Part shown: positions 1 through 64,000 of the stretch, one piece after another
Layout: each line of letters starts with the position of its first letter
How positions within the stretch are numbered: position 1 is the first letter of the stretch
NCBI GenBank assembly: GCA_012729535.1
Contig: JAAYCY010000049.1
Span: forward strand, 1 to 64,000
Reading direction: 5' to 3'
DNA length: 64,000 bases
DNA from: Methanomicrobiales archaeon
GTDB lineage: Archaea > Halobacteriota > Methanomicrobia > Methanomicrobiales > Methanospirillaceae
Notes under the pieces: generated by a model
The model's database searches: none
Told to the model about the DNA's origin: nothing
What the model saw: only the letters and a program-made list of their open reading frames with translations
Position numbers and translations under genes: made by a program

Positions 1-1067
1 AAAACCACACCAGTCCAGGTAAGTGTCAGGCGATCAAGACGATCATTCCGGGTCACTGCGATAGCTGCACCCAAAAGGGCCAGAAGTGCCGGATACCACC
101 GGGAGATAAAATCACTGGCTAATGTTTTATCAGAAAACACCGAGAGCAGGTATTCAGGTTTGTTATAAAAAAGAAATATTGCAAGAATACATACGAAAAG
201 ACCGGATAACACTAATTTATGAATATATTGAATATTTATTTTCATCTTCATTGCATACATTCCGGTTATTAGTACCGGAATAGCGAGTGCCATAATTCTT
301 GCATGAGCGAAGAAGATACCCAGTAAAATGATTGGAACAAGCCTGATTTGTACTATCAATGCCAGAACCATTGCAACAAAGAGCATCTCGGCTGATGCTG
401 AAGGATAACCACCCCAGATAAGGTAACTATAATGAGCCGGAAACATAAAACACGCAATGATACATGCGAATACAGCATCATTCTTTCGGAACTCCCTGAC
501 GATTGAATATAATAAAACGGGGGTAATAGAAGTGATTATTACCGGCAAAACTTGTATTACATTTAACAAAGGGAAAATGCTGGCCCAGACGTATGCATAA
601 TAGTGAAATCCTTTTGGATAATATTCTGCATATCGACTTATTCCGGGCAGTCCTACCGGGAGGTTCTCACCGTCAATGAGCATTCGGATCATCTCTGCAT
701 GAGCTACAGCATCTCCGGACATCCACATAATAATCCGGTAAAAAAAGAATATCGCCACGAACAAGTACAATCCTGTGACTCCTAGAATGATCTTATCATC
801 ACGGTCAAATTCAGGATTCCACCCATAACGTTGGTATAGTATAATGCTGGTCCCGATGCAGAGGATCATCCCGGGAACCTGGAACTGGAGCGGATTTAAT
901 GTGCAAAAAGAAGCGAGAATACCCAGTAAGAGGATAATAACAAAACCGACAGCAAATGAGAGTGATAACCGGGTGATCCCCCGGAGTCTGGTTTTCCAAA
1001 GAAACGGCAGTCCGCAGAAAATTGTAACCGATAGGACAATCAGCGCAAGTATTATATTTAAAATCAA
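1..1067 (-). CDS. Polytopic membrane protein, possibly glycosyltransferase-like (partial, 3' end outside window)
   Basis: The minus strand stays open from a TTG codon at 1065-1067 to the window edge (over 350 residues). The TTG lies 7 nt after a good Shine-Dalgarno sequence (AGGAGC, 1075-1080), which decides the start. The product is almost entirely hydrophobic helices with short loops. One loop about 150 residues in reads YPKGFHYYAYVWA, a pattern seen in archaeal multi-spanning membrane proteins related to GT-C glycosyltransferases. I do not recognise a precise family. It is divergent from the oligosaccharyltransferase gene, so a role in surface glycan assembly is plausible but inferred. The C-terminus is not in the window. 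Confidence 0.7.
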   Translation of the reverse strand, partial: MILNIILALIVLSVTIFCGLPFLWKTRLRGITRLSLSFAVGFVIILLLGILASFCTLNPLQFQVPGMILCIGTSIILYQRYGWNPEFDRDDKIILGVTGLYLFVAIFFFYRIIMWMSGDAVAHAEMIRMLIDGENLPVGLPGISRYAEYYPKGFHYYAYVWASIFPLLNVIQVLPVIITSITPVLLYSIVREFRKNDAVFACIIACFMFPAHYSYLIWGGYPSASAEMLFVAMVLALIVQIRLVPIILLGIFFAHARIMALAIPVLITGMYAMKMKINIQYIHKLVLSGLFVCILAIFLFYNKPEYLLSVFSDKTLASDFISRWYPALLALLGAAIAVTRNDRLDRLTLTWTGVV

Positions 1068-1143
1068 ACTATCTGCTCCTGTCAAGATATGTAATTATGA
1101 TTATCAGGATTATCTGTAAATGTTGGATTTTCTACAATAACAA

Positions 1144-1153
1144 TTTATATAAA
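1144..1153 (+). promoter_or_regulatory. Candidate TATA box upstream of aglB
   Basis: TTTATATAAA lies in a 180-nt AT-rich divergent intergenic region. It would place transcription start near 1175, leaving a leader of about 70 nt before the ATG at 1248. A second AT-rich stretch (1172-1185) could serve instead. Pattern-based call only. Confidence 0.4.
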
Positions 1154-1247
1154 ATAGTCGTCAATCTTTTTTTTTAAATTTAAAAACCATATCTTTCATC
1201 AAATACAAAGGACAGCAATTATAACCCGATACATCCGAAACTATTGA

Positions 1248-3695
1248 ATGCATTCCATTTTCCACAGAGTTCAGAAATATTCTTTTCATATACTCCTCCT
1301 GTTTGTAATCCTTTCTGCCTTGTTCGGGCTCTGGCTCAGGTTTCTGCCAATGGAATTTCTCGGGTCCGGTCCGGTCCAGAAACTGATGTTTATGGACACC
1401 TGGTATTCAATGCGCCAGATTGAACAGATAATAGCGAATTATCCGGGGTATGCATGGTTTGATCCCATGACCGCTTTTCCCACCGGAAAGGATGTTGACT
1501 GGGGTCCGTTATTCCCCTTCCTGTGTGCAACCGTGTGTGTTCTGACCGGAGCAGTTGCAAGACCGGATAACATGATTATCGCGTCTTATATTCCTCCCCT
1601 GTTATTTCTCCTGTTAATACCAATTTTATGGTACCTCGGAAGAATGGTCTGTGGTGAGAAAACCGGATGGATTGCTGCAATCATCCTTCCATTTATGGCA
1701 GGAGAGTTACTTTACCGTTCTTTTTACGGGTACCTCGATCATCATATTACCGAAACAATTTTTTCCACTCTATTTATTACTCTCATCATCGCTCTTCTTA
1801 TAACCATTAGAAATGAAACACCCGGTTTATACTCACAAAAAAGCATTTTTCTAGCAATATCTGCAGGAATTGTGTATCTTCTGGGCATCCTGAATATGTC
1901 AACCATGACACTCTTTGCGGTGATTGTGTGGGTGATTTTTTTTATCCATGGATTGGTCATCCGGGATACAAAGGAACTTTCCTCCCTTTTCTTTCACACC
2001 TCTGTAATTTTTATCATTTTCGTGCCATTGTATCTCATTCTGGGACTCCATCATGAAGGAATGGTAATAACACGATATACAATTGGACATGTTCTGGTTC
2101 TTCTTGCACTTCCTCTTGTAATGGGAATATTTACGATTTTTTCGTATTTTTTATCAAAAAAACCAGCCTATTATTACCTGGGTGCTGTCGGAGGTTTTCT
2201 CATTGCTGCGTACGCAGGTATATCTGTCTTTTACCCTGAAACTGCCATACAGATTACCAAAGCGATCAACTATTTTTTCTTTTTTTCCTATACAGGATCT
2301 TATATCAATGAGATGCAGATGTGGGACCCGGTCCGTGCATGGTATTCCTATAACATCGCCTTATTCCTGGCATTCATAGGAGTAATAATCTGTATAATCA
2401 GATTAGCACGATCATACCAGCCGGCTTTGATGGCAACAGGAGTCTGGGGTATTGTCATACTCTTTGCAACAATCATGCACCTTCGGTATGAATATTATGC
2501 AAGTGTGGTCATTGTCCTGTTTTCTGCAATAACTCTCAGTTCTCTCTATGCAAAAATTGCAGATAGTGAGCAGCCGACCGTGCGAATAAAGAAGAATGTA
2601 TTGCCTGTACAAAATCCATTTCCTCTTCGTGCAACAGCTATCGTTGGAATTCTTATCCTCCTTATTGCAGCATTTTCGGCCCAGACCATAAATATCGTAG
2701 TAGACAAACAGATTGGAGCCATTTCCATCAGCAGTGACTGGTCAGATACATTAGTCTGGCTATCTGAAAATTCTCCTGATTCCGGAGTAGACTATCTAAA
2801 AATATATGAAAAAACAGATTTTTCATATCCAAAAGAGTCATATGGAATCCTTTCCTGGTGGGACTATGGCCACTGGATAACGTTTCTTACAAAAAGAATA
2901 CCGATAGCCTCACCATTCCAGGATAATGTCCGGCCGGTTGCAAAATTCCTGTCAGCACAGAATGAAGAGGAAGCTGAAAGCAATGCGATAAAGACCGGGG
3001 CGAAATACGTCATTACAGATTATGCTACCGTTACTACCAAATTTGCTGCCCTTCCTCTCTGGGCATATGGAAATGAGCGAATCTCCTCATATCAACAGAC
3101 CTATTATCAGCAGTCTATGGGATCTGGCATGCTTGATCCAGTCCTGGTATTAAAACAGCCTTACTTTGCAAGTACCGCAACCAGGATGCACCTCTTTGAT
3201 GGCTCCTTCTCACCAGGAAAGGGAGGTAGTCTGCTTACCCTTGGGCAGGCACAGGCAGAAGGAGGATCAGTCCCGGTCATTACAAGAACTGTTGAGATAA
3301 CACCCGCTGAAGCAGCACGTCTTCCCCCGTCTGAATCCCTGCAGGTAAGTTCTCTCCAGTTTACTCATCCGATAACTGATGTCCCTGCCCTTGGTCATTA
3401 CCGGCTTATTTATGAGTCTCCCTCTACGGTTGCCAAGGACGATACTCGCCAGATAAAAGAAGTCAAGATCTTTGAACGGGTAAACGGGTTCACGCTCCCT
3501 GGCACCGGAACCATTGAACTCCCGCTCACTACAAACCAGGGACGTAACTTTACCTGGATTCAGCAGAGCAGAAACAATACCTTCACACTTCCCTACAGCA
3601 CACAGAACAATCCATACGATGTTCACGCAACCGGGCCGTACCGGATAATTGAAACCGGAAAGACAATAGAGGTGGAAGAGGCCTGGTTACATTAA
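1248..3695 (+). CDS. aglB: Archaeal oligosaccharyltransferase AglB (STT3 family)
   Basis: This 815-residue membrane enzyme transfers a lipid-linked glycan to Asn in N-x-S/T sequons on the outer face of the membrane. The N-terminal half has many transmembrane helices. Visible STT3 landmarks are the first-loop acidic motif MDTWYSMRQ (D50), PTG...DWGPL (78-87), the second-loop DHHxxE (164-169), an INEMQ loop near 355, RYEYY near 413 and the signature WWDYG at 537-541, which recognises the +2 Ser/Thr. The soluble C-terminal domain is beta-rich. Length fits archaeal AglB. There is no strong ribosome site before the ATG. Neighbouring genes (the ManC-type enzyme and the divergent membrane protein) fit a glycan assembly locus. 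Many exported proteins in this window carry sequons and are likely substrates. Confidence 0.95.
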   Translation: MHSIFHRVQKYSFHILLLFVILSALFGLWLRFLPMEFLGSGPVQKLMFMDTWYSMRQIEQIIANYPGYAWFDPMTAFPTGKDVDWGPLFPFLCATVCVLTGAVARPDNMIIASYIPPLLFLLLIPILWYLGRMVCGEKTGWIAAIILPFMAGELLYRSFYGYLDHHITETIFSTLFITLIIALLITIRNETPGLYSQKSIFLAISAGIVYLLGILNMSTMTLFAVIVWVIFFIHGLVIRDTKELSSLFFHTSVIFIIFVPLYLILGLHHEGMVITRYTIGHVLVLLALPLVMGIFTIFSYFLSKKPAYYYLGAVGGFLIAAYAGISVFYPETAIQITKAINYFFFFSYTGSYINEMQMWDPVRAWYSYNIALFLAFIGVIICIIRLARSYQPALMATGVWGIVILFATIMHLRYEYYASVVIVLFSAITLSSLYAKIADSEQPTVRIKKNVLPVQNPFPLRATAIVGILILLIAAFSAQTINIVVDKQIGAISISSDWSDTLVWLSENSPDSGVDYLKIYEKTDFSYPKESYGILSWWDYGHWITFLTKRIPIASPFQDNVRPVAKFLSAQNEEEAESNAIKTGAKYVITDYATVTTKFAALPLWAYGNERISSYQQTYYQQSMGSGMLDPVLVLKQPYFASTATRMHLFDGSFSPGKGGSLLTLGQAQAEGGSVPVITRTVEITPAEAARLPPSESLQVSSLQFTHPITDVPALGHYRLIYESPSTVAKDDTRQIKEVKIFERVNGFTLPGTGTIELPLTTNQGRNFTWIQQSRNNTFTLPYSTQNNPYDVHATGPYRIIETGKTIEVEEAWLH

Positions 3696-3699
3696 CTTT

Positions 3700-5055
3700 T
3701 TACACTCTTTTATAATCATCCTGTGTACGCTCGATATCATCCTCTTCCAGGTATTCGCCGATTTGAACTTCAATAACCTCAAGAGGAATCTTCCCTGAAT
3801 TACCCAGGCGGTGCATCACTCCTGCCGGGACAAAAGTACTCTCACCTGGTCGGATAAATGAACGCGTTCCGTCAAGTTCAACATCTGCCGTTCCATGAAC
3901 AACGACCCAGTGTTCACTCCGGTGATGGTGACGTTGCAATGAGAGTCGCTTTCCAGGATCTACGGTGATTCGTTTGATCTGAAACCCCGGGCCTTTTTCT
4001 AGTCCCAGGTAAGATCCCCATGGGCGGTACACCAGGCGGTGGATCTCGGTAATCGGGTTTCCCTCGTTTTTTAATTCTTTAACCAGGTCACCAACCTTTT
4101 CAGCCATATCACGATGACAGACAAGCAGGGCATCACAGGTTTCGACAACAATGGTATCCTTTATACCAATCAGTGCTGTAAACCTATCTTCCGTCGTGAC
4201 AAAATTCCCATATGACTCGATCGCAACACAATCACCGGTATTATTGCAGCCATCCTTTTCGGATATCTCGTACCATGCATTAAAATTGCCTAAGTCCGAC
4301 CAGCTGGAAAAGAGAGGAACTACTGCAACTGCATCAGAATGCTCAAGAATACCATAATCAATGGAGATTGAAGGCAGTTTATCCCATACAACACCTTTTT
4401 CAAATGCGGATGCGATGTCCGGCTGATATTTTACCAGTTCTGAAATAAAAACCGGCACTGAAAAGAGAAATATCCCGCTGTTCCAGAAATACCCTTTATC
4501 AACATATTCTTGTGCTGTTCGTGCATCTGGTTTTTCCTTGAATTCCCTGACTGAATATCCGGTCTGCAACTTCTCTCCCGGGGATATGTATCCATACCCG
4601 GTATGCGGAATTGACGGGGTAATACCAAAAGTTACGATATGTGTTTTTCCAATTGGCAATGCCTCTTTCAGCTCGTGGATAGCATCATGCGACAGGAGGT
4701 GATCACTTGGGAAAACAAAAACCTCGGCATCAGCAGATCTTTTCTGAATTTCTGTTACGGCCCAGGTGATCGCAGGAAGGGTATTTTTTCCAGATGGTTC
4801 CAGTAATATCTGGTCATCTGGTATCTGGTGACCAAGGTCAGAAATCTGGTTTTTTACAAGGAAATGATGGAGTGAATTTGTTACAATAAAAACGGAATCA
4901 GCCGAGCACATCTCTAGTGCCCGAAGATAGGTTTTTTGAAACAATGAATGGTCATTTACCTGGAGAAACTGTTTTGGATAATAGGTTCGTGATAAGGGCC
5001 AGAGTCTTGTTCCGACTCCGCCAGCGAGAATAATGGTATATATCCTGTGCATCAT
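3700..5055 (-). CDS. manC: Mannose-1-phosphate guanylyltransferase / mannose-6-phosphate isomerase (type II)
   Basis: Bifunctional enzyme that forms GDP-mannose from mannose-1-phosphate and GTP and interconverts fructose-6-P and mannose-6-P. The N-terminus shows the pyrophosphorylase signature LAGGVGTRLWPLSR followed by PKQF. The C-terminal ~110 residues are a cupin with the metal-binding pattern QRHHHRSEHW and PAGVMH, typical of type II PMI. I placed the start at the MMHRIYT methionines. The frame extends 31 codons upstream, but that part does not resemble the family and overlaps the divergent gene. It converges on aglB with a 4-nt gap and probably supplies sugar donor for surface glycans. 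Confidence 0.93.
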   Translation of the reverse strand: MMHRIYTIILAGGVGTRLWPLSRTYYPKQFLQVNDHSLFQKTYLRALEMCSADSVFIVTNSLHHFLVKNQISDLGHQIPDDQILLEPSGKNTLPAITWAVTEIQKRSADAEVFVFPSDHLLSHDAIHELKEALPIGKTHIVTFGITPSIPHTGYGYISPGEKLQTGYSVREFKEKPDARTAQEYVDKGYFWNSGIFLFSVPVFISELVKYQPDIASAFEKGVVWDKLPSISIDYGILEHSDAVAVVPLFSSWSDLGNFNAWYEISEKDGCNNTGDCVAIESYGNFVTTEDRFTALIGIKDTIVVETCDALLVCHRDMAEKVGDLVKELKNEGNPITEIHRLVYRPWGSYLGLEKGPGFQIKRITVDPGKRLSLQRHHHRSEHWVVVHGTADVELDGTRSFIRPGESTFVPAGVMHRLGNSGKIPLEVIEVQIGEYLEEDDIERTQDDYKRV

Positions 5056-5136
5056 TATTATGTCAACCAGAATGAAAATCAAGCCTCCTGTCAAAAATCT
5101 TGAATGGGAGGTTGAACAATAAGGTACCTGAAAACA

Positions 5137-6306
5137 ATGAACTTTCAATCAATCGCTCATGTAATTCTCATCCTTACAATAATCTCATGTTCAGGGTGTC
5201 TGCGCGAGGAATCTCCCCCGCCCGAATCAATTCCTGGTCCGTCTATTATCGAAATTGAAGATATTGCAACCTCCGGTTCAGTATTCACCATAAACGATGC
5301 CTCTGGAAGGGAGGTTGAGATCCCCAGAAACATCTCACATATATTGTGTGCTGGTCCTGCATGTCTGCGGTACCTGTCATACCTGCAAAAACCTGAATAT
5401 GCCGTAACAAACAACCCGGAAGAACGATATGTTACCAAATCAGCCTGGATACCATACCTGGTTGCATACCCTGAGATCAAATCACTCCCTTCTATCCAGG
5501 CACCGGTTTACCCGGCACAGATCCTGTCACTTACTCCTCGTCCGGATCTGGTTGTTCTCATGAATACAACTGGTCCATATTCTGCTGATGAATTATCGGA
5601 TATGACTGGTATTCCTGTCCTTGTTCTCAAAGAGGGGAACCTTGTAGAGCATCGGGAGGATTTGGACTATTCACTCAGGGTAATGGGTCTTGTTACTGGC
5701 AGTACTGATCGGGCTTTAGAAGTGATCAGGTTTTTTGATAAAATTGTTGATAATCTGCATAGCAGGGTATCAACAATCCCGGAATTTCAATATAAGACTG
5801 CATACATTGGAGGATACACCCGTGATACACCCCGGGGAATCCTTTCATCATCACCGGATTATTACCCGTTTGACCTGGTGAAAGTCAGAAACTCATTGGA
5901 GGGAGATTACACTATTCCTCAGAATTCTGATGCCGTTCTTCTCACTCCTTCCCGGATTAAAAAACTAAAACCTGATTCGATTTTTATTGACCTTACTTCC
6001 CTTGAGAAGAAAAAAAATGCAATACAGGAACTGGAAGATTATCCTGAATTTTCACAGACAACAGCAATGAAAGAAGGCACTGTCTATGGATTATACCCAA
6101 CTGGTATCTATGGAGAGAACCATGAAATAGACCTTATCAATGCATATTGTATCGGAAAAGTCCTCTATCCTGACAAATTTATTGATGTTGATCCAAAAAT
6201 TATGGCAGAATACATTCTTACCTACCTGTATGGAAGGTCAATTTATGAGGATATTAACAAGGATATCGGTGTCTTTGCCCTGAACAGGATACCAGTGTTT
6301 ACCTGA
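5137..6306 (+). CDS. Periplasmic-binding lipoprotein, iron/cobalamin ABC transporter type
   Basis: This 389-residue exported protein has a hydrophobic signal followed by a lipobox-like ISCSGC (Cys about 21), so it is probably lipid-anchored outside the membrane. The Peripla_BP_2 fold (BtuF/FecB/FhuD class) is recognisable from DASGREVEIPRNI, the two-lobe spacing, and PARILSLTPRPDLVV-like text (PAQILSLTPRPDLVV here). Known members deliver Fe-siderophore, haem, cobalamin or molybdate. The ligand cannot be told from sequence. No permease or ATPase genes lie next to it, so the partners are elsewhere. It is divergent from manC. Confidence 0.85.
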   Translation: MNFQSIAHVILILTIISCSGCLREESPPPESIPGPSIIEIEDIATSGSVFTINDASGREVEIPRNISHILCAGPACLRYLSYLQKPEYAVTNNPEERYVTKSAWIPYLVAYPEIKSLPSIQAPVYPAQILSLTPRPDLVVLMNTTGPYSADELSDMTGIPVLVLKEGNLVEHREDLDYSLRVMGLVTGSTDRALEVIRFFDKIVDNLHSRVSTIPEFQYKTAYIGGYTRDTPRGILSSSPDYYPFDLVKVRNSLEGDYTIPQNSDAVLLTPSRIKKLKPDSIFIDLTSLEKKKNAIQELEDYPEFSQTTAMKEGTVYGLYPTGIYGENHEIDLINAYCIGKVLYPDKFIDVDPKIMAEYILTYLYGRSIYEDINKDIGVFALNRIPVFT

Positions 6307-6364
6307 TATTACCTACTTTTTCCAATAAACCTGGCGAAAACGGCAAAAATGCTGAATAATTAAC

Positions 6365-6370
6365 AAAAAA
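6365..6370 (-). terminator. T-run terminator after tRNA-Val
   Basis: Six consecutive T residues on the minus strand lie 8 nt past the tRNA 3' end, with another T-rich stretch nearby. Short T-runs are the usual archaeal termination signal. Confidence 0.45.
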
Positions 6371-6377
6371 CAAAAGA

Positions 6378-6451
6378 TGGGCTCGCTGAGATTCGAACTC
6401 AGGATCTCCGCCATGTCAAGGCGACGTCATAACCAGCTAGACCACGAGCCC
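6378..6451 (-). tRNA. tRNA-Val (anticodon GAC)
   Basis: A complete cloverleaf is readable on the minus strand: acceptor stem GGGCTCG pairs with CGAGCCC and is followed by discriminator A. The anticodon stem CGCC/GGCG encloses the loop TTGACAT (anticodon GAC), and the T-arm is CTGAG-TTCGAAT-CTCAG. There is no intron, and CCA is not encoded. It lies between the binding-protein gene and serA. Confidence 0.95.
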
Positions 6452-6483
6452 CCGGTTGTGCCTTACAATGTTACCTTCCTGCT

Positions 6484-6492
6484 CATTTATAG
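6484..6492 (-). promoter_or_regulatory. TATA box of the tRNA-Val gene
   Basis: On the minus strand CTATAAATG is centred about 37 nt before the mature tRNA 5' end, a normal distance for an archaeal tRNA promoter with a short 5' leader. Confidence 0.5.
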
Positions 6493-6518
6493 ATTATGAT
6501 CCGTTTGTGAAAAAAGGA

Positions 6519-8105
6519 TTAGATCCTGGCAAATTTTGCAGAGTAAATACCCGGCATTCCCCTGATCGCTTCCATAACACTTTCCGGTACGTCGCCGTCA
6601 ACATTGAGGACCATGATGGCTTCTTCGCCAGGCTGGAACCGTCCTACCTGCATGCCTGCGATATTTATCTGGTGTTCACCAAGAATCGTTGAAGCCCTGC
6701 CAATTACTCCGGGTCTGTCAAGATGCCGGGAAATAATTACTGCTCCTTCTGGTACCATATCCATAGTATAGCCTGCTATGGATACAATCCTGGCACCTCC
6801 CTTGTACAGGATAGATCCGGTTATCGTAAGCTCGGAAGTATCTGTCGTTACCTTCATGGTAAGAAGGTTTTTGTATCCGGATGATTCTCCGGTTGTCGTC
6901 TCAGATACAGTTATTCCCCGGTCCTTTGCCTGGTATGCAGCATTTACCATGTTAACCGGAAACCTGAGAATTGGATCAAGCATACCCTTAATCGCCATAT
7001 GGGTGATAAGTTTTGTGGACTGGCCAAGAGATGCAAGTTCACCGCCATATACCATCTCTAGTTTTAAAGCCCGGCCTTCAACAATCTGGATCATCAGCCT
7101 GCCCATGCGCTCTCCCAGAACAGCAAAAGGTTCAACAGTCTCATGCAGTTCTGACGGGATGATTGGTGCATTTACCACGTACTTTGCATCGCCACCCGCA
7201 AGCACTTCAAGACATTGTTTTGCGACAGATATCGAGACGTTCTTTTGAGCTTCAACGGTGCTGGCCCCAAGGTGGGGTGTAAGAATAATTGCGGGAATGC
7301 CAATAAGAGGGCTGTCTTTTGGTGGTTCCTGTTCAAAGACATCAATGGCTGCACCTGCCACTTTTCCTGATTTCACTGCCTCTGCCAATGCTGCTTCATC
7401 AATAATCCCCCCACGGGCACAATTAACGATCCTGACCCCGTCTTTCATGGTGGCAATCGTCTTTTCATTGACAATATGCCTGGTTTCTTTGATAAGTGGT
7501 GTATGGACTGTAATGATGTCAGCCCTGGTAAACAGGGTATCAAGGCTCATCGATTCAATACCCATTTCTGCTGCCTTTTCTGCGGAAATAAACGGATCAT
7601 ATCCGATTATGTGCATATTAAAAGAGGTGGCACGTTTTGCAACCTCACGGCCGATACGTCCAAGCCCTACAACGCCCAGGGTTTTATCATTCAGCTCAAC
7701 ACCCATGAACTTTGAACGCTTCCATTCCCCTGCCTGCATTGATGCATTAGCCTGGGGTATATTCCGGCAAAGCGACTGGATCATGGCCATGGTGTGTTCT
7801 GTCGCAGCAAGGGTATTTCCCTCTGGGGCATTGGCAACAATAATCCCGTTACGGGTTGCTGCATTCATATCGATATTGTCAACCCCGGCACCTGCACGCC
7901 CGATGAAGCGGAGTTTTTTTCCTGCTTCTATTACCCGTTCAGTAACCTGTGTCCCGGACCTGACAAGCAGCGCATCATAATTTTCTATTGTGGCGACCAG
8001 TTCATCTTCAGAAAGACCGGTATTCACATCCACCATTGCTTTTTCTCGGAGGATATCAATTCCCTCTTCTGCAAGTTCATCACTAACAAGAATTGAATAT
8101 GTCAC
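6519..8105 (-). CDS. serA: D-3-phosphoglycerate dehydrogenase SerA (long form)
   Basis: First enzyme of serine synthesis, oxidising 3-phosphoglycerate to phosphohydroxypyruvate with NAD. The 528 residues match the long type. The nucleotide loop is VGLGRIGREVA (146-156), and the catalytic residues are Arg231 (NCARGG), Glu260 and His278 (TPHLGAST). An allosteric-substrate-binding-like middle domain follows, then a C-terminal ACT domain (about 450-528, HLDRPGVIGRAS) that usually binds serine for feedback control. It is monocistronic, reading toward the tRNA gene. Confidence 0.97.
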   Translation of the reverse strand: MTYSILVSDELAEEGIDILREKAMVDVNTGLSEDELVATIENYDALLVRSGTQVTERVIEAGKKLRFIGRAGAGVDNIDMNAATRNGIIVANAPEGNTLAATEHTMAMIQSLCRNIPQANASMQAGEWKRSKFMGVELNDKTLGVVGLGRIGREVAKRATSFNMHIIGYDPFISAEKAAEMGIESMSLDTLFTRADIITVHTPLIKETRHIVNEKTIATMKDGVRIVNCARGGIIDEAALAEAVKSGKVAGAAIDVFEQEPPKDSPLIGIPAIILTPHLGASTVEAQKNVSISVAKQCLEVLAGGDAKYVVNAPIIPSELHETVEPFAVLGERMGRLMIQIVEGRALKLEMVYGGELASLGQSTKLITHMAIKGMLDPILRFPVNMVNAAYQAKDRGITVSETTTGESSGYKNLLTMKVTTDTSELTITGSILYKGGARIVSIAGYTMDMVPEGAVIISRHLDRPGVIGRASTILGEHQINIAGMQVGRFQPGEEAIMVLNVDGDVPESVMEAIRGMPGIYSAKFARI

Positions 8106-8228
8106 AGTACTCTGTAAGTTATCAGTTTTTGTTTTACTTGATAGTTCGCAGATATGATGGTTGGACTATCCAAAAATAATGAGAAACGTCAAGCGATAAT
8201 ATGGAAAAAATTCTGGTTATGTATCAAA

Positions 8229-8702
8229 TCACTTCAAAGAACGCTTATTAGCCACTGCCTGTTTGAGCGAATTAAGTGTATTCATCCCAATATCCTGTTC
8301 ATCTCTGTGATAGATGCAAATACCCTTTTCTTTTGCAATTTTTGCCAAGTTGGATTCCGACTCTTCCTGAGTATATGGGAAAATGTCAAACCCAATACCT
8401 ATTCCACTGAATAGATCCTGATAACGTTCTATTCTATCAACAAACCGGACATCACTTTTATCGATGATAAGAAGGATGTCAATATCACTTCCGGGAACTG
8501 CTTTTACTTCAGCGAATGATCCAAAAAGCCAGACTTCTAGGATTTCTGGATATTTGTTTATTGATGCAATTTTTTTTTGCAGACTGTTTAAGATATTCTC
8601 GTAATCAAGCCAGAATATTCTGACTGAACCGCAGGATTGTTCCAGCACTGCCGATTGCTGCTTCTGCATCTTCCCTGGTGAAATGTTCATGCGGCGTTCC
8701 AT
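8229..8702 (-). CDS. Minimal nucleotidyltransferase (MNT, MntA-like) partner of HEPN; start uncertain
   Basis: The fold of the small nucleotidyltransferases paired with HEPN proteins is clear: VWLFGSFAE...GSDIDILLI supplies the GSF...DxD metal and nucleotide motif, followed by VDIFPYTQEE-like text (FDIFPYTQEE here). Such proteins AMPylate and neutralise a HEPN ribonuclease in MntA/HepT systems. The conserved part begins only near residue 31 (WLDYENIL). From there no ATG, GTG or TTG is available, and upstream starts lie inside the HEPN gene without a Shine-Dalgarno, so the natural start may have been lost. The HEPN partner is clearly broken, so this gene may be a relic too. Confidence 0.65.
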   Translation of the reverse strand: MERRMNISPGKMQKQQSAVLEQSCGSVRIFWLDYENILNSLQKKIASINKYPEILEVWLFGSFAEVKAVPGSDIDILLIIDKSDVRFVDRIERYQDLFSGIGIGFDIFPYTQEESESNLAKIAKEKGICIYHRDEQDIGMNTLNSLKQAVANKRSLK

Positions 8703-8992
8703 ATGTCAACCCATCCGGATATCTGCTGATAATATAGAGACGATCAAGGCGCTTTGCATGATACAATAATTCATGAGATATTTCAAGAGAGTCATCAAGC
8801 CCTGTCATGAGTTTTTCAACAGAATTGCCCCAGGCTTCTCCTCCAAAAAATTGATAAAGTGCCTTCATCGCTTTTTCTGCAGCCTGTTGAGATAAAACAT
8901 GTCCATTCATAATTGCCAGCCACATAATTATCATCAGCTGCTTTTAGATCATACGTTGCCTGATCAAATCAATCCTGACTTCTCTCTGGCAT
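8605..8992 (-). pseudogene. Broken HEPN-domain gene (HepT-like) with nonsense codon and frameshift
   Basis: Reading from ATG at 8990-8992 gives MPERSQD, then a TGA (8969-8971), then FDQATYDLKAADDNYVAG and NYEWTCF, an excellent HEPN N-terminus in which the TGA replaces the usual Trp of the 'RSxDWxxQA' motif. After WTCF the frame shifts at a TTTT run (8894-8897) and the protein continues as SQQAAEKAMKALYQ to the C-terminal RYPDG and AEAAIGSAGTIL segments, stopping at 8605. Two independent lesions mean no full-length product can be made without readthrough and frameshifting. A 109-residue truncated product could start inside. It precedes and overlaps the nucleotidyltransferase gene, as in HEPN/MNT toxin-antitoxin pairs. 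Confidence 0.88.
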
Positions 8993-9012
8993 ATGACATA
9001 ATAAGGTCTTTG

Positions 9013-9029
9013 AAAAAATTAAAAAAAAA
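9013..9029 (-). terminator. T-run terminator of the purF operon
   Basis: Downstream of the purF stop the minus strand has a nine-T run and a six-T run separated by AA, a typical archaeal oligo-T terminator, about 30-45 nt past the stop codon. Confidence 0.6.
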
Positions 9030-9058
9030 TTATTCCCTTTTTTCCTTTTGTTCTCTCT

Positions 9059-10480
9059 TTATGTTTCTCTCTCAAACAGCGAGGTTTGATAATCCCGGTC
9101 GACCATGGTCACATTCCTGTCATCACATTGCTCATCCCCGATTTGTACCGGGTAACAACCAGTCAGGCACCCAAGGCAGAGGTCATGTTTGGGAAGCCCA
9201 ATAGCATCGACCAACGCCTCCATTGAGAGATAATGAAGACTTGTTGCTGTAATACTCCTGCGTACCTGTTCAACATCCTTGTCGCTGCCTATCAGTTCTG
9301 TCCGTGTTGGCATATCCACACCAAGATAGCAGGGAGCTTTGATGATTGGTGATCCAATTCTCATGTGGATCTCACGTGCCCCTGCATCCCGCATGGTCTG
9401 TATGATTCGGCGCGAGGTTGTGCCCCTCACAATTGAGTCATCAACCAGGATAATTGAGCGGCTTTGGAGATGGTCCGGAATTGGATTTAGTTTAATCCGC
9501 ACTGCCCTTTCACGTTTTTCCTGGGTTGGCATGATAAAGGTCCGGCCCATGTACCTGTTTTTAATCAGGCATTCCATGAACGGTATACCGGACCGCTCTG
9601 AATACCCTACCGCATAGGCCGTTCCTGAATCAGGAACTGTGCAGACAGCATCTGCCTTAATTGGACTTTCAACGCACATCTGTGCACCAATTTTTCTCCT
9701 GACATCATATACCAGTGAGCCGTCAATACGGGAATCTGCACGGGCAAAATAGATGTACTCAAATACACAGTGACCTTTGCTGGAAGCTACGGCAATTTGT
9801 TTGAACCTTATGGTATCCCCGGTGATGTGAACCATTTCTCCTGGATTAACATCCCGTTCGAATTTTCCGTTCAGGGCATCTACTGCAACACTTTCAGATG
9901 CCACCAGATATCCGGATTCTGTTCTGCCAAAACAGAGGGGCCTGATTCCATGCGGATCCCGAAAGGCATACAAATCCCCGTCATAGAGCATTATAACGGA
10001 ATATGAGCCCTTCAGGCAGGCCATGCATTTCTGCACTGCATCCTCCATCGTCCCTCCTTTCCTGATGGACTCGGTAATTATCTTGGAAATGATCTCGGTA
10101 TCAGAAGTTGACCAGAAGATTTGCCCCCGGTCTTCAAACTCCTGGCGAAGTTCCCGATAGTTTACCAAGTTTCCATTATGCGCTACTGCAATAACATGAT
10201 CCTGAAAAGTAAACAAAAAAGGCTGGATATTCTCCGGACGGTTTTCCCCGGTGGTTGGGTATCTTACGTGACCTATCCCTGTTTTTCCAACAAGAGACTG
10301 GAGCACTTGTTCATCAAAAACCTCGGAGACAAGTCCATTTCCTTTGTGTTTACAAAGACCTGCTCCATTGTAAGTTGCAATACCTGCACTCTCCTGTCCA
10401 CGATGCTGGAGAGCATATAACGCATAATAAAGGGAAAAAGAGACGTCGGCAGAGCTAGTTATGCCAACGATCCCGCACAT
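9059..10480 (-). CDS. purF: Amidophosphoribosyltransferase PurF
   Basis: Commits PRPP to purine synthesis by making phosphoribosylamine from PRPP and glutamine. Cys2 after the initiator Met is the Ntn glutaminase nucleophile (MCGIVGI). The PRPP loop is ILVDDSIVRGTTS at 344-356. Cysteines at 238 (HCVFEYIY), 384 (PCYLGVDMPT) and in the C-terminal CLGCLTGC match the ligands of the [4Fe-4S] cluster in the Bacillus-type enzyme, so this is the oxygen-sensitive form. 473 residues is normal. It is last in an operon with SmAP and L37e (2-nt gap to L37e). Confidence 0.97.
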   Translation of the reverse strand: MCGIVGITSSADVSFSLYYALYALQHRGQESAGIATYNGAGLCKHKGNGLVSEVFDEQVLQSLVGKTGIGHVRYPTTGENRPENIQPFLFTFQDHVIAVAHNGNLVNYRELRQEFEDRGQIFWSTSDTEIISKIITESIRKGGTMEDAVQKCMACLKGSYSVIMLYDGDLYAFRDPHGIRPLCFGRTESGYLVASESVAVDALNGKFERDVNPGEMVHITGDTIRFKQIAVASSKGHCVFEYIYFARADSRIDGSLVYDVRRKIGAQMCVESPIKADAVCTVPDSGTAYAVGYSERSGIPFMECLIKNRYMGRTFIMPTQEKRERAVRIKLNPIPDHLQSRSIILVDDSIVRGTTSRRIIQTMRDAGAREIHMRIGSPIIKAPCYLGVDMPTRTELIGSDKDVEQVRRSITATSLHYLSMEALVDAIGLPKHDLCLGCLTGCYPVQIGDEQCDDRNVTMVDRDYQTSLFERET

Positions 10481-10482
10481 GA

Positions 10483-10665
10483 TTAATGAGTTGCTACTTT
10501 CGGCCGCTTAGTTATCCAGCCATATGAGCGCATGCGGGTGGAGCGGCCAAATCCACATGATGAACAGATTTTATGCCGCTTGTGATAGGACATCTTCCCG
10601 CATCTCCTGCAGGTCAGATGAGTCTGTGTCTGTCTTTTTCCTCTGGATGGTGTTCCTTTTGACAT
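10483..10665 (-). CDS. rpl37e: Ribosomal protein L37e
   Basis: Sixty-residue basic large-subunit protein. The zinc ribbon is C19-x2-C22 and C34-x2-C37, and the N-terminus [12 protein letters not shown] is the family hallmark. It lies 12 nt after the Sm-like gene, an arrangement conserved in many archaea, and 2 nt before purF. Confidence 0.96.
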
Positions 10666-10677
10666 TATCTTACCTCG

Positions 10678-10905
10678 TTATTGGGGATTCGGGGAGATGT
10701 AGATTACATTATCGCCGCGAATAATCAGGGTACCAATACTTTGTGCCTGCCCTTCAATGATCTCCTCTGCTTTGTCCAGAACAAGATTCATGTGGACATC
10801 ATATCCTTGGAGGACTCCCTTGATTTCCCTGCCCCCTTTAAGGGATATCAGTACTGGATGCCGATTCAGGACCTGATCTAAAATATCCATAGGTCTTTTT
10901 GTCAT
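10678..10905 (-). CDS. Archaeal Sm-like RNA-binding protein (SmAP, LSm)
   Basis: The 75 residues form the Sm fold: Sm1 ([21 protein letters not shown] with the Asp-x-His-Met-Asn site) and Sm2 ([12 protein letters not shown]). SmAPs form heptameric rings that bind U-rich RNA. I chose the ATG at 10903-10905, which has AGGGT 6 nt upstream and matches the usual MTKRP start. A GTG five codons earlier is possible. It leads the SmAP-L37e-purF operon. Confidence 0.95.
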
Positions 10906-11031
10906 AACAATACCCTGCACTACTCAAAATGAGTGAATAAATTGCGCAGGTATAATGTTTAAACGTTACCTGTCATGTTCATCAGATACCGCATATCGTT
11001 TATGGGAATCAGTTCCATGTACATACTGCAT

Positions 11032-11529
11032 ATGGGTAAACTGACTTCGAAAAGAAGACATTCAATACGAAAATCTCAGGTAAATGGAATTCTTGACCGG
11101 CTCCGTGAAGAGATTGGGGATGGAGCAGACAACTTTTCAGGAAAGATGATAGAGATAATCGAGACTAACCAGGATATCCACCTGTACCTCGTTGATAAAG
11201 AACCGTTTATTCTTGAAAAGGATGGTATCCTGTTTCCCAGCCTGCGTGGAGCATTATCCCGGCCGTTTTCCCAGAAACGCATTACCGTTGATATGGGGGC
11301 TGTCTCGTTTGTTGTTAACGGTGCAGATATCATGCGGCCCGGTGTTGTTGATGTGACTCCTGATGTAACAGCAGGAAAACCCGTTCAGATCGTTGATGAG
11401 CGTCATGGCAAGCCATTAGCGCTTGGGATTGCTCTTTTTGACGCAGAAGAGCTTCTCGCGCAGGATAAGGGTAAAATTGCACGGACATGGCATCATGTCG
11501 GTGATGATATCTGGAATCTTGAGTTCTGA
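11032..11529 (+). CDS. PUA-domain RNA-binding protein (MCT-1-like)
   Basis: About 165 residues. The basic N-terminal half resembles the pre-PUA domain of the MCT-1/Tma20 family. The C-terminal half is a PUA domain (ITVDMGAVSFVVNGADIMRPGV, then VVDERHGKPLALGIA-like text), which binds structured RNA. Eukaryotic relatives act in translation re-initiation; the archaeal role is not established. The start at MGKLTSKRR is my choice; the frame stays open 19 codons upstream. A possible TATA element around 11000 would give a very short leader. It precedes sepF by 70 nt. Confidence 0.85.
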   Translation: MGKLTSKRRHSIRKSQVNGILDRLREEIGDGADNFSGKMIEIIETNQDIHLYLVDKEPFILEKDGILFPSLRGALSRPFSQKRITVDMGAVSFVVNGADIMRPGVVDVTPDVTAGKPVQIVDERHGKPLALGIALFDAEELLAQDKGKIARTWHHVGDDIWNLEF

Positions 11530-11599
11530 ATAAGGAAAGAACGCTCGCATAGGCTGAAATACCAGTACCTTTATTACAACAGACAGAAAAGGTTCTTAT

Positions 11600-11962
11600 A
11601 TGGGACTTCGCGACCTTCTCTTTGGAAGTAAGGATACTTCTTCCCCGGACGAATATAAAGATCTCACCCTGAAGGATTACGAACTGAGTGAAAACCCTGC
11701 CCTTCTTGTAAAGGTCGCCACGGTTACAGGTCTGCGGGAGAGCCAGATTGTAAAAGATCAGGTGTATGACGGCAATATTGTAATTGTTGATATCACCCGT
11801 CTGAAAATGGATAAGATCAATTATGAACGGGTAATGAAGGATTTCTACCAGGTTGCCCGGGATGTTGACGGTGATATTGTCGGTCTTGGTGACCAGCAGT
11901 ATGTTGTCATTACTCCAAAAAATGTTAAGATCTCCCGTGACCGCATCGGTGGCGGTGCCTGA
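11600..11962 (+). CDS. sepF: Cell division protein SepF (archaeal)
   Basis: 120 residues, with the N-terminal amphipathic membrane-binding segment MGLRDLLFGSK followed by the SepF (DUF552) alpha/beta core (YDGNIVIVDITRL...). In archaea that use FtsZ, SepF is the membrane anchor of the division ring. The preceding TATA-like ATTACAACAG region and AGAAAAGG before the ATG allow independent expression. It ends 2 nt before the zinc-finger gene, so the two are co-transcribed. Confidence 0.93.
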   Translation: MGLRDLLFGSKDTSSPDEYKDLTLKDYELSENPALLVKVATVTGLRESQIVKDQVYDGNIVIVDITRLKMDKINYERVMKDFYQVARDVDGDIVGLGDQQYVVITPKNVKISRDRIGGGA

Positions 11963-11964
11963 AT

Positions 11965-12489
11965 TTGGAACAGGAAGTCAGAGGGATTTGTCCGGCCTGC
12001 GGAGAAGAGACGGACTGGCTGTATAAAACAGAGAATATTCCTTATTTTTCTGATATTCTGATTATAACCTGCTCATGCAGCGTTTGTGGATACCGGTTTT
12101 CAGATGTGCAGAACATCAGCACAAATGAGCCGGTCAGATACACCTTTCATGCGTGCAGCGAGCAGGACCTGTCGGTGAGAGTAGTCAGAAGTACTGCCGG
12201 GCATGTGCATATTCCTGAGCTCGGGGTAGAAATTTCTCCAGGTCCTGCCTGTGAAGGATTCATTTCAAATGTTGAAGGGGTACTCTTCCGGGTGGACAAG
12301 GTACTTGACGGTATCCTGATCGATGGTGATGACGAACAACGGAGAAAAGCACTTGCATTAAAGGAAAAGATCGCAGATATTCAGAATGGGAAAGACAGTA
12401 TTACCCTTATCATCGAAGACCCGTACGGAAATTCCCTAATCGATTCTGAAAGGGCAAAAAAAGAAAGTTATTCTCCTGATCCCGACTGA
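11965..12489 (+). CDS. ZPR1-type zinc-finger protein
   Basis: 174 residues from a TTG start 2 nt after the sepF stop. The zinc finger is C9PAC12...C38SVC41 within the ZPR1 pattern. The following beta-rich domain (VVRSTAGHVHIPELGVEISPG) is the ZPR1 A/B domain. Eukaryotic ZPR1 binds eEF1A; archaeal single-copy versions are uncharacterised. The 3' end overlaps the convergent purM by 22 nt. Confidence 0.9.
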   Translation: MEQEVRGICPACGEETDWLYKTENIPYFSDILIITCSCSVCGYRFSDVQNISTNEPVRYTFHACSEQDLSVRVVRSTAGHVHIPELGVEISPGPACEGFISNVEGVLFRVDKVLDGILIDGDDEQRRKALALKEKIADIQNGKDSITLIIEDPYGNSLIDSERAKKESYSPDPD

Positions 12490-13484
12490 CAAAATAGGTT
12501 ACCCCTCAAGGTAATCCCCGGCTCGTGATTGATCTGACCAACAATTTGTGCATCAGGATAGTGCCGCTTTACCGTTTCAAATCCCTCTTTTGGGAGGATG
12601 AATACATATCCCATACCCATATTAAATGTCCGGTACATTTCCTGCTCTGAAATTGATCCGGCCTGTGCAATCCACGCGAATATCTCCTGTGGAGGGAGCG
12701 GGGCATCAATGGTATACCCAAATGTTCCAAGCCGGTTCAGGTTTAAAAGTCCTCCACCGGTAATATGACACATACCGTGGACGTTCGTTTCCCTGCAGAC
12801 GGCAAGGACTTCTGCATATATCCTGGTCGGTTTTAAGAGTGCAGATCCCAGCGTTTCTCCTGATAGAAGTTTTTCATCATACGATCCATGCTCTTCTACC
12901 ATCCTTCTTGCAAGGGTCAGCCCGTTACTGTGAATTCCTGATGACGGGATACCAACGATACAGTCCCCGGGGGTAATAGCAGACCCTGATATTACCTTAT
13001 CTTTCTCCTGTATCCCAAGGCAGGCACCAGCAAGGTCAAGTCCGGTGACAAGGCCTTTGAGTGTGGCAGTTTCTCCACCAATAATAGAGAGGTTTGCCTG
13101 TTTTGCACCCTCATTCAGACCGATACCTATCTGGCGCATCTGGTCTTTTGAAAGGGCTGATGTTGCGATATAGTCTACAAAGGCGACAGGCTCAAGGTTC
13201 ATGACATAGAGGTCATTTACGTTCATGGCAATACAGTCAATACCAACAGTTGACCAGTCCCTCAGTGCATCGGCAACCAGCATCTTGGTTCCGACCCCAT
13301 CAACCGCTAGCGCAAGAACATACCTGCCAAATTGAATGAATCCGGCAAAGTGGCCGATCTCACTTGTCATACCAAACTTGTCTGTCCTGCGGAAGGTCAG
13401 TTCGGATATCAGGGACTGTACTGCTGCTGCTTCAAGATCAATATCCACCCCTGCATCCCGGTATGCGTCCTGCTCCATGCTCAT
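12468..13484 (-). CDS. purM: Phosphoribosylformylglycinamidine cyclo-ligase PurM
   Basis: Makes aminoimidazole ribotide from FGAM with ATP. The 338 residues have the family landmarks: DGVGTK near 69, the GGETA segment (IIGGETATL), and GIPSSGIHSNG then HITGGGL. It follows the aspartate kinase with a 4-nt overlap (13481-13484), so it is translated from the same mRNA. The C-terminus is convergent with the ZPR1-type gene, overlapping it by 22 nt. Confidence 0.97.
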   Translation of the reverse strand: MSMEQDAYRDAGVDIDLEAAAVQSLISELTFRRTDKFGMTSEIGHFAGFIQFGRYVLALAVDGVGTKMLVADALRDWSTVGIDCIAMNVNDLYVMNLEPVAFVDYIATSALSKDQMRQIGIGLNEGAKQANLSIIGGETATLKGLVTGLDLAGACLGIQEKDKVISGSAITPGDCIVGIPSSGIHSNGLTLARRMVEEHGSYDEKLLSGETLGSALLKPTRIYAEVLAVCRETNVHGMCHITGGGLLNLNRLGTFGYTIDAPLPPQEIFAWIAQAGSISEQEMYRTFNMGMGYVFILPKEGFETVKRHYPDAQIVGQINHEPGITLRGNLFCQSGSGE

Positions 13485-14878
13485 ACCTCCATCTGTGTCA
13501 GGTTAAACTCATCGTGAAGAACCTGAACCGCTTTAGGGCCGTCTTCCTGCCTGACAACAAAAGAGATATTTACTTCAGAAGAGCCCTGCGTAATCATCAT
13601 CACGTTAATCCCTGCTTTCCCAAGCGCTGAAAAGGTTCTGCCCGCAGTTCCTGCCATGCCTGCCATACCTGATCCCACAACCGCGACTGCACAAACATCC
13701 TCGTTAGCGGAAATGTCCCTGAACACACATCTCTCCTTAAGTGGCATCAGGGCATCCATGGCAGTCCGGACCTGGTGAGCTTCGATTATCAGGGTAATGT
13801 TCGCTTCAGAGGATCCCTGTGATATCATCATGACATTAATCTGGTGCCTAGCCAGCAGGGAAAAAATGTGTTGTGCAACTCCAGGTCTTCCAACCATCTG
13901 GGCTCCGGTAATGGTAATTGCAGCGACTTTGTCGATGTAGGTGATTGCCTTTACAACCCTGGAGTCTTTTTGTTCTCCTCCTTCAATGAGTGTTCCTGAA
14001 AAACCCGGATTAAAGGTGTTTTTTACCCTGACCGGGATCCCTTTCTGCATGGCAGGTTCAATGGATCGCGAGTGCATTACTTTTGCACCAAAATAGGAGA
14101 GTTCCATGACTTCTATATACGAGATCCGTGGGATAACCCGCGCCTTTGGAACCATCCTGGGATCCGTGGTCATGATACCGTCAACATCTGTCCAAATCCA
14201 TATCTCATCGGCATTTATGGCAGCTCCGATGATGGTTGCAGAGTAATCTGATCCGGATCTGCCAAGCGTTGTTACAACCCCTTTTTCAGAGCATCCCATA
14301 AAACCGGTAATAACCGGAACTGAGTATTTCATGACTGGTTCAAGACGGGTTTTTATTCTCACTTCTCCTGAAGGCAGAGCGATTGCATCACCATGGTTTT
14401 CAGTAGTCAGGATTCCTGCTTCACACCCGTCCAGAACCATTGAGGGTATTCCCCGCTGACGGAGGGCTGCACTAATAAGCGGTGCATTCAGGCGCTCACC
14501 AAATGAAATGATATAGTCTCGGGATCTGACCGTTAGCTCTCTCAGGTGGTATATCGCAAAGAGAAAATCCTGCAGATTTTCTATGCGCCTTTTTATGATC
14601 TCACCAGTTTCATCGTAAAAGTCCGGAGCTACCTCTTTTAAGGTAGTAAGATGGCTTTCAGTCAGAAAAGAGACAAGATCTGCCACTTCTTCAGCATCCT
14701 TTGAATTAATCATTGCCTCTGCACAGGTGATGAGGCGGTCGGTAACACCCCGTTTCGCAGAAACTACAACTGCCAGTAGATCATGTTCAGAATACCTGTC
14801 ATATACAATATTTACAGCCCTTCTGACGGAATCTGCATCCTGGACAGAAGTGCCCCCAAACTTCATGATGAGTTTCAT
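13481..14878 (-). CDS. lysC: Aspartate kinase
   Basis: Phosphorylates aspartate as the first step to lysine, threonine and methionine. The N-terminal kinase domain begins MKLIMKFGGTSV, with the SFGERLNAPL and GRSGSDYSA nucleotide and substrate motifs. Two C-terminal ACT domains follow (ITITGAQMVGRPGVAQ and VAVVGSGMAGMAGTAG, each ending in MMITQGSSE-type text), the usual sites of amino acid feedback. 465 residues is normal. It is first in an operon with purM, an unusual pairing of amino acid and purine pathways. Confidence 0.95.
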   Translation of the reverse strand: MKLIMKFGGTSVQDADSVRRAVNIVYDRYSEHDLLAVVVSAKRGVTDRLITCAEAMINSKDAEEVADLVSFLTESHLTTLKEVAPDFYDETGEIIKRRIENLQDFLFAIYHLRELTVRSRDYIISFGERLNAPLISAALRQRGIPSMVLDGCEAGILTTENHGDAIALPSGEVRIKTRLEPVMKYSVPVITGFMGCSEKGVVTTLGRSGSDYSATIIGAAINADEIWIWTDVDGIMTTDPRMVPKARVIPRISYIEVMELSYFGAKVMHSRSIEPAMQKGIPVRVKNTFNPGFSGTLIEGGEQKDSRVVKAITYIDKVAAITITGAQMVGRPGVAQHIFSLLARHQINVMMISQGSSEANITLIIEAHQVRTAMDALMPLKERCVFRDISANEDVCAVAVVGSGMAGMAGTAGRTFSALGKAGINVMMITQGSSEVNISFVVRQEDGPKAVQVLHDEFNLTQMEV

Positions 14879-14962
14879 GCCGGTTTAACTCTCCATCATT
14901 ATGTGTTTTTTTCTCTCAAAATGAATTCTCAAGGATCTTAACCACCGGTCAGGTGAGTTACC

Positions 14963-14974
14963 AAAAATACAAAG
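14963..14974 (+). promoter_or_regulatory. Candidate TATA box of the tfrAB operon
   Basis: AAAAATACAAAG is centred about 30 nt before the tfrA ATG at 15000, leaving room for only a very short leader. No good Shine-Dalgarno lies before the ATG, consistent with a leaderless or near-leaderless transcript. Confidence 0.35.
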
Positions 14975-14999
14975 ATGTTCTGGTTGTGACGTGTAAGTA

Positions 15000-16622
15000 A
15001 TGCAGGATCAGGAGATCATCCGGTCACATGTCCTGGTTATCGGGAGCGGTGGTGCAGGTGTTCGTGCTGCTATAGAAGCTTCAAATGCCGGAACCTGTGT
15101 TTTAATTTCGAAGACTATTGTGGGCAAAGGAGGATGCACCATCATGGCTGAAGGTGGGTACAATGCAGTTATGAGTGAGGCAGATACTATCTCTGACCAC
15201 TACGCTGACACCATGAAAGGCGGGGCATACCTCAATGATCCTGAGCTTGTACGAGTTCTGACAGAGGAAGCTCCGGCAAGAATGAATGATTTGATCTCCT
15301 GGGGCGGGGTATTTGATATTACTGATACCTGCACAATCTGTCAGCGTCCATTTGGCGGACAGTGTTTTCCCAGGACCTGTTATGCCGGAGACCGGACCGG
15401 CCATGAGATAATGGCAACACTCATGGAACAGCTTTCAAATTCAAACGTAAGAATTTTTCACGAAATATCCGCTTTTGATCTGATTGTATCGCAGGGAAGA
15501 ATTGTCGGGGCGTTCGGACTTGACAGAAAAGGAAAGATGTACACATTTCTGGCCGATGCCACGGTTCTTGCATCAGGTGGTGGAACGCGGGTATATGACA
15601 TCTCTACCAATTCCTCTGGTGGGAATGGGGATGGGTATGCCATGGGTTGGCGCGCCGGTGCCGAACTCATAGACATGGAACAGGTACAGTTCCATCCGAC
15701 TGGTGCGGTGTATCCCTGGGATGCACGGGGAAGACTGGTTACAGAAGCGGTGAGAGGAGAGGGTGGAGTTTTGAAAAATTCCAATGGTGAACGATTCATG
15801 TCACGGTATGATCCTGACCGGATGGAACTTTCAACCAGGGATGTCGTTGCCCGTGCATGTGCAACGGAAATCCAGGAGGGGAGAGGGACAATCCATGGAG
15901 GAGTCTGGCTTGATGTATCCCACCTTCCGGCAAAGAGAATAGAAGAGCGTCTACCGGTAATGCTGGAACAGTTCCTGAAGTACGGGGTGGATATCCGGAC
16001 ACAGCCCATGGAAGTCGGACCAACTGCACATCATATCATGGGTGGTCTTCGGATCACGCCGTTCTGCCAGACAACGCTTCCAGGTCTGTTTGCCTGTGGT
16101 GAAGTTACCGGAGGAGTTCATGGTGCAAACCGTCTTGGTGGAAATGCCCTTGCTGATACCCAGGTCTTTGGAAGAAGGGCCGGCGCTTTTGCGGGATCAG
16201 AACCAGCCCGTGAAATACAGTTTCCTGAAGACCAGGCTGATTCTGCCAAAAAAATGCTTGAAAAATTCCTGGCCGGTGATGCTTCACCGGGAACTGTTAA
16301 ACGGGAGATCCAGAGAATTATGTGGGATGGTGCGGGAATTTTCAGAAGCAAAAGCACACTTGAAGAGACGCGGGCAGCCCTTGATGCATTATCAAAGAAA
16401 AATCTCAAGGCAGATTCCCCTTCAGGTTTTAATGAATGTTGCACGGTCCGTAACATGATAGATACCGCACGATTGATTGTAACCGGAGCGTTTCTCCGTG
16501 ATGAGTCCCGGGGAGCTCATGTAAGAACAGATATCGTCCAGGACTGGGATGCTCAGGTTTCTCCCTTTGGTCATACGATCCTTACCCGGACAGGAGCAAC
16601 AATAGAGCGGAGGAAGTCCTGA
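15000..16622 (+). CDS. tfrA: CoM/CoB thiol:fumarate reductase subunit A (flavoprotein)
   Basis: Reduces fumarate to succinate, with coenzyme M and coenzyme B thiols oxidised to the heterodisulfide by the partner subunit. It belongs to the FAD family of succinate dehydrogenase/fumarate reductase: dinucleotide motif VIGSGGAGVRAAIEA near 13-27, the HPTGAVYPWDARGRLVTEAVRGEGG active-site region in pieces (HPTG, then R and E of TEAVRGEGG), and HHIMGG, GLFACGEV and HGANRLGGNAL near the C-terminal half. 540 residues. The stop overlaps the tfrB start by 1 nt. It probably acts in the cytoplasm to supply succinate for biosynthesis. Confidence 0.95.
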   Translation: MQDQEIIRSHVLVIGSGGAGVRAAIEASNAGTCVLISKTIVGKGGCTIMAEGGYNAVMSEADTISDHYADTMKGGAYLNDPELVRVLTEEAPARMNDLISWGGVFDITDTCTICQRPFGGQCFPRTCYAGDRTGHEIMATLMEQLSNSNVRIFHEISAFDLIVSQGRIVGAFGLDRKGKMYTFLADATVLASGGGTRVYDISTNSSGGNGDGYAMGWRAGAELIDMEQVQFHPTGAVYPWDARGRLVTEAVRGEGGVLKNSNGERFMSRYDPDRMELSTRDVVARACATEIQEGRGTIHGGVWLDVSHLPAKRIEERLPVMLEQFLKYGVDIRTQPMEVGPTAHHIMGGLRITPFCQTTLPGLFACGEVTGGVHGANRLGGNALADTQVFGRRAGAFAGSEPAREIQFPEDQADSAKKMLEKFLAGDASPGTVKREIQRIMWDGAGIFRSKSTLEETRAALDALSKKNLKADSPSGFNECCTVRNMIDTARLIVTGAFLRDESRGAHVRTDIVQDWDAQVSPFGHTILTRTGATIERRKS

Positions 16623-18070
16623 TGCAGATATCTGTCACAATTTCACGGTTTAATCCGGATACAGACACATCCCCGCGGATGGAGCCCTGGAACGTTCAGG
16701 TCGAGGATGGAGCCAGGGTACTGAATGTCCTGGAGAGGATCCATGACATGGATCCTACTCTTTTATTCCGCTCCAGCTGTCGGGCCGGACAGTGCGGGAG
16801 CTGTGCGGTTAAGATGAACGGGGAACCTGTTCTTGCATGTACAGAAGAAGCACTGGATGGTATGGTTATCGAACCATTGGACCTTCCGGTAATTGGGGAT
16901 CTGATGGTTGACCTTGTTCCGGGAATTAATGACATACCCAGGATCCATCCGTCAGAATGCGGAACAAATCCCACCCAGGAAGATGTCTTACGGATAAAAC
17001 CACTTCGTGACTGTATTGAGTGTCTCTCCTGTGTATCTGTCTGTCCTGCCATGAAAGTGACCGAGTTTCTCGGCCCTACCTCTATGCGTTCGCAGATGCG
17101 GATTGCGCTTGATCCAAGGGAACCTGGAAACCGTATCCGTGAGGCATTGGAACAAGGGCTTTTTACCTGTACCAGCTGTAACCGGTGCTGGCGTGTCTGT
17201 CCGAAAAACATTGAGACTCCTGGAAAGGCGATTGAGAAACTACGGGAGATAGCGAACCGTGAAGGACTCACGCTGCCAAGGCACCAGGAGGTCGCAGAAC
17301 TAGTCCGGACTACCGGTAGATCAGTAGAATCAGGAAAACATGTGTTCCTTGACCTGGTTGATGAAGTGATTGAACCCTTTGGTGACGTCAAGCGTGAAGT
17401 CGGGTTCTTTGTCGGGTGTATGTTTAATGCACGGCTCCCCGAACGGGCAATGGATATGCTTGAGGTTATGCGTCATGCCGGTATCAGGGTAATCATTCCG
17501 AAAGATCAGGTCTGCTGTGGCTCGCCGCTCATCCGTACCGGCCAGACTTCAATTATCAATGCATTAATGGAGAAAAACATCCGGGTATTCCAGGACAGGG
17601 GAATAACAACGGTGATGACGATGTGTGCAGGATGCGGGGCTACCCTGAAGAATGATTATGAAACACCCTTTGAAGTAAAGGATGTATCTGAAATTTTAAC
17701 CGAGACTGGTCTTCCCCCGCTAAAGTTGCTCCAGACAACCGCGACATATCATGATCCCTGTCACCTCATGAACGGGCAACAGATTACAAAGCAACCCCGG
17801 GAGATCCTTGTGCAGGCAGTTGAGCGGTTCATTGAGATGCCTGCGATGTGTTGCGGGTCAGGAGGAGGTGTCCGCTCCGGGCTTCCTGATGAAGCAGCAG
17901 CATTAGGTGAAATGAGAAGAACAGCGATAAGAAAGACCGGTGCTGATGTTGTGGTGACCATCTGTCCATTCTGTGAGTACCATATCCAGGAACATAGTGA
18001 CAAACCGGTGAAAAACCTCATGACGATCCTTGTCGAAGCCCTTGGGGAAAAACCGACAGAACTTTCATGA
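16622..18070 (+). CDS. tfrB: CoM/CoB thiol:fumarate reductase subunit B (iron-sulfur, HdrB-like)
   Basis: The 482 residues carry the electron chain and the thiol-oxidising site. The N-terminal plant-type [2Fe-2S] ligands are C53, C58, C61 and C73. Two [4Fe-4S] motifs follow at C131/134/137/141 and C183/186/189/193. The C-terminal half has two CCG domains (CCGSPLIRTG, CAGCGAT, DPCHLM, CCGSGGG) like heterodisulfide reductase HdrB, which hold the noncubane clusters. This fusion of an SdhB-like and an HdrC/HdrB-like part is diagnostic of TfrB. It is followed with a 4-nt overlap by a methylase gene. Confidence 0.96.
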   Translation: MQISVTISRFNPDTDTSPRMEPWNVQVEDGARVLNVLERIHDMDPTLLFRSSCRAGQCGSCAVKMNGEPVLACTEEALDGMVIEPLDLPVIGDLMVDLVPGINDIPRIHPSECGTNPTQEDVLRIKPLRDCIECLSCVSVCPAMKVTEFLGPTSMRSQMRIALDPREPGNRIREALEQGLFTCTSCNRCWRVCPKNIETPGKAIEKLREIANREGLTLPRHQEVAELVRTTGRSVESGKHVFLDLVDEVIEPFGDVKREVGFFVGCMFNARLPERAMDMLEVMRHAGIRVIIPKDQVCCGSPLIRTGQTSIINALMEKNIRVFQDRGITTVMTMCAGCGATLKNDYETPFEVKDVSEILTETGLPPLKLLQTTATYHDPCHLMNGQQITKQPREILVQAVERFIEMPAMCCGSGGGVRSGLPDEAAALGEMRRTAIRKTGADVVVTICPFCEYHIQEHSDKPVKNLMTILVEALGEKPTELS

Positions 18071-19335
18071 TTCGTGATCCCTCTCTGGTCTGCGACTATT
18101 TCAGGAGTTTTTCTCTTCCCGGCCAGGACGGCCAGACTACCCTTATCCCTAAAGGGAAAACCGTTTGTGATAACGTTCATGTCATGGGAGTGAATTATCC
18201 CCGGTATACAAATGAATTCTGGACTGCCCGTCAAAGACAAGCTTCAAAAATCCAGGAGATATCATATCGCGCCTGCTTCAAACCGCAACTTCCCCGGTTT
18301 TTCATAACCCTTCTGACCGAACCTGGAGACATTGTCTATGATCCTTTTTCAGGACGGGGGACAACTCCTGTTGAAGCAGCACTGCTTGGACGGAGGATTA
18401 TTGCCAATGATATCAATCCTCTTTCACGCATACTGGCTGAGCCAAGGCTGAATCCACCTGAACTTGAAGAAGTAAAAACCAGATTATACTCAGTTTCCGA
18501 TTTACCCTCAGTTACATGTGATATTGATCTGTCCATGTTTTATCATCCTGAAACCCTCCGGACAATATGCAGTTTGAGGAAATATCTCACCAGTCGGGTG
18601 GAGGATAACACAGCAGACATGACCGATCGGTGGATTCGGATGGTTGCGACAAACCGGCTTTCTGGTCACTCCCCCGGTTTTTTTTCGGTATATACTCTGC
18701 CTCCAAACCAGGCGGTTTCTCCTGACCGTCAGATAATAATCAACAGGGATAGAAATCAACAGCCGCCTTACCGGGATGTCAGGGAGATTATTCTGAAAAA
18801 AAGCCGTCTGCTTATCAGGGGAATTGAACCAAATCAGATGGAGCAACTTAAGGAAGCAGGACAATCTGCACTTTTTCTTACACAGGATGCTCGATATACT
18901 CCACAAATCCCTGATAACTGGGTAACCCTCACGGTGACTTCCCCCCCGTTCCTGGATATAGTCCAGTATGCTTCTGATAACTGGCTCCGGTGCTGGTTTA
19001 ATGATCTCAATGCTGAAGATATCGGGAAAAACATAACCATGACCAGAAAATTAGCAGACTGGGAGGCTGTTATGCAGGATACTTTCAAAGAACTATACCG
19101 GATTACTAAACCGGGAGGGTATGTAGCCTTTGAGGTTGGTGAAGTCAGGAACGGTTCTGTCAGACTGGATGAGCATGTAATCCCCCTGGGAATCTCTTCC
19201 GGATTTTCCTGTGTTGCAATTATAATCAATCAGCAGGATTTCACCAAGACTGCCAATATCTGGGGTGTCAATAATATGAAAGGTGGAACCAATTCAAACA
19301 GGATAGTTTTGTTTCACAAAAAAACTGATAATTGA
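18067..19335 (+). CDS. DNA methylase-like protein (SPPF amino-methyltransferase)
   Basis: 422 residues with the two motifs of SAM-dependent amino methyltransferases: DPFSGRGTT (92-100, SAM binding, motif I) and TSPPF (291-295, catalytic motif IV). About 190 residues separate them, where a target-recognition region could sit. Motif I precedes motif IV, whereas the SPPY-type beta-class enzymes usually have the reverse order. There is no restriction enzyme gene nearby. The ATG overlaps the tfrB stop by 4 nt, so it is translationally coupled to a metabolic operon. The likely substrate is N4-C or N6-A in DNA, but RNA cannot be ruled out. Confidence 0.8.
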   Translation: MIRDPSLVCDYFRSFSLPGQDGQTTLIPKGKTVCDNVHVMGVNYPRYTNEFWTARQRQASKIQEISYRACFKPQLPRFFITLLTEPGDIVYDPFSGRGTTPVEAALLGRRIIANDINPLSRILAEPRLNPPELEEVKTRLYSVSDLPSVTCDIDLSMFYHPETLRTICSLRKYLTSRVEDNTADMTDRWIRMVATNRLSGHSPGFFSVYTLPPNQAVSPDRQIIINRDRNQQPPYRDVREIILKKSRLLIRGIEPNQMEQLKEAGQSALFLTQDARYTPQIPDNWVTLTVTSPPFLDIVQYASDNWLRCWFNDLNAEDIGKNITMTRKLADWEAVMQDTFKELYRITKPGGYVAFEVGEVRNGSVRLDEHVIPLGISSGFSCVAIIINQQDFTKTANIWGVNNMKGGTNSNRIVLFHKKTDN

Positions 19336-19336
19336 T

Positions 19337-20488
19337 TTATATTGTCATCAGGTAATCAAAAGCTGACAGGGCGGCTTTTGCTCCCTCCCCACAGGCGATT
19401 ATAATCTGTTTACCGGTAATATTGGTAACATCTCCTGCAGCAAAAATACCTGGTGAACTTGTGCGGCAGTTTATGTCTATCTCAACTTCATTTAGTTCAT
19501 TGAGCTGTAAAAGCCCTTCAACAAATTTCGTATTTGGAATCCACCCTATCTCGGTAAATAATCCGTCAAGCCTGATCTCATCCGTCTTACCTGTGTCTTT
19601 ATTCCGTATTACGACACCGGATAACCGGCCATCGCCCTGGAGTTCAGATATTTCATATCCGGTATGGGTTATGATATTATTTTTCTGCGTATACTGGCTC
19701 TTGTAGATATCATCTGCCTTGATCTGACTTCTTACAAAAAGGTGAACTTCTTTTGCAATTCCGCTCATCTCAATAGCGGTGGTTAGCGCTGAGTTCCCTC
19801 CTCCTACTACTCCGACTATCTTTTCCCTGAATATGGGTCCGTCACAGGTTGCACATACCGAAAGACCCCTTCCCATAAACTGTTCTTCCCGGGGCACACC
19901 AAGTTTTCGCGGTTTTTTGCCCTGAGCCAGTATTACTGTTTTCCCTTTGTATTCCTGGTTTGATACGGTTTTTATGGCAAATCCTCCGGATGTGGGAAGC
20001 AATGAAGATACCTCGTCAAGTTCTATCCTAATCTCAAGTTCCCGGATCTGGTCTTCAAATTTTGCCATAAGATCATCACCGGTAATCATCCGGTAACCCA
20101 TGTAATTTTCAATATTCCAGCTTTCAAGTGCCTGACCCCCGACATCAGGCGAAATGATAAGGGTTTTCAGATTTTTTCTGACACAATAGAGTGCTGCAGT
20201 AAGACCTGCCGGACCGGCACCACAAATGATAACATCAAATAAATCAGTTTGCTTATCTGTGGAAAAGAGCTCGCGAAGCTTGTCTGTGTCAAAACCTACG
20301 ATTATTTCGTCACCTGCAACGATAACCGGAACACCGTACTGACCGGAGATTTCTACCATCTCTTTTGCCGCTTTTCGGTCTATTCCTACGTCAATAGATC
20401 GGTATGGGACATTATTCCGGTCTAAAAATGCTTTTACGAGCCGGCAGTATGGGCAATTCTGGGTTGAATAGACTGTAACATCAGGCAT
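19337..20488 (-). CDS. Glutaredoxin-thioredoxin reductase fusion
   Basis: 383 residues with two domains. Residues 1-78 are a glutaredoxin/NrdH-like domain with C12-P-Y-C15 and the cis-Pro segment YGVPVI. Residues 82-383 are a thioredoxin reductase: FAD motif VIICGAGPAGLTAAL, redox pair C212-A-T-C215 followed by DGP, NAD(P) motif VGVVGGGNSAL, and the C-terminal FAAGDVTN. The fusion should let the flavoprotein pass electrons directly to its own dithiol domain. The NADPH-specific residues are not obvious. It converges on the methylase gene with a 1-nt gap. Confidence 0.93.
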   Translation of the reverse strand: MPDVTVYSTQNCPYCRLVKAFLDRNNVPYRSIDVGIDRKAAKEMVEISGQYGVPVIVAGDEIIVGFDTDKLRELFSTDKQTDLFDVIICGAGPAGLTAALYCVRKNLKTLIISPDVGGQALESWNIENYMGYRMITGDDLMAKFEDQIRELEIRIELDEVSSLLPTSGGFAIKTVSNQEYKGKTVILAQGKKPRKLGVPREEQFMGRGLSVCATCDGPIFREKIVGVVGGGNSALTTAIEMSGIAKEVHLFVRSQIKADDIYKSQYTQKNNIITHTGYEISELQGDGRLSGVVIRNKDTGKTDEIRLDGLFTEIGWIPNTKFVEGLLQLNELNEVEIDINCRTSSPGIFAAGDVTNITGKQIIIACGEGAKAALSAFDYLMTI

Positions 20489-20546
20489 AATGGATAGTTA
20501 TGTATCTGGTGCATAAAAGAGAAACGGACAAAAGGGAAAATCCCTT

Positions 20547-21068
20547 TTATTCTTTACGGCTGAGCAGGAAAACAACAAGTCCAGCTAAAACCGGGGCAAA
20601 AAAGAGTGGTGACTGCGTAGCGAAAGGTGCAGGTGTATCTGGCTCTGTCGGGACATCAGCAATGGTTCCGCTCTGGGATGGAACGACCGATGCATCAACA
20701 CTGCCTTCTTTTCCCGGGATAAATGAAAGGTCAAGGCGTTGGGATTCACCTGCAAAGAGTTTAACTTTTTCAACAGATTGCATATCCTCTATCCAGAAAG
20801 TGATGTATTCACCGATCTGTTCTTCTGCACCATTTACAACCAGACGGCGGTCAAATGTTTCAGGTCCGCCATAGGTTCCAGGTTCAGATGTGGTTACATT
20901 ACCAACCTCAACTCCGTTAATTTTCGCAAGGATTACCACACCTGCATCAGCAGGGGAACCATTTACTGTTGCATTTCCATAGAATTCGTAAGGCAGCGGT
21001 GGAATTGCATTAACACCGATTACCAGTGCTGCTACTAACAGGAGGCAGGCTCCAACTTTATTGAACAT
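20547..21068 (-). CDS. Exported, C-terminally membrane-anchored protein
   Basis: 173 residues. There is a signal peptide (about 1-21), a beta-sandwich-like body (FYGNATVNGSPADAGVVI) recurring in Methanomicrobiales surface proteins, a Pro/Ser/Thr-rich stretch, and a C-terminal hydrophobic helix ending in SRKE. A clear ribosome site (GGAG, about 9 nt before the ATG) sets the start. Contains N-glycosylation sequons. It is downstream of the cohesin/dockerin pair on the same strand, possibly their membrane anchor or an unrelated surface protein. Function unknown. Confidence 0.8.
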   Translation of the reverse strand: MFNKVGACLLLVAALVIGVNAIPPLPYEFYGNATVNGSPADAGVVILAKINGVEVGNVTTSEPGTYGGPETFDRRLVVNGAEEQIGEYITFWIEDMQSVEKVKLFAGESQRLDLSFIPGKEGSVDASVVPSQSGTIADVPTEPDTPAPFATQSPLFFAPVLAGLVVFLLSRKE

Positions 21069-21131
21069 TTAAAGGTCTCCTCTTTTGGTATCTTTTATTA
21101 TTTCAGTCCGTTAAAAATATAGGAGTTTGTT

Positions 21132-22151
21132 TTAATAACCCGGTGACATGGTTTCCGGTGAATTCATATAGATCCAGAAGGCCTGACAGGGGTCAAGCAT
21201 TATCTGCGCATTTGAATTTCCCCTGATTCCTGCATCCCGATATTGTTGATTACTGCTGTCAAACGGGATCACATATGTCCATGATGCAAGTCCTGAAAGC
21301 GCAGATTCAGCAGACTTAGAGCTGGTCCCGGTTATACCAGCAAGGTTCCATCCTGCGTTCAGTGTTTTTGCCCCGGCCAAAAGACTGCTCCCTGACAGGG
21401 GAATACCAACAGGAGTGGTTGAAAAAATCCAGTATCCGGTCATAGGCTTTAAGACATCATCTTTTCCAATGGTTATCCATCCGGCTGTACTGTCATAAGT
21501 CAGGATTGAGTGACCTGCACTCTGGACATTTTTGAATATTTCAGCAGTGTTGGATCCAGGTGTAAGCTGAACCGGGATATTCACAAGGTTCCATCCAGGT
21601 AGCAGGTTTACCGTTAGTTCTCCAAAAGGAGCTGTTGTTGGAGCCGGGGTATGAGTGATCACCGGAGTCTGGGTAGGTACCGGTGTTTGTCCGGGAACCG
21701 ATATTGTTCCGGGTTTTAATACGGTAGTGACAGCATTTCCTGCATCATCATCAAGCTGGACTGTGCTCATGGTGATTTGTGCACTTCCAGCACCGACTGC
21801 CTGAAGGTTCAGGGTTGCAAGGGTGATACCACCTGCTCCCGCTTCTACTCCGCTGTTCAAATCAATAGCGCTAAGAAGATATGATCCTCCTTCTCCTGCA
21901 GTTGCATCAGAGAGCGCTGCCCATGATGGAAAGGTTGCTCCCATTACTGTCACAACGGCCTGATTATCTGATGCTACCGTCATCCGGTATCCTGACAATC
22001 CGTTTGGCAGGGTGTCTATGGTAATATCAGAAGTTCCTGAAGTTCCCGCAGCGAGAGTGACTGGTCCGATTGAAATTACTTCTGAAAGGACACTTGGTAT
22101 GATACATCCGGATAACAGGAGTATCATCAGTATCGTCTGAAAAAAATTCAT
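21132..22151 (-). CDS. Exported protein with cohesin-like domain
   Basis: 339 residues. After a signal peptide (1-23), residues 25-150 look like a cohesin/CBM-type beta-sandwich: ISIGPVTLAAGTSGTSDITI opening, LSGYRMTVASDNQAV, LATLNLQAVGAGSAQITM and the VQLDDDAGNAV end strand. A Pro/Thr linker (153-174) leads to a C-terminal domain with repeated GWNLVNIP, MTGYWIF, GWNLAGITG and AFWIYM motifs, also seen in archaeal and bacterial surface proteins. The start overlaps the stop of the dockerin gene by 4 nt. Cohesin binds dockerin in known systems, so a partner relation is likely but inferred. Confidence 0.75.
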   Translation of the reverse strand: MNFFQTILMILLLSGCIIPSVLSEVISIGPVTLAAGTSGTSDITIDTLPNGLSGYRMTVASDNQAVVTVMGATFPSWAALSDATAGEGGSYLLSAIDLNSGVEAGAGGITLATLNLQAVGAGSAQITMSTVQLDDDAGNAVTTVLKPGTISVPGQTPVPTQTPVITHTPAPTTAPFGELTVNLLPGWNLVNIPVQLTPGSNTAEIFKNVQSAGHSILTYDSTAGWITIGKDDVLKPMTGYWIFSTTPVGIPLSGSSLLAGAKTLNAGWNLAGITGTSSKSAESALSGLASWTYVIPFDSSNQQYRDAGIRGNSNAQIMLDPCQAFWIYMNSPETMSPGY

Positions 22152-23692
22152 GGTTGTATCTCCGCGAAAAGTGCCTGAACATCGCTTAAATCCAGACCTC
22201 CGTTCTCATTAAAGTCAAATGCGGACTGGAAATCCTGCTTTGAGATCCAGTCAAAATACTGGAAAAATACCGTGGGATCCTGAAGATCCATCTTTCCATT
22301 GCCATTCAGGTCTTCATATTTCCCGTCCCCGTCCGGGTCTGTTGGCACTGGTCCGTCACCGCCTAACGGACCTATTGACAGCACGTTAAAAGGAGTTTTA
22401 TCCTCATTTCCCTGCACTTCAAGAACCCAGAGATCACCGCTGGTGTGATTACCGGAAAGATCTCCATCTGATGATGCAGTCATACCGGTGATCATGAGAG
22501 TGCCAGTGTCTGTCTTCCCGACCCATGATCCCCGGTCTACTGATGACCCGCCAATAAGCCGGTGCCAGAGCAGGGTACCATTTTCGTCAACTTCCCCGAT
22601 TACCAGGTCTGCTTCACCATGGTTTCCGGAAAAATCACCATCAACCGAATAACTATCTCCTACAAAGTAAGCCCCTCCTCCGGCAGCCGGCTCCAGTTTC
22701 CAGACATTATCGCTGAAACTTCCGCCAAAGGATTTCTCCCAGATGAGGTTTCCTTCAGGATCGAGGCGCAAAAGCCAGATATCTCCTGCTCCATGGTTGT
22801 TGCTGACATCTCCGTCTGATGATGCTGTTACTGCTGCAACCATCAGGTCGCCTGAAGTAAGTTCAATAACCGAGTGACCCCAGTCAAGAGACGAGCCCCC
22901 ATAAGAATAGTCCCAGAGAGGAGTTCCATTAAGGTCTGTTTTCAGAACCCAGATATCACTGCTGGTTGTGCCTGGAGATGTTGCATTATCTGTTGAATTG
23001 GTATTTCCACATGCAACAAGTGAACCATCACTGGTCGTGATTATACTGGTTCCACTATCACGCCCATCGCTTCCATATGCACGTTGCCAGATAATATTAC
23101 CCTTTGAATCAAGCCTAAGCATCCATAAATCACCGGTTCTGGAGGACATTGAGTACCCACAGACAATGATGTGTCCGTCAGGAAGAACAACCAGATCTGA
23201 TCCTTCATCGGTGTTGGTCTCTCCGAGCGCACGTTCCCACCTGATATTCCCATCCGGTCCCAGGTTTACAACCCACATGTCACCATTTCCATGATAATCA
23301 CTGACATCTCCGTTGAATGATCCGGTTGTACCAATCAAAGCAGCTCCACCATCTGGAAGATTGCGGATTGAAAGGGCATAATCAGTTTCATTGCCCCCGA
23401 TTAATTTTTCCCACAGGACTGTGCTGTTTTTATCAAATCTTATGACCCAGACATCACCATTACCCAGATGCCCAAGGTCAATTGAATCATCAGGATATGC
23501 TACTCCACACACCGTCACATTCCCATCCGCTGATGTATCAAGCCCATATCCCCATTCCGGGCCGTCCGGAAGACCGAAAGCTAGGTTTTTGAGGATATCT
23601 CCTGGAACCGCTCCCAAAACGGTTCCGGGAATTAATACCAGCATACATAGAACAAATATAATATGGTACCCTTTCACTACACTCTCCCCCAT
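22148..23692 (-). CDS. Exported seven-bladed beta-propeller protein with C-terminal dockerin
   Basis: 514 residues: signal peptide 11-28, then seven ~50-residue repeats each with a GD(V/L/I)WV(L/I)-type strand and a Trp-containing 'xLWxxxxGG' turn, consistent with a seven-bladed propeller. Residues 447-514 form a type I dockerin with two calcium loops, DLNGNGKMDLQD (461-472) and DFNENGGLDLSD (493-504), having D/N at positions 1, 3, 5 and 12. First gene of a coupled pair with the cohesin-like gene (4-nt overlap). A TATA box 28 nt before the ATG suggests a leaderless mRNA. Confidence 0.88.
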   Translation of the reverse strand: MGESVVKGYHIIFVLCMLVLIPGTVLGAVPGDILKNLAFGLPDGPEWGYGLDTSADGNVTVCGVAYPDDSIDLGHLGNGDVWVIRFDKNSTVLWEKLIGGNETDYALSIRNLPDGGAALIGTTGSFNGDVSDYHGNGDMWVVNLGPDGNIRWERALGETNTDEGSDLVVLPDGHIIVCGYSMSSRTGDLWMLRLDSKGNIIWQRAYGSDGRDSGTSIITTSDGSLVACGNTNSTDNATSPGTTSSDIWVLKTDLNGTPLWDYSYGGSSLDWGHSVIELTSGDLMVAAVTASSDGDVSNNHGAGDIWLLRLDPEGNLIWEKSFGGSFSDNVWKLEPAAGGGAYFVGDSYSVDGDFSGNHGEADLVIGEVDENGTLLWHRLIGGSSVDRGSWVGKTDTGTLMITGMTASSDGDLSGNHTSGDLWVLEVQGNEDKTPFNVLSIGPLGGDGPVPTDPDGDGKYEDLNGNGKMDLQDPTVFFQYFDWISKQDFQSAFDFNENGGLDLSDVQALFAEIQP

Positions 23693-23715
23693 TTAAGAAA
23701 TATTCGGGGATAGTG

Positions 23716-23747
23716 AATATAAAGGTTCTTCATTACCGGATATCCGG
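23716..23747 (-). promoter_or_regulatory. Promoter of the dockerin/cohesin pair with adjacent palindrome
   Basis: The minus strand has CTTTATATT (23716-23724) about 28 nt before the ATG at 23692, so the transcript is probably leaderless. Twelve nt farther upstream is a perfect 12-nt palindrome CCGGATATCCGG (23736-23747), a candidate regulator site. Confidence 0.5.
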
Positions 23748-23783
23748 ATGTAAAAGATGTTAAAAAAGGGATGCCCGGACTAT

Positions 23784-24548
23784 TTATGCCTGGGCAGTTG
23801 AATTTAATGTTTCATTATGTGAAGCTGGTTCATCCGGAACTGCGTTCGTCTCATCAGGGGAGGCTTCTTTCTCTTCTGCATCATTGTCCAGGAATATTCC
23901 TGAACCAATGAACCAGGATCCATCAACTGAGTTGACATATACCATCTTCTTCATGACTTTTCCCTGGTTAAGGATATTAGACGCAGAGAATTCTACAAAA
24001 CCCTCGCCATTCTTTGCTGCATCAATCATCATCTGGACATAACGTGTCCCTTCAGAATCGGAAAACCCGATCTGGTTAGTTCCAACAGATGCAAGGTCCA
24101 TTGGATTTGCTAATACCTTTCCTTCCATATCATATGCAAAAACTGGCATGGCAGGATCTGCATATGGCCCCATGCGATCATTAAATGCAGAAATTGCTGC
24201 ATCCTTTCCTGCTTTGAGGGCTATCATACGGGTATCTTTTACAAACGCTGCAAGTTCGTTTCTTATCTTTTCAGCATTAAAAATTTCAGGTTCACTGACA
24301 GCAGATTCTGATGTTTCATGTACCTCCGTTTCATTAATAATCTCTTCTGATTCTGATACAATTTCTGTCAGATTATTGGTGGTTTCGTTGAATAAATCGA
24401 TAGTTTCCGATAAATTTACTGGAACCTGCTCTACAGTATCAATGATACCGGTCTCATTTTCCACACTATCAGTTGCCATACATGAACCGATAATATAGAG
24501 AAGTACGAAAAAGATAGATACAATTCTAAAATGTGCTTTCATGCCCAT
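23784..24548 (-). CDS. Exported single-Cache-domain protein
   Basis: 254 residues, with a signal peptide (about 1-25), an acidic Glu/Asn-rich spacer with several N-x-S/T sequons (30-85), then an sCache_2-type domain (about 88-215: FAYDMEGKVLANPMDLASVG, QMMIDAAKNGEGFVEF, YVNSVDGSWFIGSGIF). Cache domains bind small organic ligands outside the cell. There is no transmembrane or signalling domain after it, so it is a free or surface-bound binding protein. The C-terminus is acidic. It is divergent from the TPR membrane protein. Confidence 0.8.
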   Translation of the reverse strand: MGMKAHFRIVSIFFVLLYIIGSCMATDSVENETGIIDTVEQVPVNLSETIDLFNETTNNLTEIVSESEEIINETEVHETSESAVSEPEIFNAEKIRNELAAFVKDTRMIALKAGKDAAISAFNDRMGPYADPAMPVFAYDMEGKVLANPMDLASVGTNQIGFSDSEGTRYVQMMIDAAKNGEGFVEFSASNILNQGKVMKKMVYVNSVDGSWFIGSGIFLDNDAEEKEASPDETNAVPDEPASHNETLNSTAQA

Positions 24549-24724
24549 ACAAATTGCTCCCGAAAATATTTATGGGTGATTATCTGTACAACAAATCCTG
24601 ATAGGGAATTGTTATTTCCGAATAAAGTAATCTGGATATTTAAGTTCTCAGGATTGTTGTTATGGGAACTGATAATCAGGTTTGATGGAGTAGAAAATTT
24701 GCAGGGATAATTTCTGTAATTTCC

Positions 24725-26293
24725 GTGTGTGGTATTGTGCAAGAAGAAGAAATTAATAATCTCTATAAAAATGGCATTGAGGCGTTTAAAAAAGGAGAAC
24801 TGACTCATGCAGGTGACCTTTTCATGCAGGTTATCGATGAAAAGGAAGATCATCACCGTGCATGGAATGCCCTTGGAGTGGTTCTTACAAAGACGAAAAA
24901 GTATGATAAAGCAGATGTCTGCTTTGAAAATGCACTTTCCCTTGACCCCTCGAACGAAGTGTATGAGAAAAACCGGAAAAAAAATAAAAAACATGTACCA
25001 AGTGGTATCCGGGGACTATTATCTGCTGATAATCTCTTCCTGCCTTTACCTGTAAAGCCGGTTTTCCTTCTTATCGGGTTTGCAGTACTGATATTTCTGG
25101 TAATTACAATTTTTCTAATCATTCCATTTCTGTTTCCTGCCCCTATATCAGATACCGCTGGAGAAATCCCGGTTCATGTAGAACAGGCAGATGAATTGGT
25201 ATTACTAACCAATGTCGGAGGCCCGGGACTTGAAAAAGTTAGTCAATTTAAAATTACCGGTAATAATCAGACAATATTTGCACCCGACAGGAGTGAAAGG
25301 ATTCTTGGAACCGACAGGGGGGCTATGCTTGCCATTCCGGTTGATGAGCTTCATGCGGTAGTACTCGATGATGAGATAACCATTCGTGTATATGCCATTT
25401 TTCCTGATGATACAAGCAGGCTGGTTGTAACAGAAAGACTAGTATTACCCGCTCCAACTCCGGAACCTGTGCCGGCTACCCCTGTCCCTGTACAGTATAC
25501 GCCGGTTTTTAAGAAGGGTGATATCGTATTAGACAATGAGACCGGAAAATATCGTCTCATCTCTGATCTGCTGCCTGATCATCAGTACCTCACATATTCG
25601 CTGAGCAGACGAAATGATGGTCTATTTACCCTTCTCAATGCAGGAGAGAATGAGAGCATGATGGAATATGACAAAAAAGTCATATCTTCAGGTCTGCATC
25701 TTCCCTATGAGGAATATCCGTACGGTATGTCATTGCAGGCTTACCTTGTATCGAAAAGTCCTGAAAGTGTAGCATATCCGCTTTACAACCCCGGGGATAT
25801 TGTATCGCGGATGCCTGGAGAGGCTATTGAAGCATTGATTATCCTGGGATATGACAAGGGGACAGATGAATATGCAACAGACACTATTATGAGGTATCCC
25901 ACCGGAGAATGGGGTTTCCGGCCAGGTGCCATAGCAGCCTGGGTCTCCCGTTCAGACATTGAAAGGATGTATTCCTCAAGGATCAACCGGATTGCCTTAA
26001 GCAGAATTGGTATTGGTGCCGATTCATCACCTCCGGGAACTCATCCGGCATACCGTGAAGGAGATATTATTGCAAAGGACCGGGGAGCAGATTCACAAGA
26101 GCTCCTTATCCTTTCCTATGATCAGAACACCAGTTCTTACAATACGGATGTTATTTACCATACATATGGAGGATCATGGGAGAGAAGTGGAGAAAATACC
26201 TCGGTTTTAAGGTCTGTCCTGGAACGCCAGTATCCATATAAAGTAAGAACTGTTGATATATCACTGGTTACGGTTAATGACCAGTTGGGATAA
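24725..26293 (+). CDS. Membrane protein with cytoplasmic TPR and external triplicated domain
   Basis: 522 residues. The N-terminal part (8-80) has two TPR repeats, a transmembrane helix spans about 112-138, and a long external part follows: a beta-domain (150-240), a Pro/Thr linker (242-258) and three related modules starting with GDIV at 265, 357 and 446, each followed by LxxxYDxxTxxYxTD-like text. The start is GTG; another GTG four codons on is equally possible. Predicted topology is N-terminus inside. I do not know the function. The modules look like a repeated beta-sheet unit not assigned to a family I recognise. Confidence 0.75.
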   Translation: MCGIVQEEEINNLYKNGIEAFKKGELTHAGDLFMQVIDEKEDHHRAWNALGVVLTKTKKYDKADVCFENALSLDPSNEVYEKNRKKNKKHVPSGIRGLLSADNLFLPLPVKPVFLLIGFAVLIFLVITIFLIIPFLFPAPISDTAGEIPVHVEQADELVLLTNVGGPGLEKVSQFKITGNNQTIFAPDRSERILGTDRGAMLAIPVDELHAVVLDDEITIRVYAIFPDDTSRLVVTERLVLPAPTPEPVPATPVPVQYTPVFKKGDIVLDNETGKYRLISDLLPDHQYLTYSLSRRNDGLFTLLNAGENESMMEYDKKVISSGLHLPYEEYPYGMSLQAYLVSKSPESVAYPLYNPGDIVSRMPGEAIEALIILGYDKGTDEYATDTIMRYPTGEWGFRPGAIAAWVSRSDIERMYSSRINRIALSRIGIGADSSPPGTHPAYREGDIIAKDRGADSQELLILSYDQNTSSYNTDVIYHTYGGSWERSGENTSVLRSVLERQYPYKVRTVDISLVTVNDQLG

Positions 26294-26314
26294 CCCCCGA
26301 CAATAAAATTTTCC

Positions 26315-26322
26315 TTTTTTTT
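26315..26322 (+). terminator. T8 run after the TPR membrane-protein gene
   Basis: Eight T residues 22 nt past the stop codon on the plus strand, with TTTT just before, typical of archaeal termination. Confidence 0.5.
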
Positions 26323-26333
26323 CTCGATATTTC

Positions 26334-26732
26334 TCACCTGATTGGAGCAAGAGATGATGGCTCTTCCATGATAATTATCGGAATTGTAAGGTTTCTATCC
26401 CTATATCCCTGGGCAGAGGCCATAATCTGTAATTTATACATGTTTTCAGGTTCTGCAAGTGAAATAGGAATGATGGTCTGATATGATCCTGCACCTGAAA
26501 AGATTTTCTTATCCATACCCTGGAAAGTAAAGAATAGAGAAGCATTGACAGGTTCATTATCGCTCGTCCGTACCATTCCATGAACCCGGATAACATCTCC
26601 TGGTGCATAATACCCCTTATCAGTTTTAACTGAAACTGAGAGGATATTGCTTTCATTTTCTGCAATTGAGGACTGGACAATTATTCCGGTTACCATAACC
26701 AGAAGGATGAGTATTACCTTTCTTTTTCTCAT
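26334..26732 (-). CDS. Exported beta-sandwich protein, unknown function
   Basis: 132 residues with a signal peptide (about 1-25). The body VKTDKGYYAPGDVIRVHGMV and NASLFFTFQG resembles the MG2/bacterial Ig-like sandwich that occurs in surface proteins. It follows the M13 peptidase gene by 9 nt on the same strand, so the two are probably co-transcribed. No catalytic motif seen. Confidence 0.7.
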   Translation of the reverse strand: MRKRKVILILLVMVTGIIVQSSIAENESNILSVSVKTDKGYYAPGDVIRVHGMVRTSDNEPVNASLFFTFQGMDKKIFSGAGSYQTIIPISLAEPENMYKLQIMASAQGYRDRNLTIPIIIMEEPSSLAPIR

Positions 26733-26741
26733 GAATCTAAT

Positions 26742-28862
26742 TTACCACAATTGTGCACGTTCACTCTCATTCAGGTAGAGGTTGTCTCCAGGATTAATTT
26801 CAGGGAATGCCTGGTAAAATCCTTCAAGGTGATATGGCACGGTATTTATCCTGAACTTGTTCCAGGGATGTTCCTCTGTTCCGGTAATATTACGCAGGTT
26901 GTCATCCGTAATATTTCCCCGCATTGCCTGGGCAAAAGCAATAAAAAAACGTTGGCGGTCTGTAAGGCCATCAAAACGGGGAATATCCAGACTGTCCTGC
27001 TTTGGCCTGGACTTCATATATGCTTCATAAGCCAAGGTTACTCCTCCAAGATCTGCTGATGTTTCAATCAGGGTCTGCGTTCCATTCAGGGTGAGATTTG
27101 GTAATATTTCTGTAGTATTTACCTGGACAATCAGTGGCCATGCAGCATAGAAATAATTGTTTGCATCTTCATTTGTCCACCAGTTCTCCTTTTTTCCGTC
27201 TGGATTATACTGCTGACCGCCGATGTCAATCATATGGATGAGTTCATGACCATATACCCATCCGAATGCACCATAATTCCATGCATCGTCTGCACCAGGA
27301 TCAAAGAAAGGAGGGTTTAAAAAACCGGCAGGAGCTATGATTCGGTTATGGATAAGGTCGTAATGGGCTTCAACTCCATGGGGAGATACATACCAAACAT
27401 CCGGATCTGAAGGAGCTCCTGATAGTTGCATACTCCCATTGGTGAAATATTCTGTCAGTGCAAGCATATTTTGCAGGTATGAACGATCGGTTAAGGTTAA
27501 ATTTCTATATTCCCCCCATTCTTCCGGGTATCCTGCCTGTTCCTTGAGATTATCCATCTTTAAAAGGGCAGTCTTTTTTGTCTCATCGCTCATCCAGGAG
27601 AGGTTTGTAACTCTTTCACGCATTACCTCGCGGATATTGCCTATTATTTCCTCAACTTTTGCCTTGTCTGATGCACTGAAGTATTTATCCACATACAAAT
27701 GGGCTATGGGATTTCCCAGGTAAAGATTCATTATGTCAAAAATCCGATCCTTCTGGGATGTTATCTCTTTTTTAGATAACTTTTCATCATAAAACCGGTA
27801 ATACCGGTCCTGCATAGCAGGAGTTGCAAATGGTGCAGCAAACTGCAAAACCCGATACGTGAGGAATATTTTGATGTCGTCAACTGGTTCGGTTGAAATC
27901 ACCCTTCCAACTTCCTCGATATACTGTGGATTTGTGATGTAGATTTCTTTAAGGTCTGGTCTACCCGAATGTGAAAAGAGTGCCTCCCAGTTTATACCCG
28001 GAAATAATGCGTTTAAGTCCTTAGTTTGGAATGTCCCTGCATCCAGGTAAACATGGGAGGTATTAGAGATTGTACTGATATTCATCTCTCCTCTTGCAAG
28101 ACGTGTCTCTATTCGGAATATGGTGTCTGCTGCCTGGGTAGCATGGACAGAGTCAAAGCCATGGTCTATGAACATCTCAGTTATGTACTGTTTCATTTCA
28201 TCCTGGACTTCTCTTGTCTTATCTATCTCGATGACATAATAGGGGGGAAACCTGATAGTAAAATCTCCGGTTTCAACAGTTGCAATCAGTTCTTTCCTTT
28301 TTTCAGGATTTTCATCAATATATAGGATAAAAAAGGGATCAAGGCCTTGTGCAGTGAGATTAGAGGCTACCTGGCGGATTTCTGACCGGTCATTTGCCTG
28401 GTTTATCATATCAAATGCATGGTGTAATGGCTGAAGGCCTGTCTCTTCATTTGCCTTATCATTAAGTGCAGCACGGTAAAAAGATCCCAGAAGCTGGCGG
28501 GGAGAGCCATTGGTGGCGTGATTTTCGCTTGCAGCATCTTCAACCAGTATCCTGACCCGGTTATCTACATCCTCTTTGACCTCTTCAAATGCTGTATAAA
28601 AGGTATTTCCATCAGGGACCCGGTGGTCCTCTATCCAGCGGTCATTTGCATAAGAGAAAAAATCATCACCAGGATCGATTGAAAGGTTCATACCCTGGGG
28701 AGTTATGGGAGAAACGGTGTCTGCACTCGCGACTGCGAATAGGATGAGTACAGATAGTATCAGAAATAAACCTGTGTTGGTAACCTGAAAATTTCTGCAC
28801 AGTTTTTCTCTTAACCTGGAGAAATGATGAAGGGTTAAGGGTGCAATAGTAGTAATATTCAT
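26742..28862 (-). CDS. M13 family zinc metallopeptidase (neprilysin/PepO-like)
   Basis: 706 residues. A hydrophobic segment at 31-48 suggests export or anchoring. The zinc site is H539-E-L-I-H543, with the third ligand in ETSAD (E600, D604), in the M13 context GWVYGHELIHMID and QQYNPDGKKENWWT. NAFAQ-type and C-terminal HPWNKFRINTVP/FYQAF blocks also match the family. M13 enzymes cleave peptides on the N-terminal side of hydrophobic residues. Rather common in bacteria and eukaryotes, scattered in archaea. It is probably extracellular, near other surface proteins, and followed by the small Ig-like gene. Confidence 0.93.
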   Translation of the reverse strand: MNITTIAPLTLHHFSRLREKLCRNFQVTNTGLFLILSVLILFAVASADTVSPITPQGMNLSIDPGDDFFSYANDRWIEDHRVPDGNTFYTAFEEVKEDVDNRVRILVEDAASENHATNGSPRQLLGSFYRAALNDKANEETGLQPLHHAFDMINQANDRSEIRQVASNLTAQGLDPFFILYIDENPEKRKELIATVETGDFTIRFPPYYVIEIDKTREVQDEMKQYITEMFIDHGFDSVHATQAADTIFRIETRLARGEMNISTISNTSHVYLDAGTFQTKDLNALFPGINWEALFSHSGRPDLKEIYITNPQYIEEVGRVISTEPVDDIKIFLTYRVLQFAAPFATPAMQDRYYRFYDEKLSKKEITSQKDRIFDIMNLYLGNPIAHLYVDKYFSASDKAKVEEIIGNIREVMRERVTNLSWMSDETKKTALLKMDNLKEQAGYPEEWGEYRNLTLTDRSYLQNMLALTEYFTNGSMQLSGAPSDPDVWYVSPHGVEAHYDLIHNRIIAPAGFLNPPFFDPGADDAWNYGAFGWVYGHELIHMIDIGGQQYNPDGKKENWWTNEDANNYFYAAWPLIVQVNTTEILPNLTLNGTQTLIETSADLGGVTLAYEAYMKSRPKQDSLDIPRFDGLTDRQRFFIAFAQAMRGNITDDNLRNITGTEEHPWNKFRINTVPYHLEGFYQAFPEINPGDNLYLNESERAQLW

Positions 28863-28904
28863 AGTCTGATATTCCTGAAAAACTCGTCATGATGAGAATT
28901 CGTC

Positions 28905-30212
28905 ATGGTTGATGGTGGAAAACTTGTAAGAACTGTTATGGATCCAATACATTACCGGTATCACGTTGTCCTTATTATCATCCTGATATCACTTATTGTC
29001 GCTGTAGGAATAACTGTTTTCTTAACTGGAGAACAAGGCCCGGTAAATGTAACGCCGGGTAGTGGCTTTAGCAATAAACCGCTTGATTTGACATCTGAAC
29101 CTGATATAACAGGATCATATATTATCAGGATTTTGTGGTATGATGATCAGAACCGGACCTATTCGTTCCATGATTATCCATCATCAACACTACCTGATCC
29201 TGGGGTATACCAATACTCAGGTGATCCTCCTGTTCATGGGGCAAAGATGGCTATGATCCGGTTTCTAACCTGGGATGGCAGTACTGAGCGAACCCTTGAT
29301 GCGCGATATATCCTTGATCAGGAGATGGTTACTTCTATCCTGAACCGGTACAGCCTTACTCCCTCTATGGGAAAAGAAGTCCGGATATCCCCTTCTGTAA
29401 CACGGACACCAGAGCCAGAAGGAACACCTGAATATGGGATGCTCATTCCTAAAGCCGGGATTGTATGCAGGAATCCTGATGGATCATATTCAGCATCATT
29501 TGGATACCAGTCCAGACATGATCATCCGGTAGTGCTTCAGGTAGGAGATCTCAACAGGTTTGTTCCGGGGGAGAAAGATCGCGGTCAGCCGGTTGTATTT
29601 CTGCCTGGAATTCATAACGATGCATTTTCGATTACCTATCCATCAAATGTTACGAACCAGGTGTGGGAACTTATGAATATTCCAGTATCAGCAGGTACAG
29701 TTCCCGGGGTTAATACCTCAATCTTCATAGAACCGGTGAATGGATATGCCCCGCTGGAAGTCTGGTTGCATGAACGTTCAACAGGGGGAACCGTCAGTAA
29801 TCCTCTTGTCGGGATATGGGACCTTGGAGATGGCACAACATCAGAAAAAACCGGTTCGTTTACTCACCGGTATGAAACTCCTGGCATGTATTCTGTTTCT
29901 TATTCCGTAAAAAATCGCTGCAGCCAGGCATCAGACTCTGATATTGTTACGGTGTATAGTGCTTCTTACTCATGGACACCTGCTGATGATAATCCTGCAC
30001 ACATTCAATTTCAGGATAAATCTGATGGTAGTCCTGATGTCTGGTTCTGGGATTTTGGAGACGGCTATACATCATGGGAACAACACCCCTCCCACGAATA
30101 CACCCATCCCGGTACCTACCAGGTCGGACTTACGGTATCGGGCAAACACGGAAAAGGAGTTGTTGTTCGGACTGTAGAGATTGATGCAAAGAATTATCCC
30201 GATAAACGGTAG
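28905..30212 (+). CDS. Membrane-anchored surface protein with two PKD domains
   Basis: 435 residues. An N-terminal transmembrane helix (about 19-41) anchors a large external part. Two PKD domains lie at the C-terminus (about 267-350 and 352-430), marked by WDLGDGTTSEKTGSFTHRY and WFWDFGDGYTSWEQHPSHEY. The middle portion is unassigned. PKD domains are beta-sandwich modules for protein or glycan contact at the cell surface. Divergent from the M13 peptidase gene. It is 30 nt before the TPR gene on the same strand, so co-transcription is likely. Confidence 0.85.
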   Translation: MVDGGKLVRTVMDPIHYRYHVVLIIILISLIVAVGITVFLTGEQGPVNVTPGSGFSNKPLDLTSEPDITGSYIIRILWYDDQNRTYSFHDYPSSTLPDPGVYQYSGDPPVHGAKMAMIRFLTWDGSTERTLDARYILDQEMVTSILNRYSLTPSMGKEVRISPSVTRTPEPEGTPEYGMLIPKAGIVCRNPDGSYSASFGYQSRHDHPVVLQVGDLNRFVPGEKDRGQPVVFLPGIHNDAFSITYPSNVTNQVWELMNIPVSAGTVPGVNTSIFIEPVNGYAPLEVWLHERSTGGTVSNPLVGIWDLGDGTTSEKTGSFTHRYETPGMYSVSYSVKNRCSQASDSDIVTVYSASYSWTPADDNPAHIQFQDKSDGSPDVWFWDFGDGYTSWEQHPSHEYTHPGTYQVGLTVSGKHGKGVVVRTVEIDAKNYPDKR

Positions 30213-30242
30213 TATTAAAAAACCACAAGGGCTATAGAGATT

Positions 30243-31229
30243 ATGGTGCGATTTCTGACATTATCCGGAGCAATGGTGGGATTATTGCTCTGTTTATCCG
30301 TAATCTTTCCTGTATCGGCAGAAAACATCACCGAACCTGACATTCCGATTCTCGCTGATAACAACACGGTTATTCCTGATGAACCCCCGATTCCTGAAAC
30401 AAATGTCCGGAATGCGGATAATACTACCCCTCTTGTTCCCCCCAAAACCTATGATGAATGGATGAGTTATGCCACGAACTTATCAGATGCCGGCAGGCAT
30501 GAACAAGCTCTCATCGCGATAAATGAGGCAATAACCCTGGACTCAACCCAGGTCTCCGGATGGATGGAGTATGGGAAAAACCTGTTGGTTCTCGGCAGAA
30601 TTGAAGAAGCACGTGTCTCTTTTTCACGAGCTAATGACCGTAATTCTTCATCCCCCGAGGTAGAAGAGTTACTAGGAATGACTGAATTAACTCTGGGATT
30701 ATTCAGTCCGGCTGTTCAGCGGTTAACAAACACCACTATATACAAACCACAGGATGCTTCAGTCTGGAATTCTCTTGCAATAGCATATACTGGTCTTGGA
30801 AAATATGAATCAGCACTGGGAGCTGTGAGAAAATCCCTTGAACTGGATATTCATGATTCAGCTGGATGGAAAACAATGGCAGATATTCTCTCCATGCAGG
30901 GTAAGTACCTGGAAGCAGTTGCATCATATGAGAAATCACTGACCCTTGAACCTGAAAACGAAAAAACACTGACTGGTCTTGCAGACGTCTATTACGAAAC
31001 CGGGCAATACGAAGATGCGATTCGGATGTATAATGAATCCCTGGTAATTACTCCTGATTCACCTGAAATATGGCTTAAAATCGGGAAGACTTTTGAGGCC
31101 CTGGGAGATTTCAATAAAGCAGCAGATGCTTTTGTAAAAGGAGGAGCGGAAATACGTGGTGAAGACAATCTCACTAGGTCATCCAATACATCATTTCTTG
31201 TCAATGAAATTCTCTGGAAGGGGAATTAA
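30243..31229 (+). CDS. Exported TPR-repeat protein
   Basis: 328 residues. After a signal peptide (1-26) and a Pro/Asn-rich spacer come about six TPR units between 75 and 310 (for example YEKSLTLEPENEKTLTGLAD and YNESLVITPDSPEIWLKIG). TPR superhelices mediate protein contacts. Secreted TPR proteins are frequent in Methanomicrobiales. It probably forms an operon with the PKD protein upstream. Partner unknown. Confidence 0.85.
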   Translation: MVRFLTLSGAMVGLLLCLSVIFPVSAENITEPDIPILADNNTVIPDEPPIPETNVRNADNTTPLVPPKTYDEWMSYATNLSDAGRHEQALIAINEAITLDSTQVSGWMEYGKNLLVLGRIEEARVSFSRANDRNSSSPEVEELLGMTELTLGLFSPAVQRLTNTTIYKPQDASVWNSLAIAYTGLGKYESALGAVRKSLELDIHDSAGWKTMADILSMQGKYLEAVASYEKSLTLEPENEKTLTGLADVYYETGQYEDAIRMYNESLVITPDSPEIWLKIGKTFEALGDFNKAADAFVKGGAEIRGEDNLTRSSNTSFLVNEILWKGN

Positions 31230-31256
31230 TCGAGACAAAAACAGGAAATTAACTTT

Positions 31257-31625
31257 TTATTCTGAAGGAGGACCAATTACCTTGCCTACTGCACTGAGCA
31301 GGTTATCTGCGATATATGGTTTGACCACGTACCCCCGTGCACCCATTCTCCGTGCAAGGTCAACCATGGTTTCTTCTCCTACTGATGTGCACATCATCAC
31401 TTTTGCATCTGGCCTGTCAATGCGGATCCTTCTCAGGACCTCAATGCCATTAAGATCCGGCATAATAAGGTCAAGTAATACCAATGAAGGGTCTAGTTCC
31501 TGAAACTGGCGGATTCCCTCCTCCCCGGAGGAAGCAAGACCCACAATCTCATATCCTGCTGAAAGAAGTATTGATCGAAGCAGGTTGCGATCAAAATCTG
31601 TATCATCTACGATAAGTATTCCCAT
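31257..31625 (-). CDS. Single-domain response regulator (CheY-like) B
   Basis: 122 residues, a bare receiver domain: acidic pair D7/D8, phosphoacceptor D52 (LLDLIMPD), Thr/Ser in MMCTS and Lys in VVKPY. No output domain. It is closely similar to the receiver just upstream (26 nt gap), so the two are tandem paralogues. It is last in a four-gene kinase operon and presumably acts as a diffusible phospho-carrier or protein-binding output. Confidence 0.92.
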   Translation of the reverse strand: MGILIVDDTDFDRNLLRSILLSAGYEIVGLASSGEEGIRQFQELDPSLVLLDLIMPDLNGIEVLRRIRIDRPDAKVMMCTSVGEETMVDLARRMGARGYVVKPYIADNLLSAVGKVIGPPSE

Positions 31626-31651
31626 ATTGAAAATCCTACTTCAAACGTCTT

Positions 31652-32047
31652 TTAATAATTCCACCCATTCATTCTTGACACATCTGGCTCTCCAATTACT
31701 TCCTTAACGGTTGAAAGGAGAGATTTGGCCTGGAATGGTTTAATGATATATCCCCTTGCCCCATATCTCATAGCCAGATCAACAACCGGATCTGAATGGG
31801 CAGATGTACATATAAGTGCATTGGTATCTTTTCTGTCTTTCATCAGTCTTATGAGAACTTCCATTCCGTTCATTTTTGGCATCATCAGGTCTATTGTAAC
31901 GAGATCCGGATGAAGGGTATTAAATAACTCAATTCCCTCTTCACCGCTTCGTGCAGTTCCGACAACTTCATATCCAGCTGAAAGAAGGATGGAATGGAGC
32001 AATTTTCTGTCTAATTCTTCATCATCAACAATGAGTATGGTGGGCAT
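31652..32047 (-). CDS. Single-domain response regulator (CheY-like) A
   Basis: 131 residues, a receiver domain with D8/D9, phosphoacceptor D53 (TIDLMMPK), ICTSA and IIKPF. A short C-terminal tail (GEPDVSRMNGWNY) follows the domain. It is 16 nt after the REC-kinase stop and 26 nt before receiver B in the same operon. No DNA-binding output. Confidence 0.92.
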   Translation of the reverse strand: MPTILIVDDEELDRKLLHSILLSAGYEVVGTARSGEEGIELFNTLHPDLVTIDLMMPKMNGMEVLIRLMKDRKDTNALICTSAHSDPVVDLAMRYGARGYIIKPFQAKSLLSTVKEVIGEPDVSRMNGWNY

Positions 32048-32063
32048 ATTCTACTCCTGGTCG

Positions 32064-33131
32064 TTAACCGGTTTCTTCAGGCAGCGTAAAGTAAAAAGTT
32101 GCTCCTTTACCTACCTCCCCGTCTGCCCAGATTCTTCCTCCATGACGATGTATTATCCGTTGAACGGTTGCAAGGCCAATACCATTTCCTGGAAATTCTT
32201 TATGAGAATGAAGTCTTTGAAGGGGGATAAAGAGGAGGTTTACTTTTTCCATGGGAAATCCTGCTCCATTGTCTTTTACATAGAAAACCCTTGACTGACC
32301 CTGCATCAGGCTCCCAACTTGAATGTGGGCATTTTTAATATTCACGGTATACTTCCAGGCGTTTCCAATCAGGTTTTTCAGGGCGATTTCACTAAGACCG
32401 GGGTCACCAAATGCCTGCAGGCCTTCCTCCACGTTCCAGCGTACCGCCCGATCAGGGTGTTGTGAGGCAAGGTCCTGTAAGATACCCTCTGCCAGTCTTG
32501 AGATGTTGAGTGGTGCAATCTGTATTGGTGCCCGTGTAATCCGCGAAAGACGGAGAAAATCCTCAATGAGCCTGTCCATCTGGACAGATGCCTGCCGGAT
32601 CCGGTTGATACACTCAATCCCGTCTGGTGGAAGATAACCGGCATAGGTATCTTCAAGAATCCTGGAAAATCCGTCTATTGCAATGAGTGGAGCACGAAGG
32701 TCATGTGAGACCGAATAGCTGAAAGAGTCCAGTTCCCGGTTTGCTGCTTCGAGTTCTGCTTCAAGCCTGGATCGTTCTCTGGCCATCTCGATTGTTATGT
32801 GCAAATCACGTTCACGGAATGGTTTTACCAGGTATCCAAAAGGACCTGCATCTTTGGCCCGTGCTATGGTCTGTTCATCTGCATACGCAGTCAGGAAAAT
32901 CACCGGGATATGAAACTGGCTGGAGATACTCTCGGCAGCCTGAATGCCGTCAATTTTTCCGGCAAGATGGATATCCATCAGGATAACATCAGGCCTCATT
33001 TTTTCTGATATCTCTATTGCTTCTTCTCCGGTGGGGAGAGTATCAAGAACTTCGTAGCCGTACCTTCGCAATTTTGAAGCGATTGATTCGGCAACAATCG
33101 CTTCATCCTCAACAATCAGTACCTGAGTCAT
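32064..33131 (-). CDS. Receiver-histidine kinase protein (REC-HisKA-HATPase)
   Basis: 355 residues. An N-terminal receiver (1-115) with phosphoacceptor D53 (ILMDIHLAGKIDG) joins a short coiled coil and a HisKA domain with H143 (SYSVSHDLRAPL), then an HATPase_c (N-box NLIGNAWKY, G1 DNGAGF, G2 GNGIGLA). There are no transmembrane helices, so it is cytoplasmic. Its receiver can take phosphate from the upstream multi-PAS kinase and pass a signal to its own kinase domain, a forward relay. The start overlaps the upstream gene stop by 4 nt. Confidence 0.94.
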   Translation of the reverse strand: MTQVLIVEDEAIVAESIASKLRRYGYEVLDTLPTGEEAIEISEKMRPDVILMDIHLAGKIDGIQAAESISSQFHIPVIFLTAYADEQTIARAKDAGPFGYLVKPFRERDLHITIEMARERSRLEAELEAANRELDSFSYSVSHDLRAPLIAIDGFSRILEDTYAGYLPPDGIECINRIRQASVQMDRLIEDFLRLSRITRAPIQIAPLNISRLAEGILQDLASQHPDRAVRWNVEEGLQAFGDPGLSEIALKNLIGNAWKYTVNIKNAHIQVGSLMQGQSRVFYVKDNGAGFPMEKVNLLFIPLQRLHSHKEFPGNGIGLATVQRIIHRHGGRIWADGEVGKGATFYFTLPEETG

Positions 33132-35767
33132 CGTAAACCACCACTACAGGGGAAGGTAACAGTGCAGCCCATACCTGCTCCCTTATCATTCTGAATTTTT
33201 AGTTCTCCCCTGATCTGTTTTGCAAGAATGCGGACAAGTCTCATCCCCAGGCTGGAGATTTTTTCTATGTTAAATGAGTCTGGAAGCCCGATACCATCAT
33301 CCATGTAATGAAGAACACATCTGTCCTCCTCATATGAAAGCCTGATTCTGATAATTCCTGAAGGTCTGTCCACAAATGCATACTTCATGGAGTTTACCAT
33401 CAGTTCATTGACAATAAGACCGATGGTTACGGCGGTATCTAGACTCAGTCGTATGCCACTGACATCAATCTCTGTCCTGACATCTCTGACGGTTGCAAAT
33501 CCTTCGGTGACTGCCTTGGTAAGGTTTTCCAGGTACAGGTCAAAGGGGATATCAGCCAGGGATTCAGTCCGGTATAATGTTTCATGAACCAGAGCCATCG
33601 AATCTATACGCTGTTCACAATCATGAAGTGCAGAAAGGATAGCTTCATCTGATATGTATTCTTCCTGAAGCTGAAGCATACTGGATATTATCTGCATATT
33701 ATTCTTTACCCGGTGATGCAATTCACGAAAAAGGATATCCTTTTCTTCAATCATCTGGTGAAGTCTCTCCTGGTACCGCTTAATTTCAGTAATGTCAACA
33801 AGGATGCCGCGGGTTCCTGAACAGGAGCCATCACGAATAAGAGGAGCAACAGAAAGGTGAATTATCCGTTCATTCCCCGGGTTTCCTGCTGCGATGAAAT
33901 CACCAGCCATGGGAATCAGGTCCGTTTCTACTTTTTTGAGCAGGGAGAGAAAACGCGGTTTTTCATCAGATTTTACCAGTTCACATGCCATGGACAGTCC
34001 ATGTCCACCATCAGAAAACCGCCCGAAAAGAGCTATTACTCCCTGGTTGTAAAAGGTTAGCCTGCCATTAATGTCAGCCTCATAGAGAGGTTCAGGCAGG
34101 AAATCAGCCATCTCTCTAAATCTCTTCTCACTTTCAGTAAGTGCCTGTTCCTGCATTCGCTCGCTGGTTTTATCCCTGATAAGGAGAAGGACTGCTTCTT
34201 CACCTCCATGAGATATGGGTACGGTTATCAGTTCTCCATATATCGTCTTGTTGTGCCTGGTCTTTAGGAATCCTTCACCGGTTGAGGGTCCCTGTCCCCG
34301 TGCTGAAGTTTTAATGACTTTATCAAACCATTCCTTAAGATTAGTATCAAAATATTCACAAAGAGGTTTTTCAATAAATTCCATCGGGGATGAGACCTCA
34401 AATAACAATGTTGCAGCTGGGTTAAGATACACAACCCTGGTGCCTGTAAGGATTGCAATTGCATCAGGGGAAGACTCAGAGAGTTGCATGTATCTTTCTT
34501 CACTTTCTATCAGTGCATCACGAAGTGCTTCTTCAGCCTCGATACGTGACATCACGTTTCCGATATGTGAGGCAATCCCTTCAAGCGGGCGTCTCACCTC
34601 GTACGGGACTTCTATCAGGGTGTCTGATGCAAGGACAAACCAGCCGGTTATCTCTTCAAACCGCATGACCGGGACAAAAGCAATCGCGGTAAAACGACAA
34701 TCGCGCTGATGCAAGTCCGTCATACTGAGGTATTGAGGAATACCCGTGGAAAGAAAAGGATCTATGGTTTGTTCCTGTAGGATTTCTTCAACAAGCCGGT
34801 TCAGAGCTGCCCGGTAAGGGCCCTGATCAAGAAACAGGGATAAGTTGTCATATGTCCGGTCATGCAGGTATATTGCGCAGGTTTCCATTCCACTGATATC
34901 AACAGCTGCTGACAGGGAATAATTAAGGGCGGATTCAAGGGTCGAACAGGTTGCAAGTGATAATCCTAAATCTTTAAGGATTATTCCCTGACGGTCAATT
35001 TCACGTTGTTTTGAAATGTCACGTCCGACTGCCTGGACCTCCTGTATCTCAAACTTATCGTTGAATATCACCCTGACTGTCCATTGATGCCAGATAATCC
35101 TGCCATGTCCTGCATAAAAGGGGAGTTCAATTGCAGCCGATGAATAATCAGGATCGCAGTACTGAATAACATCTTCAATTTCCTTTCTGCTATCCGGATA
35201 TAATGAATAAAAAGTCTCTCCTATGAGTTTATCCGAAGGTATCTGGAGAGTTTTTAAAAACGCTGAATTGGCAAACAGGATGATACCATCGGAGTCCATT
35301 CTACAGACAAATTCTGTTAAATCCTCGACAACAGCCCGGTATCTCCGTTCCTTTTCAATTAATGCCTGTTCTGCCCTGAACCTGCTGACTCCTTTTCGAA
35401 TATAATGCGCGAGTTCAGTAAAGAGCTCCTCCGGGTTTCCTCCTTTTTTAACATAGTAATCTGCTCCCGCGTTAATTGCGTGCATCGCGACATCTTCATG
35501 ACCCCTTCCGGTGAAGATTATTATGGGAATATCCGGGTTCATTGACCTGATTTCACCAAGAAGGGTTAGTCCGTCGATATCTGGCATTTCATAATCAATG
35601 ATAAGACAATCAAAAGAAAAGAGATCTTCCCGTGTCAGGGCATCTGGAGCTGAATCACAAATATCCACCCCGATTGAATGAACAATTGACAGATAATCCC
35701 TGATTGCAAGAAGCATGCTCGGTTCATCGTCAATGAACAACACTCGTATCGGAGTTTCAGATTCCAT
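33128..35767 (-). CDS. Multi-sensor hybrid histidine kinase (REC-PAS-GAF-PAS-PAS-HisKA_2-HATPase)
   Basis: 879 residues, soluble. Receiver domain 1-125 (LIIDYEMPDIDG), PAS about 145-255, GAF about 275-410, PAS about 425-545 and PAS about 555-680. The HisKA_2 dimerisation domain follows (ELHHRVKNNMQIISSMLQLQ), then an HATPase_c domain. HisKA_2 kinases are common in methanogens. The PAS and GAF domains would sense ligands or redox inside the cell; none shows a haem or flavin ligand that I can identify. First gene of a four-gene operon with a second kinase and two receivers. Confidence 0.93.
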   Translation of the reverse strand: MESETPIRVLFIDDEPSMLLAIRDYLSIVHSIGVDICDSAPDALTREDLFSFDCLIIDYEMPDIDGLTLLGEIRSMNPDIPIIIFTGRGHEDVAMHAINAGADYYVKKGGNPEELFTELAHYIRKGVSRFRAEQALIEKERRYRAVVEDLTEFVCRMDSDGIILFANSAFLKTLQIPSDKLIGETFYSLYPDSRKEIEDVIQYCDPDYSSAAIELPFYAGHGRIIWHQWTVRVIFNDKFEIQEVQAVGRDISKQREIDRQGIILKDLGLSLATCSTLESALNYSLSAAVDISGMETCAIYLHDRTYDNLSLFLDQGPYRAALNRLVEEILQEQTIDPFLSTGIPQYLSMTDLHQRDCRFTAIAFVPVMRFEEITGWFVLASDTLIEVPYEVRRPLEGIASHIGNVMSRIEAEEALRDALIESEERYMQLSESSPDAIAILTGTRVVYLNPAATLLFEVSSPMEFIEKPLCEYFDTNLKEWFDKVIKTSARGQGPSTGEGFLKTRHNKTIYGELITVPISHGGEEAVLLLIRDKTSERMQEQALTESEKRFREMADFLPEPLYEADINGRLTFYNQGVIALFGRFSDGGHGLSMACELVKSDEKPRFLSLLKKVETDLIPMAGDFIAAGNPGNERIIHLSVAPLIRDGSCSGTRGILVDITEIKRYQERLHQMIEEKDILFRELHHRVKNNMQIISSMLQLQEEYISDEAILSALHDCEQRIDSMALVHETLYRTESLADIPFDLYLENLTKAVTEGFATVRDVRTEIDVSGIRLSLDTAVTIGLIVNELMVNSMKYAFVDRPSGIIRIRLSYEEDRCVLHYMDDGIGLPDSFNIEKISSLGMRLVRILAKQIRGELKIQNDKGAGMGCTVTFPCSGGLR

Positions 35768-35880
35768 TCATTTCATCCTTATCAGTGCATCCCGAATGAC
35801 CAGAATTAGAAATTGTCAGTGATACTGACGAATAATCTTATCCTTCTCCGGGTAGATACTCTGATCCGTTACAAAGCATT

Positions 35881-36303
35881 ATGAAGCAATACACATATTT
35901 CCTTCTTCTTGGTGTTATCGCTATCTTGGAAGTTGGCATATTCTATTGGTCTGTTGAGAACCTTGAACCGTTTATAATGACCGGGGCCGTATTGATCGGG
36001 GTTCTTGCTGCGTGGATCTCCAGGCAGATGGTTGATGATATCGTAACTGATGAACGGTCTCACCTGATTACAGAAAAAGCTTCACTTCGAACATTGCAGG
36101 TTATGGGTATAACCTTGTTTTCTTATGCCCTCGGAGGTGTGGTTATCAGTCTGGGTGGAGATACATTTGGTCCTTTTTCATATCAGATAGCCCGTTTTTC
36201 ATTTTTACTTATGTTCATCGTGTTTCTGATGATCATTGTATACATTCTCTTCATATCTTGGTATGAGCGGAAATTTGGTGCCGGGGGGGAGGATGAAGAA
36301 TAA
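35881..36303 (+). CDS. DUF2178 membrane protein
   Basis: 140 residues with four predicted transmembrane helices (about 5-24, 30-47, 75-93 and 105-127). Between helices 2 and 3 is the cytoplasmic DDIVTDERSHLITEKAS motif, the hallmark of DUF2178. Function unknown. Such proteins are often encoded beside a small XRE-type regulator, as here: the 3' end overlaps the HTH gene by 11 nt. Starts at ATG 35881. Confidence 0.88.
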   Translation: MKQYTYFLLLGVIAILEVGIFYWSVENLEPFIMTGAVLIGVLAAWISRQMVDDIVTDERSHLITEKASLRTLQVMGITLFSYALGGVVISLGGDTFGPFSYQIARFSFLLMFIVFLMIIVYILFISWYERKFGAGGEDEE

Positions 36304-36484
36304 AGTTAAGGTATTTCGTGCGATGTACGACCTTACTCAGGAAGATCTTGCCCATGAGGTCGGAGTTACAAGACAGACAATCCTTGCGATTGAAAAGGGA
36401 AAATATGACCCTTCCCTGGAACTTGCCTTCAGGATGGCCCGGCGTTTCCAGGTGTCTATTGAAGAAATATTTATATTTGAATAA
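36293..36484 (+). CDS. Small XRE/HTH_3 transcriptional regulator
   Basis: 63 residues, consisting of little more than one helix-turn-helix: LTQEDLAHEVGVTRQTILAI followed by EKGKYDPSLELAFRMAR and SIEEIF. The start at MKNKVKVFRAMYDL matches the family and overlaps the DUF2178 gene by 11 nt. A GGGGGAGG run lies just before the ATG. Translationally coupled to the membrane protein, so the two probably form a regulatory unit. Confidence 0.93.
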   Translation: MKNKVKVFRAMYDLTQEDLAHEVGVTRQTILAIEKGKYDPSLELAFRMARRFQVSIEEIFIFE

Positions 36485-36500
36485 TTTTTTTTGATTTTTT
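36485..36500 (+). terminator. Double T-run terminator after the HTH gene
   Basis: Runs of eight and six T residues separated by GA follow immediately after the HTH stop codon, a clear archaeal terminator pattern. Confidence 0.55.
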
Positions 36501-36510
36501 CTCTCAATGC

Positions 36511-36801
36511 TTATGGATCATAACAAAAAGCTGAGATTACTTGTCCATGAGGAAAGTAGATATAACAGAATGTAAATATAACTATACATGCGCAGGGACT
36601 TACCTGCACGAATGCAATGGAGGTGATACCAAAGCTGTAACGTAAAGCCCCATACCTACCCATCCGGTATGCCATCCTCACCAGAGGAATTATACAAACC
36701 AGAAGAGACATAACCGGTACAAAGGCAGAAAATGCAAAACCCCCCATCCAGCACTCCCCGCACAATATCTGCCTCTGTGCCGGAACATGGATACACCCCA
36801 T
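36511..36801 (-). CDS. Possible small membrane protein (uncertain)
   Basis: This 96-residue frame lies in the only intergenic stretch longer than 300 nt (36485-36862). It begins with a Cys-containing segment (CGECW) and contains two hydrophobic stretches (about 22-42 and 60-85). No family recognised and no clear Shine-Dalgarno. Codon choice is not obviously wrong. It may be real or chance. Otherwise this gap holds the T-run terminator and one hairpin. Confidence 0.25.
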   Translation of the reverse strand: MGCIHVPAQRQILCGECWMGGFAFSAFVPVMSLLVCIIPLVRMAYRMGRYGALRYSFGITSIAFVQVSPCACIVIFTFCYIYFPHGQVISAFCYDP

Positions 36802-36816
36802 AACCTTGTTTTCAGG

Positions 36817-36834
36817 TCCGGGATAACTCCCGGA
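36817..36834. repeat. Perfect inverted repeat (7-4-7)
   Basis: TCCGGGA-TAAC-TCCCGGA is a perfect stem with a 4-nt loop, about 30 nt downstream of the stop of the CheY-like gene at 36863. It could be an RNA 3'-end hairpin or a protein site. Confidence 0.6.
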
Positions 36835-36862
36835 TCACATTAATTCGATATCAACAGATTGG

Positions 36863-37240
36863 TTAGCAATCATTTTTGGGAGATCCAAGAATTTGGGTAA
36901 CTTTTGTGAGAAGAGATGATGCAGATACCGGTTTATTAAAAAGGGCATCTGCTCCGGATCTCATCGCAAGATCGGTGATCATTTCATGACATATTGATGT
37001 GCAGATCAGAAAAGATACTGAGGGGGAAGTTCCTTTCATCACCCTGAGCAAATCCATTCCATTCATATCAGGCATTATAAGATCCAGGGTTACGAGGTCT
37101 GGTTTGATGGTCTGAAAGAGAGAGATGGCCTCAGCACCTGATGATGCCTGTCCGGTGACCTGGTATCCTGCATTTCTAAGGATAGATGCAACATGATCAC
37201 GGTGTGCAGGTTTATCATCAACAACCAGAATTCCTGACAT
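36863..37240 (-). CDS. Single-domain response regulator (CheY-like) C
   Basis: 125 residues, a receiver domain: D8/D9, phosphoacceptor D53 (TLDLIMPDMNG), CTS and Lys in LFNKPV. Similar in style to the two receivers in the kinase operon 5 kb away. It stands alone with no kinase beside it, so it may be phosphorylated by the kinases of that operon. Transcribed toward the hairpin at 36817. Confidence 0.9.
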   Translation of the reverse strand: MSGILVVDDKPAHRDHVASILRNAGYQVTGQASSGAEAISLFQTIKPDLVTLDLIMPDMNGMDLLRVMKGTSPSVSFLICTSICHEMITDLAMRSGADALFNKPVSASSLLTKVTQILGSPKNDC

Positions 37241-37323
37241 AATTATTCAATCTATGGATTTCTATTTCCTGTTTACAGATAATAATAATTTGCCAAGCAT
37301 TATCAGAATAATCCGGCACCTAT

Positions 37324-38565
37324 TTAAACCGGATACCAGGTAAGAGCCACGGTATAGATAACCGTCTGACATAATGTGATGGGTATACCATATTTGCAGA
37401 ATAATTTCATGGATATTCCCACTCCACTCCGCCCGGCCTGTTCAATTACGATAACATTGCTTGCGGCACCAAGAATAGTAAGATTTCCTGCAATAGTACT
37501 ACCCGCGGCCAGGGCCAGCACAAGTGAGGGTGATACTCCCATTGACAATAAATCTGGTTGGAACAGGGCAACAAACGGAACATTTGAGATAAATTGCGAT
37601 AAAATTATCCCCGCAGCCATGACTCCGGATACATCAGGAGAACTCTTTTCAGGTATTATATGCTGGAAAAGACCTGAATCATACACACTATGCATCAGGA
37701 TAAACATTGCTGCAAAAAAAACCAGAGTTCTCCAGTCTGTTTTTTTGATAATATTCATCCGGTCTGGTGCAAAAATGAGAACCGGCATGGCAGCAGCAAA
37801 AGATACCCATTCAAATGGTATTTGTACTCCAAAACTCGTCAGCCCGTTTAATACTTTATAACCAATCCCGGTAAAGAGCACGAATAGTGAAAGATACATT
37901 ACTTTTCTGAACGGATATTGTGAAAGGTCAAATAATTGGTTTTTTTCTTTATAAATTACTACATTTTTAAATAAAGGTCTCATAATTACCCATATTACAC
38001 CTAATGAGAGCATGGTGGGCAGCAAGAGACCTGATAAAAAAAGATAATATGGAGATATATCTGCAGCATAAGACACAATCAGGTAGTTCTGGGGATTTCC
38101 TATCGGACTAAAAACGCTTCCGGTAGTAATAGCAAAGCATAAAACTAACAGGGCTTCTGGTTTTGATATTTCAAACCTGCTTGCGAGGACAAGGACTACC
38201 GGGGTTCCAATTATTGCTATGGTATCATTCATGAAGACTGCAGAGAGCAATCCCATGCAGACGATGATAAGAGCAAGAAGCATGTCACCATTTTTTGCAT
38301 AACAAGAGATCCATTGTATGCATGCTTCCAAAAGCCCGCTTGCTTCAAACCCTGCTCCTATTATGAACATACTCAGTAGGAATACCATCACTCCAAAGTC
38401 AATGGATTTCAACGCTTCAGCTGGAGTAATCTGGCCGGTAATGAGCACCCCTGCAGCTCCAGCAAGCATGATCTGCCATATTCTGAATTGAAACCGCCCG
38501 ATCTGTCGAACGGTTATCAGAAAAAAAACAAGTCCCAGTATGTAAAGAGAAATCTGCGTGATAAT
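37324..38565 (-). CDS. ArsB/NhaD-type ion transporter without a standard start codon
   Basis: A membrane protein of the ion-transporter superfamily (arsenite/Na+/citrate type). Visible motifs include FLLSMFIIGAGFEASG, VFMNDTIAIIGTPV, FSPIGNPQN and GSTIAGNLTILGAASN, the duplicated Asn-Pro/Gly-Asn loops of that family. The ATG at 38467-38469 gives 381 residues but would omit the first helix. The same frame continues 32 codons upstream with typical N-terminal text (LGLVFFLITVRQIGRFQFRIWQ split over 38470-38560), back to a TGA. No ATG, GTG or TTG occurs there. ATT at 38563-38565 is the best candidate start. It may be functional with ATT or may have lost its start. Substrate not determinable. Confidence 0.75.
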   Translation of the reverse strand: MITQISLYILGLVFFLITVRQIGRFQFRIWQIMLAGAAGVLITGQITPAEALKSIDFGVMVFLLSMFIIGAGFEASGLLEACIQWISCYAKNGDMLLALIIVCMGLLSAVFMNDTIAIIGTPVVLVLASRFEISKPEALLVLCFAITTGSVFSPIGNPQNYLIVSYAADISPYYLFLSGLLLPTMLSLGVIWVIMRPLFKNVVIYKEKNQLFDLSQYPFRKVMYLSLFVLFTGIGYKVLNGLTSFGVQIPFEWVSFAAAMPVLIFAPDRMNIIKKTDWRTLVFFAAMFILMHSVYDSGLFQHIIPEKSSPDVSGVMAAGIILSQFISNVPFVALFQPDLLSMGVSPSLVLALAAGSTIAGNLTILGAASNVIVIEQAGRSGVGISMKLFCKYGIPITLCQTVIYTVALTWYPV

Positions 38566-38602
38566 ACTTTGTCAGGTGATATAATCAATCTCTCATTCAG
38601 TA

Positions 38603-38613
38603 TTTTATAAAAA
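38603..38613 (+). promoter_or_regulatory. TATA box of the DUF3821 gene
   Basis: TTTTATAAAAA is about 45 nt before the ATG, giving a leader of roughly 20 nt. Strong match to the archaeal TATA consensus. Confidence 0.5.
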
Positions 38614-38653
38614 AGCCCAAAAAACTAAAAAAAATAAGATGAAATCATAATAT

Positions 38654-39688
38654 ATGGGTTGCTACAGATTTTTCCTCGTCATAATTCTCCTATTGCTATT
38701 CTTTCTCCCCGGAGTGATGGCATTGGACTCAAAAATTCCCCGGGAGGGCACCGTATTTGTCGGGGAAAATGACATTGATATCTCTGAATGTAATGTAAGA
38801 ACCGGAGATGAGATAGCATTCTGGAGTTCTGGTTTTCCTGAGGGAACTCCGGATTCCAGGGCAAAAGTCATGGATGCACGCCATTTTTTTGTGGATCCTG
38901 CCTACTTTTCTGGAAAAACCGGTACCTGGTATGGTCTCGTCAGCAAAAAACCAGTATTTAAAGTAGAAGATCCATGGGTAAAACTGGAAGTAATTGAAAA
39001 TGGGATCGATCATGATCCGGATTGGATAAAAAAAGGTAATCTGATATCTTTTAAGATTTCGACGAACATGTTCACTATCAGTGACCGTGCAGGTTCAGCT
39101 GGTGCCCCGATAAAAATCTCCCTGACAGGTCCGAATGAGACAGAATACAATCAGTTGATATCTCCGACCGGGAAGTATAATCTGGAAAATATCTACGTAT
39201 ACTACAGTCCTTTTGATACCGGTGCAATATGGGAAACCAGGGATGAAACAGAATATCCTGAAGGGGAATATGTTGCATGGGCAACATGTAATGTCAACAG
39301 TATTCATGAGAAAAATCCTGGTGAAGGCATTACAACCAGTTCAAAAACCACCTTTACTCTGAGCAAAGTAAAGCCTGATGAGGATTCCAAAAAAGAAACA
39401 TCCGATGAAGAGTCTGAAAGTATGGAAAAAGACTCAGAACCTACCCCGACTCCGACACCAGAGCCCACACCTGAGCCAACAGAAGAGGTAGTACCTGTCC
39501 TGACCCTGGATGTCACGCCGGATATAACCAGTTCTCTTCAGGATGTAACTCCAAATCCTACAAAACCTCCGTTAGCCTCACCACCAAAATCTACCTCCAA
39601 GGCTACTCAAAAACAGCCGTTATCCATTACCATATGCATTATCGCTCTTGTAACCTGTTTTATACTGGCTGACCGGAAAAACTCATAA
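38654..39688 (+). CDS. DUF3821 exported, C-terminally anchored surface protein
   Basis: 344 residues. Signal peptide 1-23, then a DUF3821 domain (IPREGTVFVGENDIDISEC... WYGLV), seen in Methanomicrobiales envelope proteins. A second beta-domain (VKLEVIENG...) lies in the middle. A low-complexity Pro/Thr/Glu-rich stalk (about 255-325) leads to a hydrophobic C-terminal helix followed by DRKNS. This is the architecture of a stalked, membrane-anchored cell-surface protein. Function unknown. Confidence 0.85.
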   Translation: MGCYRFFLVIILLLLFFLPGVMALDSKIPREGTVFVGENDIDISECNVRTGDEIAFWSSGFPEGTPDSRAKVMDARHFFVDPAYFSGKTGTWYGLVSKKPVFKVEDPWVKLEVIENGIDHDPDWIKKGNLISFKISTNMFTISDRAGSAGAPIKISLTGPNETEYNQLISPTGKYNLENIYVYYSPFDTGAIWETRDETEYPEGEYVAWATCNVNSIHEKNPGEGITTSSKTTFTLSKVKPDEDSKKETSDEESESMEKDSEPTPTPTPEPTPEPTEEVVPVLTLDVTPDITSSLQDVTPNPTKPPLASPPKSTSKATQKQPLSITICIIALVTCFILADRKNS

Positions 39689-39763
39689 TTTTTTTAGGGG
39701 ATGAGTGAGGGTATGCAATTCTTCACATCATCATGATATTATCTGGTGACCCAGTATTATCGC

Positions 39764-41251
39764 ATGAAGCGTGCACTGCTCTCAGTATGGAACAAGGAAG
39801 GCATCACAGACCTCGCCCTGGCCCTCAATAACGCAGGATTAGAATTGCTGAGTTCAGGAGGGACAGCAAAAGTTCTTGCGTCTGCAGGAATACCAATCCT
39901 GGAAGTATCAGATTATACTGGCTTTCCTGAAATGATGGACGGGAGAGTAAAAACCCTGCATCCTCGAATACATGGGGGGATTCTTGGAAGAAGAGGGATT
40001 GATGATTCAATTATGCAACAACATGGGATAAAGCCCATTGACCTCGTTGTTGTGAACCTCTATCCGTTTGAGGAGATGACCCGGCAAGGTCTCCCCCTGG
40101 ATGAATTAATAGAGTTTATTGACATAGGAGGACCTGCGATGATTCGCGCAGCAGCAAAAAATTACCCGGATGTCCTCGTAGTTATTGATCCTGCAGATTA
40201 TTCCTTTGTTATCGATGTTGTATCCTCGGGAAAAAAGATCTTAAAAGAGGAGCGACTTTCCTTTGCCAGAAAGGTGTTTGCACGCATGGCAGCATATGAC
40301 GGGGCAATCAGTAACTATCTCCATGGTCTTGATAGTGAGATGCCGTCTGTCTATTCTGTCCAGTACAAAAACGGGCGAATGCTCAGGTATGGTGAAAATC
40401 CCCACCAGACTGCATGTGTCTATGGAGATAGTGGTATTGGTGGTCTGATACCCCTTCAGGGTAAGGCAATGTCATATAATAATTATCTTGACGTTGATGC
40501 TGCGGTAAGCCTTCTTCGTGAATTTGATGAGTGTGCTGCGGTCATCGTCAAACATAATAATCCCTGTGGAATTGCTGTTGGGAATGATGTCAAAGAGGTG
40601 TATATTTCAGCCCGGGATGGAGATCCCGTTTCGGCCTATGGTGGAATAGTTGCAGTAAACCGGGAGGTTAATGCAGATCTTGCCCGTGAGATTGCTTCGA
40701 CATTTATTGAGGTATTAACAGCTCCCTCTTTTTCACCAGAAGCAAGGGATATTCTCAAGACTAAAGAAAATCTTCGTCTTCTCGTGCTTACAGAGCCAGC
40801 TACTGGAGATGCTGTCAGGAGTATTGATGGTGGTGCTCTTGTACAACGAACCCCAATTCTAAAGGAAGAATGGATGGTTGTCTCAGACCGGGATCCAACC
40901 GCAGATGAAGAAGATGCTCTTCAGTTAGCTATGAAGATATGCAAACATGTAAAGAGCAATGCCATTGTTTTTGCTGATAAGTCACGCGCTCTTGGTATTG
41001 GAGCTGGACAGATGAGCAGGGTGGACAGTGCAAAAATTGCAATCTCAAAATCTCAATTCCCGCTCAAAGGATCGGTCGTGGCATCTGATGCATTCCTCCC
41101 TTTCCCTGATACTCTTGAAGTGGCAGCAGAAGCTGGTGCGACAGCATTAATACAGCCTGGTGGTTCTATTCGGGATGCAGAAGTAATTGCAGAAGCAAAC
41201 CGGCGAAAAATGGCTATGGTGTTTACTGGAATCAGGTATTTCCGCCATTAA
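39764..41251 (+). CDS. purH: Bifunctional AICAR transformylase/IMP cyclohydrolase PurH
   Basis: Catalyses the last two steps of IMP synthesis. The N-terminal MGS-like cyclohydrolase (MKRALLSVWNKEGI, ELLSSGGTAK, GFPEMMDGRVKTLHPRIHGG) is followed by the transformylase (LRYGENPHQTA, KHNNPCG, SAYGG, GAGQMSRVDS, AFLPFPD). Bacterial type using 10-formyl-tetrahydrofolate, unlike the formate/ATP-dependent PurP used by many methanogens. The ATG at 39764 matches the family; a GTG six codons earlier is in frame. 495 residues. 11 nt before the PHI gene. Confidence 0.96.
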   Translation: MKRALLSVWNKEGITDLALALNNAGLELLSSGGTAKVLASAGIPILEVSDYTGFPEMMDGRVKTLHPRIHGGILGRRGIDDSIMQQHGIKPIDLVVVNLYPFEEMTRQGLPLDELIEFIDIGGPAMIRAAAKNYPDVLVVIDPADYSFVIDVVSSGKKILKEERLSFARKVFARMAAYDGAISNYLHGLDSEMPSVYSVQYKNGRMLRYGENPHQTACVYGDSGIGGLIPLQGKAMSYNNYLDVDAAVSLLREFDECAAVIVKHNNPCGIAVGNDVKEVYISARDGDPVSAYGGIVAVNREVNADLAREIASTFIEVLTAPSFSPEARDILKTKENLRLLVLTEPATGDAVRSIDGGALVQRTPILKEEWMVVSDRDPTADEEDALQLAMKICKHVKSNAIVFADKSRALGIGAGQMSRVDSAKIAISKSQFPLKGSVVASDAFLPFPDTLEVAAEAGATALIQPGGSIRDAEVIAEANRRKMAMVFTGIRYFRH

Positions 41252-41261
41252 CAAAACAAAG

Positions 41262-41936
41262 ATGAACTCAGATAAAAAGATCAATAAGGCAGCAACCATC
41301 ATGTCTCAACATTATTCCGGTGAACCCTGTATTCCTCTCAAAGACATTATTCTCATGATGGTTTCACGTATCGGTGAAATTGCAGAAGGTCTTGAGCAGG
41401 AGCAGGTTGATTGTTTTATTTCTGATATTATCAGGGCTGAACGGATATTTGTAGTTGGAGCAGGAAGATCCGGGTTTGTTGCAAAATCATTCGCGATGCG
41501 ACTGATGCACCTGGGTTTTACCTCATATGTAGTTGGTGAAACAGTCACCCCTGCTTTTCACCCAAATGACTCTCTCATTGCCTTTTCAGGTTCTGGAAAA
41601 ACGAAATCCGTCCTTGAGGCATGTGAAACAACCCGCCAGATTGGCGGACACATCTGCCTGGTTACCGGATCACCGGTCTCTCCCATGAAAGAACTTGCCA
41701 ATTGCGTTGTCCTGCTTAATACTGAAGAAAATACCTGTCACCAGGTTGGGCCGGACCATTTTGATCTCCGCCAGCTCAGGGGAGAACACCGATCAATATC
41801 AGCCCCCTGCACACCCCTGGGCACGCTCTTTGAAACATCGGCAATGTTATTTGCAGATTCTGTTATCAGTGCTCTTATTGAGATGAAACACTGTTCTATT
41901 GAGGAAATAAGAGATCGATATACAAATATGCAATAG
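41262..41936 (+). CDS. hxlB: 6-phospho-3-hexuloisomerase (HxlB/PHI, SIS domain)
   Basis: SIS-domain isomerase interconverting hexulose-6-P and fructose-6-P, in archaea a route to ribulose-5-P for nucleotide synthesis. The core has VVGAGRSGFVAKSFAMRLMHLG, FSGSGKTKSVLEACE and CTPLGTLFETSAMLFAD. An insert HQVGPDHFDLRQLRGEHRS replaces the usual shorter loop. The start at ATG 41262 lies 11 nt after purH; an ATG at 41301 is also possible. Likely same operon as purH, linking pentose supply to purine synthesis. Confidence 0.9.
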   Translation: MNSDKKINKAATIMSQHYSGEPCIPLKDIILMMVSRIGEIAEGLEQEQVDCFISDIIRAERIFVVGAGRSGFVAKSFAMRLMHLGFTSYVVGETVTPAFHPNDSLIAFSGSGKTKSVLEACETTRQIGGHICLVTGSPVSPMKELANCVVLLNTEENTCHQVGPDHFDLRQLRGEHRSISAPCTPLGTLFETSAMLFADSVISALIEMKHCSIEEIRDRYTNMQ

Positions 41937-41962
41937 CTGGTTACAACTGAATTTTCATTTTC

Positions 41963-42538
41963 TTATTTTTGGGTCAATTGATAAATTCTCAAAGTCTCCC
42001 CGTCATCCATCATTTCAGATTCGATGACCGAAAAGAAATAACCGGTATTTGCAAATAATTCTTCACATTCCCTGAATTTTTGTAAAGATGAGATGAGTAC
42101 CAGTATCCGGCCGGAATCAGAGAGAACATCCTTTACTACCGTACAAAATTGCAATACGGTATCCCGTCCGTTTTCCCCACCATCAAGGGCGTGTTCAAGC
42201 CAGTCTTCAATCCGCTCGTCTGGTAGTGTTGGAAGATAAGGTGGATTGAAAAGAACCAGTGAGAATACCTTTTTTAGTCCTGCTGTGAGATCCGTCCTGA
42301 TAACCTGAACTCCCCTGGATTTTGTAAGGAGCACCGCGTGAGGGTTAATATCCGTTGCAACCGTGAGAAAATCTGGATGAATGTGAGCAGCAATATAACC
42401 ACTCCCTGTTCCGACTTCAAGTACAGTGTCACCAGGAACAATTACTCTCCGGGCTGCTTTGAGCAGGAGAAATGTATCTTCACGTGGTAAGTAGACCTGG
42501 TTTTTGTCAGGAACTGAGCTTGTTGGATATGGTGGCAA
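41963..42538 (-). CDS. HemK/Mtq2-like protein-glutamine methyltransferase
   Basis: SAM-dependent methyltransferase of the archaeal/eukaryotic Mtq2 type. Motif I VLEVGTGSGYIAA, and the catalytic NPPY (FNPPYLPT) that methylates the Gln of the GGQ motif of release factor aRF1. Start uncertain: conserved text begins at QVYLPREDTFLL. I chose a TTG at 42538 inside ksgA; the frame runs up to a GTG at 42598. Overlaps ksgA by about 32 nt. Last gene of the superoperon. Confidence 0.83.
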   Translation of the reverse strand: MPPYPTSSVPDKNQVYLPREDTFLLLKAARRVIVPGDTVLEVGTGSGYIAAHIHPDFLTVATDINPHAVLLTKSRGVQVIRTDLTAGLKKVFSLVLFNPPYLPTLPDERIEDWLEHALDGGENGRDTVLQFCTVVKDVLSDSGRILVLISSLQKFRECEELFANTGYFFSVIESEMMDDGETLRIYQLTQK

Positions 42539-43277
42539 AGTCTTCAAGATAAAGTGCCTCAGGCCGTGATGATAATATTTCAGGATCCAGCTTCTCACAT
42601 AATTCTTCTACTTTCTCCCTTCCATATTTTGAAGAAAGGGATTTAATTGTCGATTTTACAGTTTTTCTGCGATGTGAAAAGAGTTCCCTGACAATATCAC
42701 CATATACGGTTCTCTCCATTATGGGAAAGAGTGGTTCTCTTGGTTCAATCCACATGACCGTGGAGGAAACCGCAGGAGGAGGGGAAAAAGCTCCTGGAGG
42801 GAGATCAAAACAGCGGTTTGCCCGGGCATATGTCTGAATCATAATTGAAAGTCTCCCACATTCTCTGCTGCCTGCCGGTGCCATCATCCGGTCTGCAAAC
42901 TCCTTTTGATACATGAGTATTGCAGATTCAAATCCTGCATCAAGAAGCCGGAAGGTAATCGGGGATGAAATAGAGTATGGAAGGTTTGCCATTACAATTT
43001 CAAAAGAAGGAAGGGGGACTTTTACTGCATCTCCGGCAATAATGGTAAGCGATCCCTGCTTTAATTCGGTATAAAAATCTGATGAAAGAGATACAATTAA
43101 TTTCTTGTCCAGTTCAATCGCAGTGACAATAGCACCACGGTCAAGAAGAGCCCGTGTCAGAATACCTCTTCCTGGTCCTATTTCAAGAACTCTTCTCCCT
43201 GAAATATCCAGGATATCAGCAATCCTGGCTACGATCCGTGGATCGGTGAGGAAATGCTGATCCTTGTATGCCCTCAT
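42507..43277 (-). CDS. ksgA: 16S rRNA dimethyladenosine transferase KsgA/Dim1
   Basis: Dimethylates two adjacent adenines in helix 45 of 16S rRNA. SAM motif VLEIGPGRGILTRALL, catalytic NLPYSISSPI and the small C-terminal domain (FSHRRKTVKSTIKSL). 256 residues. The start overlaps the DUF655 stop by 4 nt. Universal late step in small-subunit maturation. Confidence 0.96.
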   Translation of the reverse strand: MRAYKDQHFLTDPRIVARIADILDISGRRVLEIGPGRGILTRALLDRGAIVTAIELDKKLIVSLSSDFYTELKQGSLTIIAGDAVKVPLPSFEIVMANLPYSISSPITFRLLDAGFESAILMYQKEFADRMMAPAGSRECGRLSIMIQTYARANRCFDLPPGAFSPPPAVSSTVMWIEPREPLFPIMERTVYGDIVRELFSHRRKTVKSTIKSLSSKYGREKVEELCEKLDPEILSSRPEALYLEDFATISNKLSS

Positions 43278-43834
43278 CGTGAGGTAAAAAGATGATATTT
43301 GACGTTCGGATCCTGAATTTCTTCAAGAACCCTGTTTAAGATCATCCGTTCAGGATGCGGGATAGTTTTTATCCGTTGAGAAATGTCGGCAAAATTCTCA
43401 AACGGTTTCTTCTCCCGGTCTTCGATTATCTCCCACATCAGTTTCTTACCGATACCGGGAAGGAGATGGAGCATATGCAGTTTCGGGGTGATTGGTATTG
43501 AACGGTTGTAAAAATCGACAAAGTCTTTTTCTCTGTCTTTTACTATCCGTTCGATAGCAAAGGAGAGTTCCTGTATCGCACTGTGGGTCAGTTCATCATA
43601 CCGGAGACGACGTTTTACCCGTTCAATTTTTGGACGCTCTCCTCCCCCGATGTATACCAGTTCACCTATGTCCAGGGTCAGATTTTTGGGAATGAGTTCA
43701 AGCAGTTTGAACTGCTCCACTCCTACAGCCTGGACAATTGGCTCTCTTTTATACATGGGTCTTGGATCATTCGGGTATCCTTTGGGAAGGATATCCAGAA
43801 CTACTGCATTGATCTCCTTTTTCTCCTCTTTCAT
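43274..43834 (-). CDS. DUF655 RNA-associated protein
   Basis: 186 residues, the archaeal DUF655 family: an N-terminal OB-like domain (VLDILPKGYPNDPRP...VYIGGGERPKIERVKRRLRYDEL in pieces) and a C-terminal helix-hairpin-helix (LLPGIGKKLMWEIIEDREKKPF). Nucleic-acid binding is inferred from these folds and its constant position between rpoF and ksgA in archaeal genomes. Exact role unknown. 4-nt overlap with ksgA. Confidence 0.93.
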   Translation of the reverse strand: MKEEKKEINAVVLDILPKGYPNDPRPMYKREPIVQAVGVEQFKLLELIPKNLTLDIGELVYIGGGERPKIERVKRRLRYDELTHSAIQELSFAIERIVKDREKDFVDFYNRSIPITPKLHMLHLLPGIGKKLMWEIIEDREKKPFENFADISQRIKTIPHPERMILNRVLEEIQDPNVKYHLFTSR

Positions 43835-43844
43835 GGGTATCTAC

Positions 43845-44198
43845 CTATCTGAAGTGGGATATCACCAGATCAATAATTGCATCAAGTTCTTCTGGAGTGT
43901 GCGAAAATTTATCTCTTCCAAATACTGCCCGCACTTCATCCCGTGTACGTGGCATTATGCTTGCAATACGATAAGCCACATCAGGTTTTACCTTATCAAG
44001 CTGAATCAGAGCATCTACAAGTTCTGCAGATTTTTCAGCAGATGTTTTTGAGATCTGATTGGCATGTTCAATACTCCGCCGAAGCTCGTATGACATCTCC
44101 TTTCCGTTTTCAAGTCGTGCCGCTTCAACGTTGAGCAGTTCCTCTTTCAACTCGGGAAGAGTGATTGCTTTCTCCTGCAGTATTCCTTTTATTTTCAT
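43845..44198 (-). CDS. rpoF: RNA polymerase subunit F (Rpb4)
   Basis: 117 residues. Forms the stalk of archaeal RNA polymerase with RpoE (Rpb7). Recognised from ARLENGKEMSYELRRSIEHANQ-like text and the C-terminal HRDC-like RDEVRAVFGRDKFSHTPEELD segment. Lies between L21e (21-nt gap) and DUF655 (10-nt gap). Confidence 0.94.
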   Translation of the reverse strand: MKIKGILQEKAITLPELKEELLNVEAARLENGKEMSYELRRSIEHANQISKTSAEKSAELVDALIQLDKVKPDVAYRIASIMPRTRDEVRAVFGRDKFSHTPEELDAIIDLVISHFR

Positions 44199-44219
44199 GC
44201 CAATCTGTCCTAATTACTG

Positions 44220-44513
44220 TTAGTACTGCTGCGCTCGCAGGTGCTGGGGACGGGAGATAACCATCTTGTTTTTATTTCCGTCACGAATCTCAACCAGCCA
44301 CGCACGGCCACGCTGTCCGATTACTGACCCCGTCTTGCCATGGAATCTGCGATGAGGCATCCCTTTCTGAATGCTCGGTTCACAAACGATATGAACTTTT
44401 TGTCCGATTTCAAACTTCTGGATAACCCGGGTTACCGGGAGAACTCCGCGTGATCGAAGATCTTTTTTAAATTTATACCGGGTTTTTTTACGTGGTCCAT
44501 TATGAAGTGCCAT
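44220..44513 (-). CDS. rpl21e: Ribosomal protein L21e
   Basis: 97-residue basic large-subunit protein (MALHNGPRKKTRYKF; HIVCEPSIQKGMPHRRFHGKTG in part; final HLRAQQY). The start overlaps the pus10 stop by 14 nt. Conserved archaeal neighbour order Pus10-L21e-RpoF. Confidence 0.96.
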   Translation of the reverse strand: MALHNGPRKKTRYKFKKDLRSRGVLPVTRVIQKFEIGQKVHIVCEPSIQKGMPHRRFHGKTGSVIGQRGRAWLVEIRDGNKNKMVISRPQHLRAQQY

Positions 44514-45747
44514 GAGATTTCACCTGATCTATCCCTTCTACGTGTATTACATCAAGTTGTACTACCCGTGCAGGGGTTTTCAGGACCTCTGTCAGACTAG
44601 GCGTGGTCCTTCCCTGGTCTCCTGATATCAATTCCTTAATATACAGTCCCGCTTCACCGGTAACTTCTAGATAGAAGTTATTACCTTCTTTTCCTGTATA
44701 TCTGATATCAAGGACTCCCCTTTCTCGTACTTTATCCGCTCTCCGGTGGGCTACTCGCGTAGGCGTGCGCTGACGTATTGTGGCCCCCGATAGTTGCTCT
44801 AGTGCTGATTGAAGGGTTGTTTCCGGGATGGAACCGTCTATATCGACCAGAATCCTGTATTTTTTATGCCCTTTGTGATTCTTTAAGGTTTCCACTTCGG
44901 AACGTTGACTCCATTGAAGATCGATAACCTCAACCCGGTCTTTATTAACAGAATTTATGGCTTCTGTTAAATTTTTAAGGTCCGCCTCTCTGGTAAGGGG
45001 ATGCATGATCTCAAGGATAAACGGTCTTCCTGAACCCACCATGATCGCATCAATGTCCTCTCTTCCTGCACCATGGAGGATTGCTTTTTCAGCTTTGAAA
45101 ATAGGAAGGAGAGGTCTTCCTATGAGTTCTTCAACCGAATCCAAATACTGTTTCCCTGTTCCGTTACAGGCATCACACCCGGTACCCTTACACTTGGAAC
45201 ATGCCCAGTGGGTCTGAGGGATACCACGTTCATATTTCAGGTACCGTCCATATAGAAACAGAGATCTAATCTGAACCTCAACCCGCTCTTCGTGAAGATG
45301 GAGTAATGCAATAAGATCCGGGTTTTTTGTATCACCGGCAAGCCCGGTCTTTGTTGCAACTAACTTTCCGACTTCCCGGTTTATTTCCGATTTTAATGGT
45401 TCAGGATCTGAAAGGCCAAGGTCACTCCAGACCATCTCTTCAGATTCACTGATAAGGGGAGGAACCTTAGAACCGATTACAAATGTTTTTCCTTCAATTC
45501 CTCGAAATGCCTGTATAACTCGATCAGCCCAGAGATCAGTTGTTTTGAAAAAATCACCGCATATCCAGCATGTTTCCTGTTGTGGGTGGAACGGAATATT
45601 GAGAGTTAGTGCTGCAGATACCCTGATTCCAAGTCCACGCTGGTCATTTGACAGACCAAATGAGCGTTTAGCAACCATACGACCGAGACAGTGGTCACAT
45701 ATCTCTCCATATTCTGATATTTTCTGATATAATTCGGTCAGTTCCAT
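44500..45747 (-). CDS. pus10: tRNA pseudouridine synthase Pus10
   Basis: Makes Psi54 and Psi55 in tRNA. 415 residues. The N-terminal zinc module is C17-x2-C20...C60-x2-C63. A second Cys pair cluster (CSKCKGTGCDACNGTG) sits near 180-200. The catalytic domain has GSGRPFILEI, a catalytic-Asp region around EADLKNL, and the C-terminal RTTPSLTEVLK. It neighbours TrmY, the next enzyme on position 54, and overlaps both neighbours. Confidence 0.95.
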   Translation of the reverse strand: MELTELYQKISEYGEICDHCLGRMVAKRSFGLSNDQRGLGIRVSAALTLNIPFHPQQETCWICGDFFKTTDLWADRVIQAFRGIEGKTFVIGSKVPPLISESEEMVWSDLGLSDPEPLKSEINREVGKLVATKTGLAGDTKNPDLIALLHLHEERVEVQIRSLFLYGRYLKYERGIPQTHWACSKCKGTGCDACNGTGKQYLDSVEELIGRPLLPIFKAEKAILHGAGREDIDAIMVGSGRPFILEIMHPLTREADLKNLTEAINSVNKDRVEVIDLQWSQRSEVETLKNHKGHKKYRILVDIDGSIPETTLQSALEQLSGATIRQRTPTRVAHRRADKVRERGVLDIRYTGKEGNNFYLEVTGEAGLYIKELISGDQGRTTPSLTEVLKTPARVVQLDVIHVEGIDQVKSHGTS

Positions 45748-46322
45748 CCTGATTTCCTCCGGTCTGTTTCATTTAAAAGCAAAGTAATCGCATGATCTGC
45801 ATGCACAATGGCAGGCCCAAGTGAGAATTCTGTCAGGCCGGCAATTAGGGATTGTTCCTCCTCAGTATAATTCCGGTTATCAGATAGAATAAATGCATCC
45901 GGAATATTTTCTGCGGGAACTGTCCTGATGTCAGTTCCTGATTCATCCAGAACAGCATATTCCTGCTCTGCCAGCAGATCAGCCAGAGCAGCTTTCCTGC
46001 AATATAAACCCTGACTGGCTTGTCTGAAGGTTTTACCTGCTGGAATAGCCAGTCCGATTTTAATAAAAGATGCAATATTTCTTTCATCTGGAGAAAGGTT
46101 TTTAATTTCATTCCCAATGAATCGGATGAGGCGTCCTGGATAAGGCGGACCCAGAAGTAAGATATCACAGATAATATTCTGCCTGATTCCGTGTGATAAA
46201 AAAAGAGAAGATGAAACCGTCCTGCAGAGCAGATCCATACGGCCTGCTTTTCCGGGAAGGTCATTTAGAGAGAAAGAGGGATCGGTGCTGGCTGTATGTC
46301 CGATTATCAGGAATGATGTCAT
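45738..46322 (-). CDS. trmY: tRNA (pseudouridine-54-N1)-methyltransferase TrmY
   Basis: 194 residues, the SPOUT-family DUF358 enzyme that methylates Psi54 to m1Psi54 in archaeal tRNA. Visible motifs: FLIIGHTASTDPSFSLNDLPG at the N-terminus (in two parts), RMDLLCR, LGPPYPG, and the C-terminal FSLGPAIVHADHAITLLL knot. Overlaps pus10 by 10 nt and srp54 by 1 nt. The substrate of TrmY is the product of Pus10, so the two form one pathway. Confidence 0.95.
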   Translation of the reverse strand: MTSFLIIGHTASTDPSFSLNDLPGKAGRMDLLCRTVSSSLFLSHGIRQNIICDILLLGPPYPGRLIRFIGNEIKNLSPDERNIASFIKIGLAIPAGKTFRQASQGLYCRKAALADLLAEQEYAVLDESGTDIRTVPAENIPDAFILSDNRNYTEEEQSLIAGLTEFSLGPAIVHADHAITLLLNETDRRKSGWN

Positions 46323-47635
46323 CAGGACATTTTCCCGAATTTTTTCATCAGCCTCTGCATACCTTTCTCTCCTCCTTTGAGTCCTTTAAAGGTCCGTTTC
46401 ATCATTTTATAATTTTTTATGAGTTCACGGACCTCCTCAAGGTTCGCACCGGCACCCCGGGCAATCCGTTGCACCCGGGATCCATTAAGTACCGTTGGGT
46501 CATCAAGTTCAACCGGTGTCATTGAATCCATGATGACCTTGTACTTGTTCATCTTTGATTCAGTGACATCAAGAGCTTCAGATGGGAGTTCCATTCCTCC
46601 GAGAGGAAGCATAGACATGACCTGCTTTAAGGGGCCCATCTTATTAACTGCTTCAAGCTGCCGGTACATATCACGGAGGGTAAATTTACCACTAAGCATG
46701 GCATTTACATCGATATCCTGCTCATCAATTGAATCCTGGACGCGTTCTGCAAGGGCCTTTAAATCACCCATTCCAAGGAGTCGTGATATGTAACTGCCCG
46801 GATCAAACCACTCGAGGTCTTCTATCGTTTCGCCCTGTCCGATAAAGACAATCCCTGAACCTGTCTCTGCGACAGCTGAGAGTGCACCACCACCCTTAGC
46901 AGTTCCGTCCATCTTGGTGATGATGACACCATCGATGTTAACCGCTTCATGAAATCTCCTGGCCTGTTCACGAGCCTGTTGGCCAAGAGCGGCATCAATA
47001 ACCAGCCAGCGGTGAGTTGCACGGGTAATTTCATTGAGGTCAACGATCTCAGTGATAAGATCCTCCTCAAGAGCATGGCGGCCCTGGGTATCTACAATGA
47101 TAACTTCTTCCCGTATATGGGCCAGCCCCTCACGAACAATTTTTCTGGCATCCTGTTCATCCGGATTTCCAAAACAGGGGACCTGAATCCGGTCACAGAG
47201 TGTTTTTATCTGGGTATATGCACCTGGCCTGAACGTGTCTGCACAAATAACTGCAACCCGCATTCCTTTTCGTTTGAAAAATCGAGCCAGTTTCGCAGTA
47301 GTTGTGGTTTTTCCTGAACCCTGCAGACCGGCCATCAGGACTATCTGTTTTCCAAGGCTGATTTCGACGGTTTTTCCAACAAGGTTGACCAGTTCATCAT
47401 ATACTATCCGGAGAACATGCTCCCTGGCAGTAACACCTTTTGGTGGTTGTTCGTCAAGAGATCGTTTTTTGATGGTCTGGGAAAGCTGCATGACCTGCTT
47501 GACATTAACATCTGCCTGGAGAAGAGCACGCTGAAGATCTTTTACCAGTTCTTCTACAGCACTCCGATCAATGACCGTTTTACCTGCCAATTTTCGAAGG
47601 GCATCTTTAAGGTTGGAACCCAGATTATCAAGCAT
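46322..47635 (-). CDS. srp54: Signal recognition particle protein SRP54
   Basis: GTPase that binds 7S RNA and signal peptides. 437 residues: N domain, G domain (P-loop GLQGSGKTTTTAKLA, DTQGR, TKMDG), and the Met-rich M domain at the C-terminus (MKRTFKGLKGGEKGMQRLMKKFGKM in part). Its start abuts the ftsY stop. Confidence 0.97.
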   Translation of the reverse strand: MLDNLGSNLKDALRKLAGKTVIDRSAVEELVKDLQRALLQADVNVKQVMQLSQTIKKRSLDEQPPKGVTAREHVLRIVYDELVNLVGKTVEISLGKQIVLMAGLQGSGKTTTTAKLARFFKRKGMRVAVICADTFRPGAYTQIKTLCDRIQVPCFGNPDEQDARKIVREGLAHIREEVIIVDTQGRHALEEDLITEIVDLNEITRATHRWLVIDAALGQQAREQARRFHEAVNIDGVIITKMDGTAKGGGALSAVAETGSGIVFIGQGETIEDLEWFDPGSYISRLLGMGDLKALAERVQDSIDEQDIDVNAMLSGKFTLRDMYRQLEAVNKMGPLKQVMSMLPLGGMELPSEALDVTESKMNKYKVIMDSMTPVELDDPTVLNGSRVQRIARGAGANLEEVRELIKNYKMMKRTFKGLKGGEKGMQRLMKKFGKMS

Positions 47636-48696
47636 CAGGCATCACCAAGGAGATCGGCAACAACTATGGTTGGATTGAATACCATAATATCATTATATCC
47701 CTGCCCGGTTCCGATAAAGAGAAGAGGTTTTCCGACAGCATGTGCAATGGAAATAGCTGCCCCTCCTTTTGGATCCATGTCTACCTTGGTAAGCATTACT
47801 GCATCGATTCCGACAGATTTAGAAAACTCTTCTGCCCTGATAACAGCATCATTGCCTGCAACCGCTTCATCAACATATACGATAAGGTCAGGATTAATAA
47901 CACGCCTGATTTTGGCTAGCTGGTTCATCAGGTTAGCCCGGTTATGGAACCTGCCCGCTGTATCACCTAGGACAACATCTACCTGGTGGGCCCGTGCATA
48001 CTCAACAGTATCAAAAAGGACTGCAGTGGGATCTGAACCTTCCTGGTGCTGAATAACCTTGATGCCAAGTCTTTTGCCATGAACATCTATCTGTTCTATT
48101 GCACCTGCACGAAATGTATCGCCTGCTCCCAGAACTACAGAAAAGCCATTGTTTTGTAGAAAACTTGCAACCTTTGCAATGGATGTGGTTTTTCCCGTTC
48201 CATTTACTCCGGTGAAGAGGATTTTTACCGGTCTTTCATGGGTTTTCACAAATGAACAAATGTCAACTCCTTCACCCAGAACTCCGAGGAGTGCATCTGA
48301 AAGAGCATCACGGACGACAGAATCAACAGACTTTCCAACTTTTCTCTTTGATCCTGAGAGATCTTCTTTAATCCTTGAGAGTATCTCTTCTGTTACAGAA
48401 AATGCAACGTCACTCTCCAAAAGACCGATTTCCAGTTCATCCAGTATATCCCTGATATCCTTTTCTGATACAATGAATTCCCGGTCACGAACAAATGAGA
48501 CGAACTTTTCAGTAAAACCTGCCTGGTTTTTCTTTCCTGAATCCAAAGAGATAACAGGTGCAGGTTCAGTAACGGGCGAAACTTCTGGCTCAGAACCGGA
48601 TTCCGGTTGTATGATCGCTTCCGGTTTTGATTCTTCAAGGGAGTTTTCCAGTTTTTTTCTGGCGGAAAAAAGTTTTTCCTTCAGTGCTTTGAACAT
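47635..48696 (-). CDS. ftsY: SRP receptor FtsY
   Basis: SRP receptor GTPase at the membrane. 353 residues: an acidic N-terminal A-domain (1-70), then NG domains with P-loop GVNGTGKTTSIAKVA, DTAGR, TKVDMDPKGG and the insertion-box region GAGDTFRAGA. Upstream of srp54 in the same operon; stop and start share one nucleotide. Confidence 0.97.
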   Translation of the reverse strand: MFKALKEKLFSARKKLENSLEESKPEAIIQPESGSEPEVSPVTEPAPVISLDSGKKNQAGFTEKFVSFVRDREFIVSEKDIRDILDELEIGLLESDVAFSVTEEILSRIKEDLSGSKRKVGKSVDSVVRDALSDALLGVLGEGVDICSFVKTHERPVKILFTGVNGTGKTTSIAKVASFLQNNGFSVVLGAGDTFRAGAIEQIDVHGKRLGIKVIQHQEGSDPTAVLFDTVEYARAHQVDVVLGDTAGRFHNRANLMNQLAKIRRVINPDLIVYVDEAVAGNDAVIRAEEFSKSVGIDAVMLTKVDMDPKGGAAISIAHAVGKPLLFIGTGQGYNDIMVFNPTIVVADLLGDA

Positions 48697-48733
48697 GTTC
48701 CATCACCTGCATTCTGTATATGAAAAGCAGGAG

Positions 48734-49192
48734 TTACTGAAGGGAGCCAGCACCCTGCTGTTCTGCCTGGGCCTGCCTGTATAGTAATTCAAGACGCTTC
48801 TGGATATCTTTGACCTGCGCATCAATTTTCTGGAGAACCTCAGTAAGGTTTTTCACAGATGCCTCCATTTCTTTGATGCGGTCTTCAAGATAAGAGATAG
48901 CACCTTTGTTATTTTTCTGGACAATAATATCTGAACCAATACTGACAAATACCTCATCCGGTTGCACAATAGTCGCCCTGATATTGAGTCCTCCACCTAT
49001 TGGCATGAATACCGGTGCTTCCCCCGCTTCTGCGAGGGCGTTTAATGTCTCAATCGAAGCATTTGCTTCACGAATACCTTCTTCCATGATCCCAAGCTGT
49101 CTGGAATAAACCTCAGCCTGTTGGGTATACTGGTTCAGGTAATTCTGAAGAGACTGGACCTCTCTGGGATCAACAGGGGCCACCGGGATCAC
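48734..49192 (-). CDS. pfdA: Prefoldin alpha subunit
   Basis: 152 residues with two long coiled-coil helices (about 5-50 and 90-145) flanking a beta-hairpin (FMPIGGGLNIRATI...EVFVSIGSDIIVQK). The alpha2beta4 prefoldin hexamer hands unfolded proteins to the chaperonin. Overlaps the LX gene by 4 nt. In archaea it commonly sits before ftsY. Confidence 0.93.
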   Translation of the reverse strand: MIPVAPVDPREVQSLQNYLNQYTQQAEVYSRQLGIMEEGIREANASIETLNALAEAGEAPVFMPIGGGLNIRATIVQPDEVFVSIGSDIIVQKNNKGAISYLEDRIKEMEASVKNLTEVLQKIDAQVKDIQKRLELLYRQAQAEQQGAGSLQ

Positions 49193-49383
49193 TCCCCGCT
49201 CACTTCAGAAACAGTCTCTACCTTTATGTAAGGGCGGGCAAGACGGTGCTTACTCCCGATTATAGTTAAAATTCGTTCTTTTGCCTGAACTTCGTTCGGA
49301 GCCGGGAGAACCTTGGTAAATGGTTTCCAAAAGTCAGGTTTCTCCTGATATGTTCCTGTTATCTCAAATTTTTTTTCAGCCAT
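49189..49383 (-). CDS. rpl18a: Ribosomal protein LX (L18a/L20a)
   Basis: 64 residues, MAEKKFEITGTYQEKP...IKVETVSE. GAGG 6 nt before the ATG at 49381-49383 decides the start. Lies 1 nt after eif6 and overlaps pfdA. Confidence 0.93.
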   Translation of the reverse strand: MAEKKFEITGTYQEKPDFWKPFTKVLPAPNEVQAKERILTIIGSKHRLARPYIKVETVSEVSGE

Positions 49384-49384
49384 G

Positions 49385-50047
49385 TTATTCCTCAAAACCT
49401 AAAATATCTTCAATTCTACCTAGTTCATAACCGCTAGTCCCGATTCCTGCAAGATAACCGTGGCTGTTTGCAACAAGGCCGGTACCAACCAATGCATTAC
49501 CCATGGTCACTGAGCCTTTACCCACAGGAAGTTCACAAACCTGTTCTAATAACTGAATTTCACCTGGAGTACTCCGGGGGTTTATCACCACACCTGTTTT
49601 GGTGGCAACTGCTGCCATCCCCACGGTTTTAATGTCACCGAGTGTGAGTGGAATTACCGGAACCTGAAGAAAGTCACCCAGAGCATCCATAAATTTCTCG
49701 TCCATCTCCGGATGAACCGCTGCAAAATTATCATTCGCCAGAATGATATTTCCAGCAGCATTCATTCCCTCTTCAAGTAACATAATTTCACGATACTCGG
49801 AAAGGGTTTGGATCTCTTCTTCTTTTGCCATACCGGTAATAACAAGCCCATTGCTATTTCCGGCGACGAGAGAACCAATAATGGGACTTCCCTGGATGGT
49901 TGTTCTGATAACCTCCACTTTGAAAGCCTTTTCGTATTTTTCTATTAATTCTGGTTCTGTTTCGGGGGGGACTATCGCTATATCTTCAAATACGCGGGTG
50001 AAAACGCCGATATGGGGATCTCCTGCAATCGAGACAATACGGTCCAT
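49385..50047 (-). CDS. eif6: Translation initiation factor 6 (aIF6)
   Basis: 220 residues, five pseudo-repeats of about 45 residues forming the IF6 propeller (GIFTRVFEDIAIVPP, NSNGLVITG, NDNFAAVHPEMDEKF, TKTGVVINPRSTPGE, NSHGYLAGIGTSG). Keeps the large subunit from joining the small one. Adjacent to L31e and LX, the standard archaeal arrangement. Confidence 0.97.
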   Translation of the reverse strand: MDRIVSIAGDPHIGVFTRVFEDIAIVPPETEPELIEKYEKAFKVEVIRTTIQGSPIIGSLVAGNSNGLVITGMAKEEEIQTLSEYREIMLLEEGMNAAGNIILANDNFAAVHPEMDEKFMDALGDFLQVPVIPLTLGDIKTVGMAAVATKTGVVINPRSTPGEIQLLEQVCELPVGKGSVTMGNALVGTGLVANSHGYLAGIGTSGYELGRIEDILGFEE

Positions 50048-50311
50048 CTACTCCTCAGCCAGTTCAGCCTGTACCTGTCCGTCTTCGAGCTTCATTGCCC
50101 GTACGCGGATTTTTGATGGAGGTTTTTCAGTTCCTCTTGCCCAGACATGTTCGTTAATATCCTGTCCGAGGCGTACATCCTCACTTTTCATGTGTTTGCT
50201 CAGAAATGCACGAATATCTTTCATCGCCTTTGCACTTCTGCGCCACCGGGGAGCTCTTTTTACCGCTCCAAGGGGGATAACATACATCTGTTCCTGCAGT
50301 TTTTCAACCAT
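50048..50311 (-). CDS. rpl31e: Ribosomal protein L31e
   Basis: 87 residues ([55 protein letters not shown] in parts). 7 nt after L39e and directly followed by eif6. Confidence 0.95.
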
Positions 50312-50318
50312 AAAAAAA

Positions 50319-50471
50319 TCACACCTTTAATGTGCTACGCCGCCAGCTGTGACGCTGTGGATGTGCCATTACTGCTCTGGCTGTCTTTACCATAACCCAT
50401 TGTGGAACACGCCTGTTCTGCTGGGTCTTTTTTGATAACCGAATCTTTCGGCATTTTGTAAGTTTGCTCAT
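50319..50471 (-). CDS. rpl39e: Ribosomal protein L39e
   Basis: A 50-residue, very basic protein beginning [18 protein letters not shown], with [11 protein letters not shown] and ending RSTLKV, which is L39e. It is too short for many ORF filters. The ATG at 50469-50471 follows the PP-loop gene by 10 nt and precedes L31e, the usual archaeal L39e-L31e-aIF6 order. Confidence 0.94.
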
Positions 50472-50481
50472 AATGTTCACC

Positions 50482-51075
50482 TTAGGTGGGAGTATGTCTG
50501 CCTGTCGTCAAAGACTGCTGATGTGCAGGAGGGAAGTATTTTTCAGGTAGCAGGCCCCTTTCTCTCAATTCCTGTCGGATTCCGGTTTCATAATCCCCGT
50601 TGGAGATCTTTCCGGTTTCTCCATATACGACAGTCAGGTACTGTGATACAAGTCTTTCAACTTCCCTTTTGGGAAATCCGATGAGTGGTCTGACGTAGGA
50701 ACATCCAAACCGGTCACTGATACTGCGAACCTCACTATCTGATAGAAGAGGCACCCGATCACCAAATCTTGTTCCGTCAGCCACCAGATCATATGTTTCA
50801 CACAGGTTCCTGATTGCTTCCCGATGGACCTGTTGTATCGCATTATTGGGGAACCCCTCCTTTACGACCATATCCGCGATTTCAGTAAGGAATCCCTCCC
50901 TGAATAAACGAATATGGTGTGTAAAACCCAAAGCTCCAGCAGCAGCCCTGACATCGGATATACTGACATTCCTGCTAAAGAGGAAAGTGTTTAATTCAAC
51001 CTCGTACCAGGGAGAAAGAAGGATAGCTGCTAATGAACTGTCCTTCCCACCTGAAAAGAGGACACCTGCTTTCAT
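50482..51075 (-). CDS. PP-loop (N-type ATP pyrophosphatase) family protein
   Basis: 197 residues. The ATP-binding loop is [11 protein letters not shown] at residues 7-17, with the usual DGTRFGDR and [12 protein letters not shown] segments of the archaeal asparagine-synthase-like/ATPase group of unknown function. Possibly modifies tRNA, as many PP-loop enzymes do. Between PDCD5 (4-nt overlap) and L39e in the translation cluster. Confidence 0.88.
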
Positions 51076-51404
51076 CCTTTCCGCCTGATGTTAAACTCTC
51101 GTTTTGCCGGGGTTACCTGCTGAAGAATAACCTTCAGCTGGTCATCAGATATTTTTGTCTTGATTCTGCCATTCTGGGCCAGCATCACCAGTTGTTGTTC
51201 AACAGCCCGGGCAAAATCAGGCTTGGTAAGTTTAATGGTATTGAGTCGTTCCCTGGCTTCAGGCTCCAGGATCTGCATGAGTGCCATCTGCATCTGTGCA
51301 TCATACTGTTGCTGACGGTCTATCTCCTGCTGTTGCATGGCAGCCTGTTGCTGCATCTCTGCCATTTTTCTCCGGCGGATATCTGCCAGTTCATCCTCAC
51401 CCAT
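51072..51404 (-). CDS. PDCD5/TFAR19-like DNA-binding protein
   Basis: 110 residues: helical, Gln-rich N-terminus (MAEMQQQAAMQQQEIDR), then LEPEARERLNTIKLTKPDFAR and KISDDQLKVILQQV. Start chosen at ATG 51404 with GGTGA 6 nt ahead; an ATG four codons earlier is also in frame. Constant neighbour of S19e in archaea. Function in archaea unclear. Confidence 0.93.
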   Translation of the reverse strand: MGEDELADIRRRKMAEMQQQAAMQQQEIDRQQQYDAQMQMALMQILEPEARERLNTIKLTKPDFARAVEQQLVMLAQNGRIKTKISDDQLKVILQQVTPAKREFNIRRKG

Positions 51405-51422
51405 TGTTGTCACCATTACCAG

Positions 51423-51845
51423 TTACTGGTTTTCTGTACTGACTTTGTATGCAACCCCGTCAAGGAATGAAGTTCCTGCGGGTGTTATTACTCTGCCATT
51501 CTTCTGCTTCGATACAAATCCTGCTGCTTCAAGCTGCTGAAGTGATTTACGCAGGATTGAACCGCTTCCCTTAACTGAAATGTCCGGTTTAGATCCACGA
51601 TTCTTTTTACCGCCATATACCGAACGCATTCTCTCAACACCGACCGGTCCGTCAACATATATGCGCCTTAATACTGCTGCAGTCCGTGTGTACCACCATT
51701 CCGGATCTTCCGGGGGCATTTCACGGTGTGTACCGGTTTTTACAAATGGAGCCCATTCAGGCGCGGTTATTTCTTCTTTTTCCTTCAGTTCCGTTGCTGC
51801 TTTCGCGATAAGCTTGTCAGCCGGAACATCATATACGGTAGTCAT
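51423..51845 (-). CDS. rps19e: Ribosomal protein S19e
   Basis: 140-residue small-subunit protein: TTVYDVPADKLIAKAATELK, then PEWWYTRTAAVLRRIYVDGPVG and the C-terminal LQQLEAAGFVSK winged helix. Precedes PDCD5 by 18-19 nt. Confidence 0.96.
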   Translation of the reverse strand: MTTVYDVPADKLIAKAATELKEKEEITAPEWAPFVKTGTHREMPPEDPEWWYTRTAAVLRRIYVDGPVGVERMRSVYGGKKNRGSKPDISVKGSGSILRKSLQQLEAAGFVSKQKNGRVITPAGTSFLDGVAYKVSTENQ

Positions 51846-51923
51846 CGATAGTCCACACTCTCAATACGGATAGTAGTCTCTACTTATTCGCGTGTAGTAT
51901 TCATATACGTTTCGAGACTTTGG

Positions 51924-52178
51924 TCAGCGATTACTTTTTGGATCTCCAAGAACCATCGTTCTTCCACGGACCTGAAGCAGTATTGTCCTGCTTGCCTCTG
52001 CAATGGCTTTTGGGTCAACGTCTACTGAAGCGAGCCACTTGATCTTAATACATTTCTTGACTTTAATCTGGCACCGGATTTCAGAAATTATCGTATCGGT
52101 GATTCCCTGTTTACCTACCCATATGGTAGGTTTGAGGTCATGGTATGCGGTATGAGATCGGTTATTCTTTGTTTCCAT
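51924..52178 (-). CDS. YhbY/CRM-domain RNA-binding protein
   Basis: 84 residues of a single CRM domain, marked by [16 protein letters not shown] (GxxG loop) and the C-terminal [13 protein letters not shown]. YhbY relatives bind ribosomal precursor RNA. Overlaps the RNase P gene by 17 nt. A 78-nt gap follows to S19e. Confidence 0.93.
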
Positions 52179-52497
52179 TGGTATCTTTTCTCTTGTCTAG
52201 CGGTATTCTGCGATGCCAGCCACATGAAAGACAGGTTAGAATTACTCTCCCCCGGTTTATTCTAATTCTTCCGGTTTTTCCAGGAACCAGGTAGGTTTTG
52301 CATGCCCTGCAATATCTTCTTTTGAGTATATGAGGAATCCTGACTCTTTCTTTCATCGCGATGAGGCAGGCATGTCTGACGCAGCGGTTGCTGAATTCAC
52401 CATTCCAACTGAACATGAGATCTGCCTGATCAAATAAAATCCGGATCCTTTCCATGGCGATGTGTCTTCTGTCTGATCGGGGGCGTTTTTTACTCAT
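52162..52497 (-). CDS. rnp4: RNase P protein component 4 (Rpp21/Rpr2)
   Basis: 111 residues with a zinc ribbon of four Cys ([14 protein letters not shown] near 62-75, and TCLSCGWHR near the C-terminus). Basic throughout; a partner of Rpp29 on the RNase P RNA. Head of the translation cluster; 5 nt after purN. Confidence 0.93.
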
Positions 52498-52502
52498 TGA
52501 AA

Positions 52503-53114
52503 TCAGGGAAGGATCCGGACCCAGCGTTCTTCGATCTGCAGTTTTTTCTCAAAAAATAATTTTATTGATTGAGGAAATGCCTGGTGCTCTTCAACCAGTA
52601 TCCTTTCTGAAAGACTTTCTTCATCATCGTCATCCAATACCGGAACTGTTCTCTGGATAATGACAGGCCCTGCATCCATATCTTTTGTCACGAAATGGAC
52701 CGTGCATCCGGAAACTTTTGTTCCATAATCCAGTGCCTGCTGCTGTGCATGAAGACCTGCAAAGGATGGAAGAATGGAGGGGTGAATATTCATCATTTTT
52801 CCCTCGAACTCTTCAACAATCCCCCTGCCGAGAAGTCTCATATATCCTGCCAGGACAACAAGATCTGGATCATATCTTCTGATAACCGTTAAAAGTTCCA
52901 GCTCGTATTTGTCTTTATCCGGAAATGATCGGTAATTAATGACTTCATCCGGAATTCCCATGTTTTTTGCCTTATTTAATGCATCTGCATCCGGGTTATC
53001 TGAAATGAGAGCAATACAACGTGCAGGAATATACCCGTCAGCACAGCGGTTAGCAATTGCCTGAAAATTTGTTCCTCTACCTGAAGCAAGGACAACGAAT
53101 GTACCTTGGTTCAT
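52503..53114 (-). CDS. purN: Phosphoribosylglycinamide formyltransferase PurN
   Basis: Transfers the formyl group from 10-formyl-tetrahydrofolate to GAR. 203 residues: N-terminal [15 protein letters not shown], catalytic HPSILPSF (Asn and His of the family N-x-HPSLLP region with IMNIHPS) and the [15 protein letters not shown] segment. Overlaps the CorC-like gene by 4 nt and precedes RNase P. Confidence 0.95.
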
Positions 53115-54400
53115 TTTTCTTCTCCTTTCATAGAGTCATCCACTTCCGGCGGGTTTAGTATAAGTTTGAGTCTGTTGATTCTCTTTCCGGTCATCTGGAT
53201 GACAACCAGTTTGATCCCCACTTCAGCGAGATCACAGACATCACCAATCCTGGGTATGTTTCCAGATCGTTCAATAAAAAGTCCGGCAACTGTCTCATAG
53301 GTTTCACTAACCGGAAGTGAAATCCCCAGCTCTTTGTTCAGGTCTTCGATCCACATCCGGGCATTAACTGAGTACACGTTTTCAGCAATTCTGACCAGGT
53401 CATTTTCTTCAGTGTCAAATTCATCCAGGATGTCTCCAACCAGCTCTTCCAGGATGTCCTCAACGGTTACTATACCTACAAACGATCCGTATTCATCAAG
53501 AACTATGGCCATGTGGGTTTTTTTAATCCGTAATTCTTTCAGGAGGTCATCGATATTTTTTGTCTCGGGAACGAAGAGAGGTTCTGAGCACAACTTGTTT
53601 ATTGGCATGGTTTCCTGTTGATTCAGGACAGAAAAAACCACGTCCTTCACGTTGAGAACACCCCGGATAGTATCGATATTTTCATGCCATACAGGCAACC
53701 GGGAAAAACCGGTTGTTTTAAAAATTTCAAGTGCTTCTTCCGGGCTTGCACTGTCTTCAGTCATGACAACGTCAATTCGGGGAGTCATCACTTCTCTGAC
53801 ACGGGTATCTGAAAATTCAAAGACCGAATGGAGCATTTCCTGTTCATTCTTTTCAATTGTTCCTTCTTCCTGTCCTACATCTATCCATTCCTTAATTTCT
53901 TCCTCGGTGATCATGTGATGAGAAAAACCCATACCACCTGTCATCTTTCCGGCAACTTTGTTAAAGAGATAAACAACCGGGCTGAAGATTTTTGAAAGGA
54001 CAAGAATAATGGGTGAGAGTTTCAATGCAAATTCTGCTGCATTTCTTGTTGCATACATTTTGGGTATGATCTCACCAAATATCAGAAGCAGGAGTACTAC
54101 CACAATAGTTGCAACTGAAACAGCTATACCGGTCTCACCAAAAAATCCTATGGATACTGCGGTCGCCACTGATGCCGCAAGGATGTTTACTACATTGTTT
54201 CCAATAAGGATGGTTATTAAAAACTGGTCGGGATTCTTTTTCAGGGTTGCAAGAGCTTCAGATCCTTTAGTTTTTTCATTTACTAATGTCCTGACCTTTG
54301 CCCTGGTAATGGAAAATAATGCCACTTCGGAACCAGAGAAGAAAGCGGACAGGATGAGACACAACGCGAAAATAATAATATATATGTAATAATCTATCAT
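53111..54400 (-). CDS. CNNM/CorC family membrane protein (DUF21-CBS-CorC_HlyC)
   Basis: 429 residues. DUF21 with about four transmembrane helices (1-145), two CBS domains (about 200-325: MTPRIDVVMTEDSAS, KTHMAIVLDEYGSFVGIVTVED) and a C-terminal CorC_HlyC domain (about 340-420). Family members are linked to Mg2+/Co2+ resistance or export. Cofactor, such as ATP or Mg, is inferred from CBS domains. Translationally coupled to purN. Confidence 0.92.
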   Translation of the reverse strand: MIDYYIYIIIFALCLILSAFFSGSEVALFSITRAKVRTLVNEKTKGSEALATLKKNPDQFLITILIGNNVVNILAASVATAVSIGFFGETGIAVSVATIVVVLLLLIFGEIIPKMYATRNAAEFALKLSPIILVLSKIFSPVVYLFNKVAGKMTGGMGFSHHMITEEEIKEWIDVGQEEGTIEKNEQEMLHSVFEFSDTRVREVMTPRIDVVMTEDSASPEEALEIFKTTGFSRLPVWHENIDTIRGVLNVKDVVFSVLNQQETMPINKLCSEPLFVPETKNIDDLLKELRIKKTHMAIVLDEYGSFVGIVTVEDILEELVGDILDEFDTEENDLVRIAENVYSVNARMWIEDLNKELGISLPVSETYETVAGLFIERSGNIPRIGDVCDLAEVGIKLVVIQMTGKRINRLKLILNPPEVDDSMKGEEK

Positions 54401-54494
54401 TCACCGATCACGCCGGGATACGGCATATCAGTACAGATGTTCTGTATGTCAGTCAGGTTCACCATAGATATCCATCCTACACAATAAAAAATCT

Positions 54495-55313
54495 TTATTG
54501 TAAGTTCATCCTGACCCAGTTTATTTCTTCTTTCATCACCCGAACTTTTTCCTGGTAATCAAGTGGTTTTGATAAAACCAGATCATTCAGCTCAAGGGTG
54601 AGCTGGTTATTATATCCGGATTTTTGAATGTCTTTAAGGAATGTAGTGGTAACTCTGTCCTGGGATATCAATCCGTGCATCCGTTCTGCTGCACTTCCTG
54701 AGATATGAATATTAGCAATTCTTTCTTTTATTTGTAAAAAAGCACCAGATATCGCAACTCCATGTCTCATCGCATGCGCAACATCAAAGGTAAACCAGAG
54801 CCATGGGCGCCCCTCCAGAAGCGTCATCATTTCCTCAGGTAAGGTTAGTAATGCATTAACAGCGGGCTCCATATTCTCTATGGCAACCTTAACCTGGACA
54901 GATTCTGCCAATGGCTCAATAACATCCAGCATATTTCCCAGTCTTTTGTAATCAGTTATGGTTGGAGAGCGTTTTGCAGTTCTTCTTCCCGGATGAATCG
55001 TGCAGACAGAAGCTCCGATCTCTTCTGCAAGACGGATTGATCGCTCAATCCACATTACCGAAACTTTACGGACATCCGGGTTTATTGAGCAGGGATTAAG
55101 GTCAAGTACTGGTGCATGGACTGACAATGGACAGGTTGGATGGTAATATTCTATTGCTTTTTGTAATTTTTTCAGGGGGAGATCGTTGAGCCAGAAGTCA
55201 GGGGTCTCCAGCCAGAATTCCAGGGTGTCTGCCCCACATTCATTACCTGCATGAAAAATCTCTTCAAGGTCTGAGTCATGAAAGAACATGGTGGAAAAGG
55301 AAATGTCCATCAC
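54495..55313 (-). CDS. Sugar phosphate isomerase/epimerase-type TIM-barrel protein
   Basis: 272 residues of the AP_endonuc_2 fold: NECGADTLEFWLETPDFW, LSVHAPVLDLNP, SVCTIHPGRR, VAIENMEP, FTFDVAHAMRHG, NIHISGS, LTLELNDL. His, Glu and Asp residues at the strand ends could hold two or three metal ions. Substrate unknown. Divergent from xseA by 41 nt. Confidence 0.85.
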   Translation of the reverse strand: MMDISFSTMFFHDSDLEEIFHAGNECGADTLEFWLETPDFWLNDLPLKKLQKAIEYYHPTCPLSVHAPVLDLNPCSINPDVRKVSVMWIERSIRLAEEIGASVCTIHPGRRTAKRSPTITDYKRLGNMLDVIEPLAESVQVKVAIENMEPAVNALLTLPEEMMTLLEGRPWLWFTFDVAHAMRHGVAISGAFLQIKERIANIHISGSAAERMHGLISQDRVTTTFLKDIQKSGYNNQLTLELNDLVLSKPLDYQEKVRVMKEEINWVRMNLQ

Positions 55314-55354
55314 CAGACATTATCTATCTGGATAGATATAATCAATCAGGAATC

Positions 55355-56749
55355 ATGGATCAGGTGACCCTTGACAACTGGAATAAAAGCCAGGATCCCC
55401 GCACTTTTCGAGTATCAGAAGTGTCAGCAATTATCTCACGTCTGCTTGAAAGCGAAGAACTTCAAAATATCTGGGTAACCGGGGAGATAACAAATTTCAA
55501 GCGTCATAGTTCCGGCCACCTCTATTTTTCACTGTCTGAACAAAAATCAGGAAAAGAATCGGTAATTTCGTGTTCAATCTGGAAAAGTAAAGCATTGTAC
55601 CTGGATTTTACCCCGGAGGATGGAATGGAAGTCCGTGCTTATGGTTCAATATCCCATTTTGAGCCGGGTGGCCGATACACATTTCAGATTTCTCAGATGA
55701 GACCCTCAGGGGCAGGTGAAAAAGCTCTTCTAATTGAACAATGGAGGCGTGAAATGGCCGCAAAAGGATGGTTCAATACGGAAAGAAAACGCCCCCTCCC
55801 CCGGTATCCGGCAAAGATTGGTGTTGTCACTTCCCCGACAGGCGCGGTTATTCATGATATTAAAAAGGTGATATCCGGTCGGTTTCCTTCAGAAATACTT
55901 CTCTCTCCTGCCCTGGTCCAGGGACCTTCTGCACACGAGGATATTGCATCCGCAATCCGAAGGGTTCAGGATATGGTTGATGTTATTATCGTGGGACGGG
56001 GTGGTGGAAGCAATGAAGATCTCTTTCCATTCAACCATCCGGTTGTCGTTGAAACAATTGTAAATTGTCCTGTTCCGGTGGTCTCTGCCATCGGTCATGA
56101 AGTAGACATTACTCTTGCTGATCTTGCATCTGATTTTAGTGCCTCCACCCCTTCACATGCAGCTGAGCAATGTGTTCCTGATCGCAGAAGTGAAGCTGAA
56201 AATCTCGTTCATTTGAGAAGAAGGATGTACCTCTGTCTTATAAATTACATGGAAACTTCACAGGAAGAACTGAATGAAATTCGCGACCGGCTGTCACCCT
56301 CGAGATTGCAGCGGGAGATTGGAATCAAAAGACAGTACCTTGCAGATCTTTCTGACCGACTGGTTCATGCAGGACAAGGGTGCCGATCCAGAGTATCTTT
56401 TCTCCTGATTGAACTCAAAGGAAGAATTGAAGGAAAAAACCCCCGATATTTACTTCTCCGTGAACTGCCGGAAAGACGGTCTTATATGACGGAGATCCAT
56501 AACCGTCTGACACACGGGATTTTTACCCGACTGGAAAAGGAGCAGTCTGACCTTCGCGCACTTACAGCAGTTCTCTCTCTTCACGGACCTGAGTCACTAT
56601 TCAGACGTGGTTTTTGCCAGGTCATGTCTGAAGGTTCTCTGGTGCGAAAAGTTACAGATATCCATCCGGGCAGGATAGTACAAATTCGGTTTTTGGATGG
56701 GACAGCAGATGCAGAGATAAAACAGGTGAATCATGACAAAAAAGTATGA
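55355..56749 (+). CDS. xseA: Exonuclease VII large subunit XseA
   Basis: 464 residues. N-terminal OB-fold domain (about 17-110: FRVSEVSAIISRLLESE, GHLYFSLSEQ), then the catalytic core (KIGVVTSPTGAVIHDI, VIIVGRGGGSNEDL, VSAIGHEVDITLADLASD, STPSHAAE) and a long coiled-coil tail. Degrades single-stranded DNA. A bacterial-type enzyme, found in some archaea. Overlaps xseB by 17 nt. Confidence 0.96.
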   Translation: MDQVTLDNWNKSQDPRTFRVSEVSAIISRLLESEELQNIWVTGEITNFKRHSSGHLYFSLSEQKSGKESVISCSIWKSKALYLDFTPEDGMEVRAYGSISHFEPGGRYTFQISQMRPSGAGEKALLIEQWRREMAAKGWFNTERKRPLPRYPAKIGVVTSPTGAVIHDIKKVISGRFPSEILLSPALVQGPSAHEDIASAIRRVQDMVDVIIVGRGGGSNEDLFPFNHPVVVETIVNCPVPVVSAIGHEVDITLADLASDFSASTPSHAAEQCVPDRRSEAENLVHLRRRMYLCLINYMETSQEELNEIRDRLSPSRLQREIGIKRQYLADLSDRLVHAGQGCRSRVSFLLIELKGRIEGKNPRYLLLRELPERRSYMTEIHNRLTHGIFTRLEKEQSDLRALTAVLSLHGPESLFRRGFCQVMSEGSLVRKVTDIHPGRIVQIRFLDGTADAEIKQVNHDKKV

Positions 56750-56918
56750 GGAAATGATTGCCGAACTGAAAGAAATAGTAAGGAAAATTGAGGATAATGA
56801 AACAAGCCTTGAAGAAATGATTGTTTTGTACGAACAAGGGACACTACTGATTCATCAGTGTGAAGAGAAACTTGCTGAAGTTGAAGTAAAAATCACAGAA
56901 CTGGGAAGGGAATCATGA
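56733..56918 (+). CDS. xseB: Exonuclease VII small subunit XseB
   Basis: 61 residues, two helices: YEEMIAELKEIVRKIEDNETSLEEMI then LYEQGTLLIHQCEEKLAEVE. Several XseB copies bind the coiled coil of XseA. Overlaps the 3' end of xseA and overlaps the next gene by 4 nt. Confidence 0.94.
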   Translation: MTKKYEEMIAELKEIVRKIEDNETSLEEMIVLYEQGTLLIHQCEEKLAEVEVKITELGRES

Positions 56919-57340
56919 ATTATTATATTCTTATTATACTTCTGGGAACATTTTTTATCGCCGGGATCCTGTCTTGTGGATGTAATTCTTATGCAGAACC
57001 TGATATTGAGATAAATTCTTCAGTGAAACTGGTGAATCTCTCACCATCTGATTATACTATTACATATGACATAAGTATTGATGTAATAAATAAAGGGTCA
57101 AACAATGCATATGACGTCAGGGCAATGAGTATAATCAGTACACCTAAAGATCTCCCTGAGTACAGATTTGCTCATGAAAATATTGAGATTGGGACGATTC
57201 CAAAACAGGAAACGGTGTCTGTAAATCGACGCTTATCCCTTCAGATGACAAAAGCCAACTACGATCTGCTCTCACAAGGCTTAAGAGATGTGGATGTCGA
57301 GACGAAAATCACCCGTGTCAGCTCAAATATCATGGGATAG
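56915..57340 (+). CDS. Exported lipoprotein-like protein
   Basis: 141 residues. A hydrophobic N-terminus is followed by a lipobox-like LSCGC (Cys about 21 or 23). The remainder is a beta-sandwich with a CARDB/Fn3-like pattern (DISIDVINKGSNNAYDVRAM, GTIPKQETVSVNRRL). Translationally coupled to xseB but with no functional tie seen. Function unknown. Confidence 0.75.
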   Translation: MNYYILIILLGTFFIAGILSCGCNSYAEPDIEINSSVKLVNLSPSDYTITYDISIDVINKGSNNAYDVRAMSIISTPKDLPEYRFAHENIEIGTIPKQETVSVNRRLSLQMTKANYDLLSQGLRDVDVETKITRVSSNIMG

Positions 57341-57390
57341 CTTTATTTCCTCCAATACTTTTATCTGAGATAAACTGGGAATGTTACAGC

Positions 57391-57708
57391 GTGGCAACAC
57401 GTAATCATACGATACTCATTGTTGATGTGGTCTATGCAATTATTGCATTAATTTGTGGATCACTTTTTTTATCATCTCTCGTTAGGTTCAGTGTCTATTC
57501 TATTCAATCTGGTCAGGCAGCTTCATGGACATGGGTGTGGGCAGGTGTTATGGCACTATTGCTAATTATCACCATATTTTCATTTCGCAGAATTGACCAT
57601 TCTCCGATCAGAATGCTTGTTATTATCGGTCTTTTTGTTCCGCAGATAGTAAACCTGCTCCTTGACCAGACGATTCCTTTCCCGGAGGTCTGGTTTTTGA
57701 ATACCTAA
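57391..57708 (+). CDS. Small three-helix membrane protein
   Basis: 105 residues from a GTG start, with three hydrophobic helices (about 10-32, 46-64 and 75-93) and no recognised motif. Function unknown. Starts 50 nt after the preceding gene. Stop overlaps the A-run that also terminates the convergent gene. Confidence 0.65.
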   Translation: MATRNHTILIVDVVYAIIALICGSLFLSSLVRFSVYSIQSGQAASWTWVWAGVMALLLIITIFSFRRIDHSPIRMLVIIGLFVPQIVNLLLDQTIPFPEVWFLNT

Positions 57709-57715
57709 AAAAAAA
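57707..57715 (-). terminator. T9 run terminating the convergent surface-protein gene
   Basis: Nine T residues on the minus strand, 14 nt past the stop of the gene ending at 57729. The first bases lie in the stop codon of the convergent gene. Confidence 0.55.
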
Positions 57716-57728
57716 TGTAGCTGCCGGT

Positions 57729-58661
57729 TTAATTCGCAGCAAAGAATGTCAGGGTGTTACTGGTGGATTCAAGGAACTGATCATTGCCATCAAACACAGC
57801 CCTGACCGGGACCGAACCTCCTTCCCAGGTGTTAATTGTTGCCGTAAACCTGCCATCTCCATCGGTTGTTGTTGTCAGGAGCGGCAGAAAGTCGGTTCCA
57901 TAATCCGGGACTTCAATGGTAACAGTTGCCCTTCCAACACCTTTTCCCGAACTGTCAACAAGTCTGCCAGAAAGCTGTACATCATCTCCAACACCAGGTC
58001 TTGTGGTATCTGCTGAAAGGGTAAGACTGGTAATTGATGGAAGTGATGATTCCGGTTCTGTTGCAGCAACAATTGTTGGAGTGGTTTTTCCGGAATCGAC
58101 AGGAACATATCCAGATAATCCGGAGGTTTGAACAATTTCAGATTTTGCAAAAGCACCACTGACTCTTGCTACCGCCTGGAAATACCTGACCTGGTTAACT
58201 GAATCCGGTAATGCCCAGACGAAAATACCATTTTCTTGTGCTTTTATAGTCACTATGTCATGGAAATCATCATTGACCTCCATTTTTCCTGTAATGGTCA
58301 CCTCTGCATTGTAGTTCCTGCCCCCGACATATCCTGCCAGTATTGCCGGCTGTCCTGCCTGATCTCCCGGAGGATAATAGGCGAGTTTTACCCAGGTATC
58401 GGATGTTGTAGATTTCGGAAGAGGCCCACTGGTTGGCTTTGGTGTCCAGTCAACTTCAACCGTAGGGAAAAGTCCAATTCCGGCAACAGAAGATAATTCA
58501 ATGTCCCACCCCTGGTAAGGATTCCAGTAATGAGTCTGCGGAAAACCATCTTCAGCACTGACCATGGGAATTCCAAAAATAATCAATGCTCCTGCAATAA
58601 GTAGAAACATCAGGTATCTGCGGTAAATTGCAGATATTGTCATTACCCCATCTGGTTTCAT
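57729..58661 (-). CDS. Exported Ig-like-domain surface protein
   Basis: 310 residues. AAGGGT 6 nt before the ATG at 58659-58661 sets the start; the longer frame into hmgA is not convincing. Signal peptide (about 1-36, ending VSAED), a first beta-domain with WDIELSSVAGIG and VWALPDSVNQVRYFQAVARV, and a C-terminal Big-type Ig-like domain (LSADTTRPGVGDDVQLSG; TTTDGDGRFTATIN). Likely surface adhesion or scaffold. Function unknown. Downstream of hmgA. Confidence 0.8.
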   Translation of the reverse strand: MKPDGVMTISAIYRRYLMFLLIAGALIIFGIPMVSAEDGFPQTHYWNPYQGWDIELSSVAGIGLFPTVEVDWTPKPTSGPLPKSTTSDTWVKLAYYPPGDQAGQPAILAGYVGGRNYNAEVTITGKMEVNDDFHDIVTIKAQENGIFVWALPDSVNQVRYFQAVARVSGAFAKSEIVQTSGLSGYVPVDSGKTTPTIVAATEPESSLPSITSLTLSADTTRPGVGDDVQLSGRLVDSSGKGVGRATVTIEVPDYGTDFLPLLTTTTDGDGRFTATINTWEGGSVPVRAVFDGNDQFLESTSNTLTFFAAN

Positions 58662-58713
58662 ATAATACCCTTGGGTCAATGAAAAGAAAGAGTTGTTGTG
58701 TAACAGATGAAGA

Positions 58714-59919
58714 TTACCTGCCCAGGGTGCTATGGGCGCGGGCAAGGTGCTGGGCTGCCAGGGCTCCAAGAAGGGACAATTCCCCGGCCAGAACACCGGT
58801 AGCAACTATTTCCGCGAACTTTTTTGCACTACTACCTGGAGGATCTCCGCTACCCAAAACGCCCAGCATCCGGAGACATTCGGCCTGTGTCTCTATTCCT
58901 GTTCCACCACCAACAGTCCCGACCGGAAGTGCAGGCAGGGTCACTGAAACATATACTCCATCATCTGCAGGATCTACCGTGGTGATACACAAAGATCCTT
59001 CAACAACGTGTGCTGGATCCTGCCCGCATGCAATGAACATGGCGGCAACGACATTGGCAGCATGTGCATTAAATCCAAGAGATCCTGCTCGTGCAGATCC
59101 AACAAGGTTCTTGCGCATGTTGACTTCCTGCATGGCAGATGCAGTGGTTTTGAGTACCTGTCTGATATGGTTTTCTGTTAGATGAATTCCAGCCATGACA
59201 GTCTTTCCTCTTCCCGCAACTACATTAACCGCGGCAGGCTTTTTATCGGTGCACCAGTTTCCAGATAAAGCAATGAGCCTGGCACCGGTCTCTTTGCTGA
59301 TGAGTTCAGCCGCTTTGGCAGATGCAATAGTTACCATATTCATGCCCATTGCATCACCGGTTGAAAATGATAGTCTTACAAATACCGATGTACCTGCAGT
59401 AGTAACCTCAATGTGTATCAGTTTTCCAAACCGGGTCGTGGTTTCTGCTTCTGCTCGTATCTCGCCTACATGAGTTAAAATCCAGTCTGTTATGGATTTC
59501 GCATGAATGATGTTTTCTGCGGCAAAGACTGGCGCCCTGGTCATACCATCCTTTATAACCCTGACATCTGAACCGCCGGCACTGGAAATCAGGCTGCATC
59601 CTCTGTTTACAGATGCTATAAGAGCCCCTTCGGTTGTTGCAAGAGGGAGGTAGAAGGATCCTTGTGCATATTCACCATGAATAATAACCGGTCCTGCCAC
59701 TCCTACAGGAACCTGGATAGTACCGATCATGTTTTCGCAGTTTTTTTTCACTACAGAATCAAGGGAGATAGAGCAGTCACCAATCCGGTCAAGAGGGACC
59801 CCTGTCTCATTCTCAATAAATGAACGCCTAATAACTATTGCTTCTTTTGGGGGCAGTTCTTTCTCGAGGGCGTATAATTTTAGTGAGCCATCCCGCAACC
59901 TGCGGATGTATTCATCCAT
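58714..59919 (-). CDS. hmgA: HMG-CoA reductase (class I)
   Basis: Makes mevalonate for archaeal isoprenoid lipids. 401 residues: ENMIGTIQVPVGVAGP (CoA binding), VNRGCSLI with the catalytic Glu upstream (PLATTEGALIAS), Lys in the VNMVTIASAK/GMN region, Asp in CTDKKPAAVN, and the C-terminal His in AAQHLARAH. NADPH-type motif DAMGMNMV. It reads away from trm5. Confidence 0.97.
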   Translation of the reverse strand: MDEYIRRLRDGSLKLYALEKELPPKEAIVIRRSFIENETGVPLDRIGDCSISLDSVVKKNCENMIGTIQVPVGVAGPVIIHGEYAQGSFYLPLATTEGALIASVNRGCSLISSAGGSDVRVIKDGMTRAPVFAAENIIHAKSITDWILTHVGEIRAEAETTTRFGKLIHIEVTTAGTSVFVRLSFSTGDAMGMNMVTIASAKAAELISKETGARLIALSGNWCTDKKPAAVNVVAGRGKTVMAGIHLTENHIRQVLKTTASAMQEVNMRKNLVGSARAGSLGFNAHAANVVAAMFIACGQDPAHVVEGSLCITTVDPADDGVYVSVTLPALPVGTVGGGTGIETQAECLRMLGVLGSGDPPGSSAKKFAEIVATGVLAGELSLLGALAAQHLARAHSTLGR

Positions 59920-59964
59920 GCATATCTGTTATACCGGCCCGGTCATAACACATGAGGGATGCTG

Positions 59965-60876
59965 ATGAGATCCTGGTGTGTCCGTGTACCCAGCTGTGAT
60001 GGAGAACGAGTCCGGCAAAGTCTAATTGAGAAGGGATTGCTAAACCGGACCTGCAGGATCAGGACCGATGGGGAATATCTCCTGATTCCTACAAATGAAC
60101 CTGTTGACGGGAGTTTGGTTGAAGAATTCACCTGTAATTCAGAAAAAAAAGTACTCCCCCGGTTTGAACAGGTGGGGGGAATTGCAATAATGCAGGAGGA
60201 TGACACTCAGGGTGCACAGGAGATCCTTGCATCAAAATCATCATACCATACTGTTCTTTTTGCAGAAAGTGCCGTTGAAGGTGAATTCAGGACAAAAAAA
60301 TTCACGGTTCTTGCCGGTGAAAACAGAACCTCAACTGAATATACTGAATATGGTCACCATTTTACCATAGATCTCCAGCAGGCATATTTTTCTCCCCGGT
60401 TATCAGGAGAGAGGCAACGGATTCTTCAGATGATGCAGAAAGGTGAGCGGGTTGTTGACATGTTTGCCGGTGTAGGTCCCTTTGCTATAACGATGGCTGA
60501 AAAAGCATCAATTGTATATGCCGGAGATTTGAATCCTGGTGCGGTGATTTTAATGACCCGCAATATCCAAAAAAACCACTCCGGTAATGTAGTGCCAATT
60601 CTTGCTGATGCTATGCACCTTCCTGGAATTATTTCAAAACAGGCAGATCGGATAATCATGAACCTTCCCCTCCATGCAAGCCCTTTTCTTCCTGCAGCGT
60701 TTCAGTTATGCAGACCTGGTGGAACCATTCATCTTTATGCTCTTGTGAAAAAGGAAGATGAATTAGTGGATCTGATACACCAGTATCCTGTCCAGGACAT
60801 TGGAATGAAATATGTCAGATCATATTCACCTGACCAGTTTCATATGGTATATGATATTATTACGGCAAATTTCTAA
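59965..60876 (+). CDS. trm5: tRNA (guanine-N1)-methyltransferase Trm5
   Basis: 303 residues. Methylates G37 of tRNA and starts wyosine synthesis. The core has VVDMFAGVGPFAI (motif I), AGDLNPGAVILMTRNI and catalytic NLPLH. The N-terminal half carries the substrate-recognition part (SEKKVLPRFEQVGG... TEYTEYGHHFTIDLQQAYFSPRLSGER in parts). GAGGG 8-13 nt before the ATG at 59965 decides the start; an ATG two codons earlier is also in frame. Divergent from hmgA. Confidence 0.93.
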   Translation: MRSWCVRVPSCDGERVRQSLIEKGLLNRTCRIRTDGEYLLIPTNEPVDGSLVEEFTCNSEKKVLPRFEQVGGIAIMQEDDTQGAQEILASKSSYHTVLFAESAVEGEFRTKKFTVLAGENRTSTEYTEYGHHFTIDLQQAYFSPRLSGERQRILQMMQKGERVVDMFAGVGPFAITMAEKASIVYAGDLNPGAVILMTRNIQKNHSGNVVPILADAMHLPGIISKQADRIIMNLPLHASPFLPAAFQLCRPGGTIHLYALVKKEDELVDLIHQYPVQDIGMKYVRSYSPDQFHMVYDIITANF

Positions 60877-60887
60877 ATGATCACCAA

Positions 60888-61220
60888 TCAAACAGGATGT
60901 GGTATCCTAAAAACGAGGCAGAAATGACATTCCATGGGAATACCCAGGAGATTGAGGTGCAGGGGGGTGTTATTCATCTCATTGCTTATATCGTTATAAT
61001 ATGCTTCTGATGACTCGTTTGAATTTGGAATGCTGGAATTGATTAGTACAAGGCTATCATTGTCCGCAAATGGGATGGCTTTGGAGAATAAAAAAATATT
61101 GTGAGTGATATTTGATTGTTTACTCGAATTTATTGTATGATTTTCTTCCTCTGCCACACTACTGGTAACGAGGAGTAGTATCATGGTCAGGAAGAACAGA
61201 CGTGACAAAAGTAGCATCAT
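60888..61220 (-). CDS. Small exported protein rich in N-glycosylation sequons
   Basis: 110 residues. Strong signal peptide (1-24), then an Asn/Ser-rich body with about seven N-x-S/T sequons (NHT, NSS, NIT, NDS, NSS, NES, NNT), a plausible glycosylated surface peptide. C-terminus ends with MECHFCLVF, unusual for such proteins. No family recognised and no strong Shine-Dalgarno before ATG. Converges with trm5. Confidence 0.55.
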   Translation of the reverse strand: MMLLLSRLFFLTMILLLVTSSVAEEENHTINSSKQSNITHNIFLFSKAIPFADNDSLVLINSSIPNSNESSEAYYNDISNEMNNTPLHLNLLGIPMECHFCLVFRIPHPV

Positions 61221-61278
61221 GTAATATCATCGATACCAGAGAAAGGCTTTTCCAGACTATGATGGCAAAAACACTGAA

Positions 61279-61320
61279 CTTTCACAAATGAAAGAATATA
61301 TTGATAATTCACGGCGTGAA
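61279..61320. repeat. Two operator-like inverted repeats before the HTH gene
   Basis: Perfect dyads CTTTCA-CAAA-TGAAAG (61279-61294) and TTCAC-GGC-GTGAA (61308-61320) sit 24-65 nt before the ATG at 61344. They share TTCA/TGAA half-sites, so they could be two sites for one regulator, for example the HTH product itself. Confidence 0.5.
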
Positions 61321-61343
61321 ATGATAATGAACTGGTGTGACTG

Positions 61344-61694
61344 ATGGAAAAACTGCCCTGTGAAACAATTGTATGGGATTTACTTCCCGCTATCCGAGCC
61401 GTTCTCGCAGGAGAAATGGTAAAACGCGGGCTTTCCCAAAAGATGGTTGCCAACATGCTGAATATGGCACCCTCTGCAGTATCTCAGTATATTTCTGGAA
61501 AACGTGGATATCGGATTAGTTTTTCACCAGAAGTTACAAAGGCCATATCTGAATTAGCTAATGACATGATCCAGGGAAATATAACTGATCCGAGAGACAA
61601 AATTTGTAATATTTGTTACCTTGTCAGGGGAGGAGATGCACCATGTTCGGTATGTGCTCCCTCCGACATAGAACCTGAAAAGAGTGGTGATTAA
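61344..61694 (+). CDS. HTH transcriptional regulator with C-terminal four-Cys motif
   Basis: 116 residues. Helix-turn-helix about 30-55 (LSQKMVANMLNMAPSAVSQY). The C-terminal tail has C88-x2-C91 and C101-x2-C104, plus Cys6 at the N-terminus, which could bind zinc or an iron-sulfur cluster and so sense redox. 4-nt overlap with the convergent regulator's stop. Two dyads upstream suggest autoregulation. Similar proteins are frequent and uncharacterised in methanogens. Confidence 0.85.
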   Translation: MEKLPCETIVWDLLPAIRAVLAGEMVKRGLSQKMVANMLNMAPSAVSQYISGKRGYRISFSPEVTKAISELANDMIQGNITDPRDKICNICYLVRGGDAPCSVCAPSDIEPEKSGD

Positions 61695-62962
61695 TGTTCC
61701 CGTATTACGATACATACACCGCTTACAATTCCTCCCTGGATTGATAACGGCGAAGTTGAAATAAACACCTTTTTCTTTCTTCCTCCTCTCGCCCTGATTA
61801 TTGCTTTCAAGCTGGTAATATTTTCACCTGAAGAGGTTTCCATAACAAGGTCTCTCCCTCCATTTAGTTCGGGAGTAATAATTGAAAGAGCTGAACTCCC
61901 GATGAGTTCATCCCTGGGATAGCCAGTCATCAGTTCAGCTCCTTTGTTCCACGACAGGACTTTTCCCGCAGGGGTGGTGGTAATCACGGCTTCATGGAGC
62001 ATATCCATCAATGCTGAAAGAAGAACCTGTGCTGTTCCTCCTTCCTGAAATCCTGTTATATCACGTGATATACCTATTACTTCGTGAACTTCTCCTTTAT
62101 TGTCTGGTATCGGAAAGAGTCGCTCATCAAACCAATGCATGTCACCATGTTCCTGCATTGAAAAAATCATACGGTATGGCTCTCCTTTTGCACATACATA
62201 AGCGACTGCATCCTTTATCAGGGAAAGAGAGTGAGGATCACAAAATGATGATCGGTTTTCCCCAACAAATGTTTCGGCACCTCTCCGGCATATCTTTGCA
62301 TATTCAGGATTCACGTAAGAAAAAGTCAGGTCAGGAGTCATTACTAAAACCCGGTCAGCAGTTTCGGTTGCCAGTGCACGAAATAATGCCTGGTACCTGT
62401 TTTTATTTTCCTCTGCCTCTTTCCAGTCATTGACATCTTCTAAAACAAATACGTGTCCACCAGTTCCGTTAAACATTACAACATCAGCTATTGTCATCCA
62501 AATCAGTCTTTTTCGTTCTGATTTCATGAGTTCAACATCTGATGCAAATACAACCGGCCGGTCAGATGAGATAATTCTGGTTCTCACCTCCTGTCTCAAA
62601 CCCTGCATCGTGAGTAAATCCAGAATATTTCTTCCGATTAATTGTTCCTGCTTAGTTTCAAGAAAATCCGCAGCACTGACGTTGGCATTTTTTATCTGGT
62701 ATCGTTCATCGGTTTGAAGGATAGCAGTTGAAAGGTAGGAAAAAAGTGAATTAATAGGAATTTTAGTCGCAAGAAAAAAGATTTTTGCTTTTCCTACCGA
62801 ACGGACATCAACCATTCCTGATTGAAACATTAGCTCGATGTATTTTCCAATGGTATTCCGGGACATGGACAACCCACTGGAGATTTCAGATATTGTCATT
62901 CCCTCTGGATTTGCTCGAAGAATCTCGTTAATTCTGGATATATAATAATGTGAGTTATCCAT
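61691..62962 (-). CDS. HTH-PAS sensor protein (one-component regulator)
   Basis: 423 residues. An N-terminal winged HTH (about 1-75: SRINEILRANPEGMTISEISSGLSMSRNTIGKYIELMF in pieces) precedes three PAS domains (about 80-190, 200-305 and 310-420; MTPDLTFSYVNPEYAKICRRG, WNKGAELMTGYPRDEL). No kinase domain, so it binds DNA and senses through PAS directly. Its start codon is inside a 12-nt palindrome (62958-62969). Confidence 0.9.
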   Translation of the reverse strand: MDNSHYYISRINEILRANPEGMTISEISSGLSMSRNTIGKYIELMFQSGMVDVRSVGKAKIFFLATKIPINSLFSYLSTAILQTDERYQIKNANVSAADFLETKQEQLIGRNILDLLTMQGLRQEVRTRIISSDRPVVFASDVELMKSERKRLIWMTIADVVMFNGTGGHVFVLEDVNDWKEAEENKNRYQALFRALATETADRVLVMTPDLTFSYVNPEYAKICRRGAETFVGENRSSFCDPHSLSLIKDAVAYVCAKGEPYRMIFSMQEHGDMHWFDERLFPIPDNKGEVHEVIGISRDITGFQEGGTAQVLLSALMDMLHEAVITTTPAGKVLSWNKGAELMTGYPRDELIGSSALSIITPELNGGRDLVMETSSGENITSLKAIIRARGGRKKKVFISTSPLSIQGGIVSGVCIVIREH

Positions 62963-62969
62963 CGATGGA
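62958..62969. promoter_or_regulatory. Palindrome spanning the HTH-PAS start codon
   Basis: TCCATCGATGGA is a perfect 12-nt palindrome that contains the ATG (62960-62962). It may be chance or an autoregulatory site. Confidence 0.3.
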
Positions 62970-63135
62970 AATGAGTTGTGGATGAAGTCTTATAAATTTT
63001 TGGTAATCTTCTTCACATATAATTCTGGTAGTTACAGGTAATGACAATACTTCCATCCCTTTAAAGATGATTAAATGGATTACGAGAAGGGGTATTGAAG
63101 AGTAGAGAGTATTTTGGAAATTAAACCGGAATTAG

Positions 63136-63612
63136 TCAGATATTTTTCAGGGCAATAAGGTTTCTGACTCCATTTAGTCTCCAGACTACTGATCTTTCTT
63201 CAGTACAGATAGATTCAGGTGGATCCTGTGGTGAGTGCCCCAATGCTGCCAGAATATTGTTTGAAAGATGTTGTTCCTGGATAAGGTCTACAAACATACT
63301 CCTGATCAATTTTTTCTCTATTGAATTTGTTACTTCTTCCAGGTATCCCTGTAGGGTGACAAACATATAGCAGGAGAGATCCCTTGTATATTTATCAATT
63401 TCCACCGAAACATATGGAGATTTTCTAAAATATTCTATCTTAGCTCCATATTTCGTTGATAGAAAATAGATGTGCTTTCCATCAAAGACATACAAAAATG
63501 GTGCAATATATGGATATTTTTCTCCTGAAAAAGCGATTCTGGCCATAAACCGGCTATGAATCAATGCATCATACTCATCCTTTTCCATCCGGGGGATTTT
63601 CACTATCTCCAT
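63136..63612 (-). CDS. Pyridoxamine 5'-phosphate oxidase-like flavin protein (NimA-like)
   Basis: 158 residues with the split-barrel FMN-binding fold: RFMARIAFSGEKYPYIAPFLYVFDGKHIYFLSTKYG, YVSVEID and YLEEVTN. Matches the family of small flavin or haem-binding proteins that includes nitroimidazole reductases. Cofactor and substrate not known. Monocistronic, divergent from the TPR gene at the window end. Confidence 0.87.
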   Translation of the reverse strand: MEIVKIPRMEKDEYDALIHSRFMARIAFSGEKYPYIAPFLYVFDGKHIYFLSTKYGAKIEYFRKSPYVSVEIDKYTRDLSCYMFVTLQGYLEEVTNSIEKKLIRSMFVDLIQEQHLSNNILAALGHSPQDPPESICTEERSVVWRLNGVRNLIALKNI

Positions 63613-63696
63613 GATACCTAAAAAAACATTTACTCCACTGCTAATAAACCATACAGAACTGGTCTCCAGTAAAAATCAATTGCATTATCTATTAAT

Positions 63697-63735
63697 ATCA
63701 GATATACCTATCTGATGCTCTCCTTTTTGAAAAGG
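63697..63735. repeat. Two adjacent perfect dyads in the divergent promoter region
   Basis: ATCAGATA-TACC-TATCTGAT (63697-63716) and, 5 nt later, CCTTTT-TG-AAAAGG (63722-63735). They lie between the flavin-protein gene and the TPR gene and precede the TATA box at 63776. Possible operator pair. Confidence 0.5.
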
Positions 63736-63775
63736 GAAACTACTTTATTGTATGCGTCAGATCCTGATTGGAATC

Positions 63776-63781
63776 TTTATA
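63776..63781 (+). promoter_or_regulatory. TATA box of the terminal TPR gene
   Basis: TTTATA is centred 24 nt before the ATG at 63803, so the mRNA is probably leaderless. No Shine-Dalgarno is seen. Confidence 0.4.
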
Positions 63782-63802
63782 CAAAAATCGATGGAATAAC
63801 TT

Positions 63803-64000
63803 ATGGCCCGACACCACTGTGTGATTTTTCTCTTTTTTCTCATATGCCTCTGCGGGATTATCTGTGGCGCTTATGCCGCTGAAAATATTCAGGACGCGAC
63901 GGTATGGATTAACAAGGGAAAAGACGCCTTAAAAAATAAAGATTATATCAGCGCGATAGCCGCATATGATCAGGCTTTGCTTCTTGATCAGTATTATACA
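63803..64000 (+). CDS. Exported TPR protein (partial, 5' end only)
   Basis: Sixty-six codons to the window edge. Signal peptide (1-26, ending AYAAEN), followed by the start of a TPR unit (DATVWINKGKDALKNKDYIS, AIAAYDQALLLD). Similar in kind to the exported TPR protein at 30243. The rest lies outside the window. Confidence 0.8.
   Translation, partial: MARHHCVIFLFFLICLCGIICGAYAAENIQDATVWINKGKDALKNKDYISAIAAYDQALLLDQYYT

Follow-up and report, generated by a model that had tools for sequence, protein, structure and literature searches.

Two overlapping genes of a Methanospirillum genome are likely to encode a cognate, non-cellulosomal dockerin-cohesin pair which tethers a beta-propeller protein to the cell envelope. 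We found them in the window, by which we mean the whole stretch of 64,000 nucleotides that was analyzed; the closest relatives at the locus were M. stamsii and M. hungatei. We propose that both gene products would be exported and that the C-terminal dockerin of the gene 1 product, folded round two calcium ions, would plug into the N-terminal cohesin of the gene 2 product. Dockerin and cohesin would form a strong non-covalent bond, which would display the propeller on the envelope; the propeller probably serves in adhesion or ligand binding. The overlapping start would couple translation of the two partners. The gene 2 product would be held on the surface by its C-terminal module (CTD), possibly via the product of gene 3, which would be anchored by a transmembrane (TM) segment. 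Physical binding, its calcium dependence and stoichiometry, the anchor and the ligand of the propeller are what we infer here.

To our knowledge, the partners and roles of cohesins and dockerins outside cellulosomes have stayed mostly unknown since the Archaeoglobus fulgidus pair, and they are a puzzle. What is new here is a divergent cohesin family which eludes Pfam and has a recurrent junction of a dockerin gene followed by a cohesin gene. A second junction, in which a CTD gene is followed by the gene of a membrane protein, is possibly new as well and would extend the pair to a three-protein chain to the membrane. Since the cohesin family adjoins dockerin genes genus after genus, it provides a ready list of predicted partners. 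The results suggest that Methanomicrobiales may attach secreted propellers and proteases to the envelope via plug-and-socket contacts, and orthogonal cohesin-dockerin pairs would be useful as binding tools.

Table 1. Features of the propeller-dockerin/cohesin locus and of two further clusters in the same genome. Coordinates are those of the window unless a locus is named.
Feature	Coordinates	Strand	Basis or remark
Gene 1, propeller-dockerin protein, 514 aa	22148..23692	(-)	N-terminal hydrophobic signal
Seven-bladed beta-propeller, SBBP/delta-60 type, residues about 28-431	22400..23611	(-)	
C-terminal dockerin, residues 443-513	22154..22366	(-)	two conserved loops, sub-cut-off Pfam Dockerin_1
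Dockerin calcium loop 1, D461-D472, DLNGNGKMDLQD	22277..22312	(-)	
Dockerin calcium loop 2, D493-D504, DFNENGGLDLSD	22181..22216	(-)	
4-nt overlap (ATGA) between the gene 1 stop and the gene 2 start	22148..22151	(-)	
Gene 2, cohesin protein, 339 aa	21132..22151	(-)	N-terminal hydrophobic signal
Cohesin domain, residues about 22-153	21693..22088	(-)	VIA-align fold match, hhalign
CTD, an unnamed module at the C-terminus with a duplicated GWN...YW repeat, residues about 179-335	21147..21617	(-)	
Gene 3, 173 aa: signal, unnamed domain, C-terminal hydrophobic tail	20547..21068	(-)	
Likely C-terminal TM segment of gene 3, LFFAPVLAGLVVFLL	20565..20621	(-)	sequence reading; ends SRKE
Terminator-like hairpin, 3' end of gene 3	20528..20550	(-)	consensus match only
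Archaeal TATA-like element 5' of gene 1, TTTATATT	23716..23723	(-)	by eye; putative
Extra dockerin-then-cohesin cluster	L064 6053-13335	(-)	G000:C77
Extra dockerin-then-cohesin cluster	L065 7320-9632	(-)	G000:C57

An earlier note on this DNA, made from the sequence alone, had placed two overlapping open reading frames here, and both their positions and the length of the overlap proved to be exact. Gene 3 is a further member of the cluster. Hydropathy analysis revealed signal-like hydrophobic N-termini in the products of all three genes, and the products of genes 1 and 2 are predicted to be secreted. Rfam gave no match at the locus, and matches to bacterial-type promoters there were no better than in shuffled sequence. 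A search for related loci with the gene 2 cohesin protein found no locus; the same search with the propeller alignment found Methanospirillum loci. The three genes kept their order in every Methanospirillum locus that was long enough, and the overlap of genes 1 and 2 was present in all Methanospirillum loci examined. A sister genus (G017) kept the order, with a short gap in place of the overlap. Since order and overlap were conserved, we regard the arrangement as more than chance.

The gene 1 product had been described as a seven-bladed propeller bearing a dockerin, and the structure model agreed with this. In the AlphaFold2 model the propeller consisted of 28 strands (seven blades of four strands each), and its top structure match in the PDB was the CylK propeller (Z = 44.6, 372 residues aligned). 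CylK was also matched by phmmer (E = 2.8e-21), and NCBIfam delta-60 and LipL53-type models gave matches under the cut-off. The dockerin carried two duplicated F-hand calcium loops, as type I-like dockerins do. Both loops lay exactly where they had been read before, and the key residues of the two 12-residue loops were invariant or nearly so in gene 1 orthologues. An additional DPDGDG motif (residues 452-457) was located ahead of loop 1. The score against Pfam PF00404 (Dockerin_1) was 15.7 bits, under the gathering cut-off of 22.9, and a paralogue in the same genome (C60) cleared the Pfam dockerin cut-off with 29.5. The profile of orthologue dockerins (A6) matched solved dockerins weakly, and the dockerin region of the model was of low confidence (pLDDT about 52-63).

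The N-terminal domain of the gene 2 product, which had been called cohesin-like, was confirmed as a cohesin by its predicted jelly-roll fold and by profile-profile comparison. VIA-align matched the model of this domain (residues about 22-155) to cohesins throughout the top PDB matches listed, with Z = 16.4 for the Acetivibrio cohesin 5nrm and Z = 16.0 for the A. fulgidus cohesin 2xdh. AlphaFold2 worked here from a shallow alignment (7 sequences), and of its five models only one, the best, reached confidence, with a mean pLDDT of 69.9 compared with 50.7-55.4 for the others; the fold match was strong despite shallow alignments. The profile evidence is independent of this model. We compared the cohesin-domain profile (A5) by hhalign with 20 archaeal cohesins recognised by Pfam and obtained a probability of 97.4% (E = 1.4e-11, 122 columns), with reversed and column-shuffled controls at or below 0.7%.

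Standard models hardly recognised this family. Pfam PF00963 (Cohesin) had no match in the gene 2 product or anywhere in the source genome; searches of the gene 2 product with Pfam, NCBIfam and PHROGs gave no match, and no cohesin was retrieved when the cohesin domain was searched against PDB sequences by phmmer and by profile. The gene 2 orthologue of M. hungatei JF-1 just passed the Pfam Cohesin cut-off (24.6 bits, cut-off 24.1). In genome G003, which we take to be that of M. hungatei JF-1, the single Pfam Cohesin match was sub-threshold in the genome search and was the gene 2 orthologue. Among the 61 related genomes searched, PF00963 found cohesins in 13 and profile A5 in 41.

Sequence identity between the gene 2 domain and solved cohesins was 10-20%. 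Such a distance would fit a domain that has the cohesin fold and serves as a plain beta-sandwich for sugars or other envelope proteins, in an operon which co-expresses surface proteins that do not touch. A TMEM132 study (PMC6030884) describes cohesin domains outside cohesin-dockerin systems, and some cohesin genes stand without a neighbouring dockerin gene. The profile kinship to recognised archaeal cohesins argues against this reading, and so do the A. fulgidus precedent, the co-occurrence of the cohesin and dockerin profiles, and the same-strand dockerin junctions found in many genera; we hold it to be highly unlikely.

The co-occurrence was assessed with profiles A5 and A6 in the same 61 genomes. 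Both were present in 38 genomes and neither in 18; 3 genomes had a cohesin alone and 2 a weak dockerin alone (Fisher p = 1.7e-10, or 1.8e-8 after removal of Methanospirillum, kinship ignored in both). In Methanomicrobiales, at least 64 of the best 150 cohesin matches had one of the best 150 dockerin matches at most 3 kb away, all 64 on the same strand, where about 1.7 such neighbours would be expected by chance. The dockerin ended at most 7 residues from the C-terminus in 67 of the 68 domains in sampled regions. A dockerin gene stood directly upstream of 44 of the 85 N-terminal-cohesin genes in these regions, in 29 genomes; some of the 85 are redundant or lie at contig ends.

Dockerin-like EF-hand pairs are generally known from proteins without known partners, and the gene 1 dockerin might in principle be a calcium-stabilised C-terminal cap or a stability tag that plugs into nothing. 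We give this hardly any credence, as the dockerin is strictly C-terminal and placed directly ahead of cohesin genes. A dockerin that plugs into the neighbouring cohesin was what the earlier note had envisaged, and this predicted pairing is strongly supported by linkage across many genera, by domain co-occurrence and by the matching A. fulgidus pair.

All five cohesin matches in the source genome fell in three dockerin-cohesin clusters. The first is the pair of genes 1 and 2. The second consists of a subtilase-PKD-dockerin protein followed by a cohesin-only protein. In the third, two cohesin-PKD-PEGA proteins come after a 1553-aa SBBP/PKD protein that carries both a cohesin and a dockerin. The genome had six dockerin proteins: two of propeller type, two subtilases, one NosD-type helix and one unknown. 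Partners may be shared, because three of these (a subtilase, the NosD-like helix and the unknown one) had no adjacent cohesin. Cohesins would then bind dockerins promiscuously, and the neighbouring propeller would be one of several cargoes besides the two subtilases, the NosD-like beta-helix, the SBBP/PKD giant and a 474-aa protein. The imbalance in a genome of Methanomicrobiales that is presumably Methanosphaerula palustris (G014; 42 dockerins versus 6 cohesin matches) would fit such sharing, and about half of the N-terminal-cohesin genes were without a dockerin gene directly upstream. One-to-one gene adjacency recurs, however, and weak cognate co-divergence was observed: in 24 pairs the distance matrices of cognate dockerins and cohesins correlated with r = 0.53, compared with a mean of 0.39 after re-pairing within genomes (p of about 0.02). 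This signal is suggestive only, as operon inheritance can mimic it. We consider general sharing unlikely and prefer a cognate pair of genes 1 and 2.

The closest known counterpart of this cognate pair is in A. fulgidus. At the ORF2375/ORF2376 locus of G159, which we take to be the A. fulgidus genome, a PD40-repeat/cohesin/dockerin protein is followed by a cohesin/PGF-CTERM protein. In both organisms a gene for a C-terminal dockerin is followed by an adjacent gene for an N-terminal cohesin, and a propeller-type repeat (PD40 in ORF2375), not a glycosidase, lies ahead of the dockerin. A dockerin on a propeller is therefore not new, because ORF2375 already has a propeller-type repeat in one protein with a cohesin and a dockerin. 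The two systems differ in that ORF2375 carries a cohesin of its own, its propeller belongs to another family than that of gene 1, and the A. fulgidus cohesin is readily detected by Pfam. The cohesin partner there is membrane-anchored via PGF-CTERM, whereas gene 2 has the CTD instead. In vitro, the ORF2375 dockerin binds the ORF2376 cohesin in the presence of 2 mM CaCl2 (PMC9705933). Given this binding and the match in architecture, the pair in the window most likely works alike and belongs to the non-cellulosomal archaeal kind.

A non-cellulosomal extracellular complex, as proposed in the earlier note, was the best reading of the genome, in which we found no glycosidase among the six dockerin proteins, no scaffoldin and no protein with two cohesin domains. 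A cellulosome was rejected for lack of a glycosidase domain and of a scaffoldin. The cohesin and dockerin folds are shared with the clostridial cellulosome; unlike it, the source-genome proteins examined had no glycosidase, multi-cohesin scaffoldin or cellulose-binding module. Cohesin and dockerin proteins of ANME are likewise archaeal, non-cellulosomal and extracellular, but they are many more and include scaffoldin-like proteins that carry as many as five cohesins (PMC9012536), compared with one cohesin per protein in the source genome. For M. hungatei JF-1, of the same genus, Table 2 of an InterPro survey gives 1 cohesin and 9 dockerins (PMC5244752); that part of the survey offers domain counts, without gene pairing, further cohesins or the third gene. 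The S-layer and sheath of Methanospirillum were the subject of recent detailed studies (PMC11641113, PMC6242892), and dockerins are absent from the main text of the M. hungatei envelope papers.

We further looked at how the gene 2 product might be held at the surface. It had neither PGF-CTERM nor a TM tail, and a lipobox (LSGC) was rejected as it was not conserved. No Pfam or NCBIfam model matched the CTD. Copies of the CTD were numerous across Methanomicrobiales, with up to about 24 per related genome, in secreted proteins where it followed PKD, subtilase and cohesin domains. In 27 of the 28 relatives sampled (L019-L046), 2-12 aa separated its end from the stop. Because it sits at the extreme C-terminus, the CTD resembles a module for sorting or anchoring, and we treat it as a candidate for one at the surface. 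Together with the TM-tailed neighbour gene 3, it suggests a surface anchor for the gene 2 product.

Relatives of the N-terminal domain of gene 3 were common in Methanomicrobiales. Of 67 relatives examined, 25 were at most 500 nt from a listed CTD match, and in all 25 the two were on one strand with the gene 3 domain directly downstream, 33-108 nt apart. About half of the 25 pairs were orthologues of the operon in the window and the others were other loci. By analogy with the dockerin-to-cohesin junction, a CTD gene followed by a gene with the gene 3 domain may be a second plug-socket junction. We tentatively put forward, as a possible if somewhat doubtful extension, a surface daisy chain of three proteins with two successive contacts of a C-terminal plug with an N-terminal socket, in which gene order would equal assembly order. 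The first contact would join the propeller-dockerin protein to the cohesin-CTD protein, and the second the CTD to the N-terminal domain of gene 3, whose TM segment would be the membrane anchor. If true, Methanomicrobiales would possess another docking pair, so far undescribed, in the CTD and the gene 3 domain.

Some further observations were made on the surroundings and on related genomes. Directly upstream of gene 1 lies a gene for a secreted protein with a single Cache-like domain and no signalling part (23784-24548, minus strand), which is kept beside gene 1 in several relatives. A secreted, archaeal M13 (neprilysin-type) metallopeptidase (26742-28862, minus strand) is also kept at the locus, and the next gene after it encodes a small MG2/arrestin-like protein (26334-26732). 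Expansions of dockerins relative to cohesin matches, as in G014, were seen in G016 (45 versus 4) and G030 (23 versus 3) too. In another family of Methanomicrobiales (G059), a 1127-aa protein (L136 3100-6483, minus strand) had at least two cohesins of the gene 2 type and another one detected by Pfam, an arrangement which is scaffoldin-like.
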